Shown here: positions 1 to 64,000 of the stretch, in pieces
Layout: the number at the start of each line of letters is the position of its first letter
Numbering within the stretch: position 1 is the stretch's first letter
Assembly: GCA_021324465.1 (NCBI GenBank)
Contig: JAJPJB010000104.1
Coordinates: 1 to 64,000, forward strand
Direction of reading: 5' to 3'
DNA: 64,000 nucleotides
From: Hyphomicrobiaceae bacterium
GTDB taxonomy: Bacteria > Pseudomonadota > Alphaproteobacteria > Rhizobiales > Xanthobacteraceae
Notes under the pieces: model-generated
Seen by the model: only the letters and a program-made list of their open reading frames with translations
Told to the model about the DNA's origin: nothing
Databases searched by the model: none
Translations under genes and position numbers: made by a program

Positions 1-840
1 CTCTCTCCGCTTGAAATCGAAGCCGCGGTGACGCGGGCGCTCGAGGAGGATCTGGGCCGCGCCGGCGACGTCACCTCGATTGCAACCGTGCCTGAAGATG
101 CGGCGGGTCGCGCCGTGCTGGCCGCGCGCGAACCCGGCGTGATCGCCGGCCTGCCCGTGGTCGAGGCCGCGTTCCGTCGGCTGCAGCGGGATATCGCGCT
201 CGGCGCGCATGTGCGCGACGGCGCCGCGATTAAGGCCGGCACCAAGCTGATGACGATTTCGGGCAATGCGCGCGCCATTCTCGGCGCCGAGCGCGTGGCG
301 CTCAACTATCTCGGCCACCTCTCCGGCATCGCGACGGCGACTGCGAATTTTGTCAAGCGTATCGCCCACACCAAGGCGCGCGTGGTCTGCACGCGCAAGA
401 CCACGCCGGGCCTTCGTGCGCTGGAGAAATATGCGGTGCGCTGCGGCGGCGGTCACAATCACCGCTTCGGGCTCGATGATGCGATCCTGATCAAGGACAA
501 TCACATTGCGGTGGCCGGCGGCATCACGGCAGTGCTCAAGCGCGCGCAGGCGGCGGCCGGGCACCTCGTCAAGATCGAGATCGAAGTCGACTCGCTCGAG
601 CAGCTGCAGGAAGTGCTCGACGTCGGCATTGCCGACGTGGTCATGATCGACAATTTCGATCTCGACTCGATGCGCAAGGCCGTCGCCATGGTGGCGGGGC
701 GGCTGGCCATCGAGGCTTCGGGCGGCATCACGCTCGAAACCGCGGCGGCAATCGCCGAAACCGGCGTCGATTACTTGTCCTCAGGCGCGCTGACGCACTC
801 GGTGCAGAATCTCGACGTGGGGCTCGACATCGAGATGTAA
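1..840 (+). CDS. nadC: nicotinate-nucleotide pyrophosphorylase (quinolinate phosphoribosyltransferase), 5' end outside window
   Basis: It converts quinolinate and PRPP to nicotinate mononucleotide in de novo NAD synthesis, in the cytosol. The reading frame is open from base 1, and the first codons ([19 protein letters not shown]) match the usual N-terminal region of NadC, so the true start lies upstream of the window and a GTG at 28 is internal. Visible family motifs are TRKTTPG near window codon 131, the GGGHNHR segment just after it, IKDNH near codon 164 and the C-terminal phosphate-binding stretch EASGGIT...SSGALTHS. These contain the Arg, Lys and His residues that bind quinolinate and PRPP in the family. 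In many relatives nadA and nadB lie directly upstream; here that region is not visible. Confidence 0.95.
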
Positions 841-853
841 AACTCTCGACCTT

Positions 854-882
854 CAGGATCCGCAGAGTCCGCATCGATCCTG
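854..882 (+). terminator. weak hairpin between nadC and the convergent hydrolase gene
   Basis: CAGGATC (854-860) and GATCCTG (876-882) form a 7-bp stem with a 15-base loop, 14 bases after the nadC stop. There is no clear T tract, so this is only a possible terminator for nadC. Confidence 0.25.
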
Positions 883-900
883 CATTTATGAGTTTTGACC

Positions 901-2736
901 TTAGAGCTTCGCCGTGGACGCGCTCTTGTCGGCCGAGGGTGTCGGCGCAGCCGCGGCTTCCGGGCCCTTGATGCTTGCTTCGGATGCAGCGGGATTCGGC
1001 TGCGGATTCTCGCTCAGCACTTCAGGATCGGGCCGCAAATAATCCGCCCTGGGCGGCGCCATGCTCGCCGTCGTGGCCGGCGCATTGGGACTCCAATCCG
1101 GCTCCTCGCTCCAGTTACGCGGCCGATAGAATGTGTGCACGCCCAGATGATAGAGCCGCGTCATCTCGTGCACCCAGCTCGGATGCACCCAGTAGGCGTG
1201 GTAATGCGTGGCGTGGCCGACCTCGGCGAGCCAGATCTTGCCGTCCAGCATGTCGCGCGCAATGCGCTTGGCCTGCTCCCACATGTCCGGCTCGTCGATC
1301 TTGTTGAGATCCTTGCCCTCGCAGGCGAAGGTGAATTGGCAGGCGAGATGCCGATGCGCGTTCTGGTAGACGACGCCGCAGACGTCGTGCGGATAATAGC
1401 CGGAGAACACGCGGTTCATCACTACCTGCGCTACTGCTTCCTGGCCCTTCAGCACCTCGCCGCGCGCTTCGAAATAGACGGCGTCGGCCAGGCATTTTTC
1501 GGCCTCCGCGCGCGGCTTACCGGTGAGCCCGAGCCGCTGCGCCGGGGTAAGCACCCGGCTCTGGTCCTTGCCGGCGAAAGTCTCCTGCCCGCCATAGTCG
1601 TCATTCGGATTGTCGGTGCTTTCGAGCGCAGCCAATTTGATGTTTGTGTCCGGCGGCGAGACCAGGATCGGCTCGGCGCCCGGCGCCCAGCTTTGCAGTC
1701 CGGTGGGCGCGCCCATCACGCCGGCTCCGAAATAGATTTGCGCGCTGCGATCGACGCCGCCGTCGATGAAGGACGCTTCGTAGCTGGATTGAGCGACGGT
1801 CATTTCACCGGGCGCGGGAAGCTCCGGCGGCCTGTCGGCGATCACAGTATCCGCCGCATCACCGTCGCCTCGCGCATTGCTGCGGTCCGGTGGCGCGAAT
1901 GCGTGCTTTGTCACGACGTTGGCGGCTTCGTTCTGGTGCTGCACCGCCGGCGTCGGTACCGCCGAAGCGGCATTGGCGTTCTCCGGCGCAGCAGCCGCGG
2001 TGGCGTGCGACACGGTCGAGACGACATTGCCGGCATCGGGAGCGGCGGCGCTTGCAACATCAGGATGCGCATCGGGATCGGCCGCGCGAGCCGCCATCGC
2101 AACGGCGGATGCATCCTTGCCTTCAACGTGCTGCTCGATCGGCGCGGGCTGCGACGCGGCTACTGGCGCAACGGACGTTGCGGGCCCAACCGGCGGCACC
2201 GCGACCGGCGGACTGATCGGCTGCGGTGGCGAAAGCGCCGCAGCTGCTGCCGTGGTCGGCACGACGTCTGCGGCCGGCAAGCGGTCGGTCTTATGCGTGC
2301 GATTGATCGTCGGGTATTCGACTTGCCGTGACGCGTGCGCGGTAAGCGCTTCGTCGACCTTCCAGGCATAGGCGTCAAGCGAGCGCGGATCGACATTGAC
2401 GTTCTGAAAGACCGGCTCCGGGATCATCGTTCCGATCGGGCGCGTGAAATTGAACGCCGCCCTTTCGATGCTGCCGAGCGGCGAGAAGATCAGATGCTCG
2501 TGATAGCTTGCAAAGACGCTCGGCCGATGCGCAATGAGCGCAGCAAAATCCTGATAGCCGACCGAGGTTGGCATCAGCGCCGCACAGCATGCGCTGAGCC
2601 AGAAGCGCGCCGAATACGAAGCGCGCACCACCCGAACACGCGACGCCACAAATACCCCCACGCCCACCCGCACGCCGACGCAACACGTACTCGGTAAAGG
2701 AAACGCCACCGCAGTGGCGCGAATGCGACAGCGCAA
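901..2736 (-). CDS. SleB-type cell wall hydrolase with long Ala/Pro-rich region
   Basis: This is a probable peptidoglycan hydrolase of the SleB/Hydrolase_2 family. The catalytic-type domain lies at about residues 410-525 and starts with ADAVYFEARGE, followed by the AVAQVVMNRV and CQFTFACEG segments typical of the family. The first 40 or so residues contain a hydrophobic Val/Ala/Cys stretch that could be a signal anchor. Residues of about 170-330 are low-complexity Ala/Pro/Val, as expected of a wall-spanning linker, and the last 80 are Pro/Ala rich. The longest frame begins at a TTG; several GTG codons within the next 35 codons are equally possible starts, so the N-terminus is uncertain. It is convergent with nadC. 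The substrate bond cut cannot be deduced. Confidence 0.8.
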   Translation of the reverse strand: MRCRIRATAVAFPLPSTCCVGVRVGVGVFVASRVRVVRASYSARFWLSACCAALMPTSVGYQDFAALIAHRPSVFASYHEHLIFSPLGSIERAAFNFTRPIGTMIPEPVFQNVNVDPRSLDAYAWKVDEALTAHASRQVEYPTINRTHKTDRLPAADVVPTTAAAAALSPPQPISPPVAVPPVGPATSVAPVAASQPAPIEQHVEGKDASAVAMAARAADPDAHPDVASAAAPDAGNVVSTVSHATAAAAPENANAASAVPTPAVQHQNEAANVVTKHAFAPPDRSNARGDGDAADTVIADRPPELPAPGEMTVAQSSYEASFIDGGVDRSAQIYFGAGVMGAPTGLQSWAPGAEPILVSPPDTNIKLAALESTDNPNDDYGGQETFAGKDQSRVLTPAQRLGLTGKPRAEAEKCLADAVYFEARGEVLKGQEAVAQVVMNRVFSGYYPHDVCGVVYQNAHRHLACQFTFACEGKDLNKIDEPDMWEQAKRIARDMLDGKIWLAEVGHATHYHAYWVHPSWVHEMTRLYHLGVHTFYRPRNWSEEPDWSPNAPATTASMAPPRADYLRPDPEVLSENPQPNPAASEASIKGPEAAAAPTPSADKSASTAKL

Positions 2737-2747
2737 TTTATTGTCGA

Positions 2748-2770
2748 GTTAACGTTGCGAAGGAGTTAAC
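2748..2770. promoter_or_regulatory. direct repeat GAGTTAAC upstream of the hydrolase gene
   Basis: GAGTTAAC occurs at 2746-2753 and again at 2763-2770, a 17-base period, 10-35 bases upstream of the hydrolase frame. It could be a regulator site. The spacing does not fit the TTAA-N7-TTAA arrangement of CtrA, so no factor is proposed. Confidence 0.3.
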
Positions 2771-2967
2771 CGCGCGAGCGTGCGGATATGCCCATTCGGC
2801 GCCCGCAACTTATGTTCTATGCACGACGTTGTGCGGTAAGGCCGAGCGCAGAACATATCGCGGCGATCACATCAAAATTACGAAGCGAAAGCGTGCGCTC
2901 GCGCGCGTTCCGACACCGCGACGCCGCGCCATTCGATTTTGGATTTGTTAACTACGAAATGCGCTGC

Positions 2968-5802
2968 TCACGCCGTGCCGCTCGAGCTCTTGCCGAGCGC
3001 CGCTTGCGCGGCGGCGAGCCGCGCGATCGGCACGCGAAACGGCGAGCACGAGACATAGTCGAGCTTGACCTCGTGGCAGAACTCAACCGAGGCCGGATCG
3101 CCGCCGTGCTCGCCGCAAATGCCGAGCTTCAGCTTCTGACGCGCCTTGCGGCCGCGCTCGGTGGCGATGCGCATCAGCTCGCCGACGCCGTCGCGATCGA
3201 TCGACACAAACGGGTCGGACGGCAGGATGCCCTTTGCCGTGTAGGTACTCAAGAAGCTCCCCGCGTCGTCGCGGCTGATGCCAAAGGTGGTTTGCGTCAG
3301 GTCGTTGGTGCCGAACGAAAAGAACTCCGCCGTTTCGGCGATCTCATCGGCTTTGAGCGCCGCACGCGGCAATTCGATCATGGTGCCGACCTGATAATGG
3401 AGCTTGCTTCTGGTCTCCTGCGCAACCTTCTCCGCCGTGGCGTCGATGCGCTCCTTGATCAGGTCGAGCTCGGCCTTGGTGGCGATGAGCGGCACCATGA
3501 TCTCCGGCACCACCGGCTTGCCGGTGGCACGCGCGGCTTCGACCGCCGCCTCGAAAATGGCCCGCGCCTGCATCTCGGCGATTTCCGGGTAGGCGATCGC
3601 CAGCCGGCAGCCGCGGAAGCCGAGCATCGGGTTGAATTCGCTCAGTTCGCGCGCCCGGTCGGCCAGCTTTTGCGGATCGGCGTCCATCGCGGCCGCCACT
3701 TCGGCGATTTCCTGTTCGGTATGCGGCAGAAATTCATGCAGCGGCGGATCGAGCAGCCTGATGGTCACCGGCAGCCCAGCCATGATCTTGAACAGTTCGA
3801 CGAAGTCGGCGCGCTGCATCGGCAGAAGCTTTGCCAGAGCGGCCCGGCGCGCTTTCTCTTCGCCGGCGAGAATCATTTCGCGCACGGCGCGGATGCGGTC
3901 TTCGTCGAAGAACATGTGCTCGGTGCGGCATAGCCCGATGCCTTCGGCGCCGAACTTGATGGCGGCGCGCGCATCCGCCGGTGTGTCGGCATTGGCGCGT
4001 ACCTTGAGCTTGCGCACCTGGTCGGCCCATTTCATCACGGTTGCGAATTCGCCGGCCAGCGCCGGCTCGAGCATTGGTACCTTGCCGGCGAGCACCTGGC
4101 CGGTCGAGCCGTCGATGGTGAGCGTGTCGCCTTTCTTGAGCGTCATCCCGCCGGCGGTCAGCGTCTGCGTGCGATAATCGACGCGCAGCGTGCCGGCGCC
4201 GGACACGCAGGGTTTGCCCATGCCGCGCGCCACCACCGCGGCATGCGAGGTCATGCCGCCGCGCGTGGTCAAGATGCCTTCGGCGGCATGCATGCCGTGA
4301 ATGTCTTCCGGCGACGTCTCGATGCGGACCAGGATCACTTTGTGACCCTGCGCCTTGAGTGTCTCGGCTTCTTCCGAAGAGAACACGATCTCGCCGCAGG
4401 CCGCGCCGGGCGATGCCGGCAGGCCATTGCCGATCACCTTGCGTTCGGCATTGGGATCGATGGTCGGATGCAGCAATTGATCAAGCGCCGCGGGATCGAT
4501 ACGCGCCACCGCCTCTTCTTTGCTGATCAGTTTCTCCCGCGCGAGATCGACGGCGATGCGCAAAGCGGCCTGCGCGGTGCGCTTGCCGTTGCGCGTCTGC
4601 AGCATCCACAGCTTGCCCTGCTCGACGGTAAATTCGAGGTCCTGCATGTCGCGGTAATGCCGCTCCAGCACGCCATGAATGCGCTTGAGCTCGGCAAAGG
4701 CTTCCGGCAGCGCCCGCTCCATTGACGGCTTGTCGGAGCCGGATTCCTTGCGCGCGGCCTCGGTGATTTCCTGCGGCGTGCGGATGCCGGCGACAACGTC
4801 CTCGCCCTGCGCGTTGATCAAAAACTCGCCGTAGAGCTTTTTCTCGCCGGTCGAGGGATTGCGCGTAAATGCAACGCCGGTCGCGGACGTCTCGCCCATA
4901 TTGCCGAATACCATGGCCTGCACATTGACCGCAGTGCCCCAGCTTTCCGGAATATTGTGCAGGCGGCGATAGGTGATGGCGCGCTGGTTCATCCACGAGC
5001 CGAATACCGCACCGATCGCACCCCACAATTGCGCATGCGGGTCCTGCGGGAAAGGCTTGCCGCTCTCCTCTTCCACCCGTCGCTTGTAGCGCTCGACCAG
5101 CTGCTCGAGATCATCGGCGTTCAGCTCGGTGTCAAGCGCATAGCCGTTACGCTCCTTCTGATCGTCGAGAATTTCTTCAAAGTGCTGGTGATCGATGCCG
5201 AGCACCACGTCGGAATACATGGTAATGAAGCGCCGATAGCTGTCGAGCGCAAAACGCCGGTCACCGGATTTGGCGGCAAGCGCTTCGACCGTGCTATCGT
5301 TGAGCCCGAGATTGAGCACGGTATCCATCATGCCCGGCATCGAAGCGCGCGCTCCCGAGCGCACCGAGACGAGGAGCGGATTCTCCGCATCGCCAAATTT
5401 TTTGCCGGTGATGCGGCCGACTTCGGCCAGCGCCGCCTCGACCTGCGGCTTGAGGTCCGCCGGATAAGTCTTGCCGTGCTCGTAGTAGTAGGTGCAGACC
5501 TCTGTGGTGATGGTGAAGCCGGGCGGCACCGGCAGACCGAGATGCGCCATTTCAGCGAGCCCGGCGCCCTTGCCGCCAAGCAGATTGCGCATCGTGGCGC
5601 GCCCTTCCGCCTTGCCGCCGCCAAAGGCATAGACCCATTTGCCTTTCTTCGACGCAGCCGCTGCCGGCGCCGCCTTGCGCACGGGCTTTGCGGATCCACT
5701 CGGCTTGCGCGCCCTCGCAACGCGCGGCTTTTTAACGCTCGCGGCGCGAGCCTGCGACTTTTTCACGGATTGGCGGGAGGTCTTTGAAAGCGTTCTGGCC
5801 AT
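2968..5802 (-). CDS. ppdK: pyruvate, phosphate dikinase
   Basis: It interconverts pyruvate, ATP and phosphate with phosphoenolpyruvate, AMP and diphosphate. The nucleotide-binding domain begins at KWVYAFGGGKAEG, the swivelling domain carries the phosphohistidine in GGMTSHAAVVARG (His about residue 520), and the C-terminal PEP domain ends with the catalytic Cys in ICGEHGGDP (about residue 896). All key residues are present. The chosen ATG at 5802 gives MARTLSK; a TTG five codons earlier is possible. About 55 residues before the conserved start are Lys/Ala/Arg-rich (repeated RKP, KKP and AAP), which most PPDKs of about 890 residues lack. No PPDK regulatory protein gene is seen nearby. Confidence 0.96.
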   Translation of the reverse strand: MARTLSKTSRQSVKKSQARAASVKKPRVARARKPSGSAKPVRKAAPAAAASKKGKWVYAFGGGKAEGRATMRNLLGGKGAGLAEMAHLGLPVPPGFTITTEVCTYYYEHGKTYPADLKPQVEAALAEVGRITGKKFGDAENPLLVSVRSGARASMPGMMDTVLNLGLNDSTVEALAAKSGDRRFALDSYRRFITMYSDVVLGIDHQHFEEILDDQKERNGYALDTELNADDLEQLVERYKRRVEEESGKPFPQDPHAQLWGAIGAVFGSWMNQRAITYRRLHNIPESWGTAVNVQAMVFGNMGETSATGVAFTRNPSTGEKKLYGEFLINAQGEDVVAGIRTPQEITEAARKESGSDKPSMERALPEAFAELKRIHGVLERHYRDMQDLEFTVEQGKLWMLQTRNGKRTAQAALRIAVDLAREKLISKEEAVARIDPAALDQLLHPTIDPNAERKVIGNGLPASPGAACGEIVFSSEEAETLKAQGHKVILVRIETSPEDIHGMHAAEGILTTRGGMTSHAAVVARGMGKPCVSGAGTLRVDYRTQTLTAGGMTLKKGDTLTIDGSTGQVLAGKVPMLEPALAGEFATVMKWADQVRKLKVRANADTPADARAAIKFGAEGIGLCRTEHMFFDEDRIRAVREMILAGEEKARRAALAKLLPMQRADFVELFKIMAGLPVTIRLLDPPLHEFLPHTEQEIAEVAAAMDADPQKLADRARELSEFNPMLGFRGCRLAIAYPEIAEMQARAIFEAAVEAARATGKPVVPEIMVPLIATKAELDLIKERIDATAEKVAQETRSKLHYQVGTMIELPRAALKADEIAETAEFFSFGTNDLTQTTFGISRDDAGSFLSTYTAKGILPSDPFVSIDRDGVGELMRIATERGRKARQKLKLGICGEHGGDPASVEFCHEVKLDYVSCSPFRVPIARLAAAQAALGKSSSGTA

Positions 5803-5883
5803 GAGGATCTTCAGCAACAGCGTCTTGGATGATGCGGTGTTGTTACCATGGGCCGCCTGCGGCCGAGGCAGTTTGCCGCCTCG

Positions 5884-6039
5884 CTAGTGGACGAAGTGGT
5901 AGATGCCATTGAGCCCGGTCAAACCGACAATAATGAGGTAGACCGCAACGATCAGGTTTAAGAGCCGCGGAATGATGAGGATCAGAATGCCGGCGATGAG
6001 CGCAACCAGCGGTGTGATATGGGCAGCGGTGATGACCAT
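5884..6039 (-). CDS. DUF3096-like small membrane protein (51 aa)
   Basis: This short gene encodes 51 residues. Its first half reads MVITAAHITPLVALIAGILI and is followed by a second hydrophobic stretch (LLNLIVAVYLIIVG). Two closely spaced transmembrane segments around an IIPRLLN turn, then a polar tail GLNGIYHFVH, match the small DUF3096 family of proteobacterial membrane peptides. The start ATG is at 6039 and the stop TAG at 5884. It stands alone, upstream of ppdK on the same strand with 81 bases between. Function is unknown. Confidence 0.75.
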   Translation of the reverse strand: MVITAAHITPLVALIAGILILIIPRLLNLIVAVYLIIVGLTGLNGIYHFVH

Positions 6040-6164
6040 GATTTTGTCCTCGGATGTCTTGTCACGAAATGCAATTGGAGAAAGCGGCGGGGAAGGCGAT
6101 ATATTCTAAACGCCTGAACCGCCGTTCGGTTCTAGCATGGAGTGTCGCATTATGAACGCGTCAT

Positions 6165-6290
6165 GGCCGGGCCTTTCCCGGCCATCCACGTCTTTATGGC
6201 GGACCGCAGCGGCGTGGACGCCGGCACCATTGGCGCGCGAAGCGATGCTGTTCTTCGAACGGCTGTGGCCGGGGGCGACGGCATTGCCTA
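6165..6290. repeat. dispersed palindromic intergenic repeat (Rhizobiales type)
   Basis: The stretch begins with GGCCGGG-CCTT-TCCCGGCC (about 6168-6186), a strong inverted repeat, and continues into a GC-rich segment whose + strand reads like WPGLSRPSTSLW. That spurious peptide is a familiar by-product of a repeat family scattered between genes in Bradyrhizobium-like genomes. The repeat ends at the 3' end of glyS and may act as its terminator. The family assignment is from memory of such sequences; no copy count was possible. Confidence 0.6.
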
Positions 6291-8417
6291 GCCCTCGATC
6301 TTGGAAAAATCCGCGACGGCGCGTGTCGCGGCGCGGATTTCGTTGAGCAGTCTTAAGCGATTTTCGCGCAAGCCTTTGTCGCCAACATTCACCGTCACCT
6401 TGTCGAAGAAGGCGTCCACGCTCGGACGCAGCTTCGCCATGGCGCGCATGGCGGCTTCGAAATCTTCTTTTTCGACGGCGCGCGTGGCCTCGGTTTTTGC
6501 GGTGTCGATCGCCGCCGCGAGCGCCTTTTCTTCAGGCAGGCTGTAGCGCTTCGGATCGGGCGCGCCGGTATATTCGCGCGCGTCCTTTTTCTCTTCGATG
6601 CGAATGATGCTGGTGGCGCGCTTGTAGCCGGCGAGCAGGTTCTTGCCGTCTTCGGTGTCGAGGAATTTTCCCAGTGCCTCGACGCGGCGGACGATGAGGA
6701 GAAGATCGTCCTGGCCTTCGAGTGCAAAGACCGCATCGACAAGATCGTGGCGCGCACCTTGGTCGCGGAGCTGGACCTTGAGGCGATCGGCGAAGAAGGA
6801 AAGGAGATCAGTCACCGCCTTCTGCCGATATTCAACAGCATAAAACGGATCACCAATTCCCCCGCCCAATTGATGGAGATAGTCGAAAACCTGTCGGCCA
6901 AACGCGCTTAGTCGGAGCCTAATCTTGTTGTCAACGATCAGTCGAATGACGCCCAGCGCGGCCCGGCGAAGAGCATAGGGGTCTTTTGATCCAGTGGGCC
7001 GTTCGTCGATCGACCAGAAACAAGCTAAGGTATCCAGCTTATCAGCGAGCGCGACCGCAATCGAGACCGGCTCGCTCGGCACGACATCGTCCGGACCCTT
7101 CGGCCTGTAATGATCCTCGATCGCATGCGCGACGGCTTCGTCCTCGCCCTGCGCCTGCGCGTAATATTTGCCCATGAGGCCTTGCAGCTCGGGGAATTCG
7201 CCGACGACCTCGGTGAGCAGATCGGCCTTGCACAGCCGCGCCGCGCGCCTGGCTTTTGCGACATCGGCGCCGACCAGCGGCGCTAGCTCTGAGGCCAATC
7301 GCTCAATCCTCTCAATGCGCTCGGCCTGCGAGCCCAACTTCTCGTGGAAAATGATGTGGTGAAATTTCGCCAGCCGATCCTCAAGCTTCGTCTTTAAATC
7401 GGTTTCGTAGAAGAATTTCGCATCAGTGAGCCGGGCGCGGATGACGCGCTCATTGCCGGCGATGATGGCTTTGCCGCCGTCCTCGGCTTCAAGGTTGGAG
7501 ACGAGCAAAAACTTGTTCACCAATTTCGCGTGCGGGCCGTCGCGCAGCACGAAGCATTTTTGATTGTTGCGGATGGTGGCGCGGATCACCTCGTCCGGAA
7601 TGCGCAGGAATTGCGCGTCGAAGGAACCCATCAGCACCACCGGCCATTCGACCAGGCCGGCGACCTCGTCGAGCAGGCCCTCGTCTTCGATCAGTTCGAG
7701 CCCTTGCGCGAAGGCGAGCTGCTTGGCTTCGGTGAGAATGATGCTTTTGCGTCGCCCTCGATCCAGCACGACCTTGGCGTGATCGAGCTTGTGCTGATAG
7801 TCGGCAAACCGGCGCACCGTGAACGGCTGCGGCGCGAGAAAGCGATGACCGCGCGTCTGATTGCCGGCGGCGATGCCGTCGAGCGCAAACGGCACGATAT
7901 CCGGCTCCTCGGTCTCCGGGCCGAAGGTTGCGATGATCGAATGCAACGGCCGCACCCAGTTGAGCGCGCCGGGCTGGCGCGACGACGCGCCCCACCGCAT
8001 CGATTTCGGCCACGGAAAGCTTTTGATCACCTCGGGCAGTATCTCGGCAATGACGTCAAGCGCGGGGCGGCCCGGCCTCTCGATCACCGCGATGTAAAAA
8101 TCGCCCTTTTGGTCAGGCTGTACCCTGGCTTCGCTGATCGATCTCAAGCCCGCAGCCTTCACGAAGCCGGCGATCGCATTCTCCGCCGCGCCGACGCGTG
8201 GGCCTTTCTTCTCCTCGCGCAGATCGGGCTGGCGCACCGGGACGCCGTGCACCGAGAGCGTCAGCCGCCGCGGCGTCACAAAGGCCTTGGCGCCCTCATA
8301 GACCAGGCCGGCATCAACCAGCCGGTCGGTCACAGCTCTCCGCAGATCCTCGGCCGCCCGCGCCTGCATGCGCGCCGGAATTTCCTCGGAGAACAGTTCG
8401 AGCAGCAGTTCGGGCAT
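6288..8417 (-). CDS. glyS: glycine--tRNA ligase beta subunit
   Basis: This is the large subunit of the bacterial alpha2beta2 glycyl-tRNA synthetase, needed for tRNA recognition. The N-terminus [18 protein letters not shown] is the usual GlyS start, and the 709-residue length is normal. The interior carries the HD-like core with [34 protein letters not shown], written here as a run of shorter blocks: [20 protein letters not shown]. The C-terminal anticodon-binding region contains [11 protein letters not shown] and FFDKVTVN. It is downstream of glyQ on the same strand, with a CDGSH gene between them. Confidence 0.97.
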
Positions 8418-8459
8418 GGTCGCTTTCTCTCACCCTCCTCTTGTCCGGAGGGCAAAAGG

Positions 8460-8702
8460 CTAGAGGGCCTTATGACTCCCGTCGCACATCGGCTTCTTGC
8501 CGGAGCGCTTGCAGGCGCAGAACCACGCTTCCTCGGCGACGGCGGGCTTGTATTCGACCGGCGCGAAGCTTGTGCCTTTGTGGGAGCCGTCGCAGAACGG
8601 CTGCGACTTGGAGCGCCCGCAGGCACACCACCAATAGATCTTGCCGGCCTCAAGCTGAACGGGAATCGGCCTGCGCCCCCCGATCTCAGGCATCTCGCTC
8701 AT
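8460..8702 (-). CDS. double CDGSH iron-sulfur domain protein
   Basis: An 80-residue soluble protein with two CDGSH-type [2Fe-2S] sites. The first has CAC at residues 26-28 and CDGSH at 37-41; the second has CAC at 62-64 and CDGSH at 73-77. Each site has three Cys and one His, the mitoNEET-type ligand set. The ATG at 8702 is chosen because GGAGGAG sits 3 bases upstream of it; a GTG nine codons earlier is open but lacks such a site. Prokaryotic proteins with two CDGSH motifs are widespread, with a presumed role in redox or Fe-S handling. Here it lies between glyQ and glyS, so it may be co-transcribed with them. Confidence 0.9.
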   Translation of the reverse strand: MSEMPEIGGRRPIPVQLEAGKIYWWCACGRSKSQPFCDGSHKGTSFAPVEYKPAVAEEAWFCACKRSGKKPMCDGSHKAL

Positions 8703-8793
8703 TTGCTCCTCCGCCTCCGTTGATGTCACTCACAATTTCACGCACCACGTCGCTCACCCGGGCCTGCGCCTCGATCTGTCGAGCTGCCCGCAC

Positions 8794-9747
8794 TCACACG
8801 CCTCTGCCGCCTTCGGTGGCAAGCCAAGCTTCGCCGCAGGCTTTGGCTAATTCGCGCACGCGCAAAATATAGCTCTGCCGTTCGGTGACCGAGATCACGC
8901 CGCGTGCATCGAGCAGGTTGAGGACGTGGCTTGCCTTGATGCACTGATCGTAGGCTGGCAGCGCCATCAAATGGCGGCCGCGATTGCTGCCGCCACGGCT
9001 ACTCCAGCCGGCTTCCAGATATTTCCGGCAGGCGGCTTCCGCCATGCGGAACTGCTCGAACAGCATATCGGTATCGGCGGCCTCAAAATTGTGTCGCGAA
9101 TATTCCTGCTCCGCCTGCAAGAAGACGTCGCCATAGGTCACTTTCTGCACGCCGTCACGGCCGTTGAAGTTGAGCTCGAAGACATTCGCGACGCCCTGCA
9201 CATACATGGCGAGCCGCTCGAGCCCATAGGTCAGCTCGCCGGCGACCGGCGCGCATTCGAAGCCCGCGACCTGCTGAAAATAGGTGAACTGCGACACTTC
9301 CATGCCGTCGCACCAGCATTCCCAGCCAAGCCCCCAGGCGCCGAGCGTCGGGCTCTCCCCATCGTCCTCGACAAAGCGGATGTCGTGGATTTTCGGATCG
9401 ATGCCGATGGCATAGAGCGATTTCAGGTAGAGGTCTTGCAGATCGTCCGGCGACGGCTTGAGGATCACCTGAAACTGATAATAGTGCTGCAGCCGGTTTG
9501 GGTTCTCGCCATAGCGGCCGTCCTTCGGCCGGCGCGACGGCTGCACATAGGCGGCGTTCCAGGATTTCGGCCCGAGCGCGCGCAGGGTCGTCGCCGGATG
9601 AAATGTGCCGGCGCCAACCTCCATGTCGTAGGGCTGCAGAATGACGCAGCCCCAATCCGCCCAATAGCGCTGCAAAGCCAGGATCAGCCCCTGGAACGAG
9701 CGATCCGGGCGCATGTGCGGCGGCAGATCGGCGACGGTTTGGCTCAT
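8794..9747 (-). CDS. glyQ: glycine--tRNA ligase alpha subunit
   Basis: This is the catalytic subunit that activates glycine. The sequence has the family's standard opening [16 protein letters not shown], then [16 protein letters not shown], the class II aminoacylation core [19 protein letters not shown], and [15 protein letters not shown] towards the C-terminus. The ATG at 9747 ([11 protein letters not shown]) gives 317 residues, close to the usual 300; another ATG four codons upstream is possible and the much longer open frame is not expected to be coding. It is the first gene of the glyQ-CDGSH-glyS run. Confidence 0.97.
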
Positions 9748-9902
9748 GCCTTGGTTCATGCCCTGAGTCACGCGGCGAGTGTGTTGGTGGAAGGCGCGGG
9801 CAAGGTCAAGTCCGGGGGCTTGTGGCGGCGCGCCTCCTAGGCTAAGCGCCGTCGGTACCGGTGGGCGCGGGCTTCGCCGTCCGGGCCATGGGGAGGGAAA
9901 CG

Positions 9903-10898
9903 GTGCGGAAGATTCTGAGCGCGATTTCACGCGCGTGCCTGGCAATTTGCGCGGCCGTGCCGCTGAGCGGGGTAGGCCCGGCGCAGGCCGACGATTTTCC
10001 GAGCCGACCGATCCATATCGTGATTGCTTTTCCGCCCGGCGGGCCGACCGATTTCGTCGGCCGCGTCGTCGCGGAGAAGATGAAGGCCGTGCTCGGCCAG
10101 CCGGTCATCATCGACAACAAGCCCGGCGCCAACGGCACGCTCGGCGGCGAATTCGTCGCCAAATCCGATCCTGACGGCTATACGCTGTTCCTGACCACGG
10201 CCGGGGCGGTGACGGTGTCGCCGCATATCATGGCCGATCTGCATTACGATTCGCTCCGCGACTTTGCGCCGGTGGCGCTCGTCACCAAAGTCACCGAAGT
10301 GCTGGTGGTGACGCCGAAGTCCGGCATCAAGACCGCGAAAGAACTCGTCGCGCTCGCCAAAGCCAAGCCCGGCACCATCCCGTTCGCTTCCACCGGAATC
10401 GGCTCGCCGCCGCATCTGGCGCAGGAACTGCTTGATGCGTCGGCCGGCGTGCAATTCCTGCACGTGCCCTATCGCGGCGCCGCGCCGGCGCTCACCGACC
10501 TTCTGGCCGGCCAAGTCGAAGTGCTCTCGGCCGACGTTCCCGTGCTGATCGCGCAGATCAAATCGGGCAATCTGGTGGCCGTCGGCGCCGCCGGCGAGAA
10601 ACGCGACGCCATCCTGCCGGACGTGCCGACGCTCGCCGAACAGGGCTATCCCAACACCGATGCATCGAACTGGTACGGCCTCTTGGCGCCGGCCAAGACG
10701 CCGCGGACGGCGATTGAGAAGATCAATGCCGCCGTGAACGCGGCACTCAACGATCCCGCCACGCGCGACAAGCTGGTTCAGACCGGCGCGACGCCAGTCG
10801 GGGGCACGCCGGAGAGCTTTGGCGCCTTCATGAAGGCCGAATATGAAAAATGGGGCCGCGTCGTGAAGGAGCGCAACATCAGGGATACGGGGCAGTAG
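9903..10898 (+). CDS. Bug/TctC-family tripartite tricarboxylate transporter substrate-binding protein
   Basis: A periplasmic solute receptor of the Bug family. A signal peptide occupies about the first 30 residues (hydrophobic core, AQADD cleavage area). The mature part has the hallmark opening [32 protein letters not shown], and DGYTLFLTT, then [10 protein letters not shown] and [16 protein letters not shown]. The GTG at 9903 is chosen because GGGAGGG lies 5 bases upstream; an ATG at 9888 is the alternative. No TctA/TctB membrane subunits are adjacent, which is usual for orphan Bug genes. It is the only + strand gene in a long minus-strand block, which suggests it was inserted there. The ligand is unknown. 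Confidence 0.9.
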
Positions 10899-10904
10899 CT
10901 TCCA

Positions 10905-10990
10905 CTCCCCGCTCGTCCCCGCGGAAGCTGAACCCATCTCTGCGGCCTGAGCCCTCTGGATTCCCGCTTCCGCGGGAATCAGCGGAAGAA
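10905..10990. repeat. palindromic intergenic repeat with two hairpins
   Basis: Directly after the Bug gene there are two inverted repeats. AGCTTCC...GGAAGCT spans about 10899-10930, and GATTCCCGC (10959-10967) pairs perfectly with GCGGGAATC (10972-10980) around a TTCC loop. Read on the minus strand the region encodes LIPAEAGIQ, a familiar spurious peptide of a dispersed bacterial repeat. The second hairpin could terminate both the Bug gene and the small gene that follows it in convergent orientation. Confidence 0.6.
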
Positions 10991-10993
10991 AAT

Positions 10994-11188
10994 TCAACCC
11001 GGCCGGTATTCGCCGGTCTTTGGATCGGGCTTCAATTTCGGCAAGTTGTTGCGGTCGAGCGGCTCGGCACCGGCTCCGGCACGCACGTTCTCGAGCTCGG
11101 CATTCACGCGCTGCACCTCCTTGGCGCACCAGCGCACCACGGCGGCCGCTCCAATGGCCGCGAGCGCAAAAGCAATGACCGGCGGCAT
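10994..11188 (-). CDS. small single-span membrane protein of unknown function
   Basis: A 64-residue protein. Residues 2-18 are hydrophobic (PPVIAFALAAIGAAAVV) and probably span the inner membrane. The remainder is polar and ends with KPDPKTGEYRPG. The ATG at 11188 has GGGAGAA a few bases upstream; an ATG 18 codons earlier is open but lies inside the end of the next gene. It follows sppA on the same strand, so the two are probably co-transcribed. Similar small proteins occur beside sppA in related genomes, but no function is known to me. Confidence 0.7.
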   Translation of the reverse strand: MPPVIAFALAAIGAAAVVRWCAKEVQRVNAELENVRAGAGAEPLDRNNLPKLKPDPKTGEYRPG

Positions 11189-11213
11189 TGCTGTTCTCCC
11201 GACTGGATGCGAA

Positions 11214-12194
11214 CTATAGCCCGAAACGCGCCCAGATCGCACGCGCCTCGAGCGCCGAGATCAGGTCCTCAGCAAGACCTCCTTGAAGTCCGAAGCCCGC
11301 ATGCAGCGGCATCCCGACCATGGCGCTGTGCCCGACGCCGTAAATGCGGCGGCCCAACAAGCCGCGCTCGGCGCTGATCAGGGGAGTAACAACCCTATCG
11401 CCAAATCGTTCGCGTAGCACGGTCCGCAAATCTCCAATGGCGTCGATCAGCCCGAGTTCCAGCGCCCGGCGTCCGGTCCAATATTCGCCGGAAAATAAGT
11501 CGCTTTCCGGGCCATTGAGCTTGCCGCCGCGTCGCGATTTCACCAGCGCAATGAAGTCCTCGTGGATGCCGCGCTGCAGCGTTTTCAAACGTTCGACATC
11601 ATCCGGATTTTCCGGCAGGAACGGATCGAGCATCGCCTTGTGCTCGCCCGATGTATAGAGCCGCCGCTCGATGCCGATCTTGCCGATCAGCTTGTCGAAG
11701 CCGAAGGAGCCGCCGACCACGCCGATCGAGCCGACGATCGAATGCGGATCAGCGATGATCTCGTCGGCGGCGCACGCGATCATATAGCCGCCCGAGGCGC
11801 CGGCATCCTCGACGAAGCCGATGACATGGCGCTTGTACTCAGCGGCCAATTCGCGGATGCGGCGGAAGATCAGGTGCGATTGTACCGGCGAACCGCCCGG
11901 CGAATTGATGGATAGCGCGACGGCCGGCGCATTCTTGATGGCGAAGGCGCGGTCGAGCGTGCGCGCGATGCCGGCGAGGGTGAGACCCGGGCGCAGCGGG
12001 GTCGAGAAGCCAATGATTCCGGTGAGGCGCACCACCGGCACCACCGGGCGGTCGCGGCGAAACCGCTGGGGAACGAACCGCAGCATCGCGCGAAGGGCGT
12101 GGTCGGCGGCGTCGCGGACGCGTTCCCCGATCCAAGGATTCCGATCCGGGTTCCGCGCTGGTTCGCTTGCTGGCTCACTCACCGGCTCACTCAT
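11214..12194 (-). CDS. sppA: S49-family serine peptidase, SppA-like
   Basis: A single-domain Ser/Lys peptidase related to signal peptide peptidase A and SohB. The catalytic Ser is in DAGASGGYMIA (Ser134) and the likely general-base Lys in SGEHKAMLDP (Lys186); the 52-residue spacing agrees with Bacillus SppA. SINSPGG (95-101) is the oxyanion-hole region. The 326-residue length fits the small class. The N-terminus holds a SEPVSEPASEP repeat and lacks a convincing signal peptide, so it may be cytoplasmic or only peripherally attached. Its position near glyQ is shared with other Rhizobiales. Confidence 0.92.
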   Translation of the reverse strand: MSEPVSEPASEPARNPDRNPWIGERVRDAADHALRAMLRFVPQRFRRDRPVVPVVRLTGIIGFSTPLRPGLTLAGIARTLDRAFAIKNAPAVALSINSPGGSPVQSHLIFRRIRELAAEYKRHVIGFVEDAGASGGYMIACAADEIIADPHSIVGSIGVVGGSFGFDKLIGKIGIERRLYTSGEHKAMLDPFLPENPDDVERLKTLQRGIHEDFIALVKSRRGGKLNGPESDLFSGEYWTGRRALELGLIDAIGDLRTVLRERFGDRVVTPLISAERGLLGRRIYGVGHSAMVGMPLHAGFGLQGGLAEDLISALEARAIWARFGL

Positions 12195-12302
12195 AAAACG
12201 TCAAATAGGACGGGTCCCCTTAACGCTCAAGTAACCGTTTTTTAATGTTTGGAACGCTTCTTGCTTGAGGCTGATGTGCAGAAAAAAGGCAGAGGCCAAT
12301 AG

Positions 12303-12422
12303 ATGGTGAAAATCTACTTCCTCCTGATGCTCATCAGCATATTTGTCGGGCTTTCCTACAGGCCGATTCGGATCGAGGCCAAGCAACGCACGGCGGTGCC
12401 GCCTGAATCTCTGCCAGCCTAA
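12303..12422 (+). CDS. putative 39-residue membrane or secreted peptide
   Basis: A short frame starts at ATG 12303 after GGCAGAGG and ends at TAA 12420-12422. Its first 20 residues (MVKIYFLLMLISIFVGLSYR) look like a signal anchor, followed by a short polar tail ending PPESLPA. It lies alone in the interval between sppA and trmN6, divergent from sppA. The hydrophobic composition is unlike the neighbouring noncoding DNA, but the gene is too short to be certain. Confidence 0.35.
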   Translation: MVKIYFLLMLISIFVGLSYRPIRIEAKQRTAVPPESLPA

Positions 12423-12454
12423 TGCGCAAGTCTGAGCAAATTCAAAGCAGGCAG

Positions 12455-12490
12455 CATTCCCATAGCCACATTCATTCCCATAGCCGCATT
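12455..12490. repeat. 18-bp tandem duplication
   Basis: Two adjacent 18-base units, CATTCCCATAGCCACATT (12455-12472) and the same with one change (12473-12490), lie in the interval before trmN6. Nothing else is recognised between the small frame and 12538. Confidence 0.85.
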
Positions 12491-12584
12491 CATTTTTGAA
12501 ACTGACATTCCGCCTAGCTCGCGGTCTATGCCGGTATCGTGCATCCGTTTCGTGCACCGGAGCGGTCGCGTTCAAAACCCGCGT

Positions 12585-13376
12585 TCAAGCCCGCGCGAGC
12601 GATAGAGCGGCGCCGTCGCGCAGCACGGCTTCGGCTTGCGCCGTCGGCTTGCCCGTGGCGTCGGCAAGCAACAAGCCAGGACGCAGCGTGAGCGCGCCGC
12701 CGCCGCCTTTGCGGGCGCTCGCAATGATGCGAATGGCGGAGGCATCCGGCTTGCCGTGAATCGGCAGAACGCTCGTCGCGCCCAGGCCCGGCGCCAGCGC
12801 TGCAAGCACGTCGGCCAATCCGTCCGCGCGCCAGATCAAGGTTATCGCTCCTCCTGGGCGCAGAAGCCGCTCGGCTGCACTGAGCCACTGCACGAGCGTC
12901 GCCGCGTCGGCGTCATGTGCCAAGCGCCGGCCGCGATCGGGCGACGGATTCCTTGACAGGTTGAACGGCGGATTCATCAGCACATGATCGGTCGCGGCGG
13001 CGTCCAATCCGACGGCCGCAAATGCATCGGCGGGCGCAGTGACGTCCAGGCAAACGACGCGTACCCGATCAGCAAGTCCATTGTGCTTGGCATTATCGCA
13101 GGCGAGCGCGGCCAAAGTCGGATCGAGCTCGACGAGCGTCACATCAAGCCCGGCGACGCGGTGCGCGAGCGCAAGCCCGGCAGCACCGACGCCGGCGCCA
13201 AGCTCGACCGCGCGCTCGCCGCAATGCGCGGCGACTGCGGCGGCCAACAGGATCGCATCATGGCCGAAGCGATGGCCGCGCCGCGGCTGACGCAGCACGA
13301 GCCTGCCGCCGAGGATGGCGTCCTCGGTGACGTCCGCGTCTGCAGGTGGCATCTCGGTCGACATTCGCGGCGCCAT
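12585..13376 (-). CDS. TrmN6-like tRNA1(Val) adenine-N6 methyltransferase
   Basis: A SAM-dependent Rossmann-fold methyltransferase. Motif I is AVELGAGVGAAG (about 56-67), the acidic strand VELDP follows near residue 82, and the N6-adenine-type motif IV NPPF lies at 135-138. The N-terminal LRQPRRGHRFGHDAILLAA segment is typical of the YfiC/TrmN6 group, which modifies A37 of tRNA-Val in E. coli. The ATG at 13376 has GGAG four bases upstream. It sits between DUF2007 and sppA in an arrangement seen in other Rhizobiales. The tRNA substrate is inferred from family, not shown. Confidence 0.85.
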   Translation of the reverse strand: MAPRMSTEMPPADADVTEDAILGGRLVLRQPRRGHRFGHDAILLAAAVAAHCGERAVELGAGVGAAGLALAHRVAGLDVTLVELDPTLAALACDNAKHNGLADRVRVVCLDVTAPADAFAAVGLDAAATDHVLMNPPFNLSRNPSPDRGRRLAHDADAATLVQWLSAAERLLRPGGAITLIWRADGLADVLAALAPGLGATSVLPIHGKPDASAIRIIASARKGGGGALTLRPGLLLADATGKPTAQAEAVLRDGAALSLARA

Positions 13377-13437
13377 GGCTCCGACAATTCAGAGGAAGCC
13401 GTAATGCCTCGATTGGGAGCGGGCAAATCGGCTTGTC

Positions 13438-13668
13438 CTAGTCGACGTAAGGCCGCAGTTCGTGGCCGAAGCCGGCCTCCACGAGCAGCTTTCGCGCCTG
13501 CGCTACCTGCGCCTCGCTGACCAGGATGCGGCGCGGGAAAATGCCGATCGAGCCTTCCAGCACACTGATATTGCGGTCGACCACCAGGTGCTCGATTCGC
13601 GCGCCATTGAGCAGCGCCTCGATCGCGGTGATCAGCACCGCATCGTTCGTCCGCACGAGCTCGCGCAT
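13438..13668 (-). CDS. DUF2007 domain protein (putative signal-transducing protein)
   Basis: A 76-residue protein beginning MRELVRTNDAVLITAIEALL, with the DUF2007 pattern of an ACT-like small fold: an alternative-substrate-like core (NGARIEHLVVDRNIS) followed by RRILVSEAQVAQARKLLVEAG. The family is small, cytosolic and annotated as a putative signal transducing protein on weak grounds. It starts 3 bases from the stop of the upstream glycosyltransferase, so the two are surely co-transcribed, and it precedes trmN6. Confidence 0.85.
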   Translation of the reverse strand: MRELVRTNDAVLITAIEALLNGARIEHLVVDRNISVLEGSIGIFPRRILVSEAQVAQARKLLVEAGFGHELRPYVD

Positions 13669-13670
13669 GG

Positions 13671-14648
13671 TCAGATCCGCCGCCGTTCCTCGCCCGGCGC
13701 GCGCAGCGCCAGATATGCGATCAGCTTAGCCTCGCGCCGCCCGCGCGTCACTGTGTCGAGGATAAGGCCCACGGCGAGCGACAGAAAAGCAAGTAACATC
13801 AGTCCGGTGGAGAGGACCGCCGTAGGCAGGCGCGGCACCAGCCCTTCCTGCACATAAGTGATGAAGATCGGGATGGCGAGGCCGATCGCCATGATGGCGA
13901 AGGCAAGGCCCAGCGAGCCGAACAGCGACAGCGGCCGCTCGGCGCGATAGAGCTTGAGCACGGTCCAGAGAATGCGAAAGCAGTCCTGCCAGGTCGAGAG
14001 CTTCGAGGCGGAGCCGGCGGGGCGCGAATAATAGGGCGTGGCGACTTCGCAGACCGGCAGTTCGAGCTCGAGTGCATGCACAGTCAACTCGGTCTCGATC
14101 TCGAAGCCGCCGGAGAGGATCGGAAAAGATTTTACGAAGCGCCGCGAGAACACGCGATAGCCGGAGAGGATGTCGGTGAAGGCCCGTCCGAAAATATGCG
14201 CGACAAAGCCGGTGAGCAGCCGATTGCCGGTGCGGTGGCCGAGCCGGTAGGCGCCCTCGTCCTGATCCACGCGGGTGGCGACCACCATGTCGAGGCGCTC
14301 CTCGACAAGCTTGTCGATCATCGGGGCGGCGCTCGGCGCGTCATAGGTCGCGTTGCCGTCGACCAGGACGTAGACATCGGCTTCGATGTCGTTGAACATG
14401 CGCCGCACCACATGGCCCTTGCCTTGATGGGTCTCACGCCGCACCACGGCGCCAGCGGTCTTTGCCGCGGCGGCCGTGCCATCACTGGAGTTGTTGTCAT
14501 AAACATAGACGGTCGCGCCGGGCAGCGCTGCGCGGAAATCGCCCACCACTTTGGCGATGGCGCGCTCCTCATTGTAGCAGGGCACCAGAACCGCCACATC
14601 AAGGCGGCTTTGCGTCATGCGTTCGGCGACAAGATCGTTGCTCGACAT
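13671..14648 (-). CDS. membrane-anchored family 2 glycosyltransferase
   Basis: A GT-A glycosyltransferase of the polyprenyl-phosphate sugar transferase type. The catalytic domain starts with VAVLVPCYNEERAI and contains YVYDNNSSDGT, the metal-binding region LVDGNATYD, and DILSGYRVFSRRFVKSFP. Two hydrophobic helices close the protein (LFGSLGLAFAIMAIGLAIPI and a second in VLSTGLMLLAFLSLAVGLIL), so it is anchored in the inner membrane. The ATG at 14648 with GAGG before it gives 325 residues; the longer open frame runs into the ispB promoter area. The sugar is unknown. It is divergent from the polyprenyl synthase, whose product could supply its lipid carrier. Confidence 0.9.
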   Translation of the reverse strand: MSSNDLVAERMTQSRLDVAVLVPCYNEERAIAKVVGDFRAALPGATVYVYDNNSSDGTAAAAKTAGAVVRRETHQGKGHVVRRMFNDIEADVYVLVDGNATYDAPSAAPMIDKLVEERLDMVVATRVDQDEGAYRLGHRTGNRLLTGFVAHIFGRAFTDILSGYRVFSRRFVKSFPILSGGFEIETELTVHALELELPVCEVATPYYSRPAGSASKLSTWQDCFRILWTVLKLYRAERPLSLFGSLGLAFAIMAIGLAIPIFITYVQEGLVPRLPTAVLSTGLMLLAFLSLAVGLILDTVTRGRREAKLIAYLALRAPGEERRRI

Positions 14649-14849
14649 TTTCCTCGTTGCCCTCCCCGCTCGCGAACTTGAATAACGTGGCCTGAATGCC
14701 GCACGTCGCTGTCGCTGATGCACGCGCGAACATTCAGCCTGCGCGGCGTCATATTTGCGATGCACTTGCCGCCTCACCATAGCGTTTCTATGCTCCCGCG
14801 TCCTGTAATGTGATGGATTTCGAACAGAAGAATATTGGAGAAAACTCAA

Positions 14850-15860
14850 GTGGCAGTTGTCGTCCCGTTTGAAGACCCGCGCGCGCCCTCAATCGACCCT
14901 CTGGTCGAGTTGCTTGCACCCGACATGGAACGCGTCAACGCGACTATCATCGCGCGCACCGGCTCCCAGGTGACGATGATTCCCGAAGTCGCCAACCACC
15001 TCATCTCGTCCGGCGGCAAGCGGCTGCGGCCGATGCTGACACTCGCGCTGGCACGGCTCACCGGCTATTCCGGCGAAGGCCACATCAAGCTCGCCGCCGC
15101 CGTCGAATTCATGCATACCGCGACGCTGCTGCACGACGACGTGGTGGACGAAAGCGAATTGCGGCGCGGCCGGCTCGCGGCACGCATGCTGTGGGGCAAC
15201 GAGGCGAGCGTGCTGGTCGGCGATTTTTTGCTCGGTCAGGCGTTCAAGATGATGGTCGAGGTCGGCAGCCTCAAGGCGCTGGAGATTCTCTCCTCGGCAG
15301 CCTCGGTGATTGCCGAAGGCGAAGTGATGCAGCTCGCCGCCGCCAAGAACACGGCGACCACGGAAGATGAATATATCGCGGTCATTCGCGCCAAGACCGC
15401 CGAGCTGTTTGCCGCGGCCTGTGAGGTCGGACCGGCTTTAACGGCACGGCAGAAGGCCGAACAGGCGGCGAGCCGCTCCTTCGGCATGAATCTCGGCATC
15501 GCCTTTCAGCTGATTGATGACGTGCTCGACTATGGCGGTGCGGCGGCGCATCTCGGCAAGAATGTCGGCGACGACTTTCGCGAGGGCAAGATCACGCTGC
15601 CCGTAGTGCTCGCCTTCCGCCGCGGCAGCGATGCCGAGCGCGAGTTCTGGCGGCGCACGCTCGAGCGTGGCGAAACGACAGACGCCGATCTCGATCATGC
15701 CATCGGGCTCATGGTGCGGCATCGTGCGCTCGAGGACACGGTCGGGCGTGCGCGTCACTATGGCGCGATCGCCCGCGACGCGCTGGCACTGTTTCCGGAT
15801 TCAGCGATGAAGGCGGCTTTGGTCGAGACCGTCGATTTCTGTATTGCACGCACGCACTGA
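14850..15860 (+). CDS. ispB: long-chain polyprenyl diphosphate synthase (octaprenyl/decaprenyl type)
   Basis: A trans-isoprenyl diphosphate synthase that makes the ubiquinone side chain. The first Asp-rich motif DDVVD is at about residues 96-100, preceded by HTATLLHD, and the second is in FQLIDDVLDYGG; GGKRLRPML near residue 55 binds the diphosphate. The size and motifs fit the octaprenyl/decaprenyl class rather than FPP synthase. A GTG at 14850 with GGAG at 14837-14840 is chosen; a TTG five codons earlier is possible. The last codons are part of a perfect tandem duplication that includes the stop. Chain length cannot be read from the sequence. Confidence 0.92.
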   Translation: MAVVVPFEDPRAPSIDPLVELLAPDMERVNATIIARTGSQVTMIPEVANHLISSGGKRLRPMLTLALARLTGYSGEGHIKLAAAVEFMHTATLLHDDVVDESELRRGRLAARMLWGNEASVLVGDFLLGQAFKMMVEVGSLKALEILSSAASVIAEGEVMQLAAAKNTATTEDEYIAVIRAKTAELFAAACEVGPALTARQKAEQAASRSFGMNLGIAFQLIDDVLDYGGAAAHLGKNVGDDFREGKITLPVVLAFRRGSDAEREFWRRTLERGETTDADLDHAIGLMVRHRALEDTVGRARHYGAIARDALALFPDSAMKAALVETVDFCIARTH

Positions 15861-15878
15861 ATTGCACGCACGCACTGA
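15843..15878. repeat. perfect 18-bp tandem duplication across the ispB stop codon
   Basis: ATTGCACGCACGCACTGA occurs at 15843-15860 and again, identical, at 15861-15878. The first copy encodes the C-terminal IARTH and TGA stop of ispB; the second is outside the gene. Confidence 0.95.
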
Positions 15879-15921
15879 GCGGCGTTATTTCGAACCCGTT
15901 GGCTCGGCGGCGGAAAACGAG

Positions 15922-16022
15922 CCGAAGTGTTTTCCGATTCGATGGAATCGAAAAACGCTCCGGGTTTTTGTTTTGTCGCATTCTTTTGCAGAAAGCCGGT
16001 ACCCACTTTTGCGGAAAATGCT
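15922..16022. repeat. dispersed mosaic intergenic repeat (RIME-like)
   Basis: The segment contains TTCCGATTCGATGGAATCGAAAA, described as arms CCGATTC and GAATCG around GATG, and then CAGAAAGCCGGTACCCACTT followed by TTGCGGAAAATGCT. On the minus strand it gives the familiar spurious peptides AKVGTGF and KCDKTK found between Rhizobiales genes. It fills the gap between convergent ispB and ispE and ends 1 base before the ispE stop, so it probably also serves as a terminator. Family membership is from recognition, not a search. Confidence 0.65.
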
Positions 16023-16023
16023 C

Positions 16024-16902
16024 TTAAGCTCCGCTCCCCAGCACGCAGGCTTGCACCCACCAGTTCGGATTTTTGGCACGCAGAATTTTTGCCGCTGTTT
16101 CCGCTTCAGCGGCGGTGGAGAATAAGCCAAAGCATGTGGCGCCCGAGCCCGACATGCGCGCGATCTGGCAGCCGGCGAAGGCCCGCAAGGTCGTGAGTAC
16201 TTCGGCAATTACCGGCTGCAGCATGATGGCGGGCCGTTCAAGATCGTTCTGCTCGTTCTTGAGAATACCCAGCAATTGGTCGGCGCTTTCAAGCTTCGCG
16301 ACGGCCGCGAGATCGAAGGGTGCGGTCGCGTTGCCGGGCGACCAGCCGGCAAAAACGGATTTGGTGGCCAGCGCGACGCCCGGATTGACCAGCACGGCGG
16401 ACAGCGGCGGCAGCACAAGTGGCTCGGAAAGCTTCTCGCCGATGCCGCGCATCAGCCGCGGCCGCGGATCGAGGCAGACCGGCACATCGGCGCCGGTGGC
16501 CCGCGCCGCCTCATAGAGCTGCGGATGGTCGGGCGCGAGCCGGTTCGCCCGCGCAATCAGCCGTAGCGCGGCAGCCGCATCGGCCGAGCCGCCGCCAAGC
16601 CCGGCCGCAACCGGCAGGTTCTTCTCGAGGTGGAACGCGCCGAGCGTCACTGCGGGAAGCCGCGTGGCGAGTTCCCGCGCCGCCTTGAGCACGAGATTGT
16701 CAGTGCCATTGCCCGCCTGCATCGCGGTTGCGCCGCCCAGCGTGAGCGCGAGCCTGTCGCCCGGCGTGAAGCTCAGCCGGTCGCCGCAATCGGCAAAAGC
16801 GACAAGGCTCTCCAGCTCGTGATAGCCGTCGGCGCGGCGCAACAGCACCCGCAGCGTCAGATTCACTTTCGCCGGCGCGTTCGAGACAAGCGGACGAGGC
16901 AA
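16024..16902 (-). CDS. ispE: 4-diphosphocytidyl-2-C-methyl-D-erythritol kinase
   Basis: A GHMP kinase that phosphorylates CDP-ME in the MEP isoprenoid pathway. The N-terminal APAKVNLTLRV contains the catalytic Lys (residue 12), the ATP-binding glycine-rich loop PVAAGLGGGSADAA is at 97-110, and ATGADVPVCLDPR holds the partner Asp. The C-terminal MSGSGATCFGLF motif is also intact. Length 292 is normal. The start lies 3 bases after the stop of the large TPR gene, so the two form one transcript. It supplies precursors for the nearby polyprenyl synthase. Confidence 0.96.
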   Translation of the reverse strand: MPRPLVSNAPAKVNLTLRVLLRRADGYHELESLVAFADCGDRLSFTPGDRLALTLGGATAMQAGNGTDNLVLKAARELATRLPAVTLGAFHLEKNLPVAAGLGGGSADAAAALRLIARANRLAPDHPQLYEAARATGADVPVCLDPRPRLMRGIGEKLSEPLVLPPLSAVLVNPGVALATKSVFAGWSPGNATAPFDLAAVAKLESADQLLGILKNEQNDLERPAIMLQPVIAEVLTTLRAFAGCQIARMSGSGATCFGLFSTAAEAETAAKILRAKNPNWWVQACVLGSGA

Positions 16903-16904
16903 GC

Positions 16905-18719
16905 TTAACCGCCGTTGCCGGGCTTCTTGGCCTTCTCAGCGTCGGCCGCGGAATTCGACTTGTCGGCCTCTGCCGCCGGAGCGGCAGGCTTGCCCGCGTC
17001 GGCTGCCGACGACGTGTCGGGCGGCAGCCCGTCCTTCAGTTTGGCCTCGATCTTCGGCAAGTCTTCCGGCTCGGGCTTGAGGTCCTTGGCATGCGACCAC
17101 TGGAAGTGCGCTTCCAGGGTCCGGCCGACCCGCCAATAGGCGTCGCCGAGATGATCGTTGATGGTCGGATCCTCGGGCTTGAGCTCGACGGCGCGCTCGA
17201 GATTCTTCACCGCCTCGTCGTAATTGCCGATGCGATAATAAGCCCAGCCCAGCGAGTCGACGATATAGCCGTCGTCCGGCCGCTGCTCGACGGCGCGACG
17301 GATCATGTCCATGCCCTGTTCGAGATGAACGCCCTGGTCGATCCAGGAATAGCCGAGATAATTGAGCACCAGCGGCTGGTCAGGGAACAGTTCCAGCGCT
17401 TTCTTCATGTCGGCTTCGGCAAGCGGCCATTGATGCGAGCGCTCGTAACAGATGCCGCGGAAGTAGAACACGACCCAGTTCGACTTCTCCGGCTTGGCAA
17501 TCGTATCGATGGCCTTGCTGTAGGTATCGGCGCAGCTGGCGAAATCCTTGCGGGCACGCTGGATATTGCCCAGCTCGATGATGGCCTCGGTGTCCTTGGG
17601 ATGCTGCGCGATCACGTGCCGCAGCCGCTCTTTGGCTTCCTCGGTGCGATCGAGCGCATCGAGGTCGACCGCCATCTGGATCTCGGCGTTGCGCGACAGC
17701 GGCGAACTCGCCGGCACCCGCTCATAGGCTTTGATCGCCAGGTCCGGCTTTTTCAGTTCCTCATAGAGATCGCCAAGCGACAGCAGCGCCATGGAATGCG
17801 CGGGCTGCAGATAAAGCGCAAGCTGCAAATAGATCAGCGCCAAGTCCTCGCCGCCGCGGCGGCCGATCGAAGCGCCCAGCCCGTAAAGCGCCTCGGCGGC
17901 GCCGGCCTGCGGCGAATCGACGAGCGGCGGCAGTTTCTGGCCGTCAGCGATCGCCTTCATCTCTTCGTTGATCAAAGGATGGTCGGGCAGCACCTTCGCG
18001 AAGTTCTGATAGATTTTCAGCGCGTCATCCTTGCTGCCGTTGCGCGACAGAAAGCGGCCATAGGCCTGCACGGTGCGCAGCGCCGTGGAATCGGCCTTGT
18101 AGGCGCTCTCGTAGCGCTTGGCCGCGCCTTTCTTGTCGCCGGCAAGATCGAGGATCAGCCCGGCATGTAGATCCTTGAAGATGCCGTACCAATCCGGCCC
18201 GGACAGTTTGTCCATGGCCTCGACGGCGCCGCGCGCGTCGCCCGCGCCGGCCTGCGCCCATGCCGTCAGCAAGGTTGCCGCAAGATCGGTCACCGGTCCG
18301 CGCACCGACTGGGCGAAATTCTGCCGCGCGGCGGCGAAATGCTTCAGCTTGAGCTCGCGGATACCGATCACCAGGCGCGCGATTTTGTCGCTGCGATCGA
18401 CCTCGAGCACCCGCTCGGCAAATTTGCTCGCCTGCTCGACATTGCCGTCGGTCAGCACCGACAGGAAGGTGCGGCTCAAGAGGTCTGGATTCTTCGGATC
18501 GAGCTTCAGCACGTCCATGTAATAGGCGGCGGCTGCGGCCGCGTCGCGCTCGGCGCCGGCATGGCGCGCGGCCAGATAGCTGCCGGCGGCATTCGACGGC
18601 GACAGTTCCTCGATCGCCGGCGTCTGCGTTGCAGCTTGGGCGGCAAGGAAGGCCGGCAGGCTGAAGGCGATGGCTGCGCCAAGAATGGCGGCATGCCGGG
18701 GCAGCAGCGAATAGGTCAC
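16905..18719 (-). CDS. large TPR-repeat protein with signal peptide
   Basis: A protein of about 604 residues. The start is taken as GTG at 18719, with GGAG five bases upstream; the hydrophobic segment RHAAILGAAIAFSLPAFLAAQAA, in part LGAAIAFSLPAFLAAQ, is then a classical signal peptide. TPR units repeat through most of the length, for example ALYLQPAHSMALLSLGDLYEE, LGWAYYRIGNYDEAVKNLE and HLGDAYWRVGRTLEAHFQW cut to its core LGDAYWRVGR. The C-terminus is Ala/Lys/Asp-rich and disordered. TPR proteins of this size beside ispE are common in Rhizobiales and probably act as envelope scaffolds. Partners are unknown. Confidence 0.85.
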   Translation of the reverse strand: MTYSLLPRHAAILGAAIAFSLPAFLAAQAATQTPAIEELSPSNAAGSYLAARHAGAERDAAAAAAYYMDVLKLDPKNPDLLSRTFLSVLTDGNVEQASKFAERVLEVDRSDKIARLVIGIRELKLKHFAAARQNFAQSVRGPVTDLAATLLTAWAQAGAGDARGAVEAMDKLSGPDWYGIFKDLHAGLILDLAGDKKGAAKRYESAYKADSTALRTVQAYGRFLSRNGSKDDALKIYQNFAKVLPDHPLINEEMKAIADGQKLPPLVDSPQAGAAEALYGLGASIGRRGGEDLALIYLQLALYLQPAHSMALLSLGDLYEELKKPDLAIKAYERVPASSPLSRNAEIQMAVDLDALDRTEEAKERLRHVIAQHPKDTEAIIELGNIQRARKDFASCADTYSKAIDTIAKPEKSNWVVFYFRGICYERSHQWPLAEADMKKALELFPDQPLVLNYLGYSWIDQGVHLEQGMDMIRRAVEQRPDDGYIVDSLGWAYYRIGNYDEAVKNLERAVELKPEDPTINDHLGDAYWRVGRTLEAHFQWSHAKDLKPEPEDLPKIEAKLKDGLPPDTSSAADAGKPAAPAAEADKSNSAADAEKAKKPGNGG

Positions 18720-18915
18720 GACATCTCCGTTGGCAAATGGGGCCGGCAGCAAGCAGGCCGGCGAATCCTCAACAGCGCCGAGTGTTTGAATGCGCGAGAA
18801 TGACCTTTTTGCCGTGCCGCCGCAAGCATGCCGACCCGGCCTCGTCCCGTCGCGTTTCCCGCGCGACGCTGCTGTCTATGCCGCAACGGCGGCGAAATCG
18901 CGGCAGCCGCGTGCG

Positions 18916-20568
18916 TCACATGTTCGGATAGTTCGGCCCGCCGCCGCCTTCCGGTGCCACCCAGGTGATGTTCTGGTTCGGGTCCTTTATGTCGCAGGTT
19001 TTACAGTGCACGCAGTTCTGCGCATTGATAACAAAGCGCGGCTGGCCGCCCTCCTCTACCCACTCATAGACCGCGGCCGGGCAATAGCGGGCCGATGGTC
19101 CGGCATAGACATCGTGCTCGGACGATCTCTGCAAGCCCATGTCGCGCACCAAAAGATGCACGGGCTGATCTTCCTCATGATTCGTGTTGGACAAATAGAC
19201 CGATGACAGCCGGTCGAAAGTGAGCTTGCCGTCGGGCTTTTGATAAGTAATGCGCTTGCATTGGGCGGCGGGTTTGAGTGTCGCGAAATCCGGCTTGCCG
19301 TGCTTGAGCGTGCCGAACAATGAAAAGCCGAGCGTGTTGGTCCACATATCCAAGCCGCCGAGCGCAATGCCGGCAAACGTGCCGAGCTTGGACCACAGCG
19401 GCTTGGCGTTGCGGACCTTCCAAAGGTCGCGTCCGACCGCCGAGGCGCGCCAGGCCGCTTCGTAGCTCCACAGTTCGTCGTGGGCGCGGCCTTGCTTAAG
19501 GGCCGCGGCGGCATGCTCGGCGGCGAGCATGCCGGACAGCATGGCATTGTGACTGCCCTTGATGCGCGGCACGTTGACAAAGCCTGCGGCACAGCCGACC
19601 AGCGCGCCGCCGGGAAAGACAAGTTTCGGCACCGATTGGTAGCCGCCCTCGGTAATGGCGCGCGCGCCGTAGCAGATGCGTTTGCCGCCATCGAACGTGT
19701 TGCGGATCAGCGGATGAGTTTTGAAGCGTTGGAATTCGTCGAACGGTGAAAGATAGGGATTGCGGTAATTGAGATGGACGACAAAGCCGACCGCGACCAG
19801 ATTGTCATCAAAATGATAGAGGAACGAGCCGCCGCCGGTGCTGTTCGTCAGCGGCCAGCCAAGCGTGTGCTGCACCAGCCCGCGCTGATGTTTTTCCGGC
19901 GCCACCTGCCACAGCTCTTTGAGCCCGATGCCGAATTTTTGTGGCTCACGACCCTGCCCCAGGGCGTAACGTTCGATCAGCACTTTCGACAGGCTGCCGC
20001 GTGCGCCCTCGGCCAACAGGGTATATTTGCCGCGCAGCTCCATGCCGCGGGCGAAACCCGCTTTGTGGCGGCCGTCCTTACCAATGCCCATGTCGCCGGT
20101 GGCGACGCCGACGACGACATCGTTTTCGAACAGCACTTCCGAGGCAGCGAAGCCCGGATAGATTTCGACGCCGAGCGCTTCCGCTTTGCGCGCCAGATAG
20201 CGACAGACCTCGCCAAGCGAAACGATGTAATTGCCGTGATTGCTCATCAGCGGCGGCATCAAAAACACAGGAAGACGCAGCGCGCCTGAAGCGCCGAGCA
20301 CATAGAAGCGGTCGGACGTGACCTGCGTTTTGATCGGCGTGTCTTCCTTGCGCCATTCCGGAATGAGGCTGTCGAGCCCGATCGGATCAATTACCGCGCC
20401 GGAAAGAATATGGGCGCCGACCTCGGAACCCTTTTCGACCACGACCACGGACGCATCGGGCGCAAGCTGCTTGAGCCGAATCGCCGCGGAGAGACCCGCG
20501 GGCCCGGCGCCGACAACGACAATGTCGAATTCCATCGCCTCCCGGGCCGGCAGTTCCGTCGTGCTCAT
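18916..20568 (-). CDS. electron transfer flavoprotein-ubiquinone oxidoreductase
   Basis: A membrane-peripheral FAD and [4Fe-4S] enzyme that passes electrons from ETF (fatty acid and amino acid oxidation) to ubiquinone. The FAD-binding motif FDIVVVGAGPAGLSAA is at the N-terminus. GWPLTNSTGGGSFLYH and GCAAGFVNVPRIKGSHNAM (in two parts) are family-specific regions. The cluster ligands are CPAAVYEW, then NCVHCKTCDIKDP near the C-terminus. The ATG at 20568 (MSTTELPAREAMEF) gives 550 residues, the expected size. It is divergent from the uracil-DNA glycosylase gene. No etfAB is in the window. Confidence 0.95.
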   Translation of the reverse strand: MSTTELPAREAMEFDIVVVGAGPAGLSAAIRLKQLAPDASVVVVEKGSEVGAHILSGAVIDPIGLDSLIPEWRKEDTPIKTQVTSDRFYVLGASGALRLPVFLMPPLMSNHGNYIVSLGEVCRYLARKAEALGVEIYPGFAASEVLFENDVVVGVATGDMGIGKDGRHKAGFARGMELRGKYTLLAEGARGSLSKVLIERYALGQGREPQKFGIGLKELWQVAPEKHQRGLVQHTLGWPLTNSTGGGSFLYHFDDNLVAVGFVVHLNYRNPYLSPFDEFQRFKTHPLIRNTFDGGKRICYGARAITEGGYQSVPKLVFPGGALVGCAAGFVNVPRIKGSHNAMLSGMLAAEHAAAALKQGRAHDELWSYEAAWRASAVGRDLWKVRNAKPLWSKLGTFAGIALGGLDMWTNTLGFSLFGTLKHGKPDFATLKPAAQCKRITYQKPDGKLTFDRLSSVYLSNTNHEEDQPVHLLVRDMGLQRSSEHDVYAGPSARYCPAAVYEWVEEGGQPRFVINAQNCVHCKTCDIKDPNQNITWVAPEGGGGPNYPNM

Positions 20569-20689
20569 GACCTGCTCCGTATCCCGGTCGCGTTTGCTGG
20601 ATTGTTCATGAAATCTCCGCGCTGGCAATCTATCCCTGGCCTGCACCCACTTGCGGCGCGATGCAAGTTTCCGCATCAATGCTTGGCCT

Positions 20690-21559
20690 ATGAACGCTTG
20701 GCTTATGCCCCCCCTCGATCACAAACAAGCGCGCGAATTGATCGCCTTCTACCTCGACGCTGGAGCGGATGCGCTGCTTGGCGAACAACCGGTCGATCGC
20801 ATGGCGGACGAGGCGCCGCAGCCGCGCACATCTCATCCCGCGCCAATATCGCCCGCCAGGAACGAGACACCACCCTCGCCCGGCAACCGGTCCGCGGCAG
20901 GATTATCTGAAGCAAGGGCGCCGTTCCACGTCCCCGCCGCCCCGCCCCCGCCCGAGGCTGCGGTCATGGCGGCCCGCGAAGCCGCGCAGCGCGCCGCCAC
21001 GCTCGACGAATTGCGCGCGCTGCTTGCCAATTTCGAGGGCTGTGCGCTGCGCGTCACGGCGACCCAACTCGTCTTTGCCGACGGCAATCCGCAAGGCCGC
21101 GTCATGTTCGTCGGCGAGGCACCCGGCTATGAGGAGGATATTTCCGGAAGGCCGTTCGTCGGCCGCTCCGGCAAGCTGCTCGATCGGATGATGGGCGCGA
21201 TCGGGCTGGATCGCACAAGCGCCTATATCGCGAACGTGGTGCCGTGGCGGCCGCCGGGCAACCGGACGCCGACGCCGCAGGAAACTGCGATCTGCCTGCC
21301 CTTCATCCGCCGTCAGATCGAGCTCGCCGATCCCGATATTCTGGTGTGCCTGGGCGGACCCGCGATGCAGACGCTGCTTGGCATCAAGGAAGGAATCACG
21401 CGCGCACGCGGCCGCTGGTTCCCCTACGATACCGGCACGCGCCAGATCAAGGCGTTGGCCACCTTCCATCCGGCGTTCCTGTTGCGCAGCCCGTTGCAAA
21501 AACGGTTCGCGTGGCGCGATTTTCTGGCACTGAAACACGCGCTGGCAGCAGGCGCTTAG
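20690..21559 (+). CDS. uracil-DNA glycosylase, family 4 type
   Basis: A thermostable-type (family 4) UDG that removes uracil from DNA. Motif 1 is VMFVGEAPGYEEDISGRPFVG, visible as GEAPGYEED, and the C-terminal motif is ATFHPAFLLRSP. The cluster Cys residues expected for the 4Fe-4S site are less clear: only a few Cys (for example in FEGCALRV and ETAICLPF) are seen at appropriate places. The N-terminal 100 residues are Pro/Ala-rich and disordered, apart from a short helix (DHKQARELIAFYLDAGAD). The start is ambiguous because a 15-base repeat puts ATG at 20690 and again at 20705; both are in frame. Confidence 0.9.
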   Translation: MNAWLMPPLDHKQARELIAFYLDAGADALLGEQPVDRMADEAPQPRTSHPAPISPARNETPPSPGNRSAAGLSEARAPFHVPAAPPPPEAAVMAAREAAQRAATLDELRALLANFEGCALRVTATQLVFADGNPQGRVMFVGEAPGYEEDISGRPFVGRSGKLLDRMMGAIGLDRTSAYIANVVPWRPPGNRTPTPQETAICLPFIRRQIELADPDILVCLGGPAMQTLLGIKEGITRARGRWFPYDTGTRQIKALATFHPAFLLRSPLQKRFAWRDFLALKHALAAGA

Positions 21560-21563
21560 CCCG

Positions 21564-22886
21564 TCAGCCTACGGCGAACTTGACGGCAAAGATCGCGGCA
21601 AGCACCAGCACTGCGGGCTTAGCGTCGGTGAATTTGCCGGCAATGAGCTTGGCCAGCGCGTAAGTGATAAAGCCAAGGCCGATCCCGGTCGCGATGGAAT
21701 AGGTCAGCGGCATGCTGATCGCCGCGACGACCGCCGGTGCAGCCTCAGTTATGTCGTCCCATTCGATCTCGGCGAGCCCGCACGCCATCACGCAAGCCAC
21801 ATAGAGCAGCGCGGCCGAGGATGCGTAGGCCGGCACCATGCCGGCGAGCGGTGCAAAGAACAGAGCCGCCAGAAACAACAGCGCGACGAAGACGGCAGTA
21901 AGCCCGGTGCGCCCGCCGGCGGCAACGCCGGCGGCGCTTTCGATATAGCTGGTCGTCGTCGAGGTGCCGATCAGCGAACCGAACATGGCGGCGAAACTGT
22001 CGGCGATCAGCGCCTGCCGCATGCGCGTCAGGTTGCCGTCGGCGTCCTCCAGACCGGCGCGATGCGTAACGCCGATCAGTGTGCCGGCATTGTCGAAGAC
22101 GTCGACGAATAGGAAGCTGAACACGACGATAAGGAACGACAGGTCCGTCGCACGCGAGAAGTCGAGCTGCAGCAAAGTCGGCCTGAGCGAGGGCGGCAGC
22201 GCGGCGATGCCGGAGAACGTCGCCAGCCCGAGCGGAATGCCGATCAGCGTAACGGCGAGAATACCGAGCAAGGTGCCGCCGATGATTTTGCGGTAGTTCA
22301 GCGCGGTAACAATGACAAGGCCAAGCAGGCAGAGAAGAGGCATCGGCTCGCGCAAATCGCCGAGCGTGACCAGCGTTGCCGGGCTTGCAACGACAATCTT
22401 GGATTCTTCAAGGGCAATGATGCCGAGAAACAGGCCGACGCCCGCCGAGATTGCCAGCTTCAGATTCCTCGGAATCGCGTTGATGATGTATTCGCGGACG
22501 CGAAAGACCGAAATGAAAAAGAAAATTACACCGGAACAGAAAACCGCCGCGAGCGCCTGCTGCCAGGTGAACTTCATCGCGAGCACCACGGTGAAGGCAA
22601 AGAAGGCGTTGAGCCCCATGCCGGGCGCAAGCGCGATGGGGTAGTTGGCGTAGAGGCCCATTACCAACGTCGACGCCGCCGCGGCAACGCAGGTCGCAAC
22701 GAAGACCGCGCCCTTGTCCATGCCGGCATTGCCGAGAATGTTCGGATTGACAAAGACGATATAGACCATCGTCAGGAAGGTGGTCAGGCCGGCGACGAAT
22801 TCCGTGCGCAGGTCCGTGCCGGATTGAGTCAATCCGAAAACCCGATCGAGAACGGAAGGCCCGTGAATCTTATCGGCACTCGTCAT
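21564..22886 (-). CDS. NCS2-family purine permease (AzgA type)
   Basis: An inner-membrane proton symporter for adenine, guanine or hypoxanthine. About 12-13 hydrophobic segments are visible. The AzgA-type signature elements are TEFVAGLTTFLTMVYIVFVNP at the start, PGMGLNAFFAF in the third helix region, and SAAGVAAGGRTGLTAV towards the end. The ATG at 22886 has GAGGAGG upstream and gives 440 residues, the usual size. It is convergent with the UDG gene, with 4 bases between them. It may work with apt at 54143 in purine salvage, though they are not linked. Substrate specificity is not readable. Confidence 0.92.
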   Translation of the reverse strand: MTSADKIHGPSVLDRVFGLTQSGTDLRTEFVAGLTTFLTMVYIVFVNPNILGNAGMDKGAVFVATCVAAAASTLVMGLYANYPIALAPGMGLNAFFAFTVVLAMKFTWQQALAAVFCSGVIFFFISVFRVREYIINAIPRNLKLAISAGVGLFLGIIALEESKIVVASPATLVTLGDLREPMPLLCLLGLVIVTALNYRKIIGGTLLGILAVTLIGIPLGLATFSGIAALPPSLRPTLLQLDFSRATDLSFLIVVFSFLFVDVFDNAGTLIGVTHRAGLEDADGNLTRMRQALIADSFAAMFGSLIGTSTTTSYIESAAGVAAGGRTGLTAVFVALLFLAALFFAPLAGMVPAYASSAALLYVACVMACGLAEIEWDDITEAAPAVVAAISMPLTYSIATGIGLGFITYALAKLIAGKFTDAKPAVLVLAAIFAVKFAVG

Positions 22887-22981
22887 GCTGGCCTCCTCGC
22901 CCCTCAGCTTGCAACGCGCCGCCGATATTAGGCCGCCACCGCATGTCGCAGAAATGCGGGGACCGTTTTTTTCGACAGGAA

Positions 22982-22996
22982 CGTGCATCCGTTTCG
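22982..22996. repeat. copy of a 15-bp element also found at 12538-12552
   Basis: CGTGCATCCGTTTCG occurs here and at 12538-12552. Both copies are on the same strand and a few tens of bases beyond the stop of a minus-strand gene. Neighbouring GATTCGATCGAAAC here resembles the GATTCGATGGAATC core at about 15930, so it may be part of the same mosaic repeat family. Confidence 0.6.
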
Positions 22997-23014
22997 ATCG
23001 AATCGGGATGTATT

Positions 23015-24592
23015 CTAGCGCGTCGCCGGCGTCACCGTGCCCGGCCTGATCACGCCCCAGCCGATCCGCAACGGCGGCAAGCGGCCCTGCACCGGGCGGT
23101 CGAAAGTGCGCGGCACTTCCGCAACGAGATCGGGAAAGTAGGTCTTGATATCGGACGGCGGTCCTGGCGAGGTCTCCGTCGCCGGCCAGACCACGACGGC
23201 CCCCTGCCGGCGGATGTCATCGGCGGTAATCCAAGGCGACCGCGACGGATCAGCATCGAAAAAAACGCTGGGGCGGCTCGGTGCCGCCACGGCGATCAGC
23301 GCGGCGCTGCGCGGATCGCCGGTGACGATCGCAAGCTTTTGGCCGGTGCGGCGCTCGAAACTTTCGGCAAAGAATTCACCCATCGCATTCGCCGGCTGCG
23401 CCACTCTCAGATCGGTGCCGACGGTCCACGGCAGGGCCACGAGCAGCAGCGGGACAAACAAAGCCGGCACGATCAGCAGCCCGGTCCAGGCGAAGCCGAG
23501 AATGCGCTGATGATAAAGCTCGATGCTGTCTCCGGCAGCCATTACGGCGCCGAGACCGGAAAGCACCACAAGCGGCGCGGCTCCGCCGATCGGTAAAGTT
23601 TGACCGGCGATGACCGCGCTGATCGTCGTCACCAGCATCGGCACCAGCGCCAAGACCTTGACATAGCGCGCCGCGAGCGGATCCAGTCCGCCGCGGATCA
23701 GCGCCGGCGCCGGGCTTGCGCGCACGCGCGGCCAGCCCGCCGCCAGCACGACAAGGATGAAAAGCCCGGCATGGGCGAACCCCAGCGCGCCAAGAAGCCG
23801 CAGCCAGGCCGCTGTATTTTCTCCGGCGCTCGGCGCTTCGCGCAGCCGCTCCAGGAGCGGCGTCAGCATGTCGGCCGCGCCGGAAGCGCTCATGCCTTGC
23901 AGCCAGAGCAGATGCAGAAACAGGAACGGCACGAGAATGAGCGCGGCGATCCACGGTTGCGGCGCCTCGAACGCGATGCGGCGCAGCGCCGTCGCCGCAG
24001 TAAAGACGCCGAGCACGCCGACCAAAATCAGGGCGGCGCTGCTCGACAGCAGCAACAGCGCCGCGGCAGCGGCAAGCATGTACCAGGATCTCTGTTGGCG
24101 CAGCGCAAGAGCCCGCCAATATTGCAATAGCGCAATGGCCCACAGCGCCATGCTTAGGATCGGCGGACCGAAGTCCGGCGACGGGACCGTGATCAGTGTG
24201 ATACCGACCATCAGCAGTACCGCCATCACCGCATGCGCCGGCCCGACGATTGCGCACCCCAGCGCAAAGACGCACCAATAGGTCGCGACTACGCAGATTT
24301 GCGCAAGCGTGTAGACGCCAAACAGACCGGCTATGCGAAAGGCGATCTCGGCGAGCCAATAGGCGAGCGGCGGCCCCACGCCGGCGTCAAAGCGAAATTC
24401 ATGACCGACGGCGAGCAGTTGGGCCAAATCGCCGGGCGGAGCCGAATAGAACAGCATCGGCACCGCGATCCAAATCGCCGCCTGCGCCAGCGCCGCGGCC
24501 CAAAACAAGAGAAGCGGCCGTGCGCGGATCGCTTCGATATAAAGGGGGACAAAAAGCATCCGCGAAAGGATCGCCAGGCCAAGGCGCAGCAT
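23015..24592 (-). CDS. GT39-like polytopic membrane protein
   Basis: A protein of about 525 residues with around ten transmembrane segments and a soluble C-terminal part of about 130 residues. The acidic-loop region FDAGVGPPLAYWLAEIAFR, in which the Asp and Pro-Leu-Ala-Tyr pattern follows the second helix, resembles family 39 (ArnT/PMT-like) glycosyltransferases, which use polyprenyl-phosphate sugars. The ATG at 24592 (MLRLGLAILS) is chosen because the longer open frame upstream lies over rnhB and is not membrane-like. rnhB ends 60 bases upstream on the same strand, so the two may be co-transcribed. The assignment to GT39 is moderate and the sugar is unknown. Confidence 0.75.
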   Translation of the reverse strand: MLRLGLAILSRMLFVPLYIEAIRARPLLLFWAAALAQAAIWIAVPMLFYSAPPGDLAQLLAVGHEFRFDAGVGPPLAYWLAEIAFRIAGLFGVYTLAQICVVATYWCVFALGCAIVGPAHAVMAVLLMVGITLITVPSPDFGPPILSMALWAIALLQYWRALALRQQRSWYMLAAAAALLLLSSSAALILVGVLGVFTAATALRRIAFEAPQPWIAALILVPFLFLHLLWLQGMSASGAADMLTPLLERLREAPSAGENTAAWLRLLGALGFAHAGLFILVVLAAGWPRVRASPAPALIRGGLDPLAARYVKVLALVPMLVTTISAVIAGQTLPIGGAAPLVVLSGLGAVMAAGDSIELYHQRILGFAWTGLLIVPALFVPLLLVALPWTVGTDLRVAQPANAMGEFFAESFERRTGQKLAIVTGDPRSAALIAVAAPSRPSVFFDADPSRSPWITADDIRRQGAVVVWPATETSPGPPSDIKTYFPDLVAEVPRTFDRPVQGRLPPLRIGWGVIRPGTVTPATR

Positions 24593-24651
24593 CGACAGAT
24601 AACGGGCGCAAAGGACCCGCGCGACAATGCCTGCCCTATACGGCGGCGGAG

Positions 24652-25356
24652 CTAGAGTGGCAATACGCTCGAAATGGCGTCGTCCGCCTTCTCGGGCGTC
24701 AATCCCAGCGCGATCGCTACCGGCATAAACGAGCGCCGGTGGTGAATAGTCGGCCCGAGCCGTTCCAGCGCAGCGAAATGTTCGGGCACGCTGTAGCCCC
24801 TGTGCCGCTCGAAGCCGTAGCCGGGATGGGCGGAGCCGAGGCAGGTCATCAGCCGGTCGCGCGTGACCTTGGCGACGATGGAGGCGGCGGCGATCGAGGC
24901 CACGAGGCCGTCGCCGCCGATGACCGCCTCGCAGTCGCAGCCGACATCGATGCGGTCGCGCCCGTCGACAAGGACCAGGCGCGGCTTGACCGGCAGCGCT
25001 GCGACGGCGCGCGCCAGCGCCCACAGCGAAGCGCGCAAAATATTGTCGCGATCGATGCGCGCCGGCGGCGCCATCGCCACCGCAACCTGCGCCCGGGCAC
25101 AGATGCGCTCGTACAGCAGTTCGCGCCGTTCCGGCGTCAGCCGCTTGGAATCATCAAGCCCGCGCGGCACGTTGTCCGGATCGAGAATAACGGCCGCGGC
25201 GACTACCGGACCGGCGAGCGGTCCGCGCCCCGCTTCGTCGCAGCCGGCAACCGGCCATAGACCGCGCTTAAGCGCCGAGCGCTCGCGGCGAAATGTAGGA
25301 CGCGGAATCTCTTCGTCGAGGGGCAGGCGCGCGCTTGTGGTTCCATTGCGACTCAT
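24652..25356 (-). CDS. rnhB: ribonuclease HII
   Basis: It cleaves RNA in RNA-DNA hybrids and single ribonucleotides in DNA. The active-site motif [20 protein letters not shown] gives the Asp-Glu pair, VDGRD follows, and [17 protein letters not shown] holds the third and fourth acidic residues and Lys. The start is uncertain: ATG 25356 ([14 protein letters not shown]) is used because conserved sequence begins 30 residues later, though the frame is open 49 codons further upstream. The gene is near ccrM in related genomes, as here (5 kb). Confidence 0.93.
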
Positions 25357-25724
25357 GCCGGTATCATGCTCGCGCGGAGCTCTCTCCGCAACGCGCATGA
25401 TCAAGCGGCCGGCATTGCGGGGGATGATTTTGCTCCTCCCGCGACCTGGAACACTGGCCCCGCCGCGGCCACGTTGCCGCACGTTGAGCGAAGGCAGCGG
25501 CAATCGACAGCGGGTTTAATCGAATGCCGACCCGGCTCACGTGCTGTCATGATGCAGATTGCGATGATGGCCGGATTTCCCACAAGCTGCACGGTCAATC
25601 GGCGGCTGATCGAGGCCAGCGTCAAAGAGCCGATGTCAGATGCGGCCCCAGGTCGCGCGGAGCGAAATCCGAGCGCGGCAGAACACGTGGCGCGTTTGGC
25701 TTCCCTTAGCCCAGCTGCGTTCAA
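25357..25724. other. intergenic interval of 368 bp, nothing recognised
   Basis: The stretch separates rnhB from the radical SAM gene. Short frames exist on both strands (for example + 25552-25767 starting MMQIAMMAG) but none resembles a known protein or has a good ribosome site. No repeat or strong hairpin was seen. Confidence 0.5.
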
Positions 25725-26864
25725 TCAGAACAAATCCAACTGCTGCGCCGCCGGCCGCGGACGCTGAAAATGCTCAGTCGTCGTCCGCACGCTGGTTTTG
25801 TTGAAGCCGAGCCGCTCGCAGGCCACTTCGAAGCGCCGCCCAATCATCCAGGCGATCGGGCCCGAGCCGGTCATGCGCTTGCCAAAGGTCGAATCGTAAT
25901 CCTTGCCGCCGCGCGTCTCGCGAATGAGCTTGATCACATGGCGATAGCGGTCGGGAAAATTCTCGATCAGCCATTCGCGGAACAGATCCCGCAATTCGAG
26001 CGGCAGCCGCAACAGCACATAGCCCGCATGGCGCACGCCGGCTTCGGCCACGGCTTCGAGAATGCGCTCGATCTCGGCATCGTTGAGCGCCGGAATGATC
26101 GGCGCCACCATGGCCGAGCTCGGCACGCCGGCGCCGGCCAATTGCTTGAGCGCGTCGAGCCGGCGCGACGGCGTCGAAGCGCGCGGCTCCATGGTGCGCG
26201 CCAATTTCGGATCAAGCGTCGTCACCGAGATCGCCACTTTGACCAGATCGCGTTTGGCCATGCGGGTGAGAATATCGAGATCGCGCAACACCAATGCCGA
26301 CTTGGTCACGATGCCGACCGGATGGCCGGCGCTCTCCAAAACTTCGAGGATGCGCCGCATGATGCCATAGCGACGCTCGATTGGCTGATACGGGTCGGTG
26401 TTGGTGCCGATGGCGATGATCTTCGGCACATAGCCCGGCGCCGCCAACTCCCGCTCCAGCAGTTCCGGCGCGTTCGGCTTCATAAACAATTTGGTCTCGA
26501 AGTCGAGCCCGGGCGAAAGGCCGAGATAGGCATGGGTCGGCCGGGCGAAGCAGTAGACGCAGCCGTGCTCGCAGCCGCGATAGGGATTGATCGAGCGATC
26601 GAAGGAGATGTCCGGGGAGTCGTTGCGGGTGATGATCTTGCGCGTGGCGTCGACAGTCACGGTGGTCTTGAACGGCGGCAGATCTTCCAAGCCCCGCCAT
26701 CCGTCGTCGAAGGCGATGCGGGATAGCGGCTCATAACGGCCGGACGCGTTCGAGGCCGTGCCGCGGCCGCGCCGCCGTTCGCGATCGACCGCCGCTCCCG
26801 GTTCGCCCGCCGGCGCGGAGGGCAGCGATGCCGGCGGGCGCTTCAAAGCGGATGTTCTGGTCAT
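25725..26864 (-). CDS. PA0069-family radical SAM protein
   Basis: A SplB-like radical SAM enzyme. The cluster motif is CEHGCVYC, with GCEHGCVYCFARPTHAY cut to its conserved part; DISFDRSINPYRG just before it and GTNTDPYQPIERRYGIMR after it are typical of the PA0069 group. The N-terminal 45 residues are Arg/Ala rich and disordered. C-terminal KDYDSTFGKRMTGSG is also conserved. Length 379 fits. Members occur widely in proteobacteria and are distantly related to spore photoproduct lyase, but no substrate is established. It stands alone and is divergent from a short glycosyltransferase. Confidence 0.88.
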   Translation of the reverse strand: MTRTSALKRPPASLPSAPAGEPGAAVDRERRRGRGTASNASGRYEPLSRIAFDDGWRGLEDLPPFKTTVTVDATRKIITRNDSPDISFDRSINPYRGCEHGCVYCFARPTHAYLGLSPGLDFETKLFMKPNAPELLERELAAPGYVPKIIAIGTNTDPYQPIERRYGIMRRILEVLESAGHPVGIVTKSALVLRDLDILTRMAKRDLVKVAISVTTLDPKLARTMEPRASTPSRRLDALKQLAGAGVPSSAMVAPIIPALNDAEIERILEAVAEAGVRHAGYVLLRLPLELRDLFREWLIENFPDRYRHVIKLIRETRGGKDYDSTFGKRMTGSGPIAWMIGRRFEVACERLGFNKTSVRTTTEHFQRPRPAAQQLDLF

Positions 26865-27052
26865 GCGAAACCGACTGCGGACATTGGCGTCTCGGCTTGC
26901 AAATCGCGGCTATCAATAGCGCAGCTTGTCGAACAAAACAAGAACAAAATCGACCCTGACCACAAACTGGTCTTGGAGCCGATACCGCGAAGCCGTATTG
27001 AGCGAGCCGAAACCGCTCCACTTGAAAAGGGCTGCCGGTCTGACGGCGCAAA

Positions 27053-27613
27053 ATGCTGAGCGTCATAATTGCAACGCGCAATTCCGAGCACGCGCTGGTG
27101 CCGACGCTCTGCGCACTGGTCGCGGGCGCCACCGCCGGCCTGATCGCCGAAGTGCTCATTGCCGACGGCGGCTCGCAGGATGAGACCGGTGTGGTCGCCG
27201 ATGTTGCCGGCTGCGATTTTCTTGCGCTTGAAGGACCGCGCGGCCGCAGGCTGAGGATTGCGGCAGACAGGGCGCGCGCGCCATGGCTGATGTTCCTCGA
27301 GCCGGGGACGGTGCTCTACTCGCCATGGATCGAGAACGCCGCGCGCTTTGTCGAGCAGCCTCCGCCGCACCGCAAGGCCGCCGTCTTTCGCCGCGGGGCG
27401 GGCTCGCAGAGCGCGCTGCGGGAAGCGCTATCCCTCCTCGCCAGCGCCTTCGGGTCGGCGCGGCCGGAACAAGGCCTTCTGATCGCCAAGCCGCTCTATG
27501 ACGAAGTTGGCGGCCATTCCGAGTCGGCCGCCGATCCCGAAGCCGAATTCCTTCGCCGCGTCGGCCGGCGGCGCATTGTGACGCTCGCCGCGACCGCGTT
27601 CTGCGCGCGCTGA
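27053..27613 (+). CDS. short family 2 glycosyltransferase-like protein
   Basis: A GT-A domain of 186 residues. The N-terminus LSVIIATRNSEHALVPTLCA and the nearby EVLIADGGSQDET match GT2 nucleotide-sugar binding, but the acidic DXD-type region is altered: the place where a metal-binding Asp-X-Asp is expected reads PWLMFLEPGTVL. The protein is also shorter than full GT2 enzymes (about 230 or more residues). It may therefore be a divergent or inactive member. It is followed 86 bases later by a MarR-GNAT fusion on the same strand. The two are possibly co-transcribed. Confidence 0.75.
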   Translation: MLSVIIATRNSEHALVPTLCALVAGATAGLIAEVLIADGGSQDETGVVADVAGCDFLALEGPRGRRLRIAADRARAPWLMFLEPGTVLYSPWIENAARFVEQPPPHRKAAVFRRGAGSQSALREALSLLASAFGSARPEQGLLIAKPLYDEVGGHSESAADPEAEFLRRVGRRRIVTLAATAFCAR

Positions 27614-27699
27614 ATCGGGGCGGATCGCCGCTTGGAGCGTTCGCGCTGCACTCGGAGGAGATACTTGACTTAGTCAAATATTTCGCCGAGGCTGAACCC

Positions 27700-28644
27700 A
27701 TGGCCGACCCGGAACGCGTCGCCGCGGCGCGCCGCTTCAACCGCTTCTACACGCGGCAGATCGGCGTGCTGCGCAAGAATTTCCTCGACAGTCCCTATTC
27801 GCTTGGCGAAGCGCGCGTGATTTACGAGATTGCCAACGGCACCTCGCCGACCGCAAGCGAGATCGGCCGCGCGCTCGACCTCGACGCCGGCTATTTGAGC
27901 CGGCTCCTGCGCAATTTCGAAAAGCGCGGCCTGGTCGCGCGCAAGGTCTCGGCCAAAGATGCGCGGCAAAGCCATGTGGCTTTGTCGGCGCGCGGCCGCA
28001 AGGCCTTTGTGTTGCTGGACGCGTTGTCGCAACGCGACATCGGCGCGATGCTCGACCGGCTGAAGCCGGCCGAGCAGACGCGGCTGATCGCGGCGATGCA
28101 AACCATCGAGTCGCTCCTTGGCGGCGCCCATGAAACAAAACAACAAAAAACAAAACAACAAAGCCGCAGCTATACGCTGCGCGCGCCGCTGCCCGGCGAC
28201 CTCGGCTGGATCGTGCAACGTCACGCCGAACTCTATGCGCAGGAATATCAGTGGACCGAGCCGTTCGAGGGGGTCTGCGCGCAGATCGTCGCCGATTTTT
28301 GCAACAATTTCGATCCCGAGCGCGAGCGCTGCTGGATCGGCGAGATGGATGGCGAGAAAGTCGGCTGCGTCTTCGTCGCCAAGGATTCCGACGAGGTCGC
28401 GCGGCTCCGGCTCCTTCTGGTCGAGCCAAAAGCGCGCGGGCTGGGTCTTGGCACCCGGCTCACCGAGGAGGCAGTCCGCTTCGCCCGCGCGGCCGGCTAC
28501 AAAAAGATGACGCTGTGGACACACAGCGTGCTCAAAGCCGCACGGCACATTTATCAGAAAGCCGGCTTCAAGCTGACACGCAGCGAAAAGCGCACCAGCT
28601 TTGGCCAGCCGGTGGTCAGCGAGCACTGGGATATGGAGCTGTAG
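27700..28644 (+). CDS. MarR-type regulator fused to GNAT acetyltransferase
   Basis: A two-domain protein of 314 residues. Residues of about 1-145 form a winged helix: the recognition part is SEIGRALDLDAGYLSRLLRN, and the wing reads RKVSAKDARQSHVALSARG. Residues of about 158-314 are a GNAT domain with the acetyl-CoA loop in KARGLGLGTRLTEEA and the C-terminal HIYQKAGFKLT. The linker is Lys/Gln-rich and comes from a tandem A-rich repeat. Fusions of this order are known in proteobacteria and usually link sensing to small-molecule acetylation. The effector is unknown. Confidence 0.92.
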   Translation: MADPERVAAARRFNRFYTRQIGVLRKNFLDSPYSLGEARVIYEIANGTSPTASEIGRALDLDAGYLSRLLRNFEKRGLVARKVSAKDARQSHVALSARGRKAFVLLDALSQRDIGAMLDRLKPAEQTRLIAAMQTIESLLGGAHETKQQKTKQQSRSYTLRAPLPGDLGWIVQRHAELYAQEYQWTEPFEGVCAQIVADFCNNFDPERERCWIGEMDGEKVGCVFVAKDSDEVARLRLLLVEPKARGLGLGTRLTEEAVRFARAAGYKKMTLWTHSVLKAARHIYQKAGFKLTRSEKRTSFGQPVVSEHWDMEL

Positions 28645-28672
28645 GAACGCGCCACAGCAATGACGCCGCGCG

Positions 28673-29236
28673 TTAGACCGTCGCGCCTTTCGCCTTCGGC
28701 CGGCGCAGATGCTCGTCGAGCCGCGGCATGATCTCGACGAAATTGCACGGGCCGTAGCGATAATCGAGCTGATGCACCAGGATCTCGTCCCAGGCGTCCC
28801 TGCAGGCGCCGGGCGACCCGGGCAGACAGAAAATATAGGTCGCATTGGCGACCCCGGCGGTGGCGCGCGATTGAATCGCCGAGGTGCCGATCTTCGGAAA
28901 GCTCACCACCAGAAACAGCGCGGAGAACGCTTCCATCTTCTTCTCGAACAGCGGCTCGATCGCCTCGGGCGTGACGTCGCGGCCGGTGAAGCCGGTGCCG
29001 CCGGTGGTGATGATCACGTCGATCAAAGGGTCGGCGATCCAGGCTTTGACGCGGCTGCGTATAGCCTCGATGTCGTCGGCCACGAGGCTGCGTTCGGCCA
29101 CAAAATGCCCAGCCGCGACGATGCGCTGCACGAGCAGCGCACCGGATTTGTCGTCTTTCAATGTGCGCGTGTCGGAGACCGTCAGCACCGCGATTTTCAG
29201 CGGCACGAAGCTTTTGCTCTCGTCAATACCGGGCAT
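28673..29236 (-). CDS. moaB: molybdenum cofactor biosynthesis protein MoaB
   Basis: A MogA/MoaB-type protein for molybdopterin adenylation. The hallmark TTGGTGFTGRDVTPEA is near residue 80, IAVLTVSDTRT starts the fold, and FCLPGSPGACRDAWDEIL completes the nucleotide site. The ATG at 29236 is used; a GTG two codons upstream is possible. Length 187 is slightly longer than E. coli MoaB because of a C-terminal LRRPKAKG tail. It is convergent with the MarR-GNAT gene. Other moa genes are not in the window. Confidence 0.94.
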   Translation of the reverse strand: MPGIDESKSFVPLKIAVLTVSDTRTLKDDKSGALLVQRIVAAGHFVAERSLVADDIEAIRSRVKAWIADPLIDVIITTGGTGFTGRDVTPEAIEPLFEKKMEAFSALFLVVSFPKIGTSAIQSRATAGVANATYIFCLPGSPGACRDAWDEILVHQLDYRYGPCNFVEIMPRLDEHLRRPKAKGATV

Positions 29237-29290
29237 GGCCACCCCAAATTACGCATCACGACCCGCTCGCCATGAGCGGCTTATCCTACA

Positions 29291-30196
29291 TCACAACCGG
29301 TCCGCCGCCATGGTGTTGCAAGCGGAGATTTGCCCCGAATTGAAGCCGTTCATGAACCAGCGCTTGCGCTGCGCCGAGGTGCCGTGGGTGAAGGCGTCGG
29401 GCACGACATAGCCCTGGGTCTGGCGCTGCAGGCGGTCGTCGCCGATGGCGGAGGCGGTCTGCAGCGCCTGGTCGACGTCGCCGGGATCGAGGAATTTGTG
29501 CTTCTGCTGGGCGCGGTTGGCCCAGACCCCGGCGAGGCAGTCGGCCTGCAATTCGACCCGTACCTGCAGCGCATTGGCCTCGGCCTGGCTTGCAGCCGCC
29601 TGCTGCGCCTGGGTGACGCGCGGCAGAATACCAAGCTCATCCTGCACGTGATGGCCGACCTCGTGGGCGATCACATAGGCTTCCGAAAAGCGACAGGCCT
29701 TGTCATCGGAACAGGCGCCAAATTTCCTCTGCATGTCGCGGAAGAACGAGGTGTCGAGATAGACCTGCTGATCGCGCGGACAATAGAACGGGCCCATGGC
29801 CGAACGCGCGAGCCCGCAGCCGCCCTGGATCATGCCCGAGAACAGGACCAGCTTCGGCGGATGATAGGTGCGGCCGCTCGCCCGGAATATTTCAGTCCAG
29901 CGGTCTTCGGTGTCGCCCAGCACGGCGGCGACGAAATCCGCCGTCTGCGAGTCCTGCGCGCTGTTGATCGGGCCCTGGCTGGTTTGCTGCGTCGGCGCGC
30001 CGCCGCCGGAGAGAATCTGCGCCCCGTTGATCAGCACGCTCGGATCGATGCCGAGCGCCCAGCCGATCAGGCCGAGAATGATGATCGTGCCGAGGCCGAG
30101 CCCGCCGGCGCCGCCCGGCATGCCGAAGCCGCCTCCGGCACTCGCTTCGCGCTCGTCCTCGACATTGCTCGAGCGGCGGAAATCATCCCAACGCAT
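29291..30196 (-). CDS. YpfJ-family neutral zinc metallopeptidase
   Basis: A predicted zinc metalloprotease of about 301 residues. HEVGH in AYVIAHEVGHHVQDELG supplies two zinc ligands and the catalytic Glu. A single hydrophobic segment near residues 35-52 (GTIIILGLIGWALGID) anchors it. The ATG at 30196 (MRWDDFRRSSNVEDER) is preceded by AAGGAGATG, a good ribosome site. Substrates of this family are not known to me. The N-terminus is Gly-rich. Confidence 0.9.
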   Translation of the reverse strand: MRWDDFRRSSNVEDEREASAGGGFGMPGGAGGLGLGTIIILGLIGWALGIDPSVLINGAQILSGGGAPTQQTSQGPINSAQDSQTADFVAAVLGDTEDRWTEIFRASGRTYHPPKLVLFSGMIQGGCGLARSAMGPFYCPRDQQVYLDTSFFRDMQRKFGACSDDKACRFSEAYVIAHEVGHHVQDELGILPRVTQAQQAAASQAEANALQVRVELQADCLAGVWANRAQQKHKFLDPGDVDQALQTASAIGDDRLQRQTQGYVVPDAFTHGTSAQRKRWFMNGFNSGQISACNTMAADRL

Positions 30197-30329
30197 GTGC
30201 CCATCTCCTTCACAGATCCCGTGTGGAAACTCGTTGCGGCCGCGTCGTTTCCGCGTCCAATCATGCTTCGCGACCGCGCGATTAACCAAGTGTTTCTCGG
30301 CATTTATTGCCTAGTGCCTTGCCTTTCGG

Positions 30330-30344
30330 TTAGCCGATTTTTTA
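30330..30344 (+). promoter_or_regulatory. CtrA-box-like site upstream of ccrM
   Basis: TTAG-N7-TTTA at 30330-30344 matches six of eight positions of the CtrA consensus TTAA-N7-TTAA, 80 bases before the ccrM ATG. In Caulobacter ccrM is activated by CtrA, which makes a site here reasonable. The match is imperfect, so this is inference. Confidence 0.35.
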
Positions 30345-30406
30345 CCCTCAAGCGGCATAGTCCGGTTTGTCGGTTGTAAGGTCCCGCGTCGCCGATCGCG
30401 TCGCCT

Positions 30407-31585
<1,179 letters not shown>

Positions 31586-31649
31586 CGGGACGTCGTGGCA
31601 CTGCGCGCACGGGTGCCGGCGGAGATGGGCGCAGCCTGAGCCCGACGGG

Positions 31650-32000
31650 CTATTTCGCCGCGACCACCATGATCTCGACCTTGTAATCCGGCGAAGCAAG
31701 CTTGGCTTCGACGGTGGCGCGCGCCGGTGTGTTGCCGGGCGACACCCAGGCATCCCACACCGCATTCATGTCGGCGAAGTTCGCCATGTCGCTGATCCAG
31801 ATATTGGCGGACAGTATTTTGCTCTTGTCGGTTCCGGCCTTGGCGAGGAAGCCGTCGATCTGCGCAAGGATATTCTTTGTCTGCTCGGAGATGCTCTTGC
31901 CCTTTGGCGCATCGGCGACAATGCCGGCGAGATAAACCGTGTTGCCGTGCACCACCGCTTTGCTCATGCGCGGGCCGGCTTCGTGGCGTTCGATTGTCAT
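31650..32000 (-). CDS. RidA-family protein (enamine/imine deaminase type)
   Basis: A 116-residue protein of the YjgF/YER057c/UK114 family. It begins MTIERHEAGPRMSKAVVHGN. The C-terminal region GNTPARATVEAKLASPDYKV, with the RA-T-VE pattern, contains the Arg that binds the 2-aminoacrylate carboxylate in RidA; the residue is present here. The ATG overlaps the mutY stop by four bases (ATGA), so translation is likely coupled to mutY. It is convergent with ccrM. Confidence 0.92.
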   Translation of the reverse strand: MTIERHEAGPRMSKAVVHGNTVYLAGIVADAPKGKSISEQTKNILAQIDGFLAKAGTDKSKILSANIWISDMANFADMNAVWDAWVSPGNTPARATVEAKLASPDYKVEIMVVAAK

Positions 32001-33148
32001 GTCAGTTCCTTTCCCGGTTTCAAATATTTCACAGCGCGGGGCGCCCGTTGTTGCGGCAGCGCGTGCGCCAAGACTTTGCGCATCAGGCTCGGCAGCGCTT
32101 CGGCGTGCAGGCCCGAGATTTTGACCCAGCGCCCGCCATTCGGTGCCGGCGTGCGCGCCGCAATCTCGGCCACGTAGACATTGAGCTCCAGCGGAAAATG
32201 CGTGAAGACGTGGCGCACGCGCCCGGGAATTTTGCGCCAAGCCGTTGCTTCTCGCGCCGAGCCCAAGCGCGGGGCGTGTTCGAGCGCGCGCGCTTCCGCA
32301 AAATCTTTCGACCATTGCGTTGTCGGGACTTCCGTCATGCCGCCGAGCAGGCCCTTGCTTGGACGGGTCCGCACCAACACGAAGCCGTCGGACCGACAGA
32401 CGACGAAAGCCGCACCGCGGCGCAGCGCGCCTTCACGCTTTGGCGCGCGGTGCGGAAAGCTCTCGGCATCGCCGCGCGCACGCGCCGCACAGTTCCGATG
32501 CCACGGACACAGCGCGCAGGCCGGATTTTTCGGCGAACACACCGTGGCGCCGAGATCCATCAGCGCCTGGGCGAAATCGCCGCTGCGCTGCGGCGGTGTC
32601 AGCGCACGCGCCAGTTTTGCGATCGCCGGCTTGGCGGCCGGCAGCGGCGCATCGAGCGCATAAAGCCGGGCGATGACGCGTTCGATGTTGCCGTCGACCG
32701 GCGTGGTGGGCGCGTCAAAGGCAATCGCGCCGATGGCGGCGGCAGTATAGGCGCCGATGCCCGGAAGCGCGCGCAACTCGGCTTCCGTCGATGGAAAAAT
32801 TCCCCCATGCCGCTCGACCACGGCGCGGGCGCAGGCGTGGAGATTGCGCGCACGCGCGTAATAGCCGAGCCCGGCCCAGGCTTTCAGAATCTCGCCCAGC
32901 GGCGCCGCCGCAAGCGCCGCCAGATCGGGCCAACGCGACAGAAACTTGGCGTAATACGGCGCAGCCGCCTTCACTGTGGTCTGTTGCAGCATGATCTCGG
33001 ACAGCCAGACGCGATAGGGATCGGGACGCTGGCCCTTGGGCGCGCGCCACGGCAGCACACGCCGGTGCCGGTCGTACCAGGCGAGCAGGTCGGTGGGTTG
33101 CGGTGAAGGAAACGCGGCGCGCCGCGTCAGGCGCTGTCGCGACGGCAT
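31997..33148 (-). CDS. mutY: adenine DNA glycosylase MutY
   Basis: It removes adenine mispaired with 8-oxoguanine. The helix-hairpin-helix LPGIGAYTAAAIGAIAF and the catalytic Asp in TPVDGNIERV are present, together with EIMLQQTTV. The [4Fe-4S] cluster ligands CSPKNPACALCPWHRNC have the C-X6-C-X2-C-X5-C spacing. The C-terminal NUDIX-like domain begins at VVCRSDGFVLVRTRPSKG and is complete. The ATG at 33148 gives about 383 residues; ATG at 33178 is an alternative. It is divergent from the DUF721 gene, with 58 bases between. Confidence 0.95.
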   Translation of the reverse strand: MPSRQRLTRRAAFPSPQPTDLLAWYDRHRRVLPWRAPKGQRPDPYRVWLSEIMLQQTTVKAAAPYYAKFLSRWPDLAALAAAPLGEILKAWAGLGYYARARNLHACARAVVERHGGIFPSTEAELRALPGIGAYTAAAIGAIAFDAPTTPVDGNIERVIARLYALDAPLPAAKPAIAKLARALTPPQRSGDFAQALMDLGATVCSPKNPACALCPWHRNCAARARGDAESFPHRAPKREGALRRGAAFVVCRSDGFVLVRTRPSKGLLGGMTEVPTTQWSKDFAEARALEHAPRLGSAREATAWRKIPGRVRHVFTHFPLELNVYVAEIAARTPAPNGGRWVKISGLHAEALPSLMRKVLAHALPQQRAPRAVKYLKPGKELT

Positions 33149-33206
33149 GTTGGCTGCTAGGGTGGCGTTCGCGGCCATTTTGTCAAAGGGCATTATCTCA
33201 AAGGAC

Positions 33207-33701
33207 ATGACAGAGCCCCGCGCCATGAACAAGCCTGCTCGCTCGTTTGCCAAGCCGCTGCGCGACCTTGCCGGAAAAATCATCGGCGAGAGCTTTAGGC
33301 GCCAAGGCTTTGCCTCGGCGGAATTGGTGACGCGCTGGCCGGACATTGTCGGGGGCGAGATCGCTGCAGTCAGCGAGCCAGTGAAAATCCAGTGGATGCG
33401 GCCGGCCGCGGGCGAGGAGAGCGAACCGGGGACCTTGATCCTGCGCGTCGAGGGACCGGCGGCGATCGAGATTCAGCATCAGGCCGGCATCATCTGCGAG
33501 CGCGTCAATCAGTTTCTCGGCTGGCGCGCGATTGCCCGGCTGGCGCTGCGCCAGGCGCCGGTGCGGCGCAGCCGAGGCAAGGCCAAGCGCGCCGCTGATC
33601 CAGGGGCGGCGGCGGAGGTCGCAGCAACTCTGCCCGACATTGGCGATAAGGATCTCAAAGACGCCCTGGCCCGGCTTGGCGCGGCCATCAGGCGGTCTTG
33701 A
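33207..33701 (+). CDS. DUF721 (DciA-like) protein
   Basis: A 164-residue basic protein. The N-terminal region LRDLAGKIIGESFRRQGFASAELVTRWPDIVGGEIA is the DUF721 core, cut here as FASAELVTRWPDIVG. DUF721 includes DciA, the ancestral loader of the replicative helicase DnaB in bacteria without DnaC, so that role is likely but not proven here. ATG 33207 has AAAGG just upstream. The C-terminus is Lys/Arg/Ala rich with a short amphipathic helix (DLKDALARLGAAIRR). It lies with dsbA-like and smc genes in an order common in Rhizobiales. Confidence 0.85.
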   Translation: MTEPRAMNKPARSFAKPLRDLAGKIIGESFRRQGFASAELVTRWPDIVGGEIAAVSEPVKIQWMRPAAGEESEPGTLILRVEGPAAIEIQHQAGIICERVNQFLGWRAIARLALRQAPVRRSRGKAKRAADPGAAAEVAATLPDIGDKDLKDALARLGAAIRRS

Positions 33702-33782
33702 GGTCGCAGCGCAGTGTTGCCGCATCGGGCTTGCAAACCCTTGGCGTCACTTCGTGCTAATGCCACATTGTTGCTGCACGAA

Positions 33783-34463
33783 ATGCGACCATCACATCGG
33801 GAGCCGACCTTGTCGCCGAGCCGCCGCCAATTGCTTTCAGCCGCTGCATTTTTCACCCTTGCCGGCGCGGGTTTCGCGCGCCCTTCGCTGACCCCGGCCA
33901 AGGCGGATGACAATCCCTCTGCCGCCGATCTCGCCAATCCCGGTCCCGAGCCCGACATCATGCTCGGCTCCGACAAGGCGCCGGTGACGATAATCGAATA
34001 TGCGTCAATGACCTGCCCCCATTGCGCACACTTTTCTGAGACGACCTTTCCGGAGCTGCAGAAGAAATATATCGATACCGGCAAGGTCCGCTTCACCCTG
34101 CGCTCGTTCCCGCTTGATGCGTTGGCCGCGGCAGGCTTCATGCTGGCGCGCTGCGCCGACAAGGACAAATACATGGCGATCGTCGAAACGCTGTTCGCCA
34201 AACAGTCCGACTGGGTGGTCAAGGAGCCGTTGCCGCCGCTCAAGGAAATCGCCAAGCAGTTCGGCTTCACCGAGGATAGCTTCAATGCCTGCCTGGCGAA
34301 TCAGAAGGTGCTCGATGACATCCAGGCGGTGCGCGACCACGCCGTCGAGAAGCTCGGCGTGAACTCGACGCCGACCTTCTTCATCAACGGCAAAAAGTTC
34401 GTGGGCGACCTTTCGATGGATCAATTGGCCAAGGAAATCGACCCCTATCTCAAGGAAGGATAA
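33783..34463 (+). CDS. DsbA-family thiol-disulfide protein
   Basis: A periplasmic thioredoxin-fold protein with the CPHC active site at 78-81 in SMTCPHCAHFS. The cis-Pro is in VNSTPTFFINGKKF. SPSRRQLLSAAAF at the N-terminus has a twin-arginine pattern before a hydrophobic core and an Ala-rich cleavage site, so Tat or Sec export is possible. ATG 33783 gives 226 residues. It is in the same orientation as DUF721 and smc. The family makes or isomerises disulfides; no DsbB-like partner is adjacent. Confidence 0.9.
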   Translation: MRPSHREPTLSPSRRQLLSAAAFFTLAGAGFARPSLTPAKADDNPSAADLANPGPEPDIMLGSDKAPVTIIEYASMTCPHCAHFSETTFPELQKKYIDTGKVRFTLRSFPLDALAAAGFMLARCADKDKYMAIVETLFAKQSDWVVKEPLPPLKEIAKQFGFTEDSFNACLANQKVLDDIQAVRDHAVEKLGVNSTPTFFINGKKFVGDLSMDQLAKEIDPYLKEG

Positions 34464-34484
34464 GGGTTTTTCGCCTTGGGGCTG

Positions 34485-34499
34485 GCCCGGGGACCGGGC
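34485..34499 (+). terminator. weak hairpin after the dsbA-like gene
   Basis: GCCCGG (34485-34490) and CCGGGC (34494-34499) flank GGA, followed by TTTGG. It lies 22 bases after the stop. The stem is short and the T tract poor, so termination is uncertain. The rest of the 240-base gap before smc shows nothing else recognisable. Confidence 0.3.
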
Positions 34500-34704
34500 T
34501 TTGGCTGGCCTTGGCCCGTTCCGTGAACCCTGGAACGTCTGGATAATTTGGCGCCCGTGGTTGCGCTCGGAGTCCCGACGATTCATTCTCCGCGCCGATG
34601 CGGCACGCTTTCCACGCCGGACGGCAAAAAAGCTTTCGGCGTGAGCCTGTTGTGATTCCCAGTCCCTTGGCCGCCGCAGCGAGGGCAATGGAACCGCTGG
34701 TAAT

Positions 34705-37700
34705 ATGAAGCTGACGCGGCTGCGCCTGATCGGATTCAAGTCCTTCGTCGACCCGACTGATTTTCATATCGAACCCGGACTGACCGGGGTCGTCGGCCCG
34801 AACGGCTGCGGCAAGTCGAATCTGGTCGAGGCGGTGCGCTGGGTGATGGGCGAGGCCTCCTACAAGGCCATGCGCGCCGCCGAGATGGACGACGTCATCT
34901 TCTCCGGCAATGCCGGCCGGCCGGCGCGCAACCACGCCGAAGTCGCCCTCACCATCGATAATGCCGACCGACACGCACCCGCCGTCTTCAACGACTTCGA
35001 CACGCTCGAAGTGTCACGCCGCATCGTGCGCGAACACGGTTCCACGTTCCGCGTCAACGGCAAGGAGGTGCGGGCCCGCGATGTGGCGATGCTGTTCGCC
35101 GACGCTTCGACCGGCTCGCGCTCGCCGGCGCTCGTGCATCAAGGCCGCATCGGCGAGATCATTCAGGCACGCCCGGAGGCGCGCCGGCGCGTGCTGGAGG
35201 AGGCCGCAGGCATCGCCGGGCTGCATGCGCGGCGCCACGAGGCGGAACTGCGGCTCAAGGCCGCCGAGCAAAATCTGGCGCGTGCCGAAGACGTTATCGG
35301 CCAGCTCGCGGGCCAAATCGCCGGCTTGAAAACGCAGGCGCGGCAGGCGGTGCGCTACCGCAACATTTCCGGCCAGATCCGGCGCACCGAGGCGCTCCTG
35401 TTCCACTTGCGCTGGATTGCGGCGGGAGCCGAGGTGGCCGACACCGGGCGCGCCAAGGACGACGCGGTCCGCGTGGTCGCGGCGCGCACCAGCGAGCAGT
35501 TGCAGGCTTCGACCCGGCAGGCCGAGCTGTCGGCGGTTCTGCCGGGGCTGCGTGAGGCCGAGGCCAAGGCGGCAGCCGCGCTGCAGCGCCTGTTGATCGC
35601 TCGCGAAACGCTGGAGCGCGAAGAGGCGCGCGCCAAGGATCGTATCGGCGAACTCGACCGGCGGATCGAGCAATATGCTTCCGACCTGCAGCGCGAAAAG
35701 GCGCTCGTCGCCGATGCCCAAGCGGCGCTGGCGCGGCTCGATCGCGAGGAGACGGCACTGAAGGAAGCGGCGCAGGACAACGATGTGCGGCTCGCCGCGG
35801 TCAATCGGCGGGTCGCCGCGGCCGATGCTGCGCTTGCCGGCTCGGAAAAATCCTTTGCCGAATTGACCGGGGCTCTTGCCGACCTGACCGCGCGGCGCAA
35901 TCAGCTGCAGGTGACGGTGAGCGAGCACGACCAGCGCGCGGCGAGGCTCGAGGCCGAGCTTGCCAATATTGACGCGGGTCTTGCCGCCGCCGACAGCGGC
36001 GCCCCTGATTTGCCCGCCTTGGCGGCAGCGCTCTCCGACGCGCAGTCAGCGCTTGCCGAAGCCGAACAAGCGGCGCATGCCGCCGAAGCGGCGCATAAGC
36101 GCGCACGCGAAGAGATTGACGCGGCGCGAGCGCCGCTGGCGAGCGCGGAGCGCGGCGTGCAGCGGCTCGAGACCGAAGCCAAGACCATTCGCAAGCTGCT
36201 TGCGGTCGAGAGCAAGAATCTCTGGCCGCCGGTGATGGATGCGCTCACCGTGAGCGAGGGCTTTGAGAAGGCGCTTGGCGCCGCCTTAGGCGACGATCTT
36301 GACGCGCCGGTCGATCAATCGGCGCCGCTGCGCTGGGCTGGGACCGCGGCTGATCCAGCCGATCCGAGCCTGCCGCAGGGCGCCACGGCGCTCTCGCATT
36401 ATGTGCAGGCGCCGGCGGAACTCGCGCGGCGGCTGGCGCAGATCGGCGTCGTCGAGCGCGCCGAGGGATCGCGCCTGGCCGCCCTGCTCAAGCCCGGTCA
36501 GCGGCTGGTCTCGCGCGAAGGCGACCTGTGGCGCTGGGACGGCTTTGTCGCCGCGGCGCATGCGCCGACCGGCGCGGCGCGAAGGCTTGCCGAACGCGGC
36601 CGGCTCGCGGCTATTGAAGGCGAGCTTGCCGCGGCGCGCGCCGATGTCGAGACCAAGCGCCGCATGGTCGAGGAAGCGCAGGCAGCCGTCGCGGCTGCGG
36701 CGGCCGCCGAGACGCAAGCGCGCGCGCGCTGGCGCGAGGCGCAGCGCCTGACCGATGTAGCGCGCGAGGAGCATGCCGCCGCGGAGCGCGAGATCAGCCG
36801 CAATGCGGCGCGCCTCTCCGCGCTCAAGGAAGCGCGCCAGCGTACCGCCGCCGCGCGCGACGAGACCGCTGCGGCGCGCCTCGAAGCGCAAGCCACTCTC
36901 GCCGCGCTGTCCCCGGCCGCCGAGCTTGAGGAAAAGCTTGCCGCCATCAACGAAGTGATCGCGAGTGAGCGCAATGCCTGCGCCGAGCTGCGGGTCGAAG
37001 CGCAGGCGGTCACGCGCGAGGTCGAGCTCGCCAATACGCGGCTGCAGGCGATCGCCGACGAGCGCGGCGCCTGGACTGAGCGCAAGGACAATGCGGCGGC
37101 GCAGATCGGCATCATCGGCGAACGCAATCAGGAAGCGGTGAGCGAGCGCGCCGACCTGGAAAATGCACCGCAGCGATTCGAAAGCCGGCGCCGGGCGCTG
37201 ATCGGCGAGATCGAGACCGCGACCGCGCAACGCCGTGCCGCCGCTGATCGGCTCGCCGAGGCCGAGAGCGCGCTCGGCGAAGCCGACAAGGCGGCGCGGC
37301 TGGCGCTGGAAGCAGTCGGCGAAGCGCGCGCCGAAGCCGCGCGCAGCGAAGAGCGCCATGACGCCGCCAAGCGGCGCGTCGCCGATATCGAGCACGAAAT
37401 TCACGAGGTGCTTGCGGTCGCGCCGTCCGCCGCCGCCGAAGTTGCCGAGCTCAGGCCGGATGCGGCGTTGCCCTCGATCGCCGAGGTCGAGGCCAAGATC
37501 GAGCGCATCAAGAACGAGCGGGAACGGCTCGGCTCGGTCAATTTGCTGGCCGAGCAGGAATTGCAGGAGGTCGAGAAGCAGCACGATACGCTCACGGCCG
37601 AGCGCGACGATCTGATCGAAGCGATCCGGCGCCTGCGGCAAGGCATCCACAGCCTCAATCACGAGGCGCGCGAGCGCCTGCTTACCTCGTTCCAGACCGT

Positions 37701-38154
37701 CAACGAGAACTTCAAGAAGCTGTTCACCGAGCTGTTCGGCGGCGGCACTGCCGAATTGCAGCTGATCGAGAGCGAGGATCCGCTCGAAGCCGGCCTCGAA
37801 ATCATGGCGAAGCCGCCGGGCAAGAAGCCGGCGACGCTGTCGCTGCTTTCGGGCGGCGAGCAGGCGCTCACCGCGCTGGCCTTGATCTTCGCGGTGTTCC
37901 TGACCAATCCGGCGCCGATCTGCGTGCTCGACGAGGTGGACGCGCCGCTCGACGACTACAATGTCGAACGCTTCTGCGACCTGCTCGACGAGATGGCGCG
38001 CTCGACCGATACGCGCTTCATCATCATCACACATAACCCGATCACCATGGCGCGCATGTCGCGCCTCTACGGCGTCACCATGGCGGAGCAGGGCGTGTCG
38101 CAGCTGGTCTCGGTCGATCTGGAAGGCGCGGTGAAGCTGCGCGAGGCGAGTTGA
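34705..38154 (+). CDS. smc: chromosome segregation protein SMC
   Basis: A large coiled-coil ATPase that compacts and segregates the chromosome with ScpAB. The Walker A motif GPNGCGKSN is at 31-39. The ABC signature LSLLSGGEQALTALAL and Walker B ICVLDEVDAPLDDYN are at the C-terminus. Two long Ala/Glu/Arg-rich coiled coils (about 170-500 and 630-1010) flank the hinge at about 500-630 (LWPPVMDALTVSEGFEKA to LWRWDGFVAAAHA, given as ends only). Length 1149 fits. ATG 34705 starts at the conserved MKLTRLRLIGFKSF. The Ala-rich coils agree with other alphaproteobacterial SMCs. Confidence 0.97.
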   Translation: MKLTRLRLIGFKSFVDPTDFHIEPGLTGVVGPNGCGKSNLVEAVRWVMGEASYKAMRAAEMDDVIFSGNAGRPARNHAEVALTIDNADRHAPAVFNDFDTLEVSRRIVREHGSTFRVNGKEVRARDVAMLFADASTGSRSPALVHQGRIGEIIQARPEARRRVLEEAAGIAGLHARRHEAELRLKAAEQNLARAEDVIGQLAGQIAGLKTQARQAVRYRNISGQIRRTEALLFHLRWIAAGAEVADTGRAKDDAVRVVAARTSEQLQASTRQAELSAVLPGLREAEAKAAAALQRLLIARETLEREEARAKDRIGELDRRIEQYASDLQREKALVADAQAALARLDREETALKEAAQDNDVRLAAVNRRVAAADAALAGSEKSFAELTGALADLTARRNQLQVTVSEHDQRAARLEAELANIDAGLAAADSGAPDLPALAAALSDAQSALAEAEQAAHAAEAAHKRAREEIDAARAPLASAERGVQRLETEAKTIRKLLAVESKNLWPPVMDALTVSEGFEKALGAALGDDLDAPVDQSAPLRWAGTAADPADPSLPQGATALSHYVQAPAELARRLAQIGVVERAEGSRLAALLKPGQRLVSREGDLWRWDGFVAAAHAPTGAARRLAERGRLAAIEGELAAARADVETKRRMVEEAQAAVAAAAAAETQARARWREAQRLTDVAREEHAAAEREISRNAARLSALKEARQRTAAARDETAAARLEAQATLAALSPAAELEEKLAAINEVIASERNACAELRVEAQAVTREVELANTRLQAIADERGAWTERKDNAAAQIGIIGERNQEAVSERADLENAPQRFESRRRALIGEIETATAQRRAAADRLAEAESALGEADKAARLALEAVGEARAEAARSEERHDAAKRRVADIEHEIHEVLAVAPSAAAEVAELRPDAALPSIAEVEAKIERIKNERERLGSVNLLAEQELQEVEKQHDTLTAERDDLIEAIRRLRQGIHSLNHEARERLLTSFQTVNENFKKLFTELFGGGTAELQLIESEDPLEAGLEIMAKPPGKKPATLSLLSGGEQALTALALIFAVFLTNPAPICVLDEVDAPLDDYNVERFCDLLDEMARSTDTRFIIITHNPITMARMSRLYGVTMAEQGVSQLVSVDLEGAVKLREAS

Positions 38155-38182
38155 AGTACGCTGCGCAATTTGGCGGTCGCGA

Positions 38183-39202
38183 TCAGAACTGAGACGTCAA
38201 CCTTAGGCTCGGGCCGTGGTAGATCCGATTCACGTTGGTCGGACTGCCGGGGCTCGCGACAGCCGGAGAACCAAGCGTGGGAGGTGGAAGACCCCCGGCA
38301 CCGAACGCCCTGAACGCATTGAAATAAGCATCGACGCGATAATTGAGTGCCACTTTCGTGGTTGGGGAAATTGCATAGGCAATGCCGACCATCGCGTCCG
38401 GGTTGGCCACGAATCCGTTGCTCGATGTCGAGGTGTTTATGGGGCAGCCACTGTGGCACGGGGATCCGCTATTATCGAGAGGAGTAAAGGCAGTCTGGTT
38501 AGTCGACCGCCACCCATAAAGACCGGCGAAACCAACCTCATAGTCGATCGACCACGCACCGCCGATCGGCATATTACCTTCAAGGGCGACGCGAGGGCCG
38601 ACGCCGGTGAACTTGTTGGTCTGAGAATAGACACTGGGACCGATCGTAACGGCAGCCGTCGGTACCCAGCTGATGCTTCCGTCGGTGGTTCCGCGGATTT
38701 GAGCGACACGCAGGCCACCCTTGATTTGCGAATTGCCCAAACCGAGCCCGACGTCGCGCCCGACCATGAAATCCGCAACCCAGTTGTACTCCTTGCGGGT
38801 CGCCGAGTTGGAGCCGGTCATCAGCGTGTTGCAGGATGTTGAGCCAATGCATCCGTTCTGAATGCTGTGGAGCGAGTGCTTGCTCGCGCCAAAGCGGAAA
38901 TCGCCGCTGACGTGCCAATAGCCGTTGAACCGGTAGTCGAAGCCGCCGGCAACATTCCAGCCCCATGGCGCCGGCCGAGCGTCGAAGGCGGGCGAAAGCC
39001 CGGGAACATAGGGGTCGCCAATGGTGGCTTGGCCACCACCTTCTATCCACCAAGTCCACGGGCTCGGTGCAACCGCGGGAGCGGGTGGTGGAGCTTTCAT
39101 TGGCAGCGGCTTGGAAAGATCGGCGCCCATTGCGGCAGGCGCCGCCAGCGCGAGCGCAAGACTGGACACCCCAGCCAAAAGAACTCGGCGTGACCCCTTC
39201 AT
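38183..39202 (-). CDS. outer-membrane beta-barrel protein, Lpg1974-like
   Basis: A probable porin-like protein of 339 residues. The N-terminal MKGSRRVLLAGVSSLALALA with an AMGAD cleavage site is a signal peptide, followed by a Pro-rich segment (MKAPPPAPAVAP). Alternating polar and aromatic stretches such as WGWNVAGGFDYRFNGYW and MVGIAYAISPTTKVALNYR, and a final LRLTSQF ending in Phe, indicate a barrel. DFMVGRDVGLGL and GPRVALEGNMPI fit the Lpg1974-type pore family, but this is from recognition only. ATG 39202 follows GGGGGACGG. It is divergent from the sulfotransferase gene. Confidence 0.75.
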   Translation of the reverse strand: MKGSRRVLLAGVSSLALALAAPAAMGADLSKPLPMKAPPPAPAVAPSPWTWWIEGGGQATIGDPYVPGLSPAFDARPAPWGWNVAGGFDYRFNGYWHVSGDFRFGASKHSLHSIQNGCIGSTSCNTLMTGSNSATRKEYNWVADFMVGRDVGLGLGNSQIKGGLRVAQIRGTTDGSISWVPTAAVTIGPSVYSQTNKFTGVGPRVALEGNMPIGGAWSIDYEVGFAGLYGWRSTNQTAFTPLDNSGSPCHSGCPINTSTSSNGFVANPDAMVGIAYAISPTTKVALNYRVDAYFNAFRAFGAGGLPPPTLGSPAVASPGSPTNVNRIYHGPSLRLTSQF

Positions 39203-39325
39203 CTGCCGTCCCCCAATACCAGTCAGAATCGCGGCTCGGTTCGTCAATCAAACAACATCCAAGCGCTATTACAACCTACAAAGGCGTGTGCTTGTCATTT
39301 GGTAAAACGATGTTGCATAAAGGAT

Positions 39326-39368
39326 ACGCGTGCAACGCCTACGCGTGCAACGTCGGATGGCCGACGTT
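39326..39368. promoter_or_regulatory. 12-bp direct repeats and hairpin before the sulfotransferase gene
   Basis: ACGCGTGCAACG is repeated at 39326-39337 and 39341-39352. It overlaps a perfect inverted repeat, AACGTCGG (39349-39356) and CCGACGTT (39361-39368), with an ATGG loop. The hairpin ends 18 bases before the ATG at 39387, so it could affect translation or be a regulator site. Confidence 0.45.
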
Positions 39369-39386
39369 AAAACCGAAGCGAATTCA

Positions 39387-40265
39387 ATGAGTACGCAAGC
39401 TACCCCCGACCATAGGGCTGCGTCTCAAACCGGACTGGTCTGGCTCGCCTCCTATCCGAAATCCGGCAACACCTGGACCAGGGCTTTCCTGTCCAACTTG
39501 GCCGCCATCCTGGCCGGGGAAAGCGCCGAACTGGATGTCAATTCCATCGGCCGGTTCTCAGCGGGCGAAAATTTCACCGCACTGTACGAAGACCTGCTTG
39601 GATTCAAGCCCACGGAAAATCATCGCAAGGAAATCGCTGCGTTGCGGCACGAGGTGCAAAGGTCCCTTGCCGACGCGTATGACGGTCTCGTCTTCGTCAA
39701 GACGCATAACGGCCTTGTCTTGGACCATGGCCGGCCGATCATCAATTTTGCGGTCACTTCCGGCGCGATCTACATCGTCCGCAATCCGCTCGATGTTTCA
39801 ATCTCGCTCTCGCATCATCTCGGCGTAACCATTGACGAAGCGATCACGACGATGGGGACTTGGGATGTGACGACGCCGATCAACGACAAGCGGGTTTACG
39901 AAATCTGGGGCTCATGGAGCCAGCATGTCGAAAGCTGGACCCGCAAGCCGCATCACGCGATCTATGTGATGCGTTATGAGGACATGCTGAGCGACCCGCA
40001 AAAGACCTTCGGCGGTCTCGCGCGCCATCTCCTGCTCGACGCAACGCCGACGCAAATCGACCTGGCCATCGAGCGGTCGTCCTTTGCGAAACTCAGGGAC
40101 CAGGAGGAGAGAACCGGATTTCAGGAGAAATCCGAGAAAGCCGAACGCTTTTTTCGCGAAGGCCGCTCGGGACAATGGAAGGAAATCCTGACGCCGGCGC
40201 AAGTGGACCGGATCGTCAAGGATCATCGCGAGCAAATGGCGCGGTTTGGCTACTTGCCGTCTTAG
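39387..40265 (+). CDS. PAPS-dependent sulfotransferase
   Basis: A cytosolic sulfotransferase of 292 residues. The 5'-phosphosulfate loop is YPKSGNTWTR (23-32) and the 3'-phosphate loop is IYIVRNPLDVSISLSHH. VMRYEDMLSDP and the C-terminal REGRSGQWKEILTP are also typical of the Sulfotransfer_1 family. The frame is open further upstream, but ATG 39387 fits the start of conserved sequence. It is convergent with the TPR-sulfotransferase, with a single base between the two stops. The acceptor is unknown. Confidence 0.92.
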   Translation: MSTQATPDHRAASQTGLVWLASYPKSGNTWTRAFLSNLAAILAGESAELDVNSIGRFSAGENFTALYEDLLGFKPTENHRKEIAALRHEVQRSLADAYDGLVFVKTHNGLVLDHGRPIINFAVTSGAIYIVRNPLDVSISLSHHLGVTIDEAITTMGTWDVTTPINDKRVYEIWGSWSQHVESWTRKPHHAIYVMRYEDMLSDPQKTFGGLARHLLLDATPTQIDLAIERSSFAKLRDQEERTGFQEKSEKAERFFREGRSGQWKEILTPAQVDRIVKDHREQMARFGYLPS

Positions 40266-40266
40266 G

Positions 40267-41811
40267 TCAGGGAAGCGAAATTTTTCTCCCGATGCCGGCC
40301 GGTTGCTGCGTCGCGCCCGCCTCGATCTCCATGAAATGCCGGTATGGCCTCGCGCATCCGGAGTCGTCGCTGATCGTCGGTAGCGGGTCACCAGATGAAT
40401 CGAGCCCGCACAATTCGGCCGCCAAGGATCGCGCCACGTCCGGGCGCAGCACCATGTCCTCGTAGGCGATGACGCGAACAATGTCGGAGAACTTTTCCGC
40501 CATCAGATCGATCATTTCATTGTAGCGAAGAACTTGGTCGCGAGCGGCCCTGAGATCGTACGCGTAGGCGTTTCCACTGCGATATCTTGCCATGTAGATC
40601 CGCAAAACATTGTCTTCGACGTTCCGCTTCACGAACAGGAATCGGACGTTCTTGATTATTTCCACCATGAACGCGGCGACGTGAATGTAGGCGGGATTGG
40701 TATTGGTAACGACTCTAGCCGATGGTGCCCGGCGCGCGAGTTCCTCAAAGTAATGCTCGCGGCAGAGCCGGTAGAGGTGCGGCGGCAGAAGTTCGAGCGA
40801 ATCGGTGCCAAGGAGAGAGGAAGCCTGAAACGTCCGCAGCACGGCGTTCTTCACCGCCGGACCCTCGTGGCCGCGTTTGACTCCGTCCAGAGTCGCTACA
40901 AGTTGCTCCATGGTGGTCTTGCCGCACCGCGATGGACCCAGAATGAAAAGTGAAATCGGCTGCCCCGGAATGTCGGAAACGTCGGTCTTGACCGGCTTGG
41001 CCCGCAGGATGCTTAGACTTCGGTGCCAGCGTTCGCCGATTTGATCGAGCCGATCCCGCATGGTGCCGAAGACCTGTCGATTTGCCCGTGTGAAATGGTC
41101 CCAGGCTTCGGCATAGCGGCCCGCCCGATCGAGTGCAATCGCGCGAAAAAATTCCACGGAGTTTTCAAACTCCGCCGCGTCTTCGCCGGGTTCTTTGACC
41201 ACCCGATCTAGCTGCGCCAGCAAATCGATATTGACGACCTGACGCGGCAGCGTTGTCAGAGCGCGGACAGGTTCAATGATGCGCACGCCGCGCTGGATAA
41301 GACCCTCGAAAACCCGCGCCGCCTCGCCGTAATCGCCCAGATGGCTGTAACACCAGCCAAGCCCGATGGCGGCCGGGACAAGATCGGGATTGACCGCGAG
41401 CGCCTCAAGATAGGTTTCGCGGGCTAACTCGTATTCGCAGTCTTCCTGATAGATGTCGCCGAGCATCAGCAAAGCGTCGGCGTCTTGCGGCTTTATCGGC
41501 CTGGTCCGTTCGAGCACCTGCGCCGCCATTTCATTGGCGCCGAGCCGCAGATAAATTTCAGCCAGCGCCGTGGCGACGGGCTTGTTGCGCGGGCTCAGCA
41601 TCAAAGCTCGCACCAGGCAGTCGAGCGCATGCTCGTTCTGGTTCTGCGCGCTGAAGATGAGCCCCAGCGTGTGCAGCGCGCCGACATAATTCGGATAGCG
41701 CCGCAGCAGCGTTTCGCAGATTGCCCGCGCTTGTTCGTACCGGCGCTGCTGCAAGAACTGCGTGGCTTGCTGCAACTGCGCATGGCTTTCTTCGAGCGGG
41801 TTGCCGATCAC
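40267..41811 (-). CDS. TPR-repeat protein with C-terminal sulfotransferase-like domain
   Basis: A fusion of 514 residues starting at a GTG. Residues of about 10-210 hold TPRs, for example QARAICETLLRRYPNYVGALHT and DALLMLGDIYQEDCEYELARE in parts. Residues of about 275-510 resemble bacterial sulfotransferases: the PAPS loop is FILGPSRCGKTTME, and a second conserved segment reads VRFLFVKRNVEDNVLRIYM. TPR-sulfotransferases are known in proteobacteria and often modify surface glycans or proteins. Whether it uses PAPS is inference, since the loop has SRCGKT rather than the usual PRSGTT. Confidence 0.85.
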   Translation of the reverse strand: MIGNPLEESHAQLQQATQFLQQRRYEQARAICETLLRRYPNYVGALHTLGLIFSAQNQNEHALDCLVRALMLSPRNKPVATALAEIYLRLGANEMAAQVLERTRPIKPQDADALLMLGDIYQEDCEYELARETYLEALAVNPDLVPAAIGLGWCYSHLGDYGEAARVFEGLIQRGVRIIEPVRALTTLPRQVVNIDLLAQLDRVVKEPGEDAAEFENSVEFFRAIALDRAGRYAEAWDHFTRANRQVFGTMRDRLDQIGERWHRSLSILRAKPVKTDVSDIPGQPISLFILGPSRCGKTTMEQLVATLDGVKRGHEGPAVKNAVLRTFQASSLLGTDSLELLPPHLYRLCREHYFEELARRAPSARVVTNTNPAYIHVAAFMVEIIKNVRFLFVKRNVEDNVLRIYMARYRSGNAYAYDLRAARDQVLRYNEMIDLMAEKFSDIVRVIAYEDMVLRPDVARSLAAELCGLDSSGDPLPTISDDSGCARPYRHFMEIEAGATQQPAGIGRKISLP

Positions 41812-41890
41812 ACGCGCTGGCCCTCAGTCAGACGACACTGCTTTATTGACAATCCAGGCACGATAGCACCTAAGGCGGTTCCGCGCGCAA

Positions 41891-42865
41891 TTAGTTGCGC
41901 CCGCCTTCCGCGGTGACTGCCGCGGTCCATTTGTCGATATCGACGCGGATGAAATCGGCGAATTCCTGCGGCGTGCCGCCGAGCGGATCGACGCCCTGCT
42001 GCTTGAGCGCGCTCTGCACGGCCTCAGCCTTGAGACCGTCGTTCGCCGCGGCTGAAAGCTTCGCGATGACGGAAGCGGGCGTGCCGGCCGGCGCCAACAG
42101 CCCGATCCAGATGCCGGCGTCGTAGCCGGCCATGCCGGCTTCCGCCAGCGTGGGCACGTTCGGCATCATCGCCGCCCGCTTCGCCTGCGCCACCGCCAAG
42201 GCTTTCAGCTCACCCGCGGCGACATGCGGCGCAAGCGTCGCCGCGACGTTGAACATCAGGGTGATGCGGCCGGTCAGCAAATCGGTCACCGCCTGATTGC
42301 TGCCGCCCTGATAGGGCACGATGACAATCCTGGTGCCGACCCTCTGATTGAAAATCTCCGCAGCCAAATGGCTCGCGGTGCCGGCGCCGGACGAGCCGAA
42401 GGTCAAGCTGTCCGGTTTGCTCTTTGCGAGAGCGACCAGCTCTTTCAGATTGTTTGCCGGCACCGAGGGATGCGCGACCAGCACATTGGGCACGACGCCG
42501 AGCAGCGCGACCGGCGCCATGTCCTTGCCGAGATCGAAAGAAGAGTGAGTCGTGATCGGATTGAGCGTGTTGGCGACCGTCGCCATGAACAAGGTGTAGC
42601 CGTCGGCGGGGGCGCGCGCGACCAGTTCGGCCGCCGTCATGCTTGAGTTGCCCGGATGAGTCTCGATGACGACCGGCTGGCCGAGCCTGGACTCCATCTG
42701 CTTGCCGACCAGCCGTGCCATGACATCGGCGGCCGAGCCCGGGCCGAAGCCGCTGACGATCCTGATCGGCTGAGTCGGGAAATCCCGCGCGGCGGCCGGG
42801 GCGAGGCTGAGCGCCGTCGCGGCTGCAGCACAGAATGCGGCCAGTTTCCGGTAAAACCGACGCAT
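41891..42865 (-). CDS. Bug/TctC-family substrate-binding protein
   Basis: A second Bug-family periplasmic receptor. The signal peptide is MRRFYRKLAAFCAAAATALS up to the AAARD site. The mature start is FPTQPIRIVSGFGPGSAADVMAR, then GQPVVIETHPGNSS and DGYTLFMATV; PVALLGVVPNVLVAHPS and PYQGGSNQAVTDLLTG follow. No TctAB genes are nearby. It is divergent from an alpha/beta hydrolase-FAH-hmgA operon across a 164-base interval with a perfect palindrome, so it may bind an aromatic or organic acid handled by that operon. That link is inference. Confidence 0.92.
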   Translation of the reverse strand: MRRFYRKLAAFCAAAATALSLAPAAARDFPTQPIRIVSGFGPGSAADVMARLVGKQMESRLGQPVVIETHPGNSSMTAAELVARAPADGYTLFMATVANTLNPITTHSSFDLGKDMAPVALLGVVPNVLVAHPSVPANNLKELVALAKSKPDSLTFGSSGAGTASHLAAEIFNQRVGTRIVIVPYQGGSNQAVTDLLTGRITLMFNVAATLAPHVAAGELKALAVAQAKRAAMMPNVPTLAEAGMAGYDAGIWIGLLAPAGTPASVIAKLSAAANDGLKAEAVQSALKQQGVDPLGGTPQEFADFIRVDIDKWTAAVTAEGGRN

Positions 42866-42953
42866 CACCCGCTTCGACCGCGGTTGCCCCGCAGATCGCT
42901 TTGTTGACGTTTTCAGGCTGCGACCATACAGCTTGGCGAATGTTCCAGCAACA

Positions 42954-42977
42954 AAGCGGTAAGACTGCTTACCGCTT
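42954..42977. promoter_or_regulatory. perfect 10+10 inverted repeat, candidate operator
   Basis: AAGCGGTAAG (42954-42963) and CTTACCGCTT (42968-42977) flank the spacer ACTG. It lies between the divergent Bug gene (start 42865) and the hydrolase operon (start 43030), 89 and 53 bases from the two starts. The position and symmetry fit a dimeric repressor site. No regulator gene is adjacent. Confidence 0.6.
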
Positions 42978-43029
42978 CTCACGACAAAGCTCTTGGCACT
43001 GAGTCCGAGGCAAGCCATCGGGGGTAGCC

Positions 43030-43788
43030 ATGATCTGGCATCGGACGGTCGGTCAGGGTCCGACCAAGGTGATCTTCATCCACGGTTGGTTCTGGGACCA
43101 CCGCGTCTATGCGCCGATCGTCGATGCGCTCGACACTGATCGCCACACCTACGCTTTGTTCGATATCCGCGGCTACGGCAATTCGCGTGGCGAGCAAGGT
43201 TCATACACGATCGCCGAAGTCGCCGCGGACGCCGTCGCGCTCGCCGACCGGCTCGGCTGGCGCGATTTCCATGTCGTCGGCCATTCGATGGGCGGCAAGG
43301 CTGTGCAAAAGCTGGCGATGGACGCGGCAGGCCGGGTCAAGTCGGTCGTCGCGGTCACCCCGGTGCCGGCTGCGCCGCTGCCGTTCGACGACAACGTGTT
43401 CGGGCTTTTCGCCGCCGCCTGCGAGCGGGACGACGCCGCGCTCGGCATCATCGGCGATTCCGTGGGCAATCGTCTTGCGAAAAAATGGCTGGAGACGTTG
43501 TTGCGCCGGGCGCGCGAGACCGCGCGGCCCGAAGCGTTCAAGAGCTACATGCGCTCCTTCATCAAGGACGACCTCGCCGCCGACGCCGGCAAGCTCAAGG
43601 CGCCGCTGCTGGTCCTCTACGGCGAACATGACAACGGCGTCAGCGAGGCCATGGTGACGTCGGTCTTTCCGCAGCTCTATCCGCATGCGCAGATCGAGAA
43701 GATCGGCAATTGCGGACACTATCCGATGCAGGAAGTGCCGATCGCTTTCGCCACGCGCGTGGACGCCTTTATCGATCAGCATGCCTAG
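43030..43788 (+). CDS. alpha/beta hydrolase
   Basis: A 252-residue soluble alpha/beta-fold hydrolase. HGWFWDHRV is the oxyanion-hole region, [10 protein letters not shown] holds the nucleophile Ser, [21 protein letters not shown] contains the acid Asp near residue 200 in YGEHD, and [12 protein letters not shown] supplies the final His. The catalytic triad therefore looks complete. ATG 43030 has GGGGGTAG upstream. It is the first of three genes (with FAH and hmgA) transcribed together. Substrate unknown, presumably an ester or ring-cleavage product in this pathway. Confidence 0.9.
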
Positions 43789-43821
43789 CGCATCAGCACA
43801 CTTTTTGGAAAGTCACCGGCG

Positions 43822-44802
43822 ATGAAACTTGCCTCCCTCAAGAACGGCACGCGCGATGGCGTCCTGGTGGTCGTCGATCGCAAGCTGACACGATGTGCGA
43901 AAGTGCCGCAGATCGCGCTGACCCTGCAGCAGGCGATCGAGAACTGGACGGCGACCGCACCGAGGCTGCAAGTGATCTATGCTGATCTCAACGCCGGCAG
44001 AGCCGCGGGGGCCGAAACCTTCTCGGCCGAACGCGCGGAAAGTCCCCTGCCCCGCGCCTATCAGTTTCTCGACGGCTCGGTTTACCTCAGCCACATGCGC
44101 AAGGCGCGCAAGGCGCGCGGCGCCGACATGCCGCCGAACTTCGATACCGAGCCCCTGATGTATCAGGCGGTGTCGGACGGTTTTGTCGGTCCGACCGACG
44201 ATATGCCGTTCCCGACCGATACGCTTGGCATCGACATGGAGGCCGAGGTCGCCGTCGTCCTCGACGACGTGCCGATGGGGACGACGGCCGAGCAAGCGGG
44301 CCCGCACATAAAGCTCATCATGCTGCTCAACGACTACACGCTGCGCGCGCTGACCAAAACCGAGCTGCCGAAGGGCTTTGGCTTCATGCAGGCGAAGCCG
44401 ACCAGCTCGTTCTCGCCGGTTGCGGTGACGCCCGACGAGCTGCCGCAATGGGACGGCGACAAGCTCAATCTGCGCCTGATCTCGTCGATCAACGGCAAGC
44501 GCATCGGCGCCCCGCATGCCGGCAAGGACATGTATTTCACCTATCCGCAGCTGATCGCGCATGCCGCGCGCACGCGCAAGCTCGGCGCGGGAACCATTCT
44601 GGGCGCCGGCACGGTGGCCAATGAAGACGAAGCCGCGGGCTCCTCCTGCCTCGCCGAACTGCGCGCCAACGAGGAGCTCGCACACGGCAAGGCGCTCACC
44701 CCGTTCCTGAAATTCGGCGACCGGGTGCGCATCGAAATGTTGGATGACGCGGGCGAAACGATCTTCGGCGCCATCGACCAAAAGGTGGTAAAAGGGCCCT
44801 GA
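43822..44802 (+). CDS. fumarylacetoacetate hydrolase family protein
   Basis: A 326-residue metal-dependent FAH-fold enzyme. The core motif GIDMEAEVAVVLDD carries two metal-binding Glu residues. The third metal ligand is likely the Asp in LLNDYTLR, and FSPVAVTPDEL and LGAGTILGAGTVANEDE lie around the active site. An N-terminal domain (MKLASLKNGTRDGVLVVVDR) precedes it, as in the FAH type found beside hmgA in proteobacteria. With hmgA 70 bases downstream it likely performs the last hydrolysis in the homogentisate route, giving fumarate and acetoacetate. No maleylacetoacetate isomerase gene is seen. Confidence 0.88.
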   Translation: MKLASLKNGTRDGVLVVVDRKLTRCAKVPQIALTLQQAIENWTATAPRLQVIYADLNAGRAAGAETFSAERAESPLPRAYQFLDGSVYLSHMRKARKARGADMPPNFDTEPLMYQAVSDGFVGPTDDMPFPTDTLGIDMEAEVAVVLDDVPMGTTAEQAGPHIKLIMLLNDYTLRALTKTELPKGFGFMQAKPTSSFSPVAVTPDELPQWDGDKLNLRLISSINGKRIGAPHAGKDMYFTYPQLIAHAARTRKLGAGTILGAGTVANEDEAAGSSCLAELRANEELAHGKALTPFLKFGDRVRIEMLDDAGETIFGAIDQKVVKGP

Positions 44803-44803
44803 T

Positions 44804-44822
44804 CCTCCCTGCCTAAGGGAGG
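44804..44822 (+). other. hairpin between FAH gene and hmgA
   Basis: CCTCCCT (44804-44810) and AGGGAGG (44816-44822) form a 7-bp stem with a GCCTA loop and then AGAAAAATG. It starts inside the end of the FAH gene. It could be an internal terminator or a processing site that sets hmgA levels. Confidence 0.3.
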
Positions 44823-44871
44823 AGAAAAATGGGCGTGAGGCGCGATCCTGGACCAGTGGCGGAGCGTGGCC

Positions 44872-46221
44872 ATGAACATCATCGACAAATTTGAGATCAG
44901 CGAAGCCGTGCGGTCGACGGCGGGCAAGCTTGCTTATATGACCGGCTTTGAGAACTCGTTCGCCACCGAGGCGCTGCCGCATGCGCTGCCGCTTAAGCGC
45001 AATTCGCCGCAGAAGGCGCCGTTCGGCCTTTACGCGGAACAGCTCAGCGGCTCGGCCTTCACCGCGCCGCGCGCCTCCAACAAGCGAACCTGGTTCTATC
45101 GCATCCGCCCTTCGGTGAAGCACGGCCGCGGCTTCAAACCGGCCGACCGCGGGCTTATTCGCACCGCGCCATGCCGCGACGAAGGCACGCTGCCGTTCGG
45201 TCAGATGCGCTGGCGGCCGATCGAGATTCCCGCCGAGCATTGCGATTTCCTGAGCGGGCTGCGCACCATTGCCACCTGCGGCGACGTCTATCTGCAGGTC
45301 GGCATGGCGAGCCATGTCTATGTCGCCAACGCGTCGATGGAGCGCAAATATTTTTACAATGCCGACGGCGAGCTTCTACTCGTGCCGCAGCAAAACGTGA
45401 TCCGCGTCTTCACCGAATGCGGGCTGATAGAGGCCGAGCCGGGCGAAGTCGTGCTGATCCCCAAAGGCATGAAATTCAAGGTCGACCTGCCGAACGGCCC
45501 GGCGCGCGGCTATGTCTGCGAGAATTACGGCGCTTATTTCACGCTGCCCGAGCGCGGCCCGATCGGCGCCAATTGTCTCGCTAACGACCGCGATTTTCTC
45601 ACCCCGGTCGCCGCCTTCGAAGACAAAGAAGAGCCCTGCGAGCTCTATGCCAAGGCGCTGGGCAAGCTCTACGTCACCGAGATCGCGCAGTCGCCGCTCG
45701 ACGTGGTCGCCTGGCACGGCAACTTTGCGCCGTGCAAATATGATCTGCGCCGCTTCTCGCCGGTCGGCTCTGTGCTGTTCGATCACCCCGATCCGTCGAT
45801 CTATACCGTGCTGTCCTCGACGTCAGACACGCACGGTACCGCCAATGTCGATTTCGTGATCTTTCCGGAGCGCTGGGTGGTCATGGAGGATTCGTTCCGG
45901 CCGCCCTGGTACCACATGAACGTCATGAGCGAGTTCATGGGGCTGATCTACGGCGTCTATGACGCCAAGCCCACGGGATTTGTTCCCGGCGGCATGAGCC
46001 TGCACAATGCGCTGGTGGCGCACGGCCCGGATGCCGAGGCCTTCGAGCGCGCCTCCAACGCCAAGCTCGAGCCGCAGAAGCTTGCCGGCACGATGGCCTT
46101 CATGTTCGAGACGCGCTATCCGCTCTGCCCGACCGCCTACGCCTCGAATCTGGAATTGGTCGACGGCGCATATCCCGACGCCTGGGACGGATTGAGAAAG
46201 CTTTATTCGCCCGGCGCGTGA
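44872..46221 (+). CDS. hmgA: homogentisate 1,2-dioxygenase
   Basis: A non-haem Fe(II) ring-cleaving dioxygenase that turns homogentisate into maleylacetoacetate in tyrosine and phenylalanine breakdown. Family sequence is clear: YMTGFENSFATEALP, FGLYAEQLSGSAFTAPR, and near the C-terminus FRPPWYHMNVMSEFMGLIYG in its central part PPWYHMNVMSEFMG, where the iron ligands His and Glu lie. The 449-residue length is normal. ATG 44872 is chosen because GGAG sits seven bases upstream. Transcribed with the hydrolase and FAH genes. Confidence 0.96.
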   Translation: MNIIDKFEISEAVRSTAGKLAYMTGFENSFATEALPHALPLKRNSPQKAPFGLYAEQLSGSAFTAPRASNKRTWFYRIRPSVKHGRGFKPADRGLIRTAPCRDEGTLPFGQMRWRPIEIPAEHCDFLSGLRTIATCGDVYLQVGMASHVYVANASMERKYFYNADGELLLVPQQNVIRVFTECGLIEAEPGEVVLIPKGMKFKVDLPNGPARGYVCENYGAYFTLPERGPIGANCLANDRDFLTPVAAFEDKEEPCELYAKALGKLYVTEIAQSPLDVVAWHGNFAPCKYDLRRFSPVGSVLFDHPDPSIYTVLSSTSDTHGTANVDFVIFPERWVVMEDSFRPPWYHMNVMSEFMGLIYGVYDAKPTGFVPGGMSLHNALVAHGPDAEAFERASNAKLEPQKLAGTMAFMFETRYPLCPTAYASNLELVDGAYPDAWDGLRKLYSPGA

Positions 46222-46260
46222 GCGCCCAGTTGCTTGGACGCGCCCTGCGACGGGGAAGCG

Positions 46261-46692
46261 CTAAACACTGCGCTCCACGATGACGAAGGTGATGCCGAAT
46301 ATCGTCATGCCGAGCGCCGCCGCGGCAATCGGCAGCAGCACCTGAACCGCTGCCTGGCCGCCGCTGAGCCGGCCCGCCCAGGTGTCGAATATCGACGCGC
46401 GCCACTCGCGGAACGAGGCGGATCCATCGACATCGTCGTCTATCGCGCCGCCCGGCACTTTCGGTGCGCGCTGCACGCGCGACAAGATGAGCGGCAGCGC
46501 CACCGCAATGAACAGGAAACCGCTTACGACAAAGAGCAGATAGGCCGACACGCTGTCGCCTGCAAAACTCCACACGGCCAGCGTGAACCATGCCACCAGC
46601 CAGAGCAGCACCGTATAGACGCGCCGGTGCAGCCCCGCGGTCACCGGCTGCCCCGCATTGCTGTGCTCGTCGTGCTCGGAGAGTGCAGCCAT
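46261..46692 (-). CDS. small membrane protein of unknown function
   Basis: A protein of 143 residues with three likely membrane segments: VYTVLLWLVAWFTLAVWSF, SAYLLFVVSGFLFIAVALPL in part, and the last LLPIAAAALGMTIFGITFVIV. The second and third segments are separated by a polar loop VQRAPKVPGGAIDDDVDGSA. The ATG at 46692 gives MAALSEHDEHS. It is convergent with hmgA, whose stop is 39 bases away. No recognised family. Confidence 0.7.
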   Translation of the reverse strand: MAALSEHDEHSNAGQPVTAGLHRRVYTVLLWLVAWFTLAVWSFAGDSVSAYLLFVVSGFLFIAVALPLILSRVQRAPKVPGGAIDDDVDGSASFREWRASIFDTWAGRLSGGQAAVQVLLPIAAAALGMTIFGITFVIVERSV

Positions 46693-46800
46693 AGTGCCTC
46701 CGTCATCGGCCCTCCCGATCGGCCAACCCAAAGTTTGCTGCGATGTTTCGGACCGAACCTGCGTGGGGATGTCGCAGCGTGCCGGCGCGATGCGCCAAGA

Positions 46801-46956
46801 TCAGCCAGTTCCGCGCGGCGCCGTCACAGCCGGCGAATGGCGCGGCAGAACGATGCGAAATTCGGTGAAACGTCCGGGCTCGGTATCGACCGTGATCGCG
46901 CCGGCGTGCTGTTTCACGACGATGTCACGGCTGATCGAGAGGCCGCGACGAAGTAA
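46801..46956 (-). pseudogene. remnant of a sensor histidine kinase C-terminus
   Basis: The minus strand encodes [20 protein letters not shown] and then [14 protein letters not shown], ending at a TGA (46801-46803). This is the G2-box and C-terminal beta-strand part of a HATPase_c domain. The preceding GTGLG glycine box is replaced by ALELLRRG, and no start codon or upstream domains exist. It is therefore a decayed fragment of about 50 codons, not a functional kinase. Confidence 0.7.
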
Positions 46957-47029
46957 TTCCAGAGCTGCGCCGCCGCCTTGGATTACTTTGCTTTGCTCGC
47001 AATGATGAGTGAATTAAGCGGAGATCATC

Positions 47030-48013
47030 CTAATCATTCCCCAGCTTGAACAGCCGCCGTGCATTGGTGCGGCCGATTTTCACGCGATCATTCTCGCTGA
47101 TCGGGCAGGCGTCGAACCAGCGCGCGGCGTGGTCGATGTTCTCGAACGACCAGTCGGTCGAGAACATGATGCGGTCGGAACCAATTTCGGCCATCGCGTT
47201 GAGCAGCGCCGGCGTGTGGAAATTGCCCGACGTGGTCACATAAAAATTAGCGCTGAAATAATCGCGCATGCGCTTCTTGGCCGGATAGCTGTGCCGGTTG
47301 GGAATCCAGGCATTGGCATTGTCGACGCGCCACAGCGCAAACGGCAGATTCTCGCCCATGTGGCCGAGAATGATCTGCAGTCGCGGATGCTCATCGAACA
47401 GGCCTGAGCCCATCAGCCGCAGCGCGTGCACCGCCGTCTCATGGCCAAAGGCCCAGACCGGGCCCATGAGCCAGGCGTGGCCTTCATAGATCTTGGCGTC
47501 GCGCGGCAGCGGATTGCGCGGATGCAGATAAAACGGCACGCCGAGCCGCTCGACAATCGCCCAGAACGGCCGGAACTGCGGCAGGTCGTAATAGAGCACC
47601 GTCTCCGGCTCGCCCAGCTGCGAGAAGCCGTTGACCAGAGCGCCGCGGAAGCCGAGCTCCCTGACGCAGCGCTCGAGCTCGCGCGCGGCGCCGTCGGGAT
47701 CCTGCATCGCCAGCGCCGCCAGCCCCTGATAGCGATCAGGCCGCTTGGCGACCTGCTCGGCGAGATAATCGTTGGCCTTGCGGGCGATCTCGGCGGCGCG
47801 CGCCTTGTCGGGAATAGCCTGCACTGCCGGCGCGTTGAGCGACAGAAGCATCAACTCGATGCCCTGCGCATCCATCTCGCGCAGCCGCCGATCCTGAATA
47901 TCCATCACGCGGCTTTTGACCTCCTCCCAGACCCGGTCCGGGAAATAGCCGCGCGAATCCATCAATGTTTCCGGGATGGCGAAATGTTCTTCGAGTGCGA
48001 TCTTGCCCTGCAT
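47030..48013 (-). CDS. gamma-resorcylate decarboxylase (amidohydrolase superfamily)
   Basis: A zinc or manganese-dependent decarboxylase that reversibly converts 2,6-dihydroxybenzoate to resorcinol. The 327-residue length and sequence agree closely with the known enzyme from Rhizobium: MQGKIALEEHFAIPETL at the start, LSLNAPAVQAIPD, FYLHPRNPLP, IILGHMGE, and ILFSTDW-type MFSTDWSFENIDHA. The metal-binding residues Glu8, His10, His164, His218 and Asp287 all fall at the expected positions. The closest alternative is another decarboxylase of the ACMSD group. No resorcinol hydroxylase or ring-cleavage partner is adjacent. It is divergent from a sugar-phosphate transferase gene. Confidence 0.92.
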   Translation of the reverse strand: MQGKIALEEHFAIPETLMDSRGYFPDRVWEEVKSRVMDIQDRRLREMDAQGIELMLLSLNAPAVQAIPDKARAAEIARKANDYLAEQVAKRPDRYQGLAALAMQDPDGAARELERCVRELGFRGALVNGFSQLGEPETVLYYDLPQFRPFWAIVERLGVPFYLHPRNPLPRDAKIYEGHAWLMGPVWAFGHETAVHALRLMGSGLFDEHPRLQIILGHMGENLPFALWRVDNANAWIPNRHSYPAKKRMRDYFSANFYVTTSGNFHTPALLNAMAEIGSDRIMFSTDWSFENIDHAARWFDACPISENDRVKIGRTNARRLFKLGND

Positions 48014-48252
48014 GCTCCCTCCCGGTCTTCTTTCCGGACTTCCCAGGTCTTCTCCCAGGTCTTGCGGCCGCGCTTCGCCTGGCCGTTAGCCTTAACACGA
48101 TCGGGCGCCGCCGCGCGCCATTTGCGATCGCATGGCGCGAAGCGCTGGCATGCTTCTGGCGACATCAGCCGGCGAGGTCCGGCGCTGTCCCATTCCGGGT
48201 CGGCGCGCCGTGCCATCTGCCCCAAAAGGGCGACAGCAAAACGGCTGCGCTG

Positions 48253-49725
48253 ATGAACGTCCAGCAAAGCTACACCCTGGCCTCGCCCGCGCCGACCGGC
48301 CGCTTCCTGCGCGGCTGGGCGCGGCTGTCGCGCGGCACCTTTGGCGGCGCGATCTTCCTGATCGACATCGCCGTCATTATCGCGATGGCGTTAGTCACCG
48401 GCATCGCCTATCACCTCGCAGCCTATGGCGACACCGGCGACATGTCGTCTTTTGTTCAGATCGGCGTGCTGGCGGCAAGCATCTTCGCCGTCGCCAACGC
48501 ATTCCGCGGCGAATACCGGCTGCCGAATTTCTTCGCCTTCAAGCCGCACGGGCGGCGCACCATCCAGTTGTGGAATGTCACGCTGATCTGCCTGCTCATG
48601 ATCGGCTTCCTGGCGCAGAAGACGGTCATGTATTCGCGCGGTTGGATCGTGGCGTTCTATCTCGCGACGCTCGCGACATTGGTGGTGCTGCGCTTCGCCA
48701 TCGTGCGCCTCACGTCCCTGGCCCGCGCCCAGGGCCTCATTCCGGCGCAGCGCATCTGCCTGATCGGCACCGGCGCCCATATCGGCGCCTTCGTGCAGCA
48801 TTATGAGCCGTGGACACTGGGCCTTAGCATCGTCGGCTGCCGTTTTCTCACCCCGGTCCCGCTCACCGCTTCGGCCGAGACCCGGCGCGCGGTGCTCGAT
48901 CGCGATCTGGCCGAAGCCGCCGCCACGGTACGGGCGCTCGCGCCGGACGCCATCTACCTCTTGCTGCCCTGGTCGGCGACGGAGGTCATCCAGCGCTGCG
49001 TCGAGACGTTTTTGGCGCTGCCGGTCGAGATTCATCTCGGGCCCGAGCAGATCCTGCACAAATTCGACGAAGTCGAGCTTGCGAAAGTCGGCCCGCTGGC
49101 GAGCCTGCAGCTCACGCGCCTGCCGCTCTCCCGCGTCGAAGTGGTGCAGAAGCGGCTGTTCGACCTGATCTTCGCCGCGCTCAGCCTTCTGGCGCTGACC
49201 CCGCTTCTGATCGTGGTCGCCATCCTGATCAAGCTCGACAGTCCGGGGCCGATCTTCTTCGTGCAGCGTCGCTACGGCTTCAATCAGCAGCCGTTCCGTA
49301 TCATCAAGTTTCGCACCATGCGCGCGCTCGAAGACGGCGCCGTCGTCACACAGGTGACGCGCGATGATCCGCGGCTGACCAGGATCGGACGCTGGCTGCG
49401 GCGCTGGAACATCGATGAGATTCCGCAACTCTTCAACGTGCTCACCGGCGACATGTCGCTGGTCGGCCCGCGGCCGCACGCGCTGTCGCACGATCACGAA
49501 TTCGAGCGCCGGATTTCGCTCTACGCAAGGCGTCACAATGTGAAGCCCGGCATCACCGGTTGGGCGCAGATCAACGGCTTTCGCGGTGAGATCGACAATG
49601 AGGAAAAGCTGCGCAAGCGGGTCGAGCACGACCTGTTCTATATCGACAACTGGTCGCTGTGGCTTGACCTGAAGATCATCGCGCGCACGTTGTTGTCGCG
49701 CGAGGCCTATCGCAACGCGTATTGA
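48253..49725 (+). CDS. undecaprenyl-phosphate glucose phosphotransferase, WcaJ type
   Basis: It starts exopolysaccharide repeat units by moving a sugar phosphate to undecaprenyl phosphate. Residues up to about 150 hold four or five membrane segments. A Rossmann-like CoA-binding domain (QRICLIGTGAHIGAFVQ) follows. The C-terminal bacterial sugar transferase domain starts at VQKRLFDLIFAALSLLAL, and contains FKFRTMR-like IIKFRTMRALED, IDEIPQLFNVLTGDMSLVGPRP (in part DEIPQLFNVL) and KPGITGWAQING. ATG 48253 (MNVQQSYTLASP) gives 490 residues. No polysaccharide cluster is adjacent, so it is isolated here. Confidence 0.92.
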   Translation: MNVQQSYTLASPAPTGRFLRGWARLSRGTFGGAIFLIDIAVIIAMALVTGIAYHLAAYGDTGDMSSFVQIGVLAASIFAVANAFRGEYRLPNFFAFKPHGRRTIQLWNVTLICLLMIGFLAQKTVMYSRGWIVAFYLATLATLVVLRFAIVRLTSLARAQGLIPAQRICLIGTGAHIGAFVQHYEPWTLGLSIVGCRFLTPVPLTASAETRRAVLDRDLAEAAATVRALAPDAIYLLLPWSATEVIQRCVETFLALPVEIHLGPEQILHKFDEVELAKVGPLASLQLTRLPLSRVEVVQKRLFDLIFAALSLLALTPLLIVVAILIKLDSPGPIFFVQRRYGFNQQPFRIIKFRTMRALEDGAVVTQVTRDDPRLTRIGRWLRRWNIDEIPQLFNVLTGDMSLVGPRPHALSHDHEFERRISLYARRHNVKPGITGWAQINGFRGEIDNEEKLRKRVEHDLFYIDNWSLWLDLKIIARTLLSREAYRNAY

Positions 49726-49749
49726 ACGCGCATTGATCGGGTTGTAACC

Positions 49750-49796
49750 ATCCCGGTGCCGCGGCGCATCACTTTGTGCTGCGCCGCGCCCGGGAT
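49750..49796. terminator. strong bidirectional hairpin between convergent genes
   Basis: GCGGCGCA (49761-49768) pairs with TGCGCCGC (49780-49787) around an 11-base loop, and outside it ATCCCGG (49750-49756) pairs with CCGGGAT (49790-49796). It lies 25 bases after the wcaJ-type stop and 27 before the stop of the convergent small gene. A T tract is absent, but the structure fits a shared terminator. Confidence 0.5.
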
Positions 49797-49823
49797 ACGC
49801 GATTGAATTTGTGCGATGGGCGA

Positions 49824-50174
49824 TTACCCGGCCAGCGTGGCGATGGCGAAAACCGTGCCGACCGTGACGATCGCAGTCGAGAGCCACAGAAGACCGATCA
49901 AGAGCCACAACGGCCGCGGCTTGGCGGCAGCCGGGGGGTGCGGCTTGCTCCAGGATTGCAATGCCGGGGCTGCGCGGCGCAGCGCTGCTGCGGCACTCTC
50001 GATCTCGGCAATATCGCGGGCGAGCTGATCCCTCTCGAACCGCGCCAGCGCGCGTGCCGATTGTTCGTCCTCGGCCGACGATTGCAGTCGGCCCGGCGCG
50101 CGCGGTTCAATGACAATTGCGTTGCCGGCGTCGGCCGAGGGCTGGAATTCCGCCCCGAAATCCTGCTCAGACAT
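49824..50174 (-). CDS. tail-anchored membrane protein of unknown function
   Basis: A 116-residue protein. The N-terminal 90 residues are polar and Ala/Asp/Arg-rich, with a helical stretch ALARFERDQLARDIAEIES that could form a coiled coil. A single hydrophobic segment closes the protein (WLLIGLLWLSTAIVTVGTVF). The ATG at 50174 (MSEQDFGAEFQPSAD) is used. It is divergent from lemA across 210 bases. No family is recognised. Confidence 0.65.
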   Translation of the reverse strand: MSEQDFGAEFQPSADAGNAIVIEPRAPGRLQSSAEDEQSARALARFERDQLARDIAEIESAAAALRRAAPALQSWSKPHPPAAAKPRPLWLLIGLLWLSTAIVTVGTVFAIATLAG

Positions 50175-50385
50175 TGCACGCACCTGCCTGTTGCCGACGA
50201 TTCCTAAACGACGCCGTTTGGCCAGGCGACGCTGATCAGACGCTAACCTTAACGTCGTCCGTTAACGCTCCTATCTATCGCCAAGGCTTGCGATTGTCGG
50301 TTCTTGAAGCGCGGATGGCTCGCCGCCGTCGCACGGAACGGCTATCCTTGCCATTCATCCCGCAAGCTCGCTGGAGGAGCTCACG

Positions 50386-50949
50386 ATGTCCACTTCGACC
50401 GTAATTGTCCTGGTCGTGATCGTTATCCTGATCGGCTGGGCCATTTCCGTCTACAATGGACTGGTCTCGATGCGGCAGAGGGTCAATCAGGCCTTCGCCG
50501 ACATCGACGTGCAGTTGCGCCAGCGCCATGATCTGGTCCCCAATCTGGTCGAGACGGTGAAAGGCTACGCCGCGCACGATCGCGGCACCCTCGACGAAGT
50601 CGTCAAGGCGCGCAATGCGGCGATGACCGCGCAGGATCCGGGGCAGCGAGCGGCTGCCGAGAACGTGCTGTCCGGCGCGCTGCGGCAATTGATCGCGCTG
50701 TCCGAAGCCTATCCGGACCTGAAGGCCAATGCGAATTTCCAGCAATTGCAGGCGCAGCTCACCGATCTCGAGAACAAGATCGCGGCGGCACGGCGCTTCT
50801 TCAACAATGCGGTGCAGGAATACAACAGCGGCATCCAGCGCTTTCCCGCCGCCATGTTCGCAGCCTCGTTCGGCTTCGCGCCGCAAACCTTCTTCGATCT
50901 TGGCGACCAGCGCGCCACGGTCGGCGAAGCCCCGACCGTGAAGTTCTGA
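50386..50949 (+). CDS. lemA: LemA-family protein
   Basis: A 187-residue protein with an N-terminal membrane anchor (VIVLVVIVILIGWAISVYN) and a helical domain outside. VSMRQRVNQAFADIDVQLRQRHDLVPNLVETVKGYAAHD, of which RHDLVPNLVETVKGYA is the classic LemA signature, is well conserved. GGAGGAGC precedes the ATG. It lies directly before an HtpX-like protease gene, an arrangement known in many bacteria. Its exact function is unknown. Confidence 0.92.
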   Translation: MSTSTVIVLVVIVILIGWAISVYNGLVSMRQRVNQAFADIDVQLRQRHDLVPNLVETVKGYAAHDRGTLDEVVKARNAAMTAQDPGQRAAAENVLSGALRQLIALSEAYPDLKANANFQQLQAQLTDLENKIAAARRFFNNAVQEYNSGIQRFPAAMFAASFGFAPQTFFDLGDQRATVGEAPTVKF

Positions 50950-50970
50950 TACCCCAATGACGTGACCATT

Positions 50971-52404
50971 ATGGCCGCCTTCGGCCTTTACACGCATATT
51001 CAGTCCAATCGGCGGCGTTCCATCGCGCTGCTGACTGGCCTTTTCTTCCTCGTCTATGTCCTGGTCTATGCCGGGGCGCTGGCCGCCGCCGGACTGTCGT
51101 TCAATGCCGATCTGCCGACGCTGATGCGGATCGCCTGGATCGATCTCATCAAAGCGGCGCCCTTTGCCACGATCGGCACGCTGTTATGGATCGTCATCGC
51201 CTATTACTTCCATCAGGCCATGATCGACGCCGTTACCGGCGGACGCGAGGTGCAGCGCGCCGAAGCGCCGCGGCTCTATAATATTCTGGAAGATTTGTGC
51301 ATCTCACGCGGACTGTCCATGCCGAAGCTCAAGATCATGGAGACCGATGCGCTCAATGCTTTCGCCACCGGGATGAACGAGAAACAGTATTCGATTACCG
51401 TGACTACGGGGCTACTTGATCGACTCAATGACGCGGAAATCGAAGCGGTGCTTGGCCATGAGCTGACCCATATCCGCAACGGCGACGTCCGGATGATGGT
51501 GGTCGCGGTCATTATCGCGGGCGCCGTGTCGTTCTTCGCCGAGCTGATCTTTCGGCTGTGGTTTTACAACGGCTTTTCCTTTCGCAGCGCGCGCGGGGAA
51601 GAGCGGCGCGGCGGCGGCGCCGCGATTGTGGTCGCGATCGCCCTGTTGGTTGTTGCTTATGTGCTGTCATTCGTGATTCGGCTCGCGCTGTCGCGCGCAC
51701 GCGAATATCTGGCCGACGCCGGCTCTGTCGAACTCACCAAGAACCCCGACGCCATGATCTCGGCGCTGCGCAAGATCGAAGGCCGCGGCGAACTGCCGGA
51801 CGCCACCTCGGCGGTGATGGAATTGTGCGTTGACAATCCACGCGAAGGTTTTGGCGAATTATTCGACACGCATCCGAGCGTCGAGAGCCGCGTTGCCGCC
51901 CTGGTCAAATTCGTCGGCGGTCACGATCCGGGTCCGCTCGTGCTGGCGGACGAGTCGAGCGAGGATCGATCCGAGCCGGCTGGTGCTGCGGGGCCCTGGG
52001 GCGCGGCCCCGAATGGCGAAAGCGGCACCGAATCGGCACCCGATCTGTCGCCCTCCGGAACCGGCGAAAACGGCGCGAGCAAGGGCCCCTGGTCGCAGCC
52101 CGGCCAAGATAGCGGTCCGACCTCGGAACCCTCGCAGGAACCGAGCGGCCCATTGTCGGGACCTTGGGGGCCGCACCGCAGCATGAGCCACCGGCCGGCA
52201 ATTAACCATACCACGTTACAAGTGGTGATCGGCAGCACGCCCGGCCGCGCACGACCGACAAGCAGGCTTCCAAACCTTACCGCGTGTGGTAGAAGCGAAA
52301 TTAGTGGATGGAGGGCGCGAACCGCTCGACTTGACGGCAGTCTTCTTGTGAGATTGCAAGGCTGGTGGGAATCAGTCGAGTTGCGGCGGCAGCGACGTCA
52401 GTGA
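50971..52404 (+). CDS. M48-family (HtpX-like) zinc metalloprotease with GPW-repeat tail
   Basis: A membrane protease for quality control of inner-membrane proteins. The zinc motif is HELTH at residue 163 in VLGHELTHIRNGDV. Hydrophobic segments lie near residues 15-35, 55-80, 175-195 and 215-240. The third metal ligand is the Glu in LSRAREYLADAGSVEL. After about residue 320 the protein is disordered and contains three GPW motifs (GPWGA, GPWSQ, GPWGP). The last 70 or so codons, after the third, look like read-through of noncoding DNA. ATG 50971 is chosen; GTG 50962 is possible. Confidence 0.88.
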   Translation: MAAFGLYTHIQSNRRRSIALLTGLFFLVYVLVYAGALAAAGLSFNADLPTLMRIAWIDLIKAAPFATIGTLLWIVIAYYFHQAMIDAVTGGREVQRAEAPRLYNILEDLCISRGLSMPKLKIMETDALNAFATGMNEKQYSITVTTGLLDRLNDAEIEAVLGHELTHIRNGDVRMMVVAVIIAGAVSFFAELIFRLWFYNGFSFRSARGEERRGGGAAIVVAIALLVVAYVLSFVIRLALSRAREYLADAGSVELTKNPDAMISALRKIEGRGELPDATSAVMELCVDNPREGFGELFDTHPSVESRVAALVKFVGGHDPGPLVLADESSEDRSEPAGAAGPWGAAPNGESGTESAPDLSPSGTGENGASKGPWSQPGQDSGPTSEPSQEPSGPLSGPWGPHRSMSHRPAINHTTLQVVIGSTPGRARPTSRLPNLTACGRSEISGWRARTARLDGSLLVRLQGWWESVELRRQRRQ

Positions 52405-52414
52405 GGGTGCGATC

Positions 52415-53191
52415 ATGGCTAAACCAGCATTGATCTTGGTCGGGGCAGACAAGGGGGGCGTGGGGAAGACCACAGTTGCCCGCACCTTGCTGGACTATTT
52501 TACGGCGCATCACGTGCCGACCAGGGCTTTCGACACCGAATCGCCGAAAGGCACACTGAAGCGCTTCCACGGCGAAGTGAGCGATGTCGTCGATGCGACC
52601 TCCGTCTCCGACCAGATGCGGATCATCGACACGCTCTCGACCACCGACGCGACCGTCACGGTCGTCGACGTGCGCGCCGGCCTGCTTTCGCCGACTCTGC
52701 GCTCGCTGCGCGACATCGGTTTCCTCGACGCGGTCAAGAAGGGGCAGATCACCTTTGTGGTGTTCCATATTCTCGGCTCTTCGATCGCTTCGCTGAATGA
52801 GATCGAGGAAACGGCGCCCTTCGTGACCGACGCCAAATACTTCCTGGTCAAGAACTTCAACAACAACACCAGCTTCTTCGAATGGGATCAGGCAACCCAT
52901 GCCTCCTATTTCAAGAAGCTGAAGGACGCCGTGGCCATTACCATCCCGAAGCTCAACGAAATGGCTTATGAACAGGTGGAGCTTGCCTCGGTCCCCTTCC
53001 TCACCTTCGTCGCCAACAAGAACCAGAAGGGCGAGGCCGCCAATTATTCGTTCGTTCTGCGCGGCTATGTCCGGCACTGGCTGGGCAATGTGTGGGCCGA
53101 ATACGACCGGGTCAAACTGCTCGACATCTTCGATACATCGAGCACCGTTCCGGCCGCGCCGCGCACGCAGGCGGCCGGCAATCGCTCCTGA
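52415..53191 (+). CDS. ParA/MinD-like P-loop NTPase
   Basis: A 258-residue cytosolic NTPase. It has a deviant Walker A motif KGGVGKTT at 13-20, with the signature Lys of the ParA/MinD group at residue 13. A Walker B-like strand is TVTVVDVRAG. The region DTESPKGTLKRFHGEV after the first helix differs from classical ParA. No ParB or DNA-binding protein is next to it. It follows the HtpX-like gene by 10 bases and is followed by a second P-loop gene, so the set is probably one transcript. Function unknown. Confidence 0.85.
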   Translation: MAKPALILVGADKGGVGKTTVARTLLDYFTAHHVPTRAFDTESPKGTLKRFHGEVSDVVDATSVSDQMRIIDTLSTTDATVTVVDVRAGLLSPTLRSLRDIGFLDAVKKGQITFVVFHILGSSIASLNEIEETAPFVTDAKYFLVKNFNNNTSFFEWDQATHASYFKKLKDAVAITIPKLNEMAYEQVELASVPFLTFVANKNQKGEAANYSFVLRGYVRHWLGNVWAEYDRVKLLDIFDTSSTVPAAPRTQAAGNRS

Positions 53192-53280
53192 GGGCGGCGG
53201 CGCCTCTTTTCAGGGCGGGTCCTGATGGCAGAGCAGTCGGCAGGCTGCGGGCGGTCGCTCGCGACTGCGCTATTTTTTGC

Positions 53281-53310
53281 CTATCCACAAGCGGCGTGGG
53301 CTGTGGAAAA
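53281..53310. promoter_or_regulatory. two inverted DnaA-box-like 9-mers
   Basis: CTATCCACA (53281-53289) and, on the other strand, TTTTCCACA (53302-53310) each differ by one base from the DnaA box TTATCCACA. They lie 13 bases apart and upstream of the second NTPase gene, beside an AT-rich run (CTATTTTTTG). This could be a DnaA-responsive regulatory site or coincidence. Confidence 0.35.
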
Positions 53311-53394
53311 ATGTGCGTTCCGGCAAAAAGCTAGAGCCGTGCATGATTCCGTCATAACTTGAAACTCAGTTCGAGTTGGACCACTTGCGGGGAT

Positions 53395-54126
53395 ATGGCG
53401 CAGCATACGCCGCTTTACATCGTCGCGTCGCAGCACCCGCGCGTTGGCAAGACGCTGGTGGCGCGGCTTCTGATCGAATATTTCCGCAATGGCGGGCGGC
53501 CGGTCGTCGGCTATGATCTCGATCCGCGCGAACCGGCTTTGGCACCGTATTTTCCGAGCTTCGTCTGGCCGGTTGATATCGCCCATACGCCGGGACAGAT
53601 GGCGCTGTTCGATCGCCTTATCGCCGACGATTGGCGCACCACCGTCATCGACCTGGGTTACGGCCTGTTCGAGCAGTTCTTCACCGTCATGGCGGAGATC
53701 GGCTTCGAGTTCGAAGCCGCACGCCGCGGCATCGCACCGATCGTGCTGTTCATCACCGACTCGGCGCCGACAACGGCCAGCCGCTATGCGGAACTGCGCC
53801 GCCGCTTGCCGCGCGTGACCTTCGTACCGGTGCACAATGAAGCGACCTCGTTCATGTTCATCGCGCGGGATTTTCCGCCGACTCGGCCGGAATGCGGCGT
53901 CATCCGCATTCCCCGGCTGTCACCGATCGTGCGCGGCGTGATCGATCGGCCGGGTTTTTCGTTCGGCGTCTATCTCAGCCGGCAGCCCGGCGGGCCAACC
54001 GAAGTCCACACCTGGATCAACACCATTTTTGCAGAATTTCGCGAACTGGAATTGCGGCTTCTCATCGGCGAACTGGAATCATCGCTGCGCGGCTTTGCCA
54101 GGCGATCGTCTGGCCAGCGCCGATAG
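53395..54126 (+). CDS. second P-loop NTPase, ParA/MinD-like with altered Walker A
   Basis: A 243-residue protein that starts MAQHTPLYIVASQHPRVGKT. The Walker A region reads HPRVGKT (14-20), so the core GKT is kept but the deviant Lys found in the preceding gene is His here. DLDPREPALAPYFP and TTVIDLGYGLFEQFF resemble the switch and Walker B regions. The ATG is preceded by GGGGAT. It is 203 bases after the first NTPase and partner to it by position. It may be a divergent or heterodimerising subunit. Convergent with apt, with 16 bases between stops. Confidence 0.75.
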   Translation: MAQHTPLYIVASQHPRVGKTLVARLLIEYFRNGGRPVVGYDLDPREPALAPYFPSFVWPVDIAHTPGQMALFDRLIADDWRTTVIDLGYGLFEQFFTVMAEIGFEFEAARRGIAPIVLFITDSAPTTASRYAELRRRLPRVTFVPVHNEATSFMFIARDFPPTRPECGVIRIPRLSPIVRGVIDRPGFSFGVYLSRQPGGPTEVHTWINTIFAEFRELELRLLIGELESSLRGFARRSSGQRR

Positions 54127-54142
54127 CGCCGCCTCGCGCGCC

Positions 54143-54706
54143 TCAATGCCCTTCGAATGTGATCAGGGTGCGCACCGGCACGCCGAGCTTTCTGATTTTG
54201 GCGGCACCGCCGAGATCGGGCAGATCGATGATGAAGCAGGCGGCGACGACATCGGCGCCGACCTGCTGCAACAGCTTCACGGCCGCCTCCGCCGTTCCGC
54301 CGGTCGCCACGAGATCATCGACCAGGATCACGCGTTCGCCCTTCGCCAGCGCGTCCTCGTGCATCTCCATCTCGTCGATGCCGTATTCGAGCGAATAGCC
54401 GATGCTGACGCGCTTGAACGGCAGCTTGCCCTTCTTGCGGATCGGAATGAAGCCGCAGGACACCTGATGCGCCATGGCGCCGCCGAGGATGAAGCCGCGC
54501 GCCTCGATGCCGGCGACCTTATCGATCTTGCTGCCGGCCCAAGGCTGGACCAATTCATCGACCGCGCGTCGAAATGCGCGCGCATTGCCCAAAAGCGTGG
54601 TGATGTCGCGGAACATGATGCCCGGCTTGGGGTAATCCGGGATGTTGCGGATCGCGGCCTTGAGGTCGTTTTCCAGCGCCGTGCTGATCATTGTCGAAAG
54701 CCCCAT
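54143..54706 (-). CDS. apt: adenine phosphoribosyltransferase
   Basis: It salvages adenine to AMP with PRPP. The PRPP-binding loop is [17 protein letters not shown], with the acidic pair DD then [22 protein letters not shown] and [11 protein letters not shown] are conserved at the N-terminal half. Length 187 is slightly above the usual 170-180 because of a short N-terminus (MGLSTM); ATG 54691 is an alternative. It runs convergent to the NTPase pair and upstream of the bc1 operon on the same strand. Confidence 0.95.
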
Positions 54707-54867
54707 CGTCTCAACAATCGCGCAGGCTTACCGGCGCGCGCCGGGCTCGCGCGGGCAATCCGGGCAACCCTGCCCCGGCGCCACTGTGGCCAACCGCAGC
54801 GGGCAACGCAACAGGAAGGCCCGACCGCAGATCGGAGCGCCGCCTTGCGGCTATGTCCTCCGTTGGG

Positions 54868-55764
54868 TCAGTGCTGGTATTCGGTCGGCGCGCGCGGCCT
54901 TTGCAGCTCCGCATCGTGCAGCACGTCGTGCCAGACCCGCTTCTTGGTGAAATAGAGCAGGCCGGTGAACACGATCAGGAAGATCATCACCTGAAAGCCG
55001 AGCCGCTTGCGGGCATCGAGCGTCGGCTCGGCCGCCCACATCAGGAAGGCGGCGACATCGCGGCCGTATTGATCGACGGTCATCGGCGTGCCGTCGGTAT
55101 ATTGCACCTGGCCGTCGCTCAAGGGCTTTGGCATGCCGATGGCGTGGCCCGGAAAATACTTGTTGTACTGGCCGCCAGGCGGCAGCACGAAGCCGGGAGG
55201 CGGATCGGTATAGCCGGTGATGATGGCGTGGATATAATCGGGGCCGTCCTCTTGATACATGCGGAATGCATCGAGGATGAACCAGGGAAAGCCCCACTCG
55301 TAGCTGCGCGCCTTGGCCAGCGTCGACATATCGGGCGGCAGCTTGCCGCCCAGGGCGGCGCGCGCCGCCTGCTCATTGGGGAACGGCGGCGGGAAGTAAT
55401 CGGCAATCTGTCCAGGCCGCTGATACATCTGCCCCTGATCATTGGGGCCGGCGGTCACCTGGAAGCTTGCGGCGATGGCGGCGGCCTGCGCTTCGGTAAA
55501 GCCCGGGCCGCCCGGATCGGCGAGATTGCGGAACGACACCAGCTTGAGACTGTGGCAGTTCGAGCAGACCTCGCGATAGATCTTGAAGCCGCGCTGCAGC
55601 TGTGCCGGATCGTAGATGCCGAACGGCCCGGCGAAGGACCACGACAGCCGCGGCGGCGCATCGGCTTCCTGCGCGCGCACAGCGAAGCTGCCGAAAGCGG
55701 TGAGCGCCGCCGCAACGGCAAGCGCCAAGATGCCGCGCGGAAATTTCATGCGATGGAATTTCAC
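54868..55764 (-). CDS. petC: cytochrome c1
   Basis: The membrane-anchored c-type cytochrome subunit of the bc1 complex. The signal peptide is MKFHRMKFPRGILALAVAAA to an Ala-Gln-rich cleavage site. The haem-binding site CSNCH is at 67-71, and Met from MPKPLSDG is the probable axial ligand region. A C-terminal membrane helix (FQVMIFLIVFTGLLYF) anchors it. It is the last gene of petA-petB-petC. The 298 residues are normal for an alphaproteobacterial c1. Confidence 0.96.
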   Translation of the reverse strand: MKFHRMKFPRGILALAVAAALTAFGSFAVRAQEADAPPRLSWSFAGPFGIYDPAQLQRGFKIYREVCSNCHSLKLVSFRNLADPGGPGFTEAQAAAIAASFQVTAGPNDQGQMYQRPGQIADYFPPPFPNEQAARAALGGKLPPDMSTLAKARSYEWGFPWFILDAFRMYQEDGPDYIHAIITGYTDPPPGFVLPPGGQYNKYFPGHAIGMPKPLSDGQVQYTDGTPMTVDQYGRDVAAFLMWAAEPTLDARKRLGFQVMIFLIVFTGLLYFTKKRVWHDVLHDAELQRPRAPTEYQH

Positions 55765-55777
55765 CCTGGCCCTCCCT

Positions 55778-57037
55778 TCACGCGCCGGACGCTGGCGCCG
55801 AAGCCCCGGCCGGCGAGCCTTCGCGCAGCACTGATTCGGAGATCGAATTCGGCAGTGGCTTTGTGGTTTCGAATAGCCCCAACAGCGGCAGGATCACGTA
55901 GAGAAATCCGAAATAGTAAAGCGTCAGGATCCGCGCCGCGATCACATAGCCGCCGGTCGGCTCCTGCGAGCCGAGATAGCCGAGCCCGATGACGGCGGCG
56001 AAGAAGACAAGCAGGAACACCCGGTAGGCCGGCCGGTAATTGGCCGAGCGCACGCGCGAAGTGTCGAGCCACGGCAGGAAGGCGAGCGAGATGATGGCAA
56101 GCCCGAGCGCGATGACGCCGGCAAGCTTATTGGGGATCGCGCGCAGGATCGCGTAGAACGGCAGATAGTACCATTCCGGCACGATATGGGTCGGCGTCTG
56201 GCCGGGATTGGCCGGGATGTAATTGTCGGAATGCTGCAGATAATTCGGGATATAGAAGATGAAATAGGCGAACAGGATGCAGAACAGGCCGATGAAGAAC
56301 GCATCCTTTACCGTGGCATAAGGCGTGAACGCCACCGTGTCCTTTTCGGTTTTCGGCTCGACGCCGGTCGGATTGTTTTGTCCGACCACATGCAGCGCCC
56401 AGATGTGCAACACCACCACGCCGGCAATGATGAACGGCAGGAGATAGTGCAGCGAGTAGAAACGATTGAGGGTCGGATTACCGACCGCATAACCGCCCCA
56501 CAGCCAAGTGACGATCGGGTCGCCGATGCCGGGCAGCGCCGAGAACAGATTGGTGATGACGGTCGCCGCCCAGAAGCTCATCTGCCCCCAGGGCAGCACG
56601 TAGCCCATGAAGCCGGTGACCACCATGAGCAGATACAGAATGACACCGAGGATCCACAGCACCTCTCGTGGCTCCTTGTAGGAGCCGTAATACATGCCGC
56701 GCGCGATGTGGATATAGACAGCAAGAAAGAAGAACGAGGCGCCGTTGGCGTGAATGTAGCGCAACAGCCAGCCGTAATTCACGTCGCGCATGATGCTCTC
56801 GACGGAATCGAAAGCGAAATCAACCTGCGGCGTGTAGTGCATCGCCAGCACGACGCCGGTGACGATCTGCACACCGAGCATGAAGGTAAGAATGCCGCCG
56901 AACGTCCACCAATAGTTCAGATTGCGCGGCGTCGGGTAAGCGATGAAGGAGGAATGGATCAGGCTTGCAATCGGCAGCCGCCGCTCCAACCATTGCATGA
57001 ACGGGCTTTGCGGTTTGTAAGTCGAGTATCCGCTCAT
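55778..57037 (-). CDS. petB: cytochrome b of the bc1 complex
   Basis: The haem b subunit that holds both quinone sites. Eight hydrophobic segments are present. The haem ligands sit in [15 protein letters not shown] and [14 protein letters not shown], and in [15 protein letters not shown] and [13 protein letters not shown]. The Qo-site motif PEWY is in [15 protein letters not shown]. 419 residues is normal. It follows petA by 9 bases and precedes petC by 13, so the three are one operon. Confidence 0.97.
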
Positions 57038-57046
57038 AGTCGAACC

Positions 57047-57598
57047 TTATGCCTGACTGTTTTCGCCGATCCGGATCCTGCTGGCGGAGAGAAATTCATA
57101 GGGCGGCAGCTGTAGATTGAGCGGCGCCGGCCCTTGGCGGATCCGCCCTGACGAATCGTATTGCGAACCGTGGCAGGGGCAGAACCAGCCGTCAAAGCCG
57201 CCTTGGTGCGGCAATGGAATGCAGCCTAGATGCGTGCAGATGCCGATCACGACCAGCCACTGTTCGTGGCCTTGCTTGACGCGGGCGGAATCGGGCTGCG
57301 GATCACGCAGGCTTTGCCAATCCGCATCTTGGGCAAGCTTGATATCCTTCGGCGTGCGGTTGAAAATAAAGATCGGCTTCGAGCGCCAGAACACCTGGAT
57401 GATTTGTCCCGGCTGGATCGACCCCAGATCGACATCGACCGGCGCGCCCGCGGCGATCGTCGATGCATCGGGATTCATCTGGCTGACAAGCGGCGACAGC
57501 GCGGCCGCCGCGCCGACGCTGCCGACGGCCGCGGTCGCAATGTAAAGAAAGTCGCGGCGCGTTGGTTCGGCCGTTGCTGCTGCAGTCACTTCGTCCAC
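57047..57598 (-). CDS. petA: ubiquinol-cytochrome c reductase Rieske iron-sulfur subunit
   Basis: The high-potential [2Fe-2S] subunit of the bc1 complex. The cluster ligands are CTHLGC (121-126) and CPCHGS (140-145), in the usual order. A twin-arginine pattern TRRDFLYIATAA before a hydrophobic segment indicates Tat-dependent insertion, as in other Rieske proteins. The protein stays anchored by the same segment. It is the first gene of the bc1 operon; the 332-base gap upstream must contain its promoter. Confidence 0.97.
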   Translation of the reverse strand: MDEVTAAATAEPTRRDFLYIATAAVGSVGAAAALSPLVSQMNPDASTIAAGAPVDVDLGSIQPGQIIQVFWRSKPIFIFNRTPKDIKLAQDADWQSLRDPQPDSARVKQGHEQWLVVIGICTHLGCIPLPHQGGFDGWFCPCHGSQYDSSGRIRQGPAPLNLQLPPYEFLSASRIRIGENSQA

Positions 57599-57930
57599 CC
57601 TCGTCCGTCTTGCTTGCGGCTATCCCACCCCGCTCGGCGCTCCGCCACAAGTTGATCCAAGGGTTGATCCCGAAGGATGTCCCGTGTCGCGGGAGACAGG
57701 GTGCTCGCATCCGACCTGGGGAAGGCCAGAAACGATGCATTCCGGAGAGGTTCTATTGGCACCCTTGCCCGGAGAGTGCAAGTGTGGCTTGGACGACACC
57801 CCAATGCTGGCGGGTCGCGTTTTTGCGGCCGGTTCGCGCGGAACTTGAGCGCGGAACGCGGCGAGAGCCGGACTGTCGCGCACGGCGCGTTGGTACATGC
57901 GGTCGCACTCCGTTGTCGCACGCCCCGAAC
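57599..57930. other. 332-bp divergent interval between petA and trmL
   Basis: This stretch must hold the promoters of the bc1 operon and of trmL. GTTGATCC is repeated at 57651-57658 and 57663-57670 (12-base period), which may be a regulator site. No hairpin or short gene was recognised. Confidence 0.4.
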
Positions 57931-58431
57931 ATGACTATTCGCATCGCCCTGTATCAGCCCGATATCCCGCAGAATGCCGGGACGGTCCTGCGGCTGTGTG
58001 CGTGCCTCGGCATCGAAGCGCATATCATCGAGCCGGCGGGCTTTCCGACCAGCGATCGCGCTTTTCGTCGGGCCGGCATGGACTATCTCGATGCCGTCAA
58101 ACTGGTGCGGCACCTCTCGTGGTTGGAGTTCACGGCATGGCGGCGGCGCGAGGGCGCGCGACTTGCGCTGTTCACGACGCGCGCGTCTGTGTCTTATCTT
58201 GATTACAAGTTTGCGACCGGCGATGTGCTGTTGTTCGGTCGAGAATCCGCAGGCGTGCCCGAAGAGGTGCACGCCGCGGCCGACGCGCGCCTGCTCATTC
58301 CACTGCGCCCGGGCCTGCGCTCGCTCAATGTGGCGACCGCCGCCGCTATGGCAGCCGGCGAAGCACTGCGGCAGACGGGCGGAATCGGTCAGGCTTCGAC
58401 GACGCCCGGCCGGCCGCTTTCGACCACATAG
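57931..58431 (+). CDS. trmL: tRNA (cytidine(34)-2'-O)-methyltransferase
   Basis: A SPOUT-family enzyme that methylates the 2'-OH of the wobble base in leucine tRNAs. The start MTIRIALYQPDIPQNAGTVL with NAG is conserved. GFPTSDRAFRRAGMDYLD and the knotted cofactor site LLFGRESAGVPEE then IPLRPGLRSLNVATAAAM (in part RSLNVATA) complete it. ATG 57931 gives 166 residues. The C-terminal end overlaps the 3' end of the convergent phoD-type gene by 43 bases. A location beside hemF is common. Confidence 0.94.
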   Translation: MTIRIALYQPDIPQNAGTVLRLCACLGIEAHIIEPAGFPTSDRAFRRAGMDYLDAVKLVRHLSWLEFTAWRRREGARLALFTTRASVSYLDYKFATGDVLLFGRESAGVPEEVHAAADARLLIPLRPGLRSLNVATAAAMAAGEALRQTGGIGQASTTPGRPLSTT

Positions 58432-59993
58432 GTCTTCAGGGTCGAAATCGTTGCCTTGGGATCGTGCGCATCGGACACGGTACGCATACGCACCTGCATT
58501 CGCGCGGGCTTGAGATCGATCGCCACATAGCCGCGGCGGCGGCTTTCGAAGAAATGAATGTGCGGATTGTCAGGCAGCGCTTTGGCAATCAAGTCATATG
58601 GCGGTCCGTAGGACGAAATCGAGGTGCCGACGAATTCGGTCGCGACAATCGGCGAAGCTTGGTCGTCGAAATCGAGCTTGAGATCGTTGGCCAGGAATGA
58701 ATGGATGTCGCCGGAGACGACGACGGGATTCGATACTTTGGCGTCGTGAATGTGTTGCAGAAGCCGGCTGCGATTCGCCGGGTAACCGTCCCAGTCGTCA
58801 GTCCAAAACGCGTCGACCCCGTCTAGCTTTTCGGTCAGCTGCGCCATCAATACGTCTTGAGCGATCACATTCCACTTCGCCTTGCTGCGGGCGAGACCTG
58901 AATAGAGCCAGGCCTCCTGATCGAAGCCGATCATGGTGCGGCCAGGATCGCGCCGTTCCGGGCAGCCGGCATTGGTCTCCAGATGTCCGCCGCCCTTGTC
59001 CGGCGGGCGATAACAGGCTTCGCGCGAGCGGTATTGCCGCCCGTCGATCACCGAAATTTCGAGCAGATCGCCCAAAACGAAGCGATCATAGACCCGCATC
59101 AGCGGACCATTGGGCCGCGACAGGATCGGCCGCACCGGCATGTGCTCATAAAACGCCTGATAGGCGGCCGCACGCCTGAGCAGGAACTGCTCGGGATCAG
59201 CAAAAAACTCGGAATATTTGTCGGCGTAATCGTTCTGCACCTCGTGATCGTCCCAGGTGAGGATCGAGGGCGCCTGCGCATGCAGATGCTGCAGATCCGG
59301 GTCGAGCCGATACTGCGCATAGCGATTGCGGTAGGTTGGCAGCGTGGCCGCTTCCACGCCGTCGGAGTGCCGGCGCACGGTCGGGTGAACTTCGTCGACG
59401 TATTCGTAAATATAATCGCCGAGAAAAATCACGAATTGCGGATCCTCGTCGGCGAGGTGCCGATAGGCCGCAAAATAGCCGTGCTCGTAATTCGAGCAGG
59501 ACACGTAGCCGAAACGCAACTGATCGACAGCGGAGCCGGGCGCCGGCAGCGTCATTGCGCGCCCGACCGCGCTGCTCGCCTCCCCGCTCAGAAAGCGATA
59601 CCAATAGGGCCGGTTCGGCTCGAGCCCGCCGACGTCAAGATGGACCGAATAGCCGAAGGCCTGCTCCGCGGTGGCGCTGCCACGACGAACAATGCTTTTC
59701 ATCGCGTCGTCGGTCGCAATCTCATAGCGAATGCCGACGTCGCCGCCGCTCATGCCGCCGGGCGTTTCCGGGTTGCTCGACAGCGGCTCGGGCGCAAGCC
59801 GCGTCCACAACACGAAGCCATCAGCGCGCGGCGTGCCGGAGGCGACGCCGAGGCTGAATGGATCGGCCTTCCAGGCCTGTGCCGCGGCATACCGGACCAG
59901 AGCGGGTGCCGCGATCAAGGCAAAGCTGGCGCTCGCCGCACCGCGCACAAAGCGGCGGCGATCGAAGCTCCGACGTATGACGGTGCACGGCAT
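58389..59993 (-). CDS. PhoD-type alkaline phosphatase/phosphodiesterase
   Basis: A periplasmic or secreted metallophosphoesterase of 534 residues. The start [14 protein letters not shown] is a Tat signal. [20 protein letters not shown] is the N-terminal domain typical of PhoD; the catalytic domain includes [12 protein letters not shown] and [14 protein letters not shown], which carry metal ligands, and [13 protein letters not shown] near the end. The length and motifs fit PhoD. Its 3' end overlaps trmL. No Pho box is evident in the short gap to hemF. Confidence 0.92.
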
Positions 59994-60092
59994 GGGAAGG
60001 CCTCGGGCTGCGATTGCGCCGGATCAATCTTCCGGCGGGTCTTTGTGACATTCTCGCGCCATCGGCGCGTAACGGCTAGACTGCGGGCGCAC

Positions 60093-60986
60093 ATGGATAT
60101 CCGAACCATCGAAGATCGCAAAGCGCGGGCCCGGGCCTGGTTTGAAAGCCTGCGCGACCAGATCACGGCGGCTTTTGAAACGCTGGAAGATACACTGCCG
60201 GACGGCGCGCCGTTGAGCGATCGCCCACCCGGCCGGTTCGTGCGCAGGCCGTGGAGCCGCATGGATCACACCGGCGGCCCCGGTGGCGGCGGCGTGATGG
60301 CGATGATGAAAGGCCGGGTGTTTGAGAAAGTCGGCGTGCATGTCTCGTCCGTGTTCGGCGAATTCGCACCGGAATTCCGCAACGAGATACCCGGCGCAGC
60401 CGACGATCCGCGCTTCTTCGCAACCGGCATTTCTCTGATCGCGCACATGCACAATCCGCATGTGCCCGCCGTGCACATGAATACGCGCTATGTGGTGACG
60501 ACCAGGTCCTGGTTTGGCGGCGGCGCCGATCTCACGCCGCTGCTCGAATGCCGGCGCCGCCAGGACGATCCCGACACGATCGCCTTTCATGCCGCGATGC
60601 AGGCCGCCTGCGACGCTCATGCCGGCGTCGCGCCCTATGATAAATTCAGGAAATGGTGCGACGACTATTTCTTTCTGAAGCATCGCGGCGAGACGCGCGG
60701 CATCGGCGGCATCTTTTACGACTGGCTCGACAGCGGCGACTTCGACGCCGATTTGGCCTTCACGCAGGAGGTCGGCCGGGCCTTTTTGCGCATTTATCCG
60801 CAATTGGTGCGCAGGAATTTCGCCACGCCTTGGACCGAAGCGGAACGCGAGGAGCAGCTGGTGCGCCGCGGCCGCTATGTCGAGTTCAATCTGCTCTACG
60901 ACCGCGGCACGATTTTCGGCCTGCGCACCGGCGGCAATGTGGAATCGATTTTGTCCTCGATGCCGCCGGTGGTGAAGTGGCCGTAG
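60093..60986 (+). CDS. hemF: oxygen-dependent coproporphyrinogen III oxidase
   Basis: It decarboxylates coproporphyrinogen III to protoporphyrinogen IX using O2. Conserved parts are [51 protein letters not shown]-like [29 protein letters not shown], and [23 protein letters not shown], of which only short pieces are quoted. ATG 60093 gives 297 residues; the frame is open far upstream, but that part is over the phoD gene. It is divergent from the phosphatase and near the bc1 operon. Confidence 0.95.
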
Positions 60987-61062
60987 CCGAAAATAGACGT
61001 TGCACGTGCGGCCGAAGCAATCTTAGATTGTGAAAAGTCCCGTCAGGCCCCGAGGGGCGACA

Positions 61063-62049
61063 ATGGCGAGCGTGGGCACCACTGCCTCTACGCCAGAGCG
61101 CGTAGGGGCAAGCCGTGGTCCTTGGCAATCGGTGAAGAACTCGATGAAAAGAGTTTTCGCCGCTACCGAGGCCGAGGTGAGCTATGTCAAGGGACTCACG
61201 TTGTTCGGCGTGATCAGCACCCTTGTCGTTGCATATTTTCAGAATCTGTCGGCCTATCATGATCGCGTCGCCACCCTCGCCAAGGATGACATGGCCGCGG
61301 CGACGCAGACCTTTACGGAAGCCTCGGGCAGTTTGTCCGCAGCGCTAGCCCTGCAGCGGCGGCTGATTTCCGATTTCTACGCGGCCATCCCCGGCGACGT
61401 CTACAAAAACGATGCCGCTTACCTCACCAAGGACGCTCGCGCGATTTACAAGGATTACACGGACATCTATTCCTCTCTGCATCAAAACTACAATTTGCTG
61501 GCACGCAAGGCGGAAATCTATCTCGACTGGCCGAGTGATCCCAAGCGTGATCCGGCCGCAAATGCTTCGCCGCAAATCGATCCCATCAACATGTCATTTC
61601 TCGGAGCGGCCAATTTCGATTGTGAAAAATTCATGCCGAACTTTGAAGGCGGCAAAACGACGATTCCGCTGACCGACCCTGATACCGGCAGGACCTACTC
61701 AATCGATTGGCATAGCGCGTTGCACAACGTACTGACGATTCAATATTGCTTCGACGTGACGCATCTGAGTATCGGCGGCATACTTCAGTGGGCGTCGCAA
61801 AGCAGCATCGATCCGAGACAATGGGATTATGTAACAAAGTCGGATCACGCCGAGCTGTTCGACAAGATCAGGGCGACCAATCAGGTGCTCCGGCTCAATG
61901 CCTTTGTCAGCTTGGCCATGAGCGAGATCGAGCGCATCCGCGTCAAATACCGGCCCAACGGCTTCATCTGTAGCCTGCCGGGCGTAAGCGAGGCGCTGAG
62001 CTTGTTCGACCGCTGCACGGCGGTCGAGACAAAAAGCCCGTTGGGCTAA
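61063..62049 (+). CDS. unrecognised protein with one membrane segment
   Basis: A protein of 328 residues. One hydrophobic segment, LTLFGVISTLVVAYFQNL, lies near residues 45-62 after a positively charged N-terminus; the rest is mostly helical and polar and probably extracytoplasmic. It contains two Cys residues spaced widely (DCEKFMPN and QYCFDVTHL). GAGGGG lies four bases before the ATG at 61063. No domain was recognised. It stands alone between hemF and an SDR gene. A role cannot be named. Confidence 0.7.
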   Translation: MASVGTTASTPERVGASRGPWQSVKNSMKRVFAATEAEVSYVKGLTLFGVISTLVVAYFQNLSAYHDRVATLAKDDMAAATQTFTEASGSLSAALALQRRLISDFYAAIPGDVYKNDAAYLTKDARAIYKDYTDIYSSLHQNYNLLARKAEIYLDWPSDPKRDPAANASPQIDPINMSFLGAANFDCEKFMPNFEGGKTTIPLTDPDTGRTYSIDWHSALHNVLTIQYCFDVTHLSIGGILQWASQSSIDPRQWDYVTKSDHAELFDKIRATNQVLRLNAFVSLAMSEIERIRVKYRPNGFICSLPGVSEALSLFDRCTAVETKSPLG

Positions 62050-62094
62050 GTGGCCATCGCCTGACGTCACAGCCTTCGCCGCGGCCGGCCGGGC

Positions 62095-62110
62095 GGGCAC
62101 CACTGTGCCC
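62095..62110 (+). terminator. GGGCAC-CACT-GTGCCC hairpin after the unknown gene
   Basis: GGGCAC (62095-62100) pairs with GTGCCC (62105-62110), 45 bases after the stop, with a GC-rich outer stem (GCCGGGC and GCCCGGC). There is no T tract, so its role as terminator is uncertain. Confidence 0.35.
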
Positions 62111-62207
62111 GGCAGAATGCGAGCCCAAGTCACGCCCCGTTGACTCGCGCGCGCTCAATTACGAGAACTGTGCCGCGAAAAAATGCCGAGGAAGACGGGA
62201 GCGTGGG

Positions 62208-62987
62208 ATGGATCTCGGAATTGCCGGCCGCAAGGCTATTGTTTGTGCCTCGAGCCGCGGGCTCGGCTTTGCCTGCGCCAAGGCGCTGGCGGAGGCCGGC
62301 TGCGAGGTCGTGATCAATGGCCGCGACGAGGCCAAGCTCGGCGCCGCCGCCGCGGCACTCGGCAAGCTAGCCCGCGCCAAAGTGATCCCGGTGGTCGCCG
62401 ACGTCGCCACGCCCGAGGGCCAGCGGGCCCTGTTCGCGGCCTGCCCCGAGCCGGATATTCTGGTCAGCAACAATGCCGGCCCGCCATTTCGCGACTTTCG
62501 TGAGCTCGACCGCCAAAAGATACTCGACGGCGTCGTCGCCAATATGGTTGTTGCCATAGAGCTGATCCAGAAAGTGATTGACGCGATGGTGGCGAGAAGA
62601 TTCGGGCGCATCGTCAATATCACTTCCGGCTCGGTCAAGATGCCGCTGGTCGGGCTTGATCTGTCATCGGGAGCGCGCGCCGGGCTGACCGCGTTTCTGG
62701 CCGGGGTGGCGCGCAGCGTCGCAGGCTCCAATGTCACCATTAATTTCATTCTGCCGGGCAGCTTCGAGACCGACCGCTTTCGCTCGAACGTCGAATCGAC
62801 GGCGAAGAAGAAGAACATCAGCTACGACGCCGCTTATGCCGAGCGTGTTGCGACCGTGCCGGCGCGCCGGGTCGGTCAGCCGGACGAATTCGGCGCAACT
62901 TGCGCCTTTCTCTGCTCCGCCCATGCCGGCTACATCACCGGACAGAATATTCTTATTGATGGCGGCGTCTTTCCGGGCGCGTTCTGA
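62208..62987 (+). CDS. short-chain dehydrogenase/reductase, atypical active site
   Basis: A Rossmann-fold protein of 259 residues related to FabG-type reductases. The cofactor loop is ASSRGLGFACA (14-24), and NNAG at 88-91 is present. The catalytic Ser is at 140 in VNITSGS. At the positions of the expected Tyr and Lys the sequence has Ser153 and Arg157 (LDLSSGARAGL). Similar sequences with Ser and Arg there form a minor SDR subgroup, so its activity may differ from classical SDRs. A FAH-family gene follows 36 bases downstream and is probably co-transcribed. Confidence 0.88.
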   Translation: MDLGIAGRKAIVCASSRGLGFACAKALAEAGCEVVINGRDEAKLGAAAAALGKLARAKVIPVVADVATPEGQRALFAACPEPDILVSNNAGPPFRDFRELDRQKILDGVVANMVVAIELIQKVIDAMVARRFGRIVNITSGSVKMPLVGLDLSSGARAGLTAFLAGVARSVAGSNVTINFILPGSFETDRFRSNVESTAKKKNISYDAAYAERVATVPARRVGQPDEFGATCAFLCSAHAGYITGQNILIDGGVFPGAF

Positions 62988-63023
62988 TTTTTTCGAAAAA
63001 GGCACGATCCAAGGAGACCGATC

Positions 63024-63875
63024 ATGAAACTGGTTCGTTACGGCGCCCCCGGCCGCGAAAAGCCCGGTATGATCGACAAGGACGGCAAGCTGCGGGATCT
63101 GTCAAAGATCGTGCCCGATATTGCCGGCGACGTGCTCTCGCCAAAGGGGCTGAATAGGCTGCGCAAGCTGAAACCGGAAAAGCTGCCGCCGGTGCGCGGC
63201 AATCCGCGCATCGGGCCATGCGTCGGCAAGGTCGGCAATTTCATCGCCATCGGGCTGAATTATTCCGATCACGCCGCGGAAGCCGGCATGCCGATCCCGA
63301 GCGAGCCGGTGATCTTCAACAAGGCGCCGACCTGCATCTGCGGCCCCAACGACGATACAATCATCCCCAAGGGCTCGTCCAAGCTCGATTGGGAAGTCGA
63401 GCTTGGCATCGTCATCGGCCAGCGCGCGCGCTATTTGAGCAAGGAAAACGCGCTCGACGTCGTCGCCGGCTATTGCCTCGCCAATGACGTGTCGGAGCGC
63501 GTATTTCAGATCGAGCGCGCCGGGCAATGGACCAAGGGCAAAGGCTGCGAGACTTTCGGGCCGCTCGGTCCATGGCTGGTGACCAAGGACGAGATCAAGG
63601 ACCAGCAAAACCTTGATTTGTGGCTCGATGTCAACGGCGAGAAACGCCAGCGCGGCAATACCTCGAAGATGATTTTCGACTGCCGTCACATCGTCTGGGC
63701 CTGCTCGCAATATTTTGTCATGGAGCCCGGCGATGTCATCATCACCGGCACACCGCCCGGCGTCGGCCTCGGCATGAAGCCCGAGCCGAAATTCTTGAAG
63801 GCGGGCGATGTAGTCACGCTCGGCATCACGGGCTTGGGCGAGCAGCGGCAGAGGGTGGTGAAGGCGAAGGTTTGA
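63024..63875 (+). CDS. fumarylacetoacetate hydrolase family protein (FAHD1-like)
   Basis: A 283-residue metal-dependent enzyme. SKLDWEVELGIVIG carries the two Glu metal ligands and the Asp in ANDVSERV is the third; GKGCETFGPLGPWLV and ITGTPPGVG line the active site. It is the FAHD1-like or oxaloacetate decarboxylase type, clearly different from the FAH at 43822. With the SDR it may handle a keto-acid or beta-diketone. Substrate unknown. Confidence 0.9.
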   Translation: MKLVRYGAPGREKPGMIDKDGKLRDLSKIVPDIAGDVLSPKGLNRLRKLKPEKLPPVRGNPRIGPCVGKVGNFIAIGLNYSDHAAEAGMPIPSEPVIFNKAPTCICGPNDDTIIPKGSSKLDWEVELGIVIGQRARYLSKENALDVVAGYCLANDVSERVFQIERAGQWTKGKGCETFGPLGPWLVTKDEIKDQQNLDLWLDVNGEKRQRGNTSKMIFDCRHIVWACSQYFVMEPGDVIITGTPPGVGLGMKPEPKFLKAGDVVTLGITGLGEQRQRVVKAKV

Positions 63876-63907
63876 GGTCGTGCCCCGGGCGCGCGCACAC
63901 CTGCCAT

Positions 63908-63932
63908 GACCCGCGGGCCCGACCCGCGGGTC
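63908..63932 (+). terminator. 10-bp-arm GC-rich hairpin after the FAH gene
   Basis: GACCCGCGGG (63908-63917) pairs perfectly with CCCGCGGGTC (63923-63932) around a CCCGA loop, 33 bases after the stop. Each arm also contains the palindrome CCCGCGGG. There is no T tract; it may be part of a dispersed repeat. The rest of the window end (63933-64000) shows nothing recognisable. Confidence 0.45.
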
Positions 63933-64000
63933 CGTGCGCCAGCGGCGCCTGGCCGATTGCGCCAGAGCAGGCGCCGCGGGGGTGGCGGCAGTGCCAAGGA

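Follow-up and report, generated by a model that had tools for sequence, protein, structure and literature searches.

A perfect palindrome between a Bug gene and a hydrolase-FAA hydrolase-hmgA operon as a possible lineage-specific operator

The intergenic region between a Bug/TctC gene and a divergent hydrolase-FAA hydrolase-hmgA operon carries the perfect dyad AAGCGGTAAG-ACTG-CTTACCGCTT (42954..42977, no strand assigned), as read from the sequence. We tentatively favor the reading that this dyad is a private, i.e., lineage-specific, operator, located where the hydrolase operon begins and bound by a dimeric repressor whose gene is unlinked. That it is a dyad without function is nearly as likely. 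Coordinates refer to the window, i.e., the whole analyzed stretch of 64,000 nucleotides, unless a related locus is named.

The palindrome and its neighboring genes

The dyad lies within a gap of 164 bp between the Bug ATG at 42865 (minus strand) and the ATG of an alpha/beta hydrolase at 43030 (plus strand). The original prediction described an exact 10+10 palindrome of balanced AT/GC content at 89 and 53 bases from these two starts. The sequence confirms all of this, with 5/10 G/C in each arm. That is, we find what is expected of an operator-type element, a near-perfect dyad within a promoter region. Position 42865 is taken as the probable Bug start because of the signal-peptide-like N-terminus found there, while a longer frame is possible. 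The Bug reading frame is open across the palindrome, up to 43018.

The Bug/TctC solute-binding protein (41891..42865, minus strand; PF03401, E 2.6e-65) has its nearest orthologues at 66-74%. On the plus strand, the alpha/beta hydrolase (43030..43788; PF00561; orthologues in relatives up to 78%) is followed by a FAA hydrolase family protein (43822..44802) with the domains FAA_hydro_N_2 and FAA_hydrolase (PF01557), which scores 30.5 bits against the NCBIfam fumarylacetoacetase model, i.e., under its cut-off of 375.3. The third gene encodes the homogentisate 1,2-dioxygenase HmgA (44866..46221; TIGR01015, 635 bits vs. a cut-off of 510.75). The proposed gene identities are thus supported by the Pfam and TIGR profiles, the divergent arrangement is confirmed as well, and the absence of an adjacent regulator gene is consistent with the window's gene list, read by eye. 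The name 'homogentisate operon' is only half right: hmgA is present, but the partner that is kept together with Bug and hydrolase is a gene of the CMD family (see below). Elsewhere in the window, we observe a second TctC/Bug gene (9861-10898; PF03401) with 40% identity to the first one, as well as a MarR-GNAT fusion protein (27700-28644, by Pfam), which is a possible regulator about 14 kb from the dyad.

We also searched for other copies of the dyad, as had been proposed. Allowing for up to 3 mismatches, it is found once in the window and once in the 4.57 Mb assembly, so it is not a dispersed repeat in its own genome. Many copies at unrelated 3' ends, which were named beforehand as the sign of a dispersed repeat or terminator, are not seen there. 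For the 16-base core, up to 3 mismatches yield 22 places in the genome including the dyad itself, compared to about 17 expected (arithmetic, equal base frequencies) and 92 matches of a reversed-pattern control. There is thus no surplus of degenerate copies in the genome and no sign of degenerate sister sites.

To relate the dyad to chance expectation, we counted perfect dyads with arms of at least 10 bases and a spacer of 0-10. The window shows 4 of them, compared to 2.6 on average and at most 7 in 40 order-2 Markov simulations; two of the remaining three are within called ORFs and one is outside. When the 164-bp gap was simulated alone (order-1), a dyad was produced in 32/20,000 cases. That is, the dyad is uncommon for its promoter and ordinary for the whole window, such that it may well have arisen by chance.

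Promoters and other elements of the gap

We predict the promoter of the hydrolase operon at 42904..42932 (plus strand), composed of TTGACG (42904-42909), a 17-base spacer, and TACAGC (42927-42932). The pattern TTGACG-N17-TACAG[C/A] aligns in 7/7 gaps, i.e., in the window and in 6/6 relatives. A consensus scanner reported no promoter at 42700-43200 because its rule requires the -10 element to end in T. With a distance of 7 bases from the -10 element, transcription would start near 42939, and the dyad would span roughly positions +16 to +39 of the predicted transcript. A possible Bug promoter (42923..42951, minus strand), weak and read by eye, is formed by TTGCTG (42951-42946), 17 bases, and TATGGT (42928-42923); it is likewise absent from the scanner output.

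The -35 element is overlapped by the 14-mer box TCGCTTTGTTGACG (42896..42909, plus strand), which is identical in the window and the relatives G131, G326, and G253. Its own genome holds only 1 perfect copy and 3 more with 1 mismatch. In the Bug/CMD gap of G131 (L075), the promoter copy of the box CGCTTTGTTGACG is directly preceded by two similar copies, and its sister genomes G326 and G253 have a single one.

Overlapping the dyad's left arm, CAACAAAGCG (42949..42958, plus strand) is an inverted copy of CGCTTTGTTG (42897-42906). No other such inverted pair, 30-55 bases apart, is found in the genome. Nevertheless, some 10-mer occurs twice in 374/5000 simulated gaps, which makes the pair a modest observation. 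We thus do not take it as a true operator, given that it is single in the genome but within the simulated range, and keep it as a lead.

Related loci and known systems

Scoring five candidates per genome, we found the nearest Bug orthologues (66-74%; next best at most 54%) in 11/390 other family genomes (loci L033-L043) and located their neighbors by tblastn of the window's proteins. At six of these loci (L033-L038), Bug is divergent from the hydrolase orthologue (69-78%), and the hydrolase unit begins with a gene for a 128-aa protein of the CMD family (PF02627, 55.1 bits vs. 23, run on the G131 protein). At L039 and L040, Bug and hydrolase are codirectional with CMD divergent; the short contig L041 also shows them codirectional, with no CMD seen, and the 14 and 8.8 kb retrieved for L042 and L043 gave no hydrolase match. 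Thus, among the 11 loci, Bug and hydrolase are paired divergently at 6 and as codirectional neighbors at 3. This recurrence makes a joint control sensible. The prediction that one repressor governs both units is therefore plausible as far as joint control from gene arrangement is concerned, while the palindrome as the control site is unsupported, since it is absent in the relatives.

That is, the dyad is present in 0/6 relatives with the same promoter, and over their entire Bug-hydrolase gap, together with the CMD gene, the arms of the longest perfect dyads measure 7-8 bases. Allowing for up to 2 mismatches, it is also found in 0/390 other family genomes, where a reversed control pattern matched 15/391. 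The conservation upstream of orthologous genes that an operator might show is hence seen neither in the six relatives nor in the family genomes. The relatives keep the promoter, not the palindrome. With regard to gene content, the module of Bug, CMD, and hydrolase in these six genomes (G131, G326, G253, G175, G331, G382) resembles the window in its divergent Bug/hydrolase units and its promoter. It differs by the CMD gene, by a gap without comparable palindrome, and by fetched 16-kb regions in which the window's FAA hydrolase and HmgA are unmatched. Over the fetched regions of all 11 loci, nothing matches the FAA hydrolase, and HmgA is matched once and in part (56%, L082, where the fetched stretch breaks off). 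CMD, in turn, is absent from the window's gap and its best match in the genome reaches 24%; the gene was presumably either lost from the window's lineage or never present in it.

For the remaining proteins, we searched even samples from larger groups and scored a few best candidates per genome. The nearest HmgA relatives (79-80%, E 1e-215) were found in 5/376 other genomes of the order, all of genus g37. The FAA hydrolase was found in 0/350 other family genomes at E 1e-140, and the hydrolase in 4/396 other genomes at E 1e-70. In 5/5 g37 clusters, gntR is divergent from a luxR-type gene, which is followed by FAH, SDR, and HmgA (domains by Pfam on L093: GntR and FCD for gntR, GerE for the luxR-type gene). 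The 24-mer CACGCATGCGAGTTTGCATGCAAA between gntR and luxR is identical in all five (L084, L093, L114, L115, L116), and conserved GCATGC pairs stand beside gntR at 6/6 loci examined. The locus of G318 (L082) also has gntR and luxR, with the palindrome TTTGCATGCAAA twice between them, and its Bug gene carries GCATGC-N10-GCATGC. We consider the 24-mer and the GCATGC pair a well-supported candidate operator of the g37 and G318 clusters.

Among our findings, g37 provides the nearest HmgA relatives, and G318 additionally has Bug and hydrolase orthologues. The window differs from both: a g37-type GntR is absent from its genome at E 1e-20, and the 164-bp gap holds no GCATGC. We thus reject a GntR/GCATGC control of the window's operon. 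Within the window, TGCATGCA occurs once (14073) and a GCATGC pair once (19511), both away from the operon, and a g37-type LuxR has no match at 1e-15. Convincing conserved sites thus exist for the pathway in relatives, and the window's palindrome is not among them. As a side observation, the dyad GTCACA-N6-TGTGAC, a possible LuxR-type target, occurs in the CMD/Bug gap of L082 (around 9275) and L093 (around 6153) as well as in the luxR-SDR interval of L081 (around 6258); a looser TCACA-N6-TGTGA is found at L078 (11952).

Concerning known systems, PMC5343134 describes HmgR (IclR), HmgQ (LysR), and HmgS (MarR) as controlling homogentisate genes in Gammaproteobacteria. According to this study, hmg genes are under local regulators of unrelated families, and most motifs are palindromic with 15-25 nt. 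The regulators are local in these systems, in contrast to the window with none adjacent. On plasmid 2 of Variovorax sp. RA8 (NZ_LR594663.1), a hydrolase (49%) is directly followed by a FAA hydrolase (64%), and Bug genes are present, one of them divergent. Different from the window, an AraC-family regulator is annotated alongside, the divergent gap has other dyads, and no hmgA is annotated in the stretch shown.

To see where the dyad occurs outside the family, we searched its 9+9 core in a collection covering 84,980 species, from which the own genome is possibly left out. About 4 stretches are expected (arithmetic, equal base frequencies) vs. 8 exact matches seen, all in unrelated organisms and settings. 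Three of the eight carry all 20 bases (L065, L066, L069). One match is placed in a divergent gap (L062), four are near or between ORF ends (L063, L066, L067, L069), one is within an ORF (L064), and two are within mechanical ORFs (L065, L068). As to the proposed test of whether copies neighbor aromatic genes, 0/8 core matches adjoin an aromatic-catabolism gene (ORF starts, by eye).

Competing readings of the dyad

If the dyad is an operator, its two arms would be bound by a dimeric repressor of the helix-turn-helix type, whose gene would lie elsewhere in the genome. Binding would take place about 16-39 bases past the predicted start of the transcript that covers hydrolase, FAA hydrolase, and hmgA. 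The bound repressor would keep transcription from initiating, or stop it early in elongation, until a substrate, as presumed ligand, releases it. The dyad is also just upstream of the weak proposed Bug -35 element, such that one protein could touch both transcripts and might affect Bug as well. What argues for the operator is the perfect 10+10 symmetry between divergent genes and just after a promoter common to all seven aligned sequences, the single copy in the genome, the lack of a T-run following the plus-strand stem, and the palindromic elements that relatives' versions of the pathway carry in regulatory gaps, though different ones. Against it stand the missing dyad in relatives and family genomes, the lack of a linked regulator and of surplus degenerate copies, a window dyad count close to simulation, and the unrelated settings of the exact 9+9 matches in other species. 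Further sites elsewhere in the genome, which an operator need not have, were not found at up to 3 mismatches.

A functionless dyad of chance or mutational origin is nearly as likely. Here, the right arm would stem from the old leader of a lost CMD gene, while the left arm arose alongside during rearrangement, e.g., by template switching. The right arm with the bases that follow (CTTACCGCTTCTCACGACAAAG) agrees at 15/22 positions with the CMD leader found in G131, G326, and G253. Among 2000 simulated leaders, 54, 71, and 60, respectively, attain this value. For the left arm, the alignment shows no clear counterpart. Together with the best CMD match of 24% in the genome, this fits a dyad that originated in the lineage at the border of the CMD gene that was lost. 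The match of 15/22 is only suggestive, however, since the segment length was picked after the alignment and the three relatives are mutually close. Moreover, so short a gap rarely produces a perfect dyad by chance, as the simulations above show. Given its location downstream of the predicted start, the dyad could instead act as RNA, i.e., the operon mRNA would carry a 10-bp hairpin in its 5' leader, with an effect on mRNA stability or translation. The 24-mer indeed folds at -13.8 kcal/mol (z -5.97), and the 97-nt leader retains the hairpin in its minimum-energy fold. We nevertheless regard this as unlikely: every DNA palindrome folds as RNA, the whole leader reaches a z of only -1.77 with 11/200 shuffles as good, and there is no sister sequence to show paired changes. 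A known structured RNA is not found either, as no Rfam family scores above its gathering score; the one match (E 0.89, 18 bits vs. 61) is located away from the palindrome.

It is very improbable that the dyad serves as a terminator or insulator between the divergent units or represents a dispersed repeat. The minus-strand sequence after the stem, TGTTG, is a poor T-tract, and the four core matches near or between ORF ends in other species point in the same direction. But the dyad is placed between two starts rather than two ends, and the only hit of a terminator scan is 42880-42899, not the palindrome. We therefore discard an intrinsic terminator, for which the T-run after a stem downstream of a gene is missing, as well as a REP-like repeat, for which the single copy stands in place of many.

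Combining the operator with the history of the CMD gene, the lineage might have rebuilt its control at the old promoter after CMD was lost. A new perfect operator would then have been formed from the former CMD leader, and the FAA hydrolase-hmgA operon, which has gntR/luxR-type neighbors in relatives, would now be under a different, unlinked repressor. We consider such an operator birth in one species quite a long shot. If the dyad is an operator, its 24 bp offer a bait for finding a regulator of homogentisate-type catabolism in the family. Otherwise, it is a case for caution: the evidence from a single perfect promoter palindrome is weak, because relatives keep the promoter itself and not the palindrome.

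Apart from the gap, the window contains the GC-rich perfect dyad GACCCGCGGG-N5-CCCGCGGGTC (63908-63932). It is located 33 bases past the stop of an ORF (63024-63875) with a weak match to the window's FAA hydrolase and is perhaps a terminator stem.
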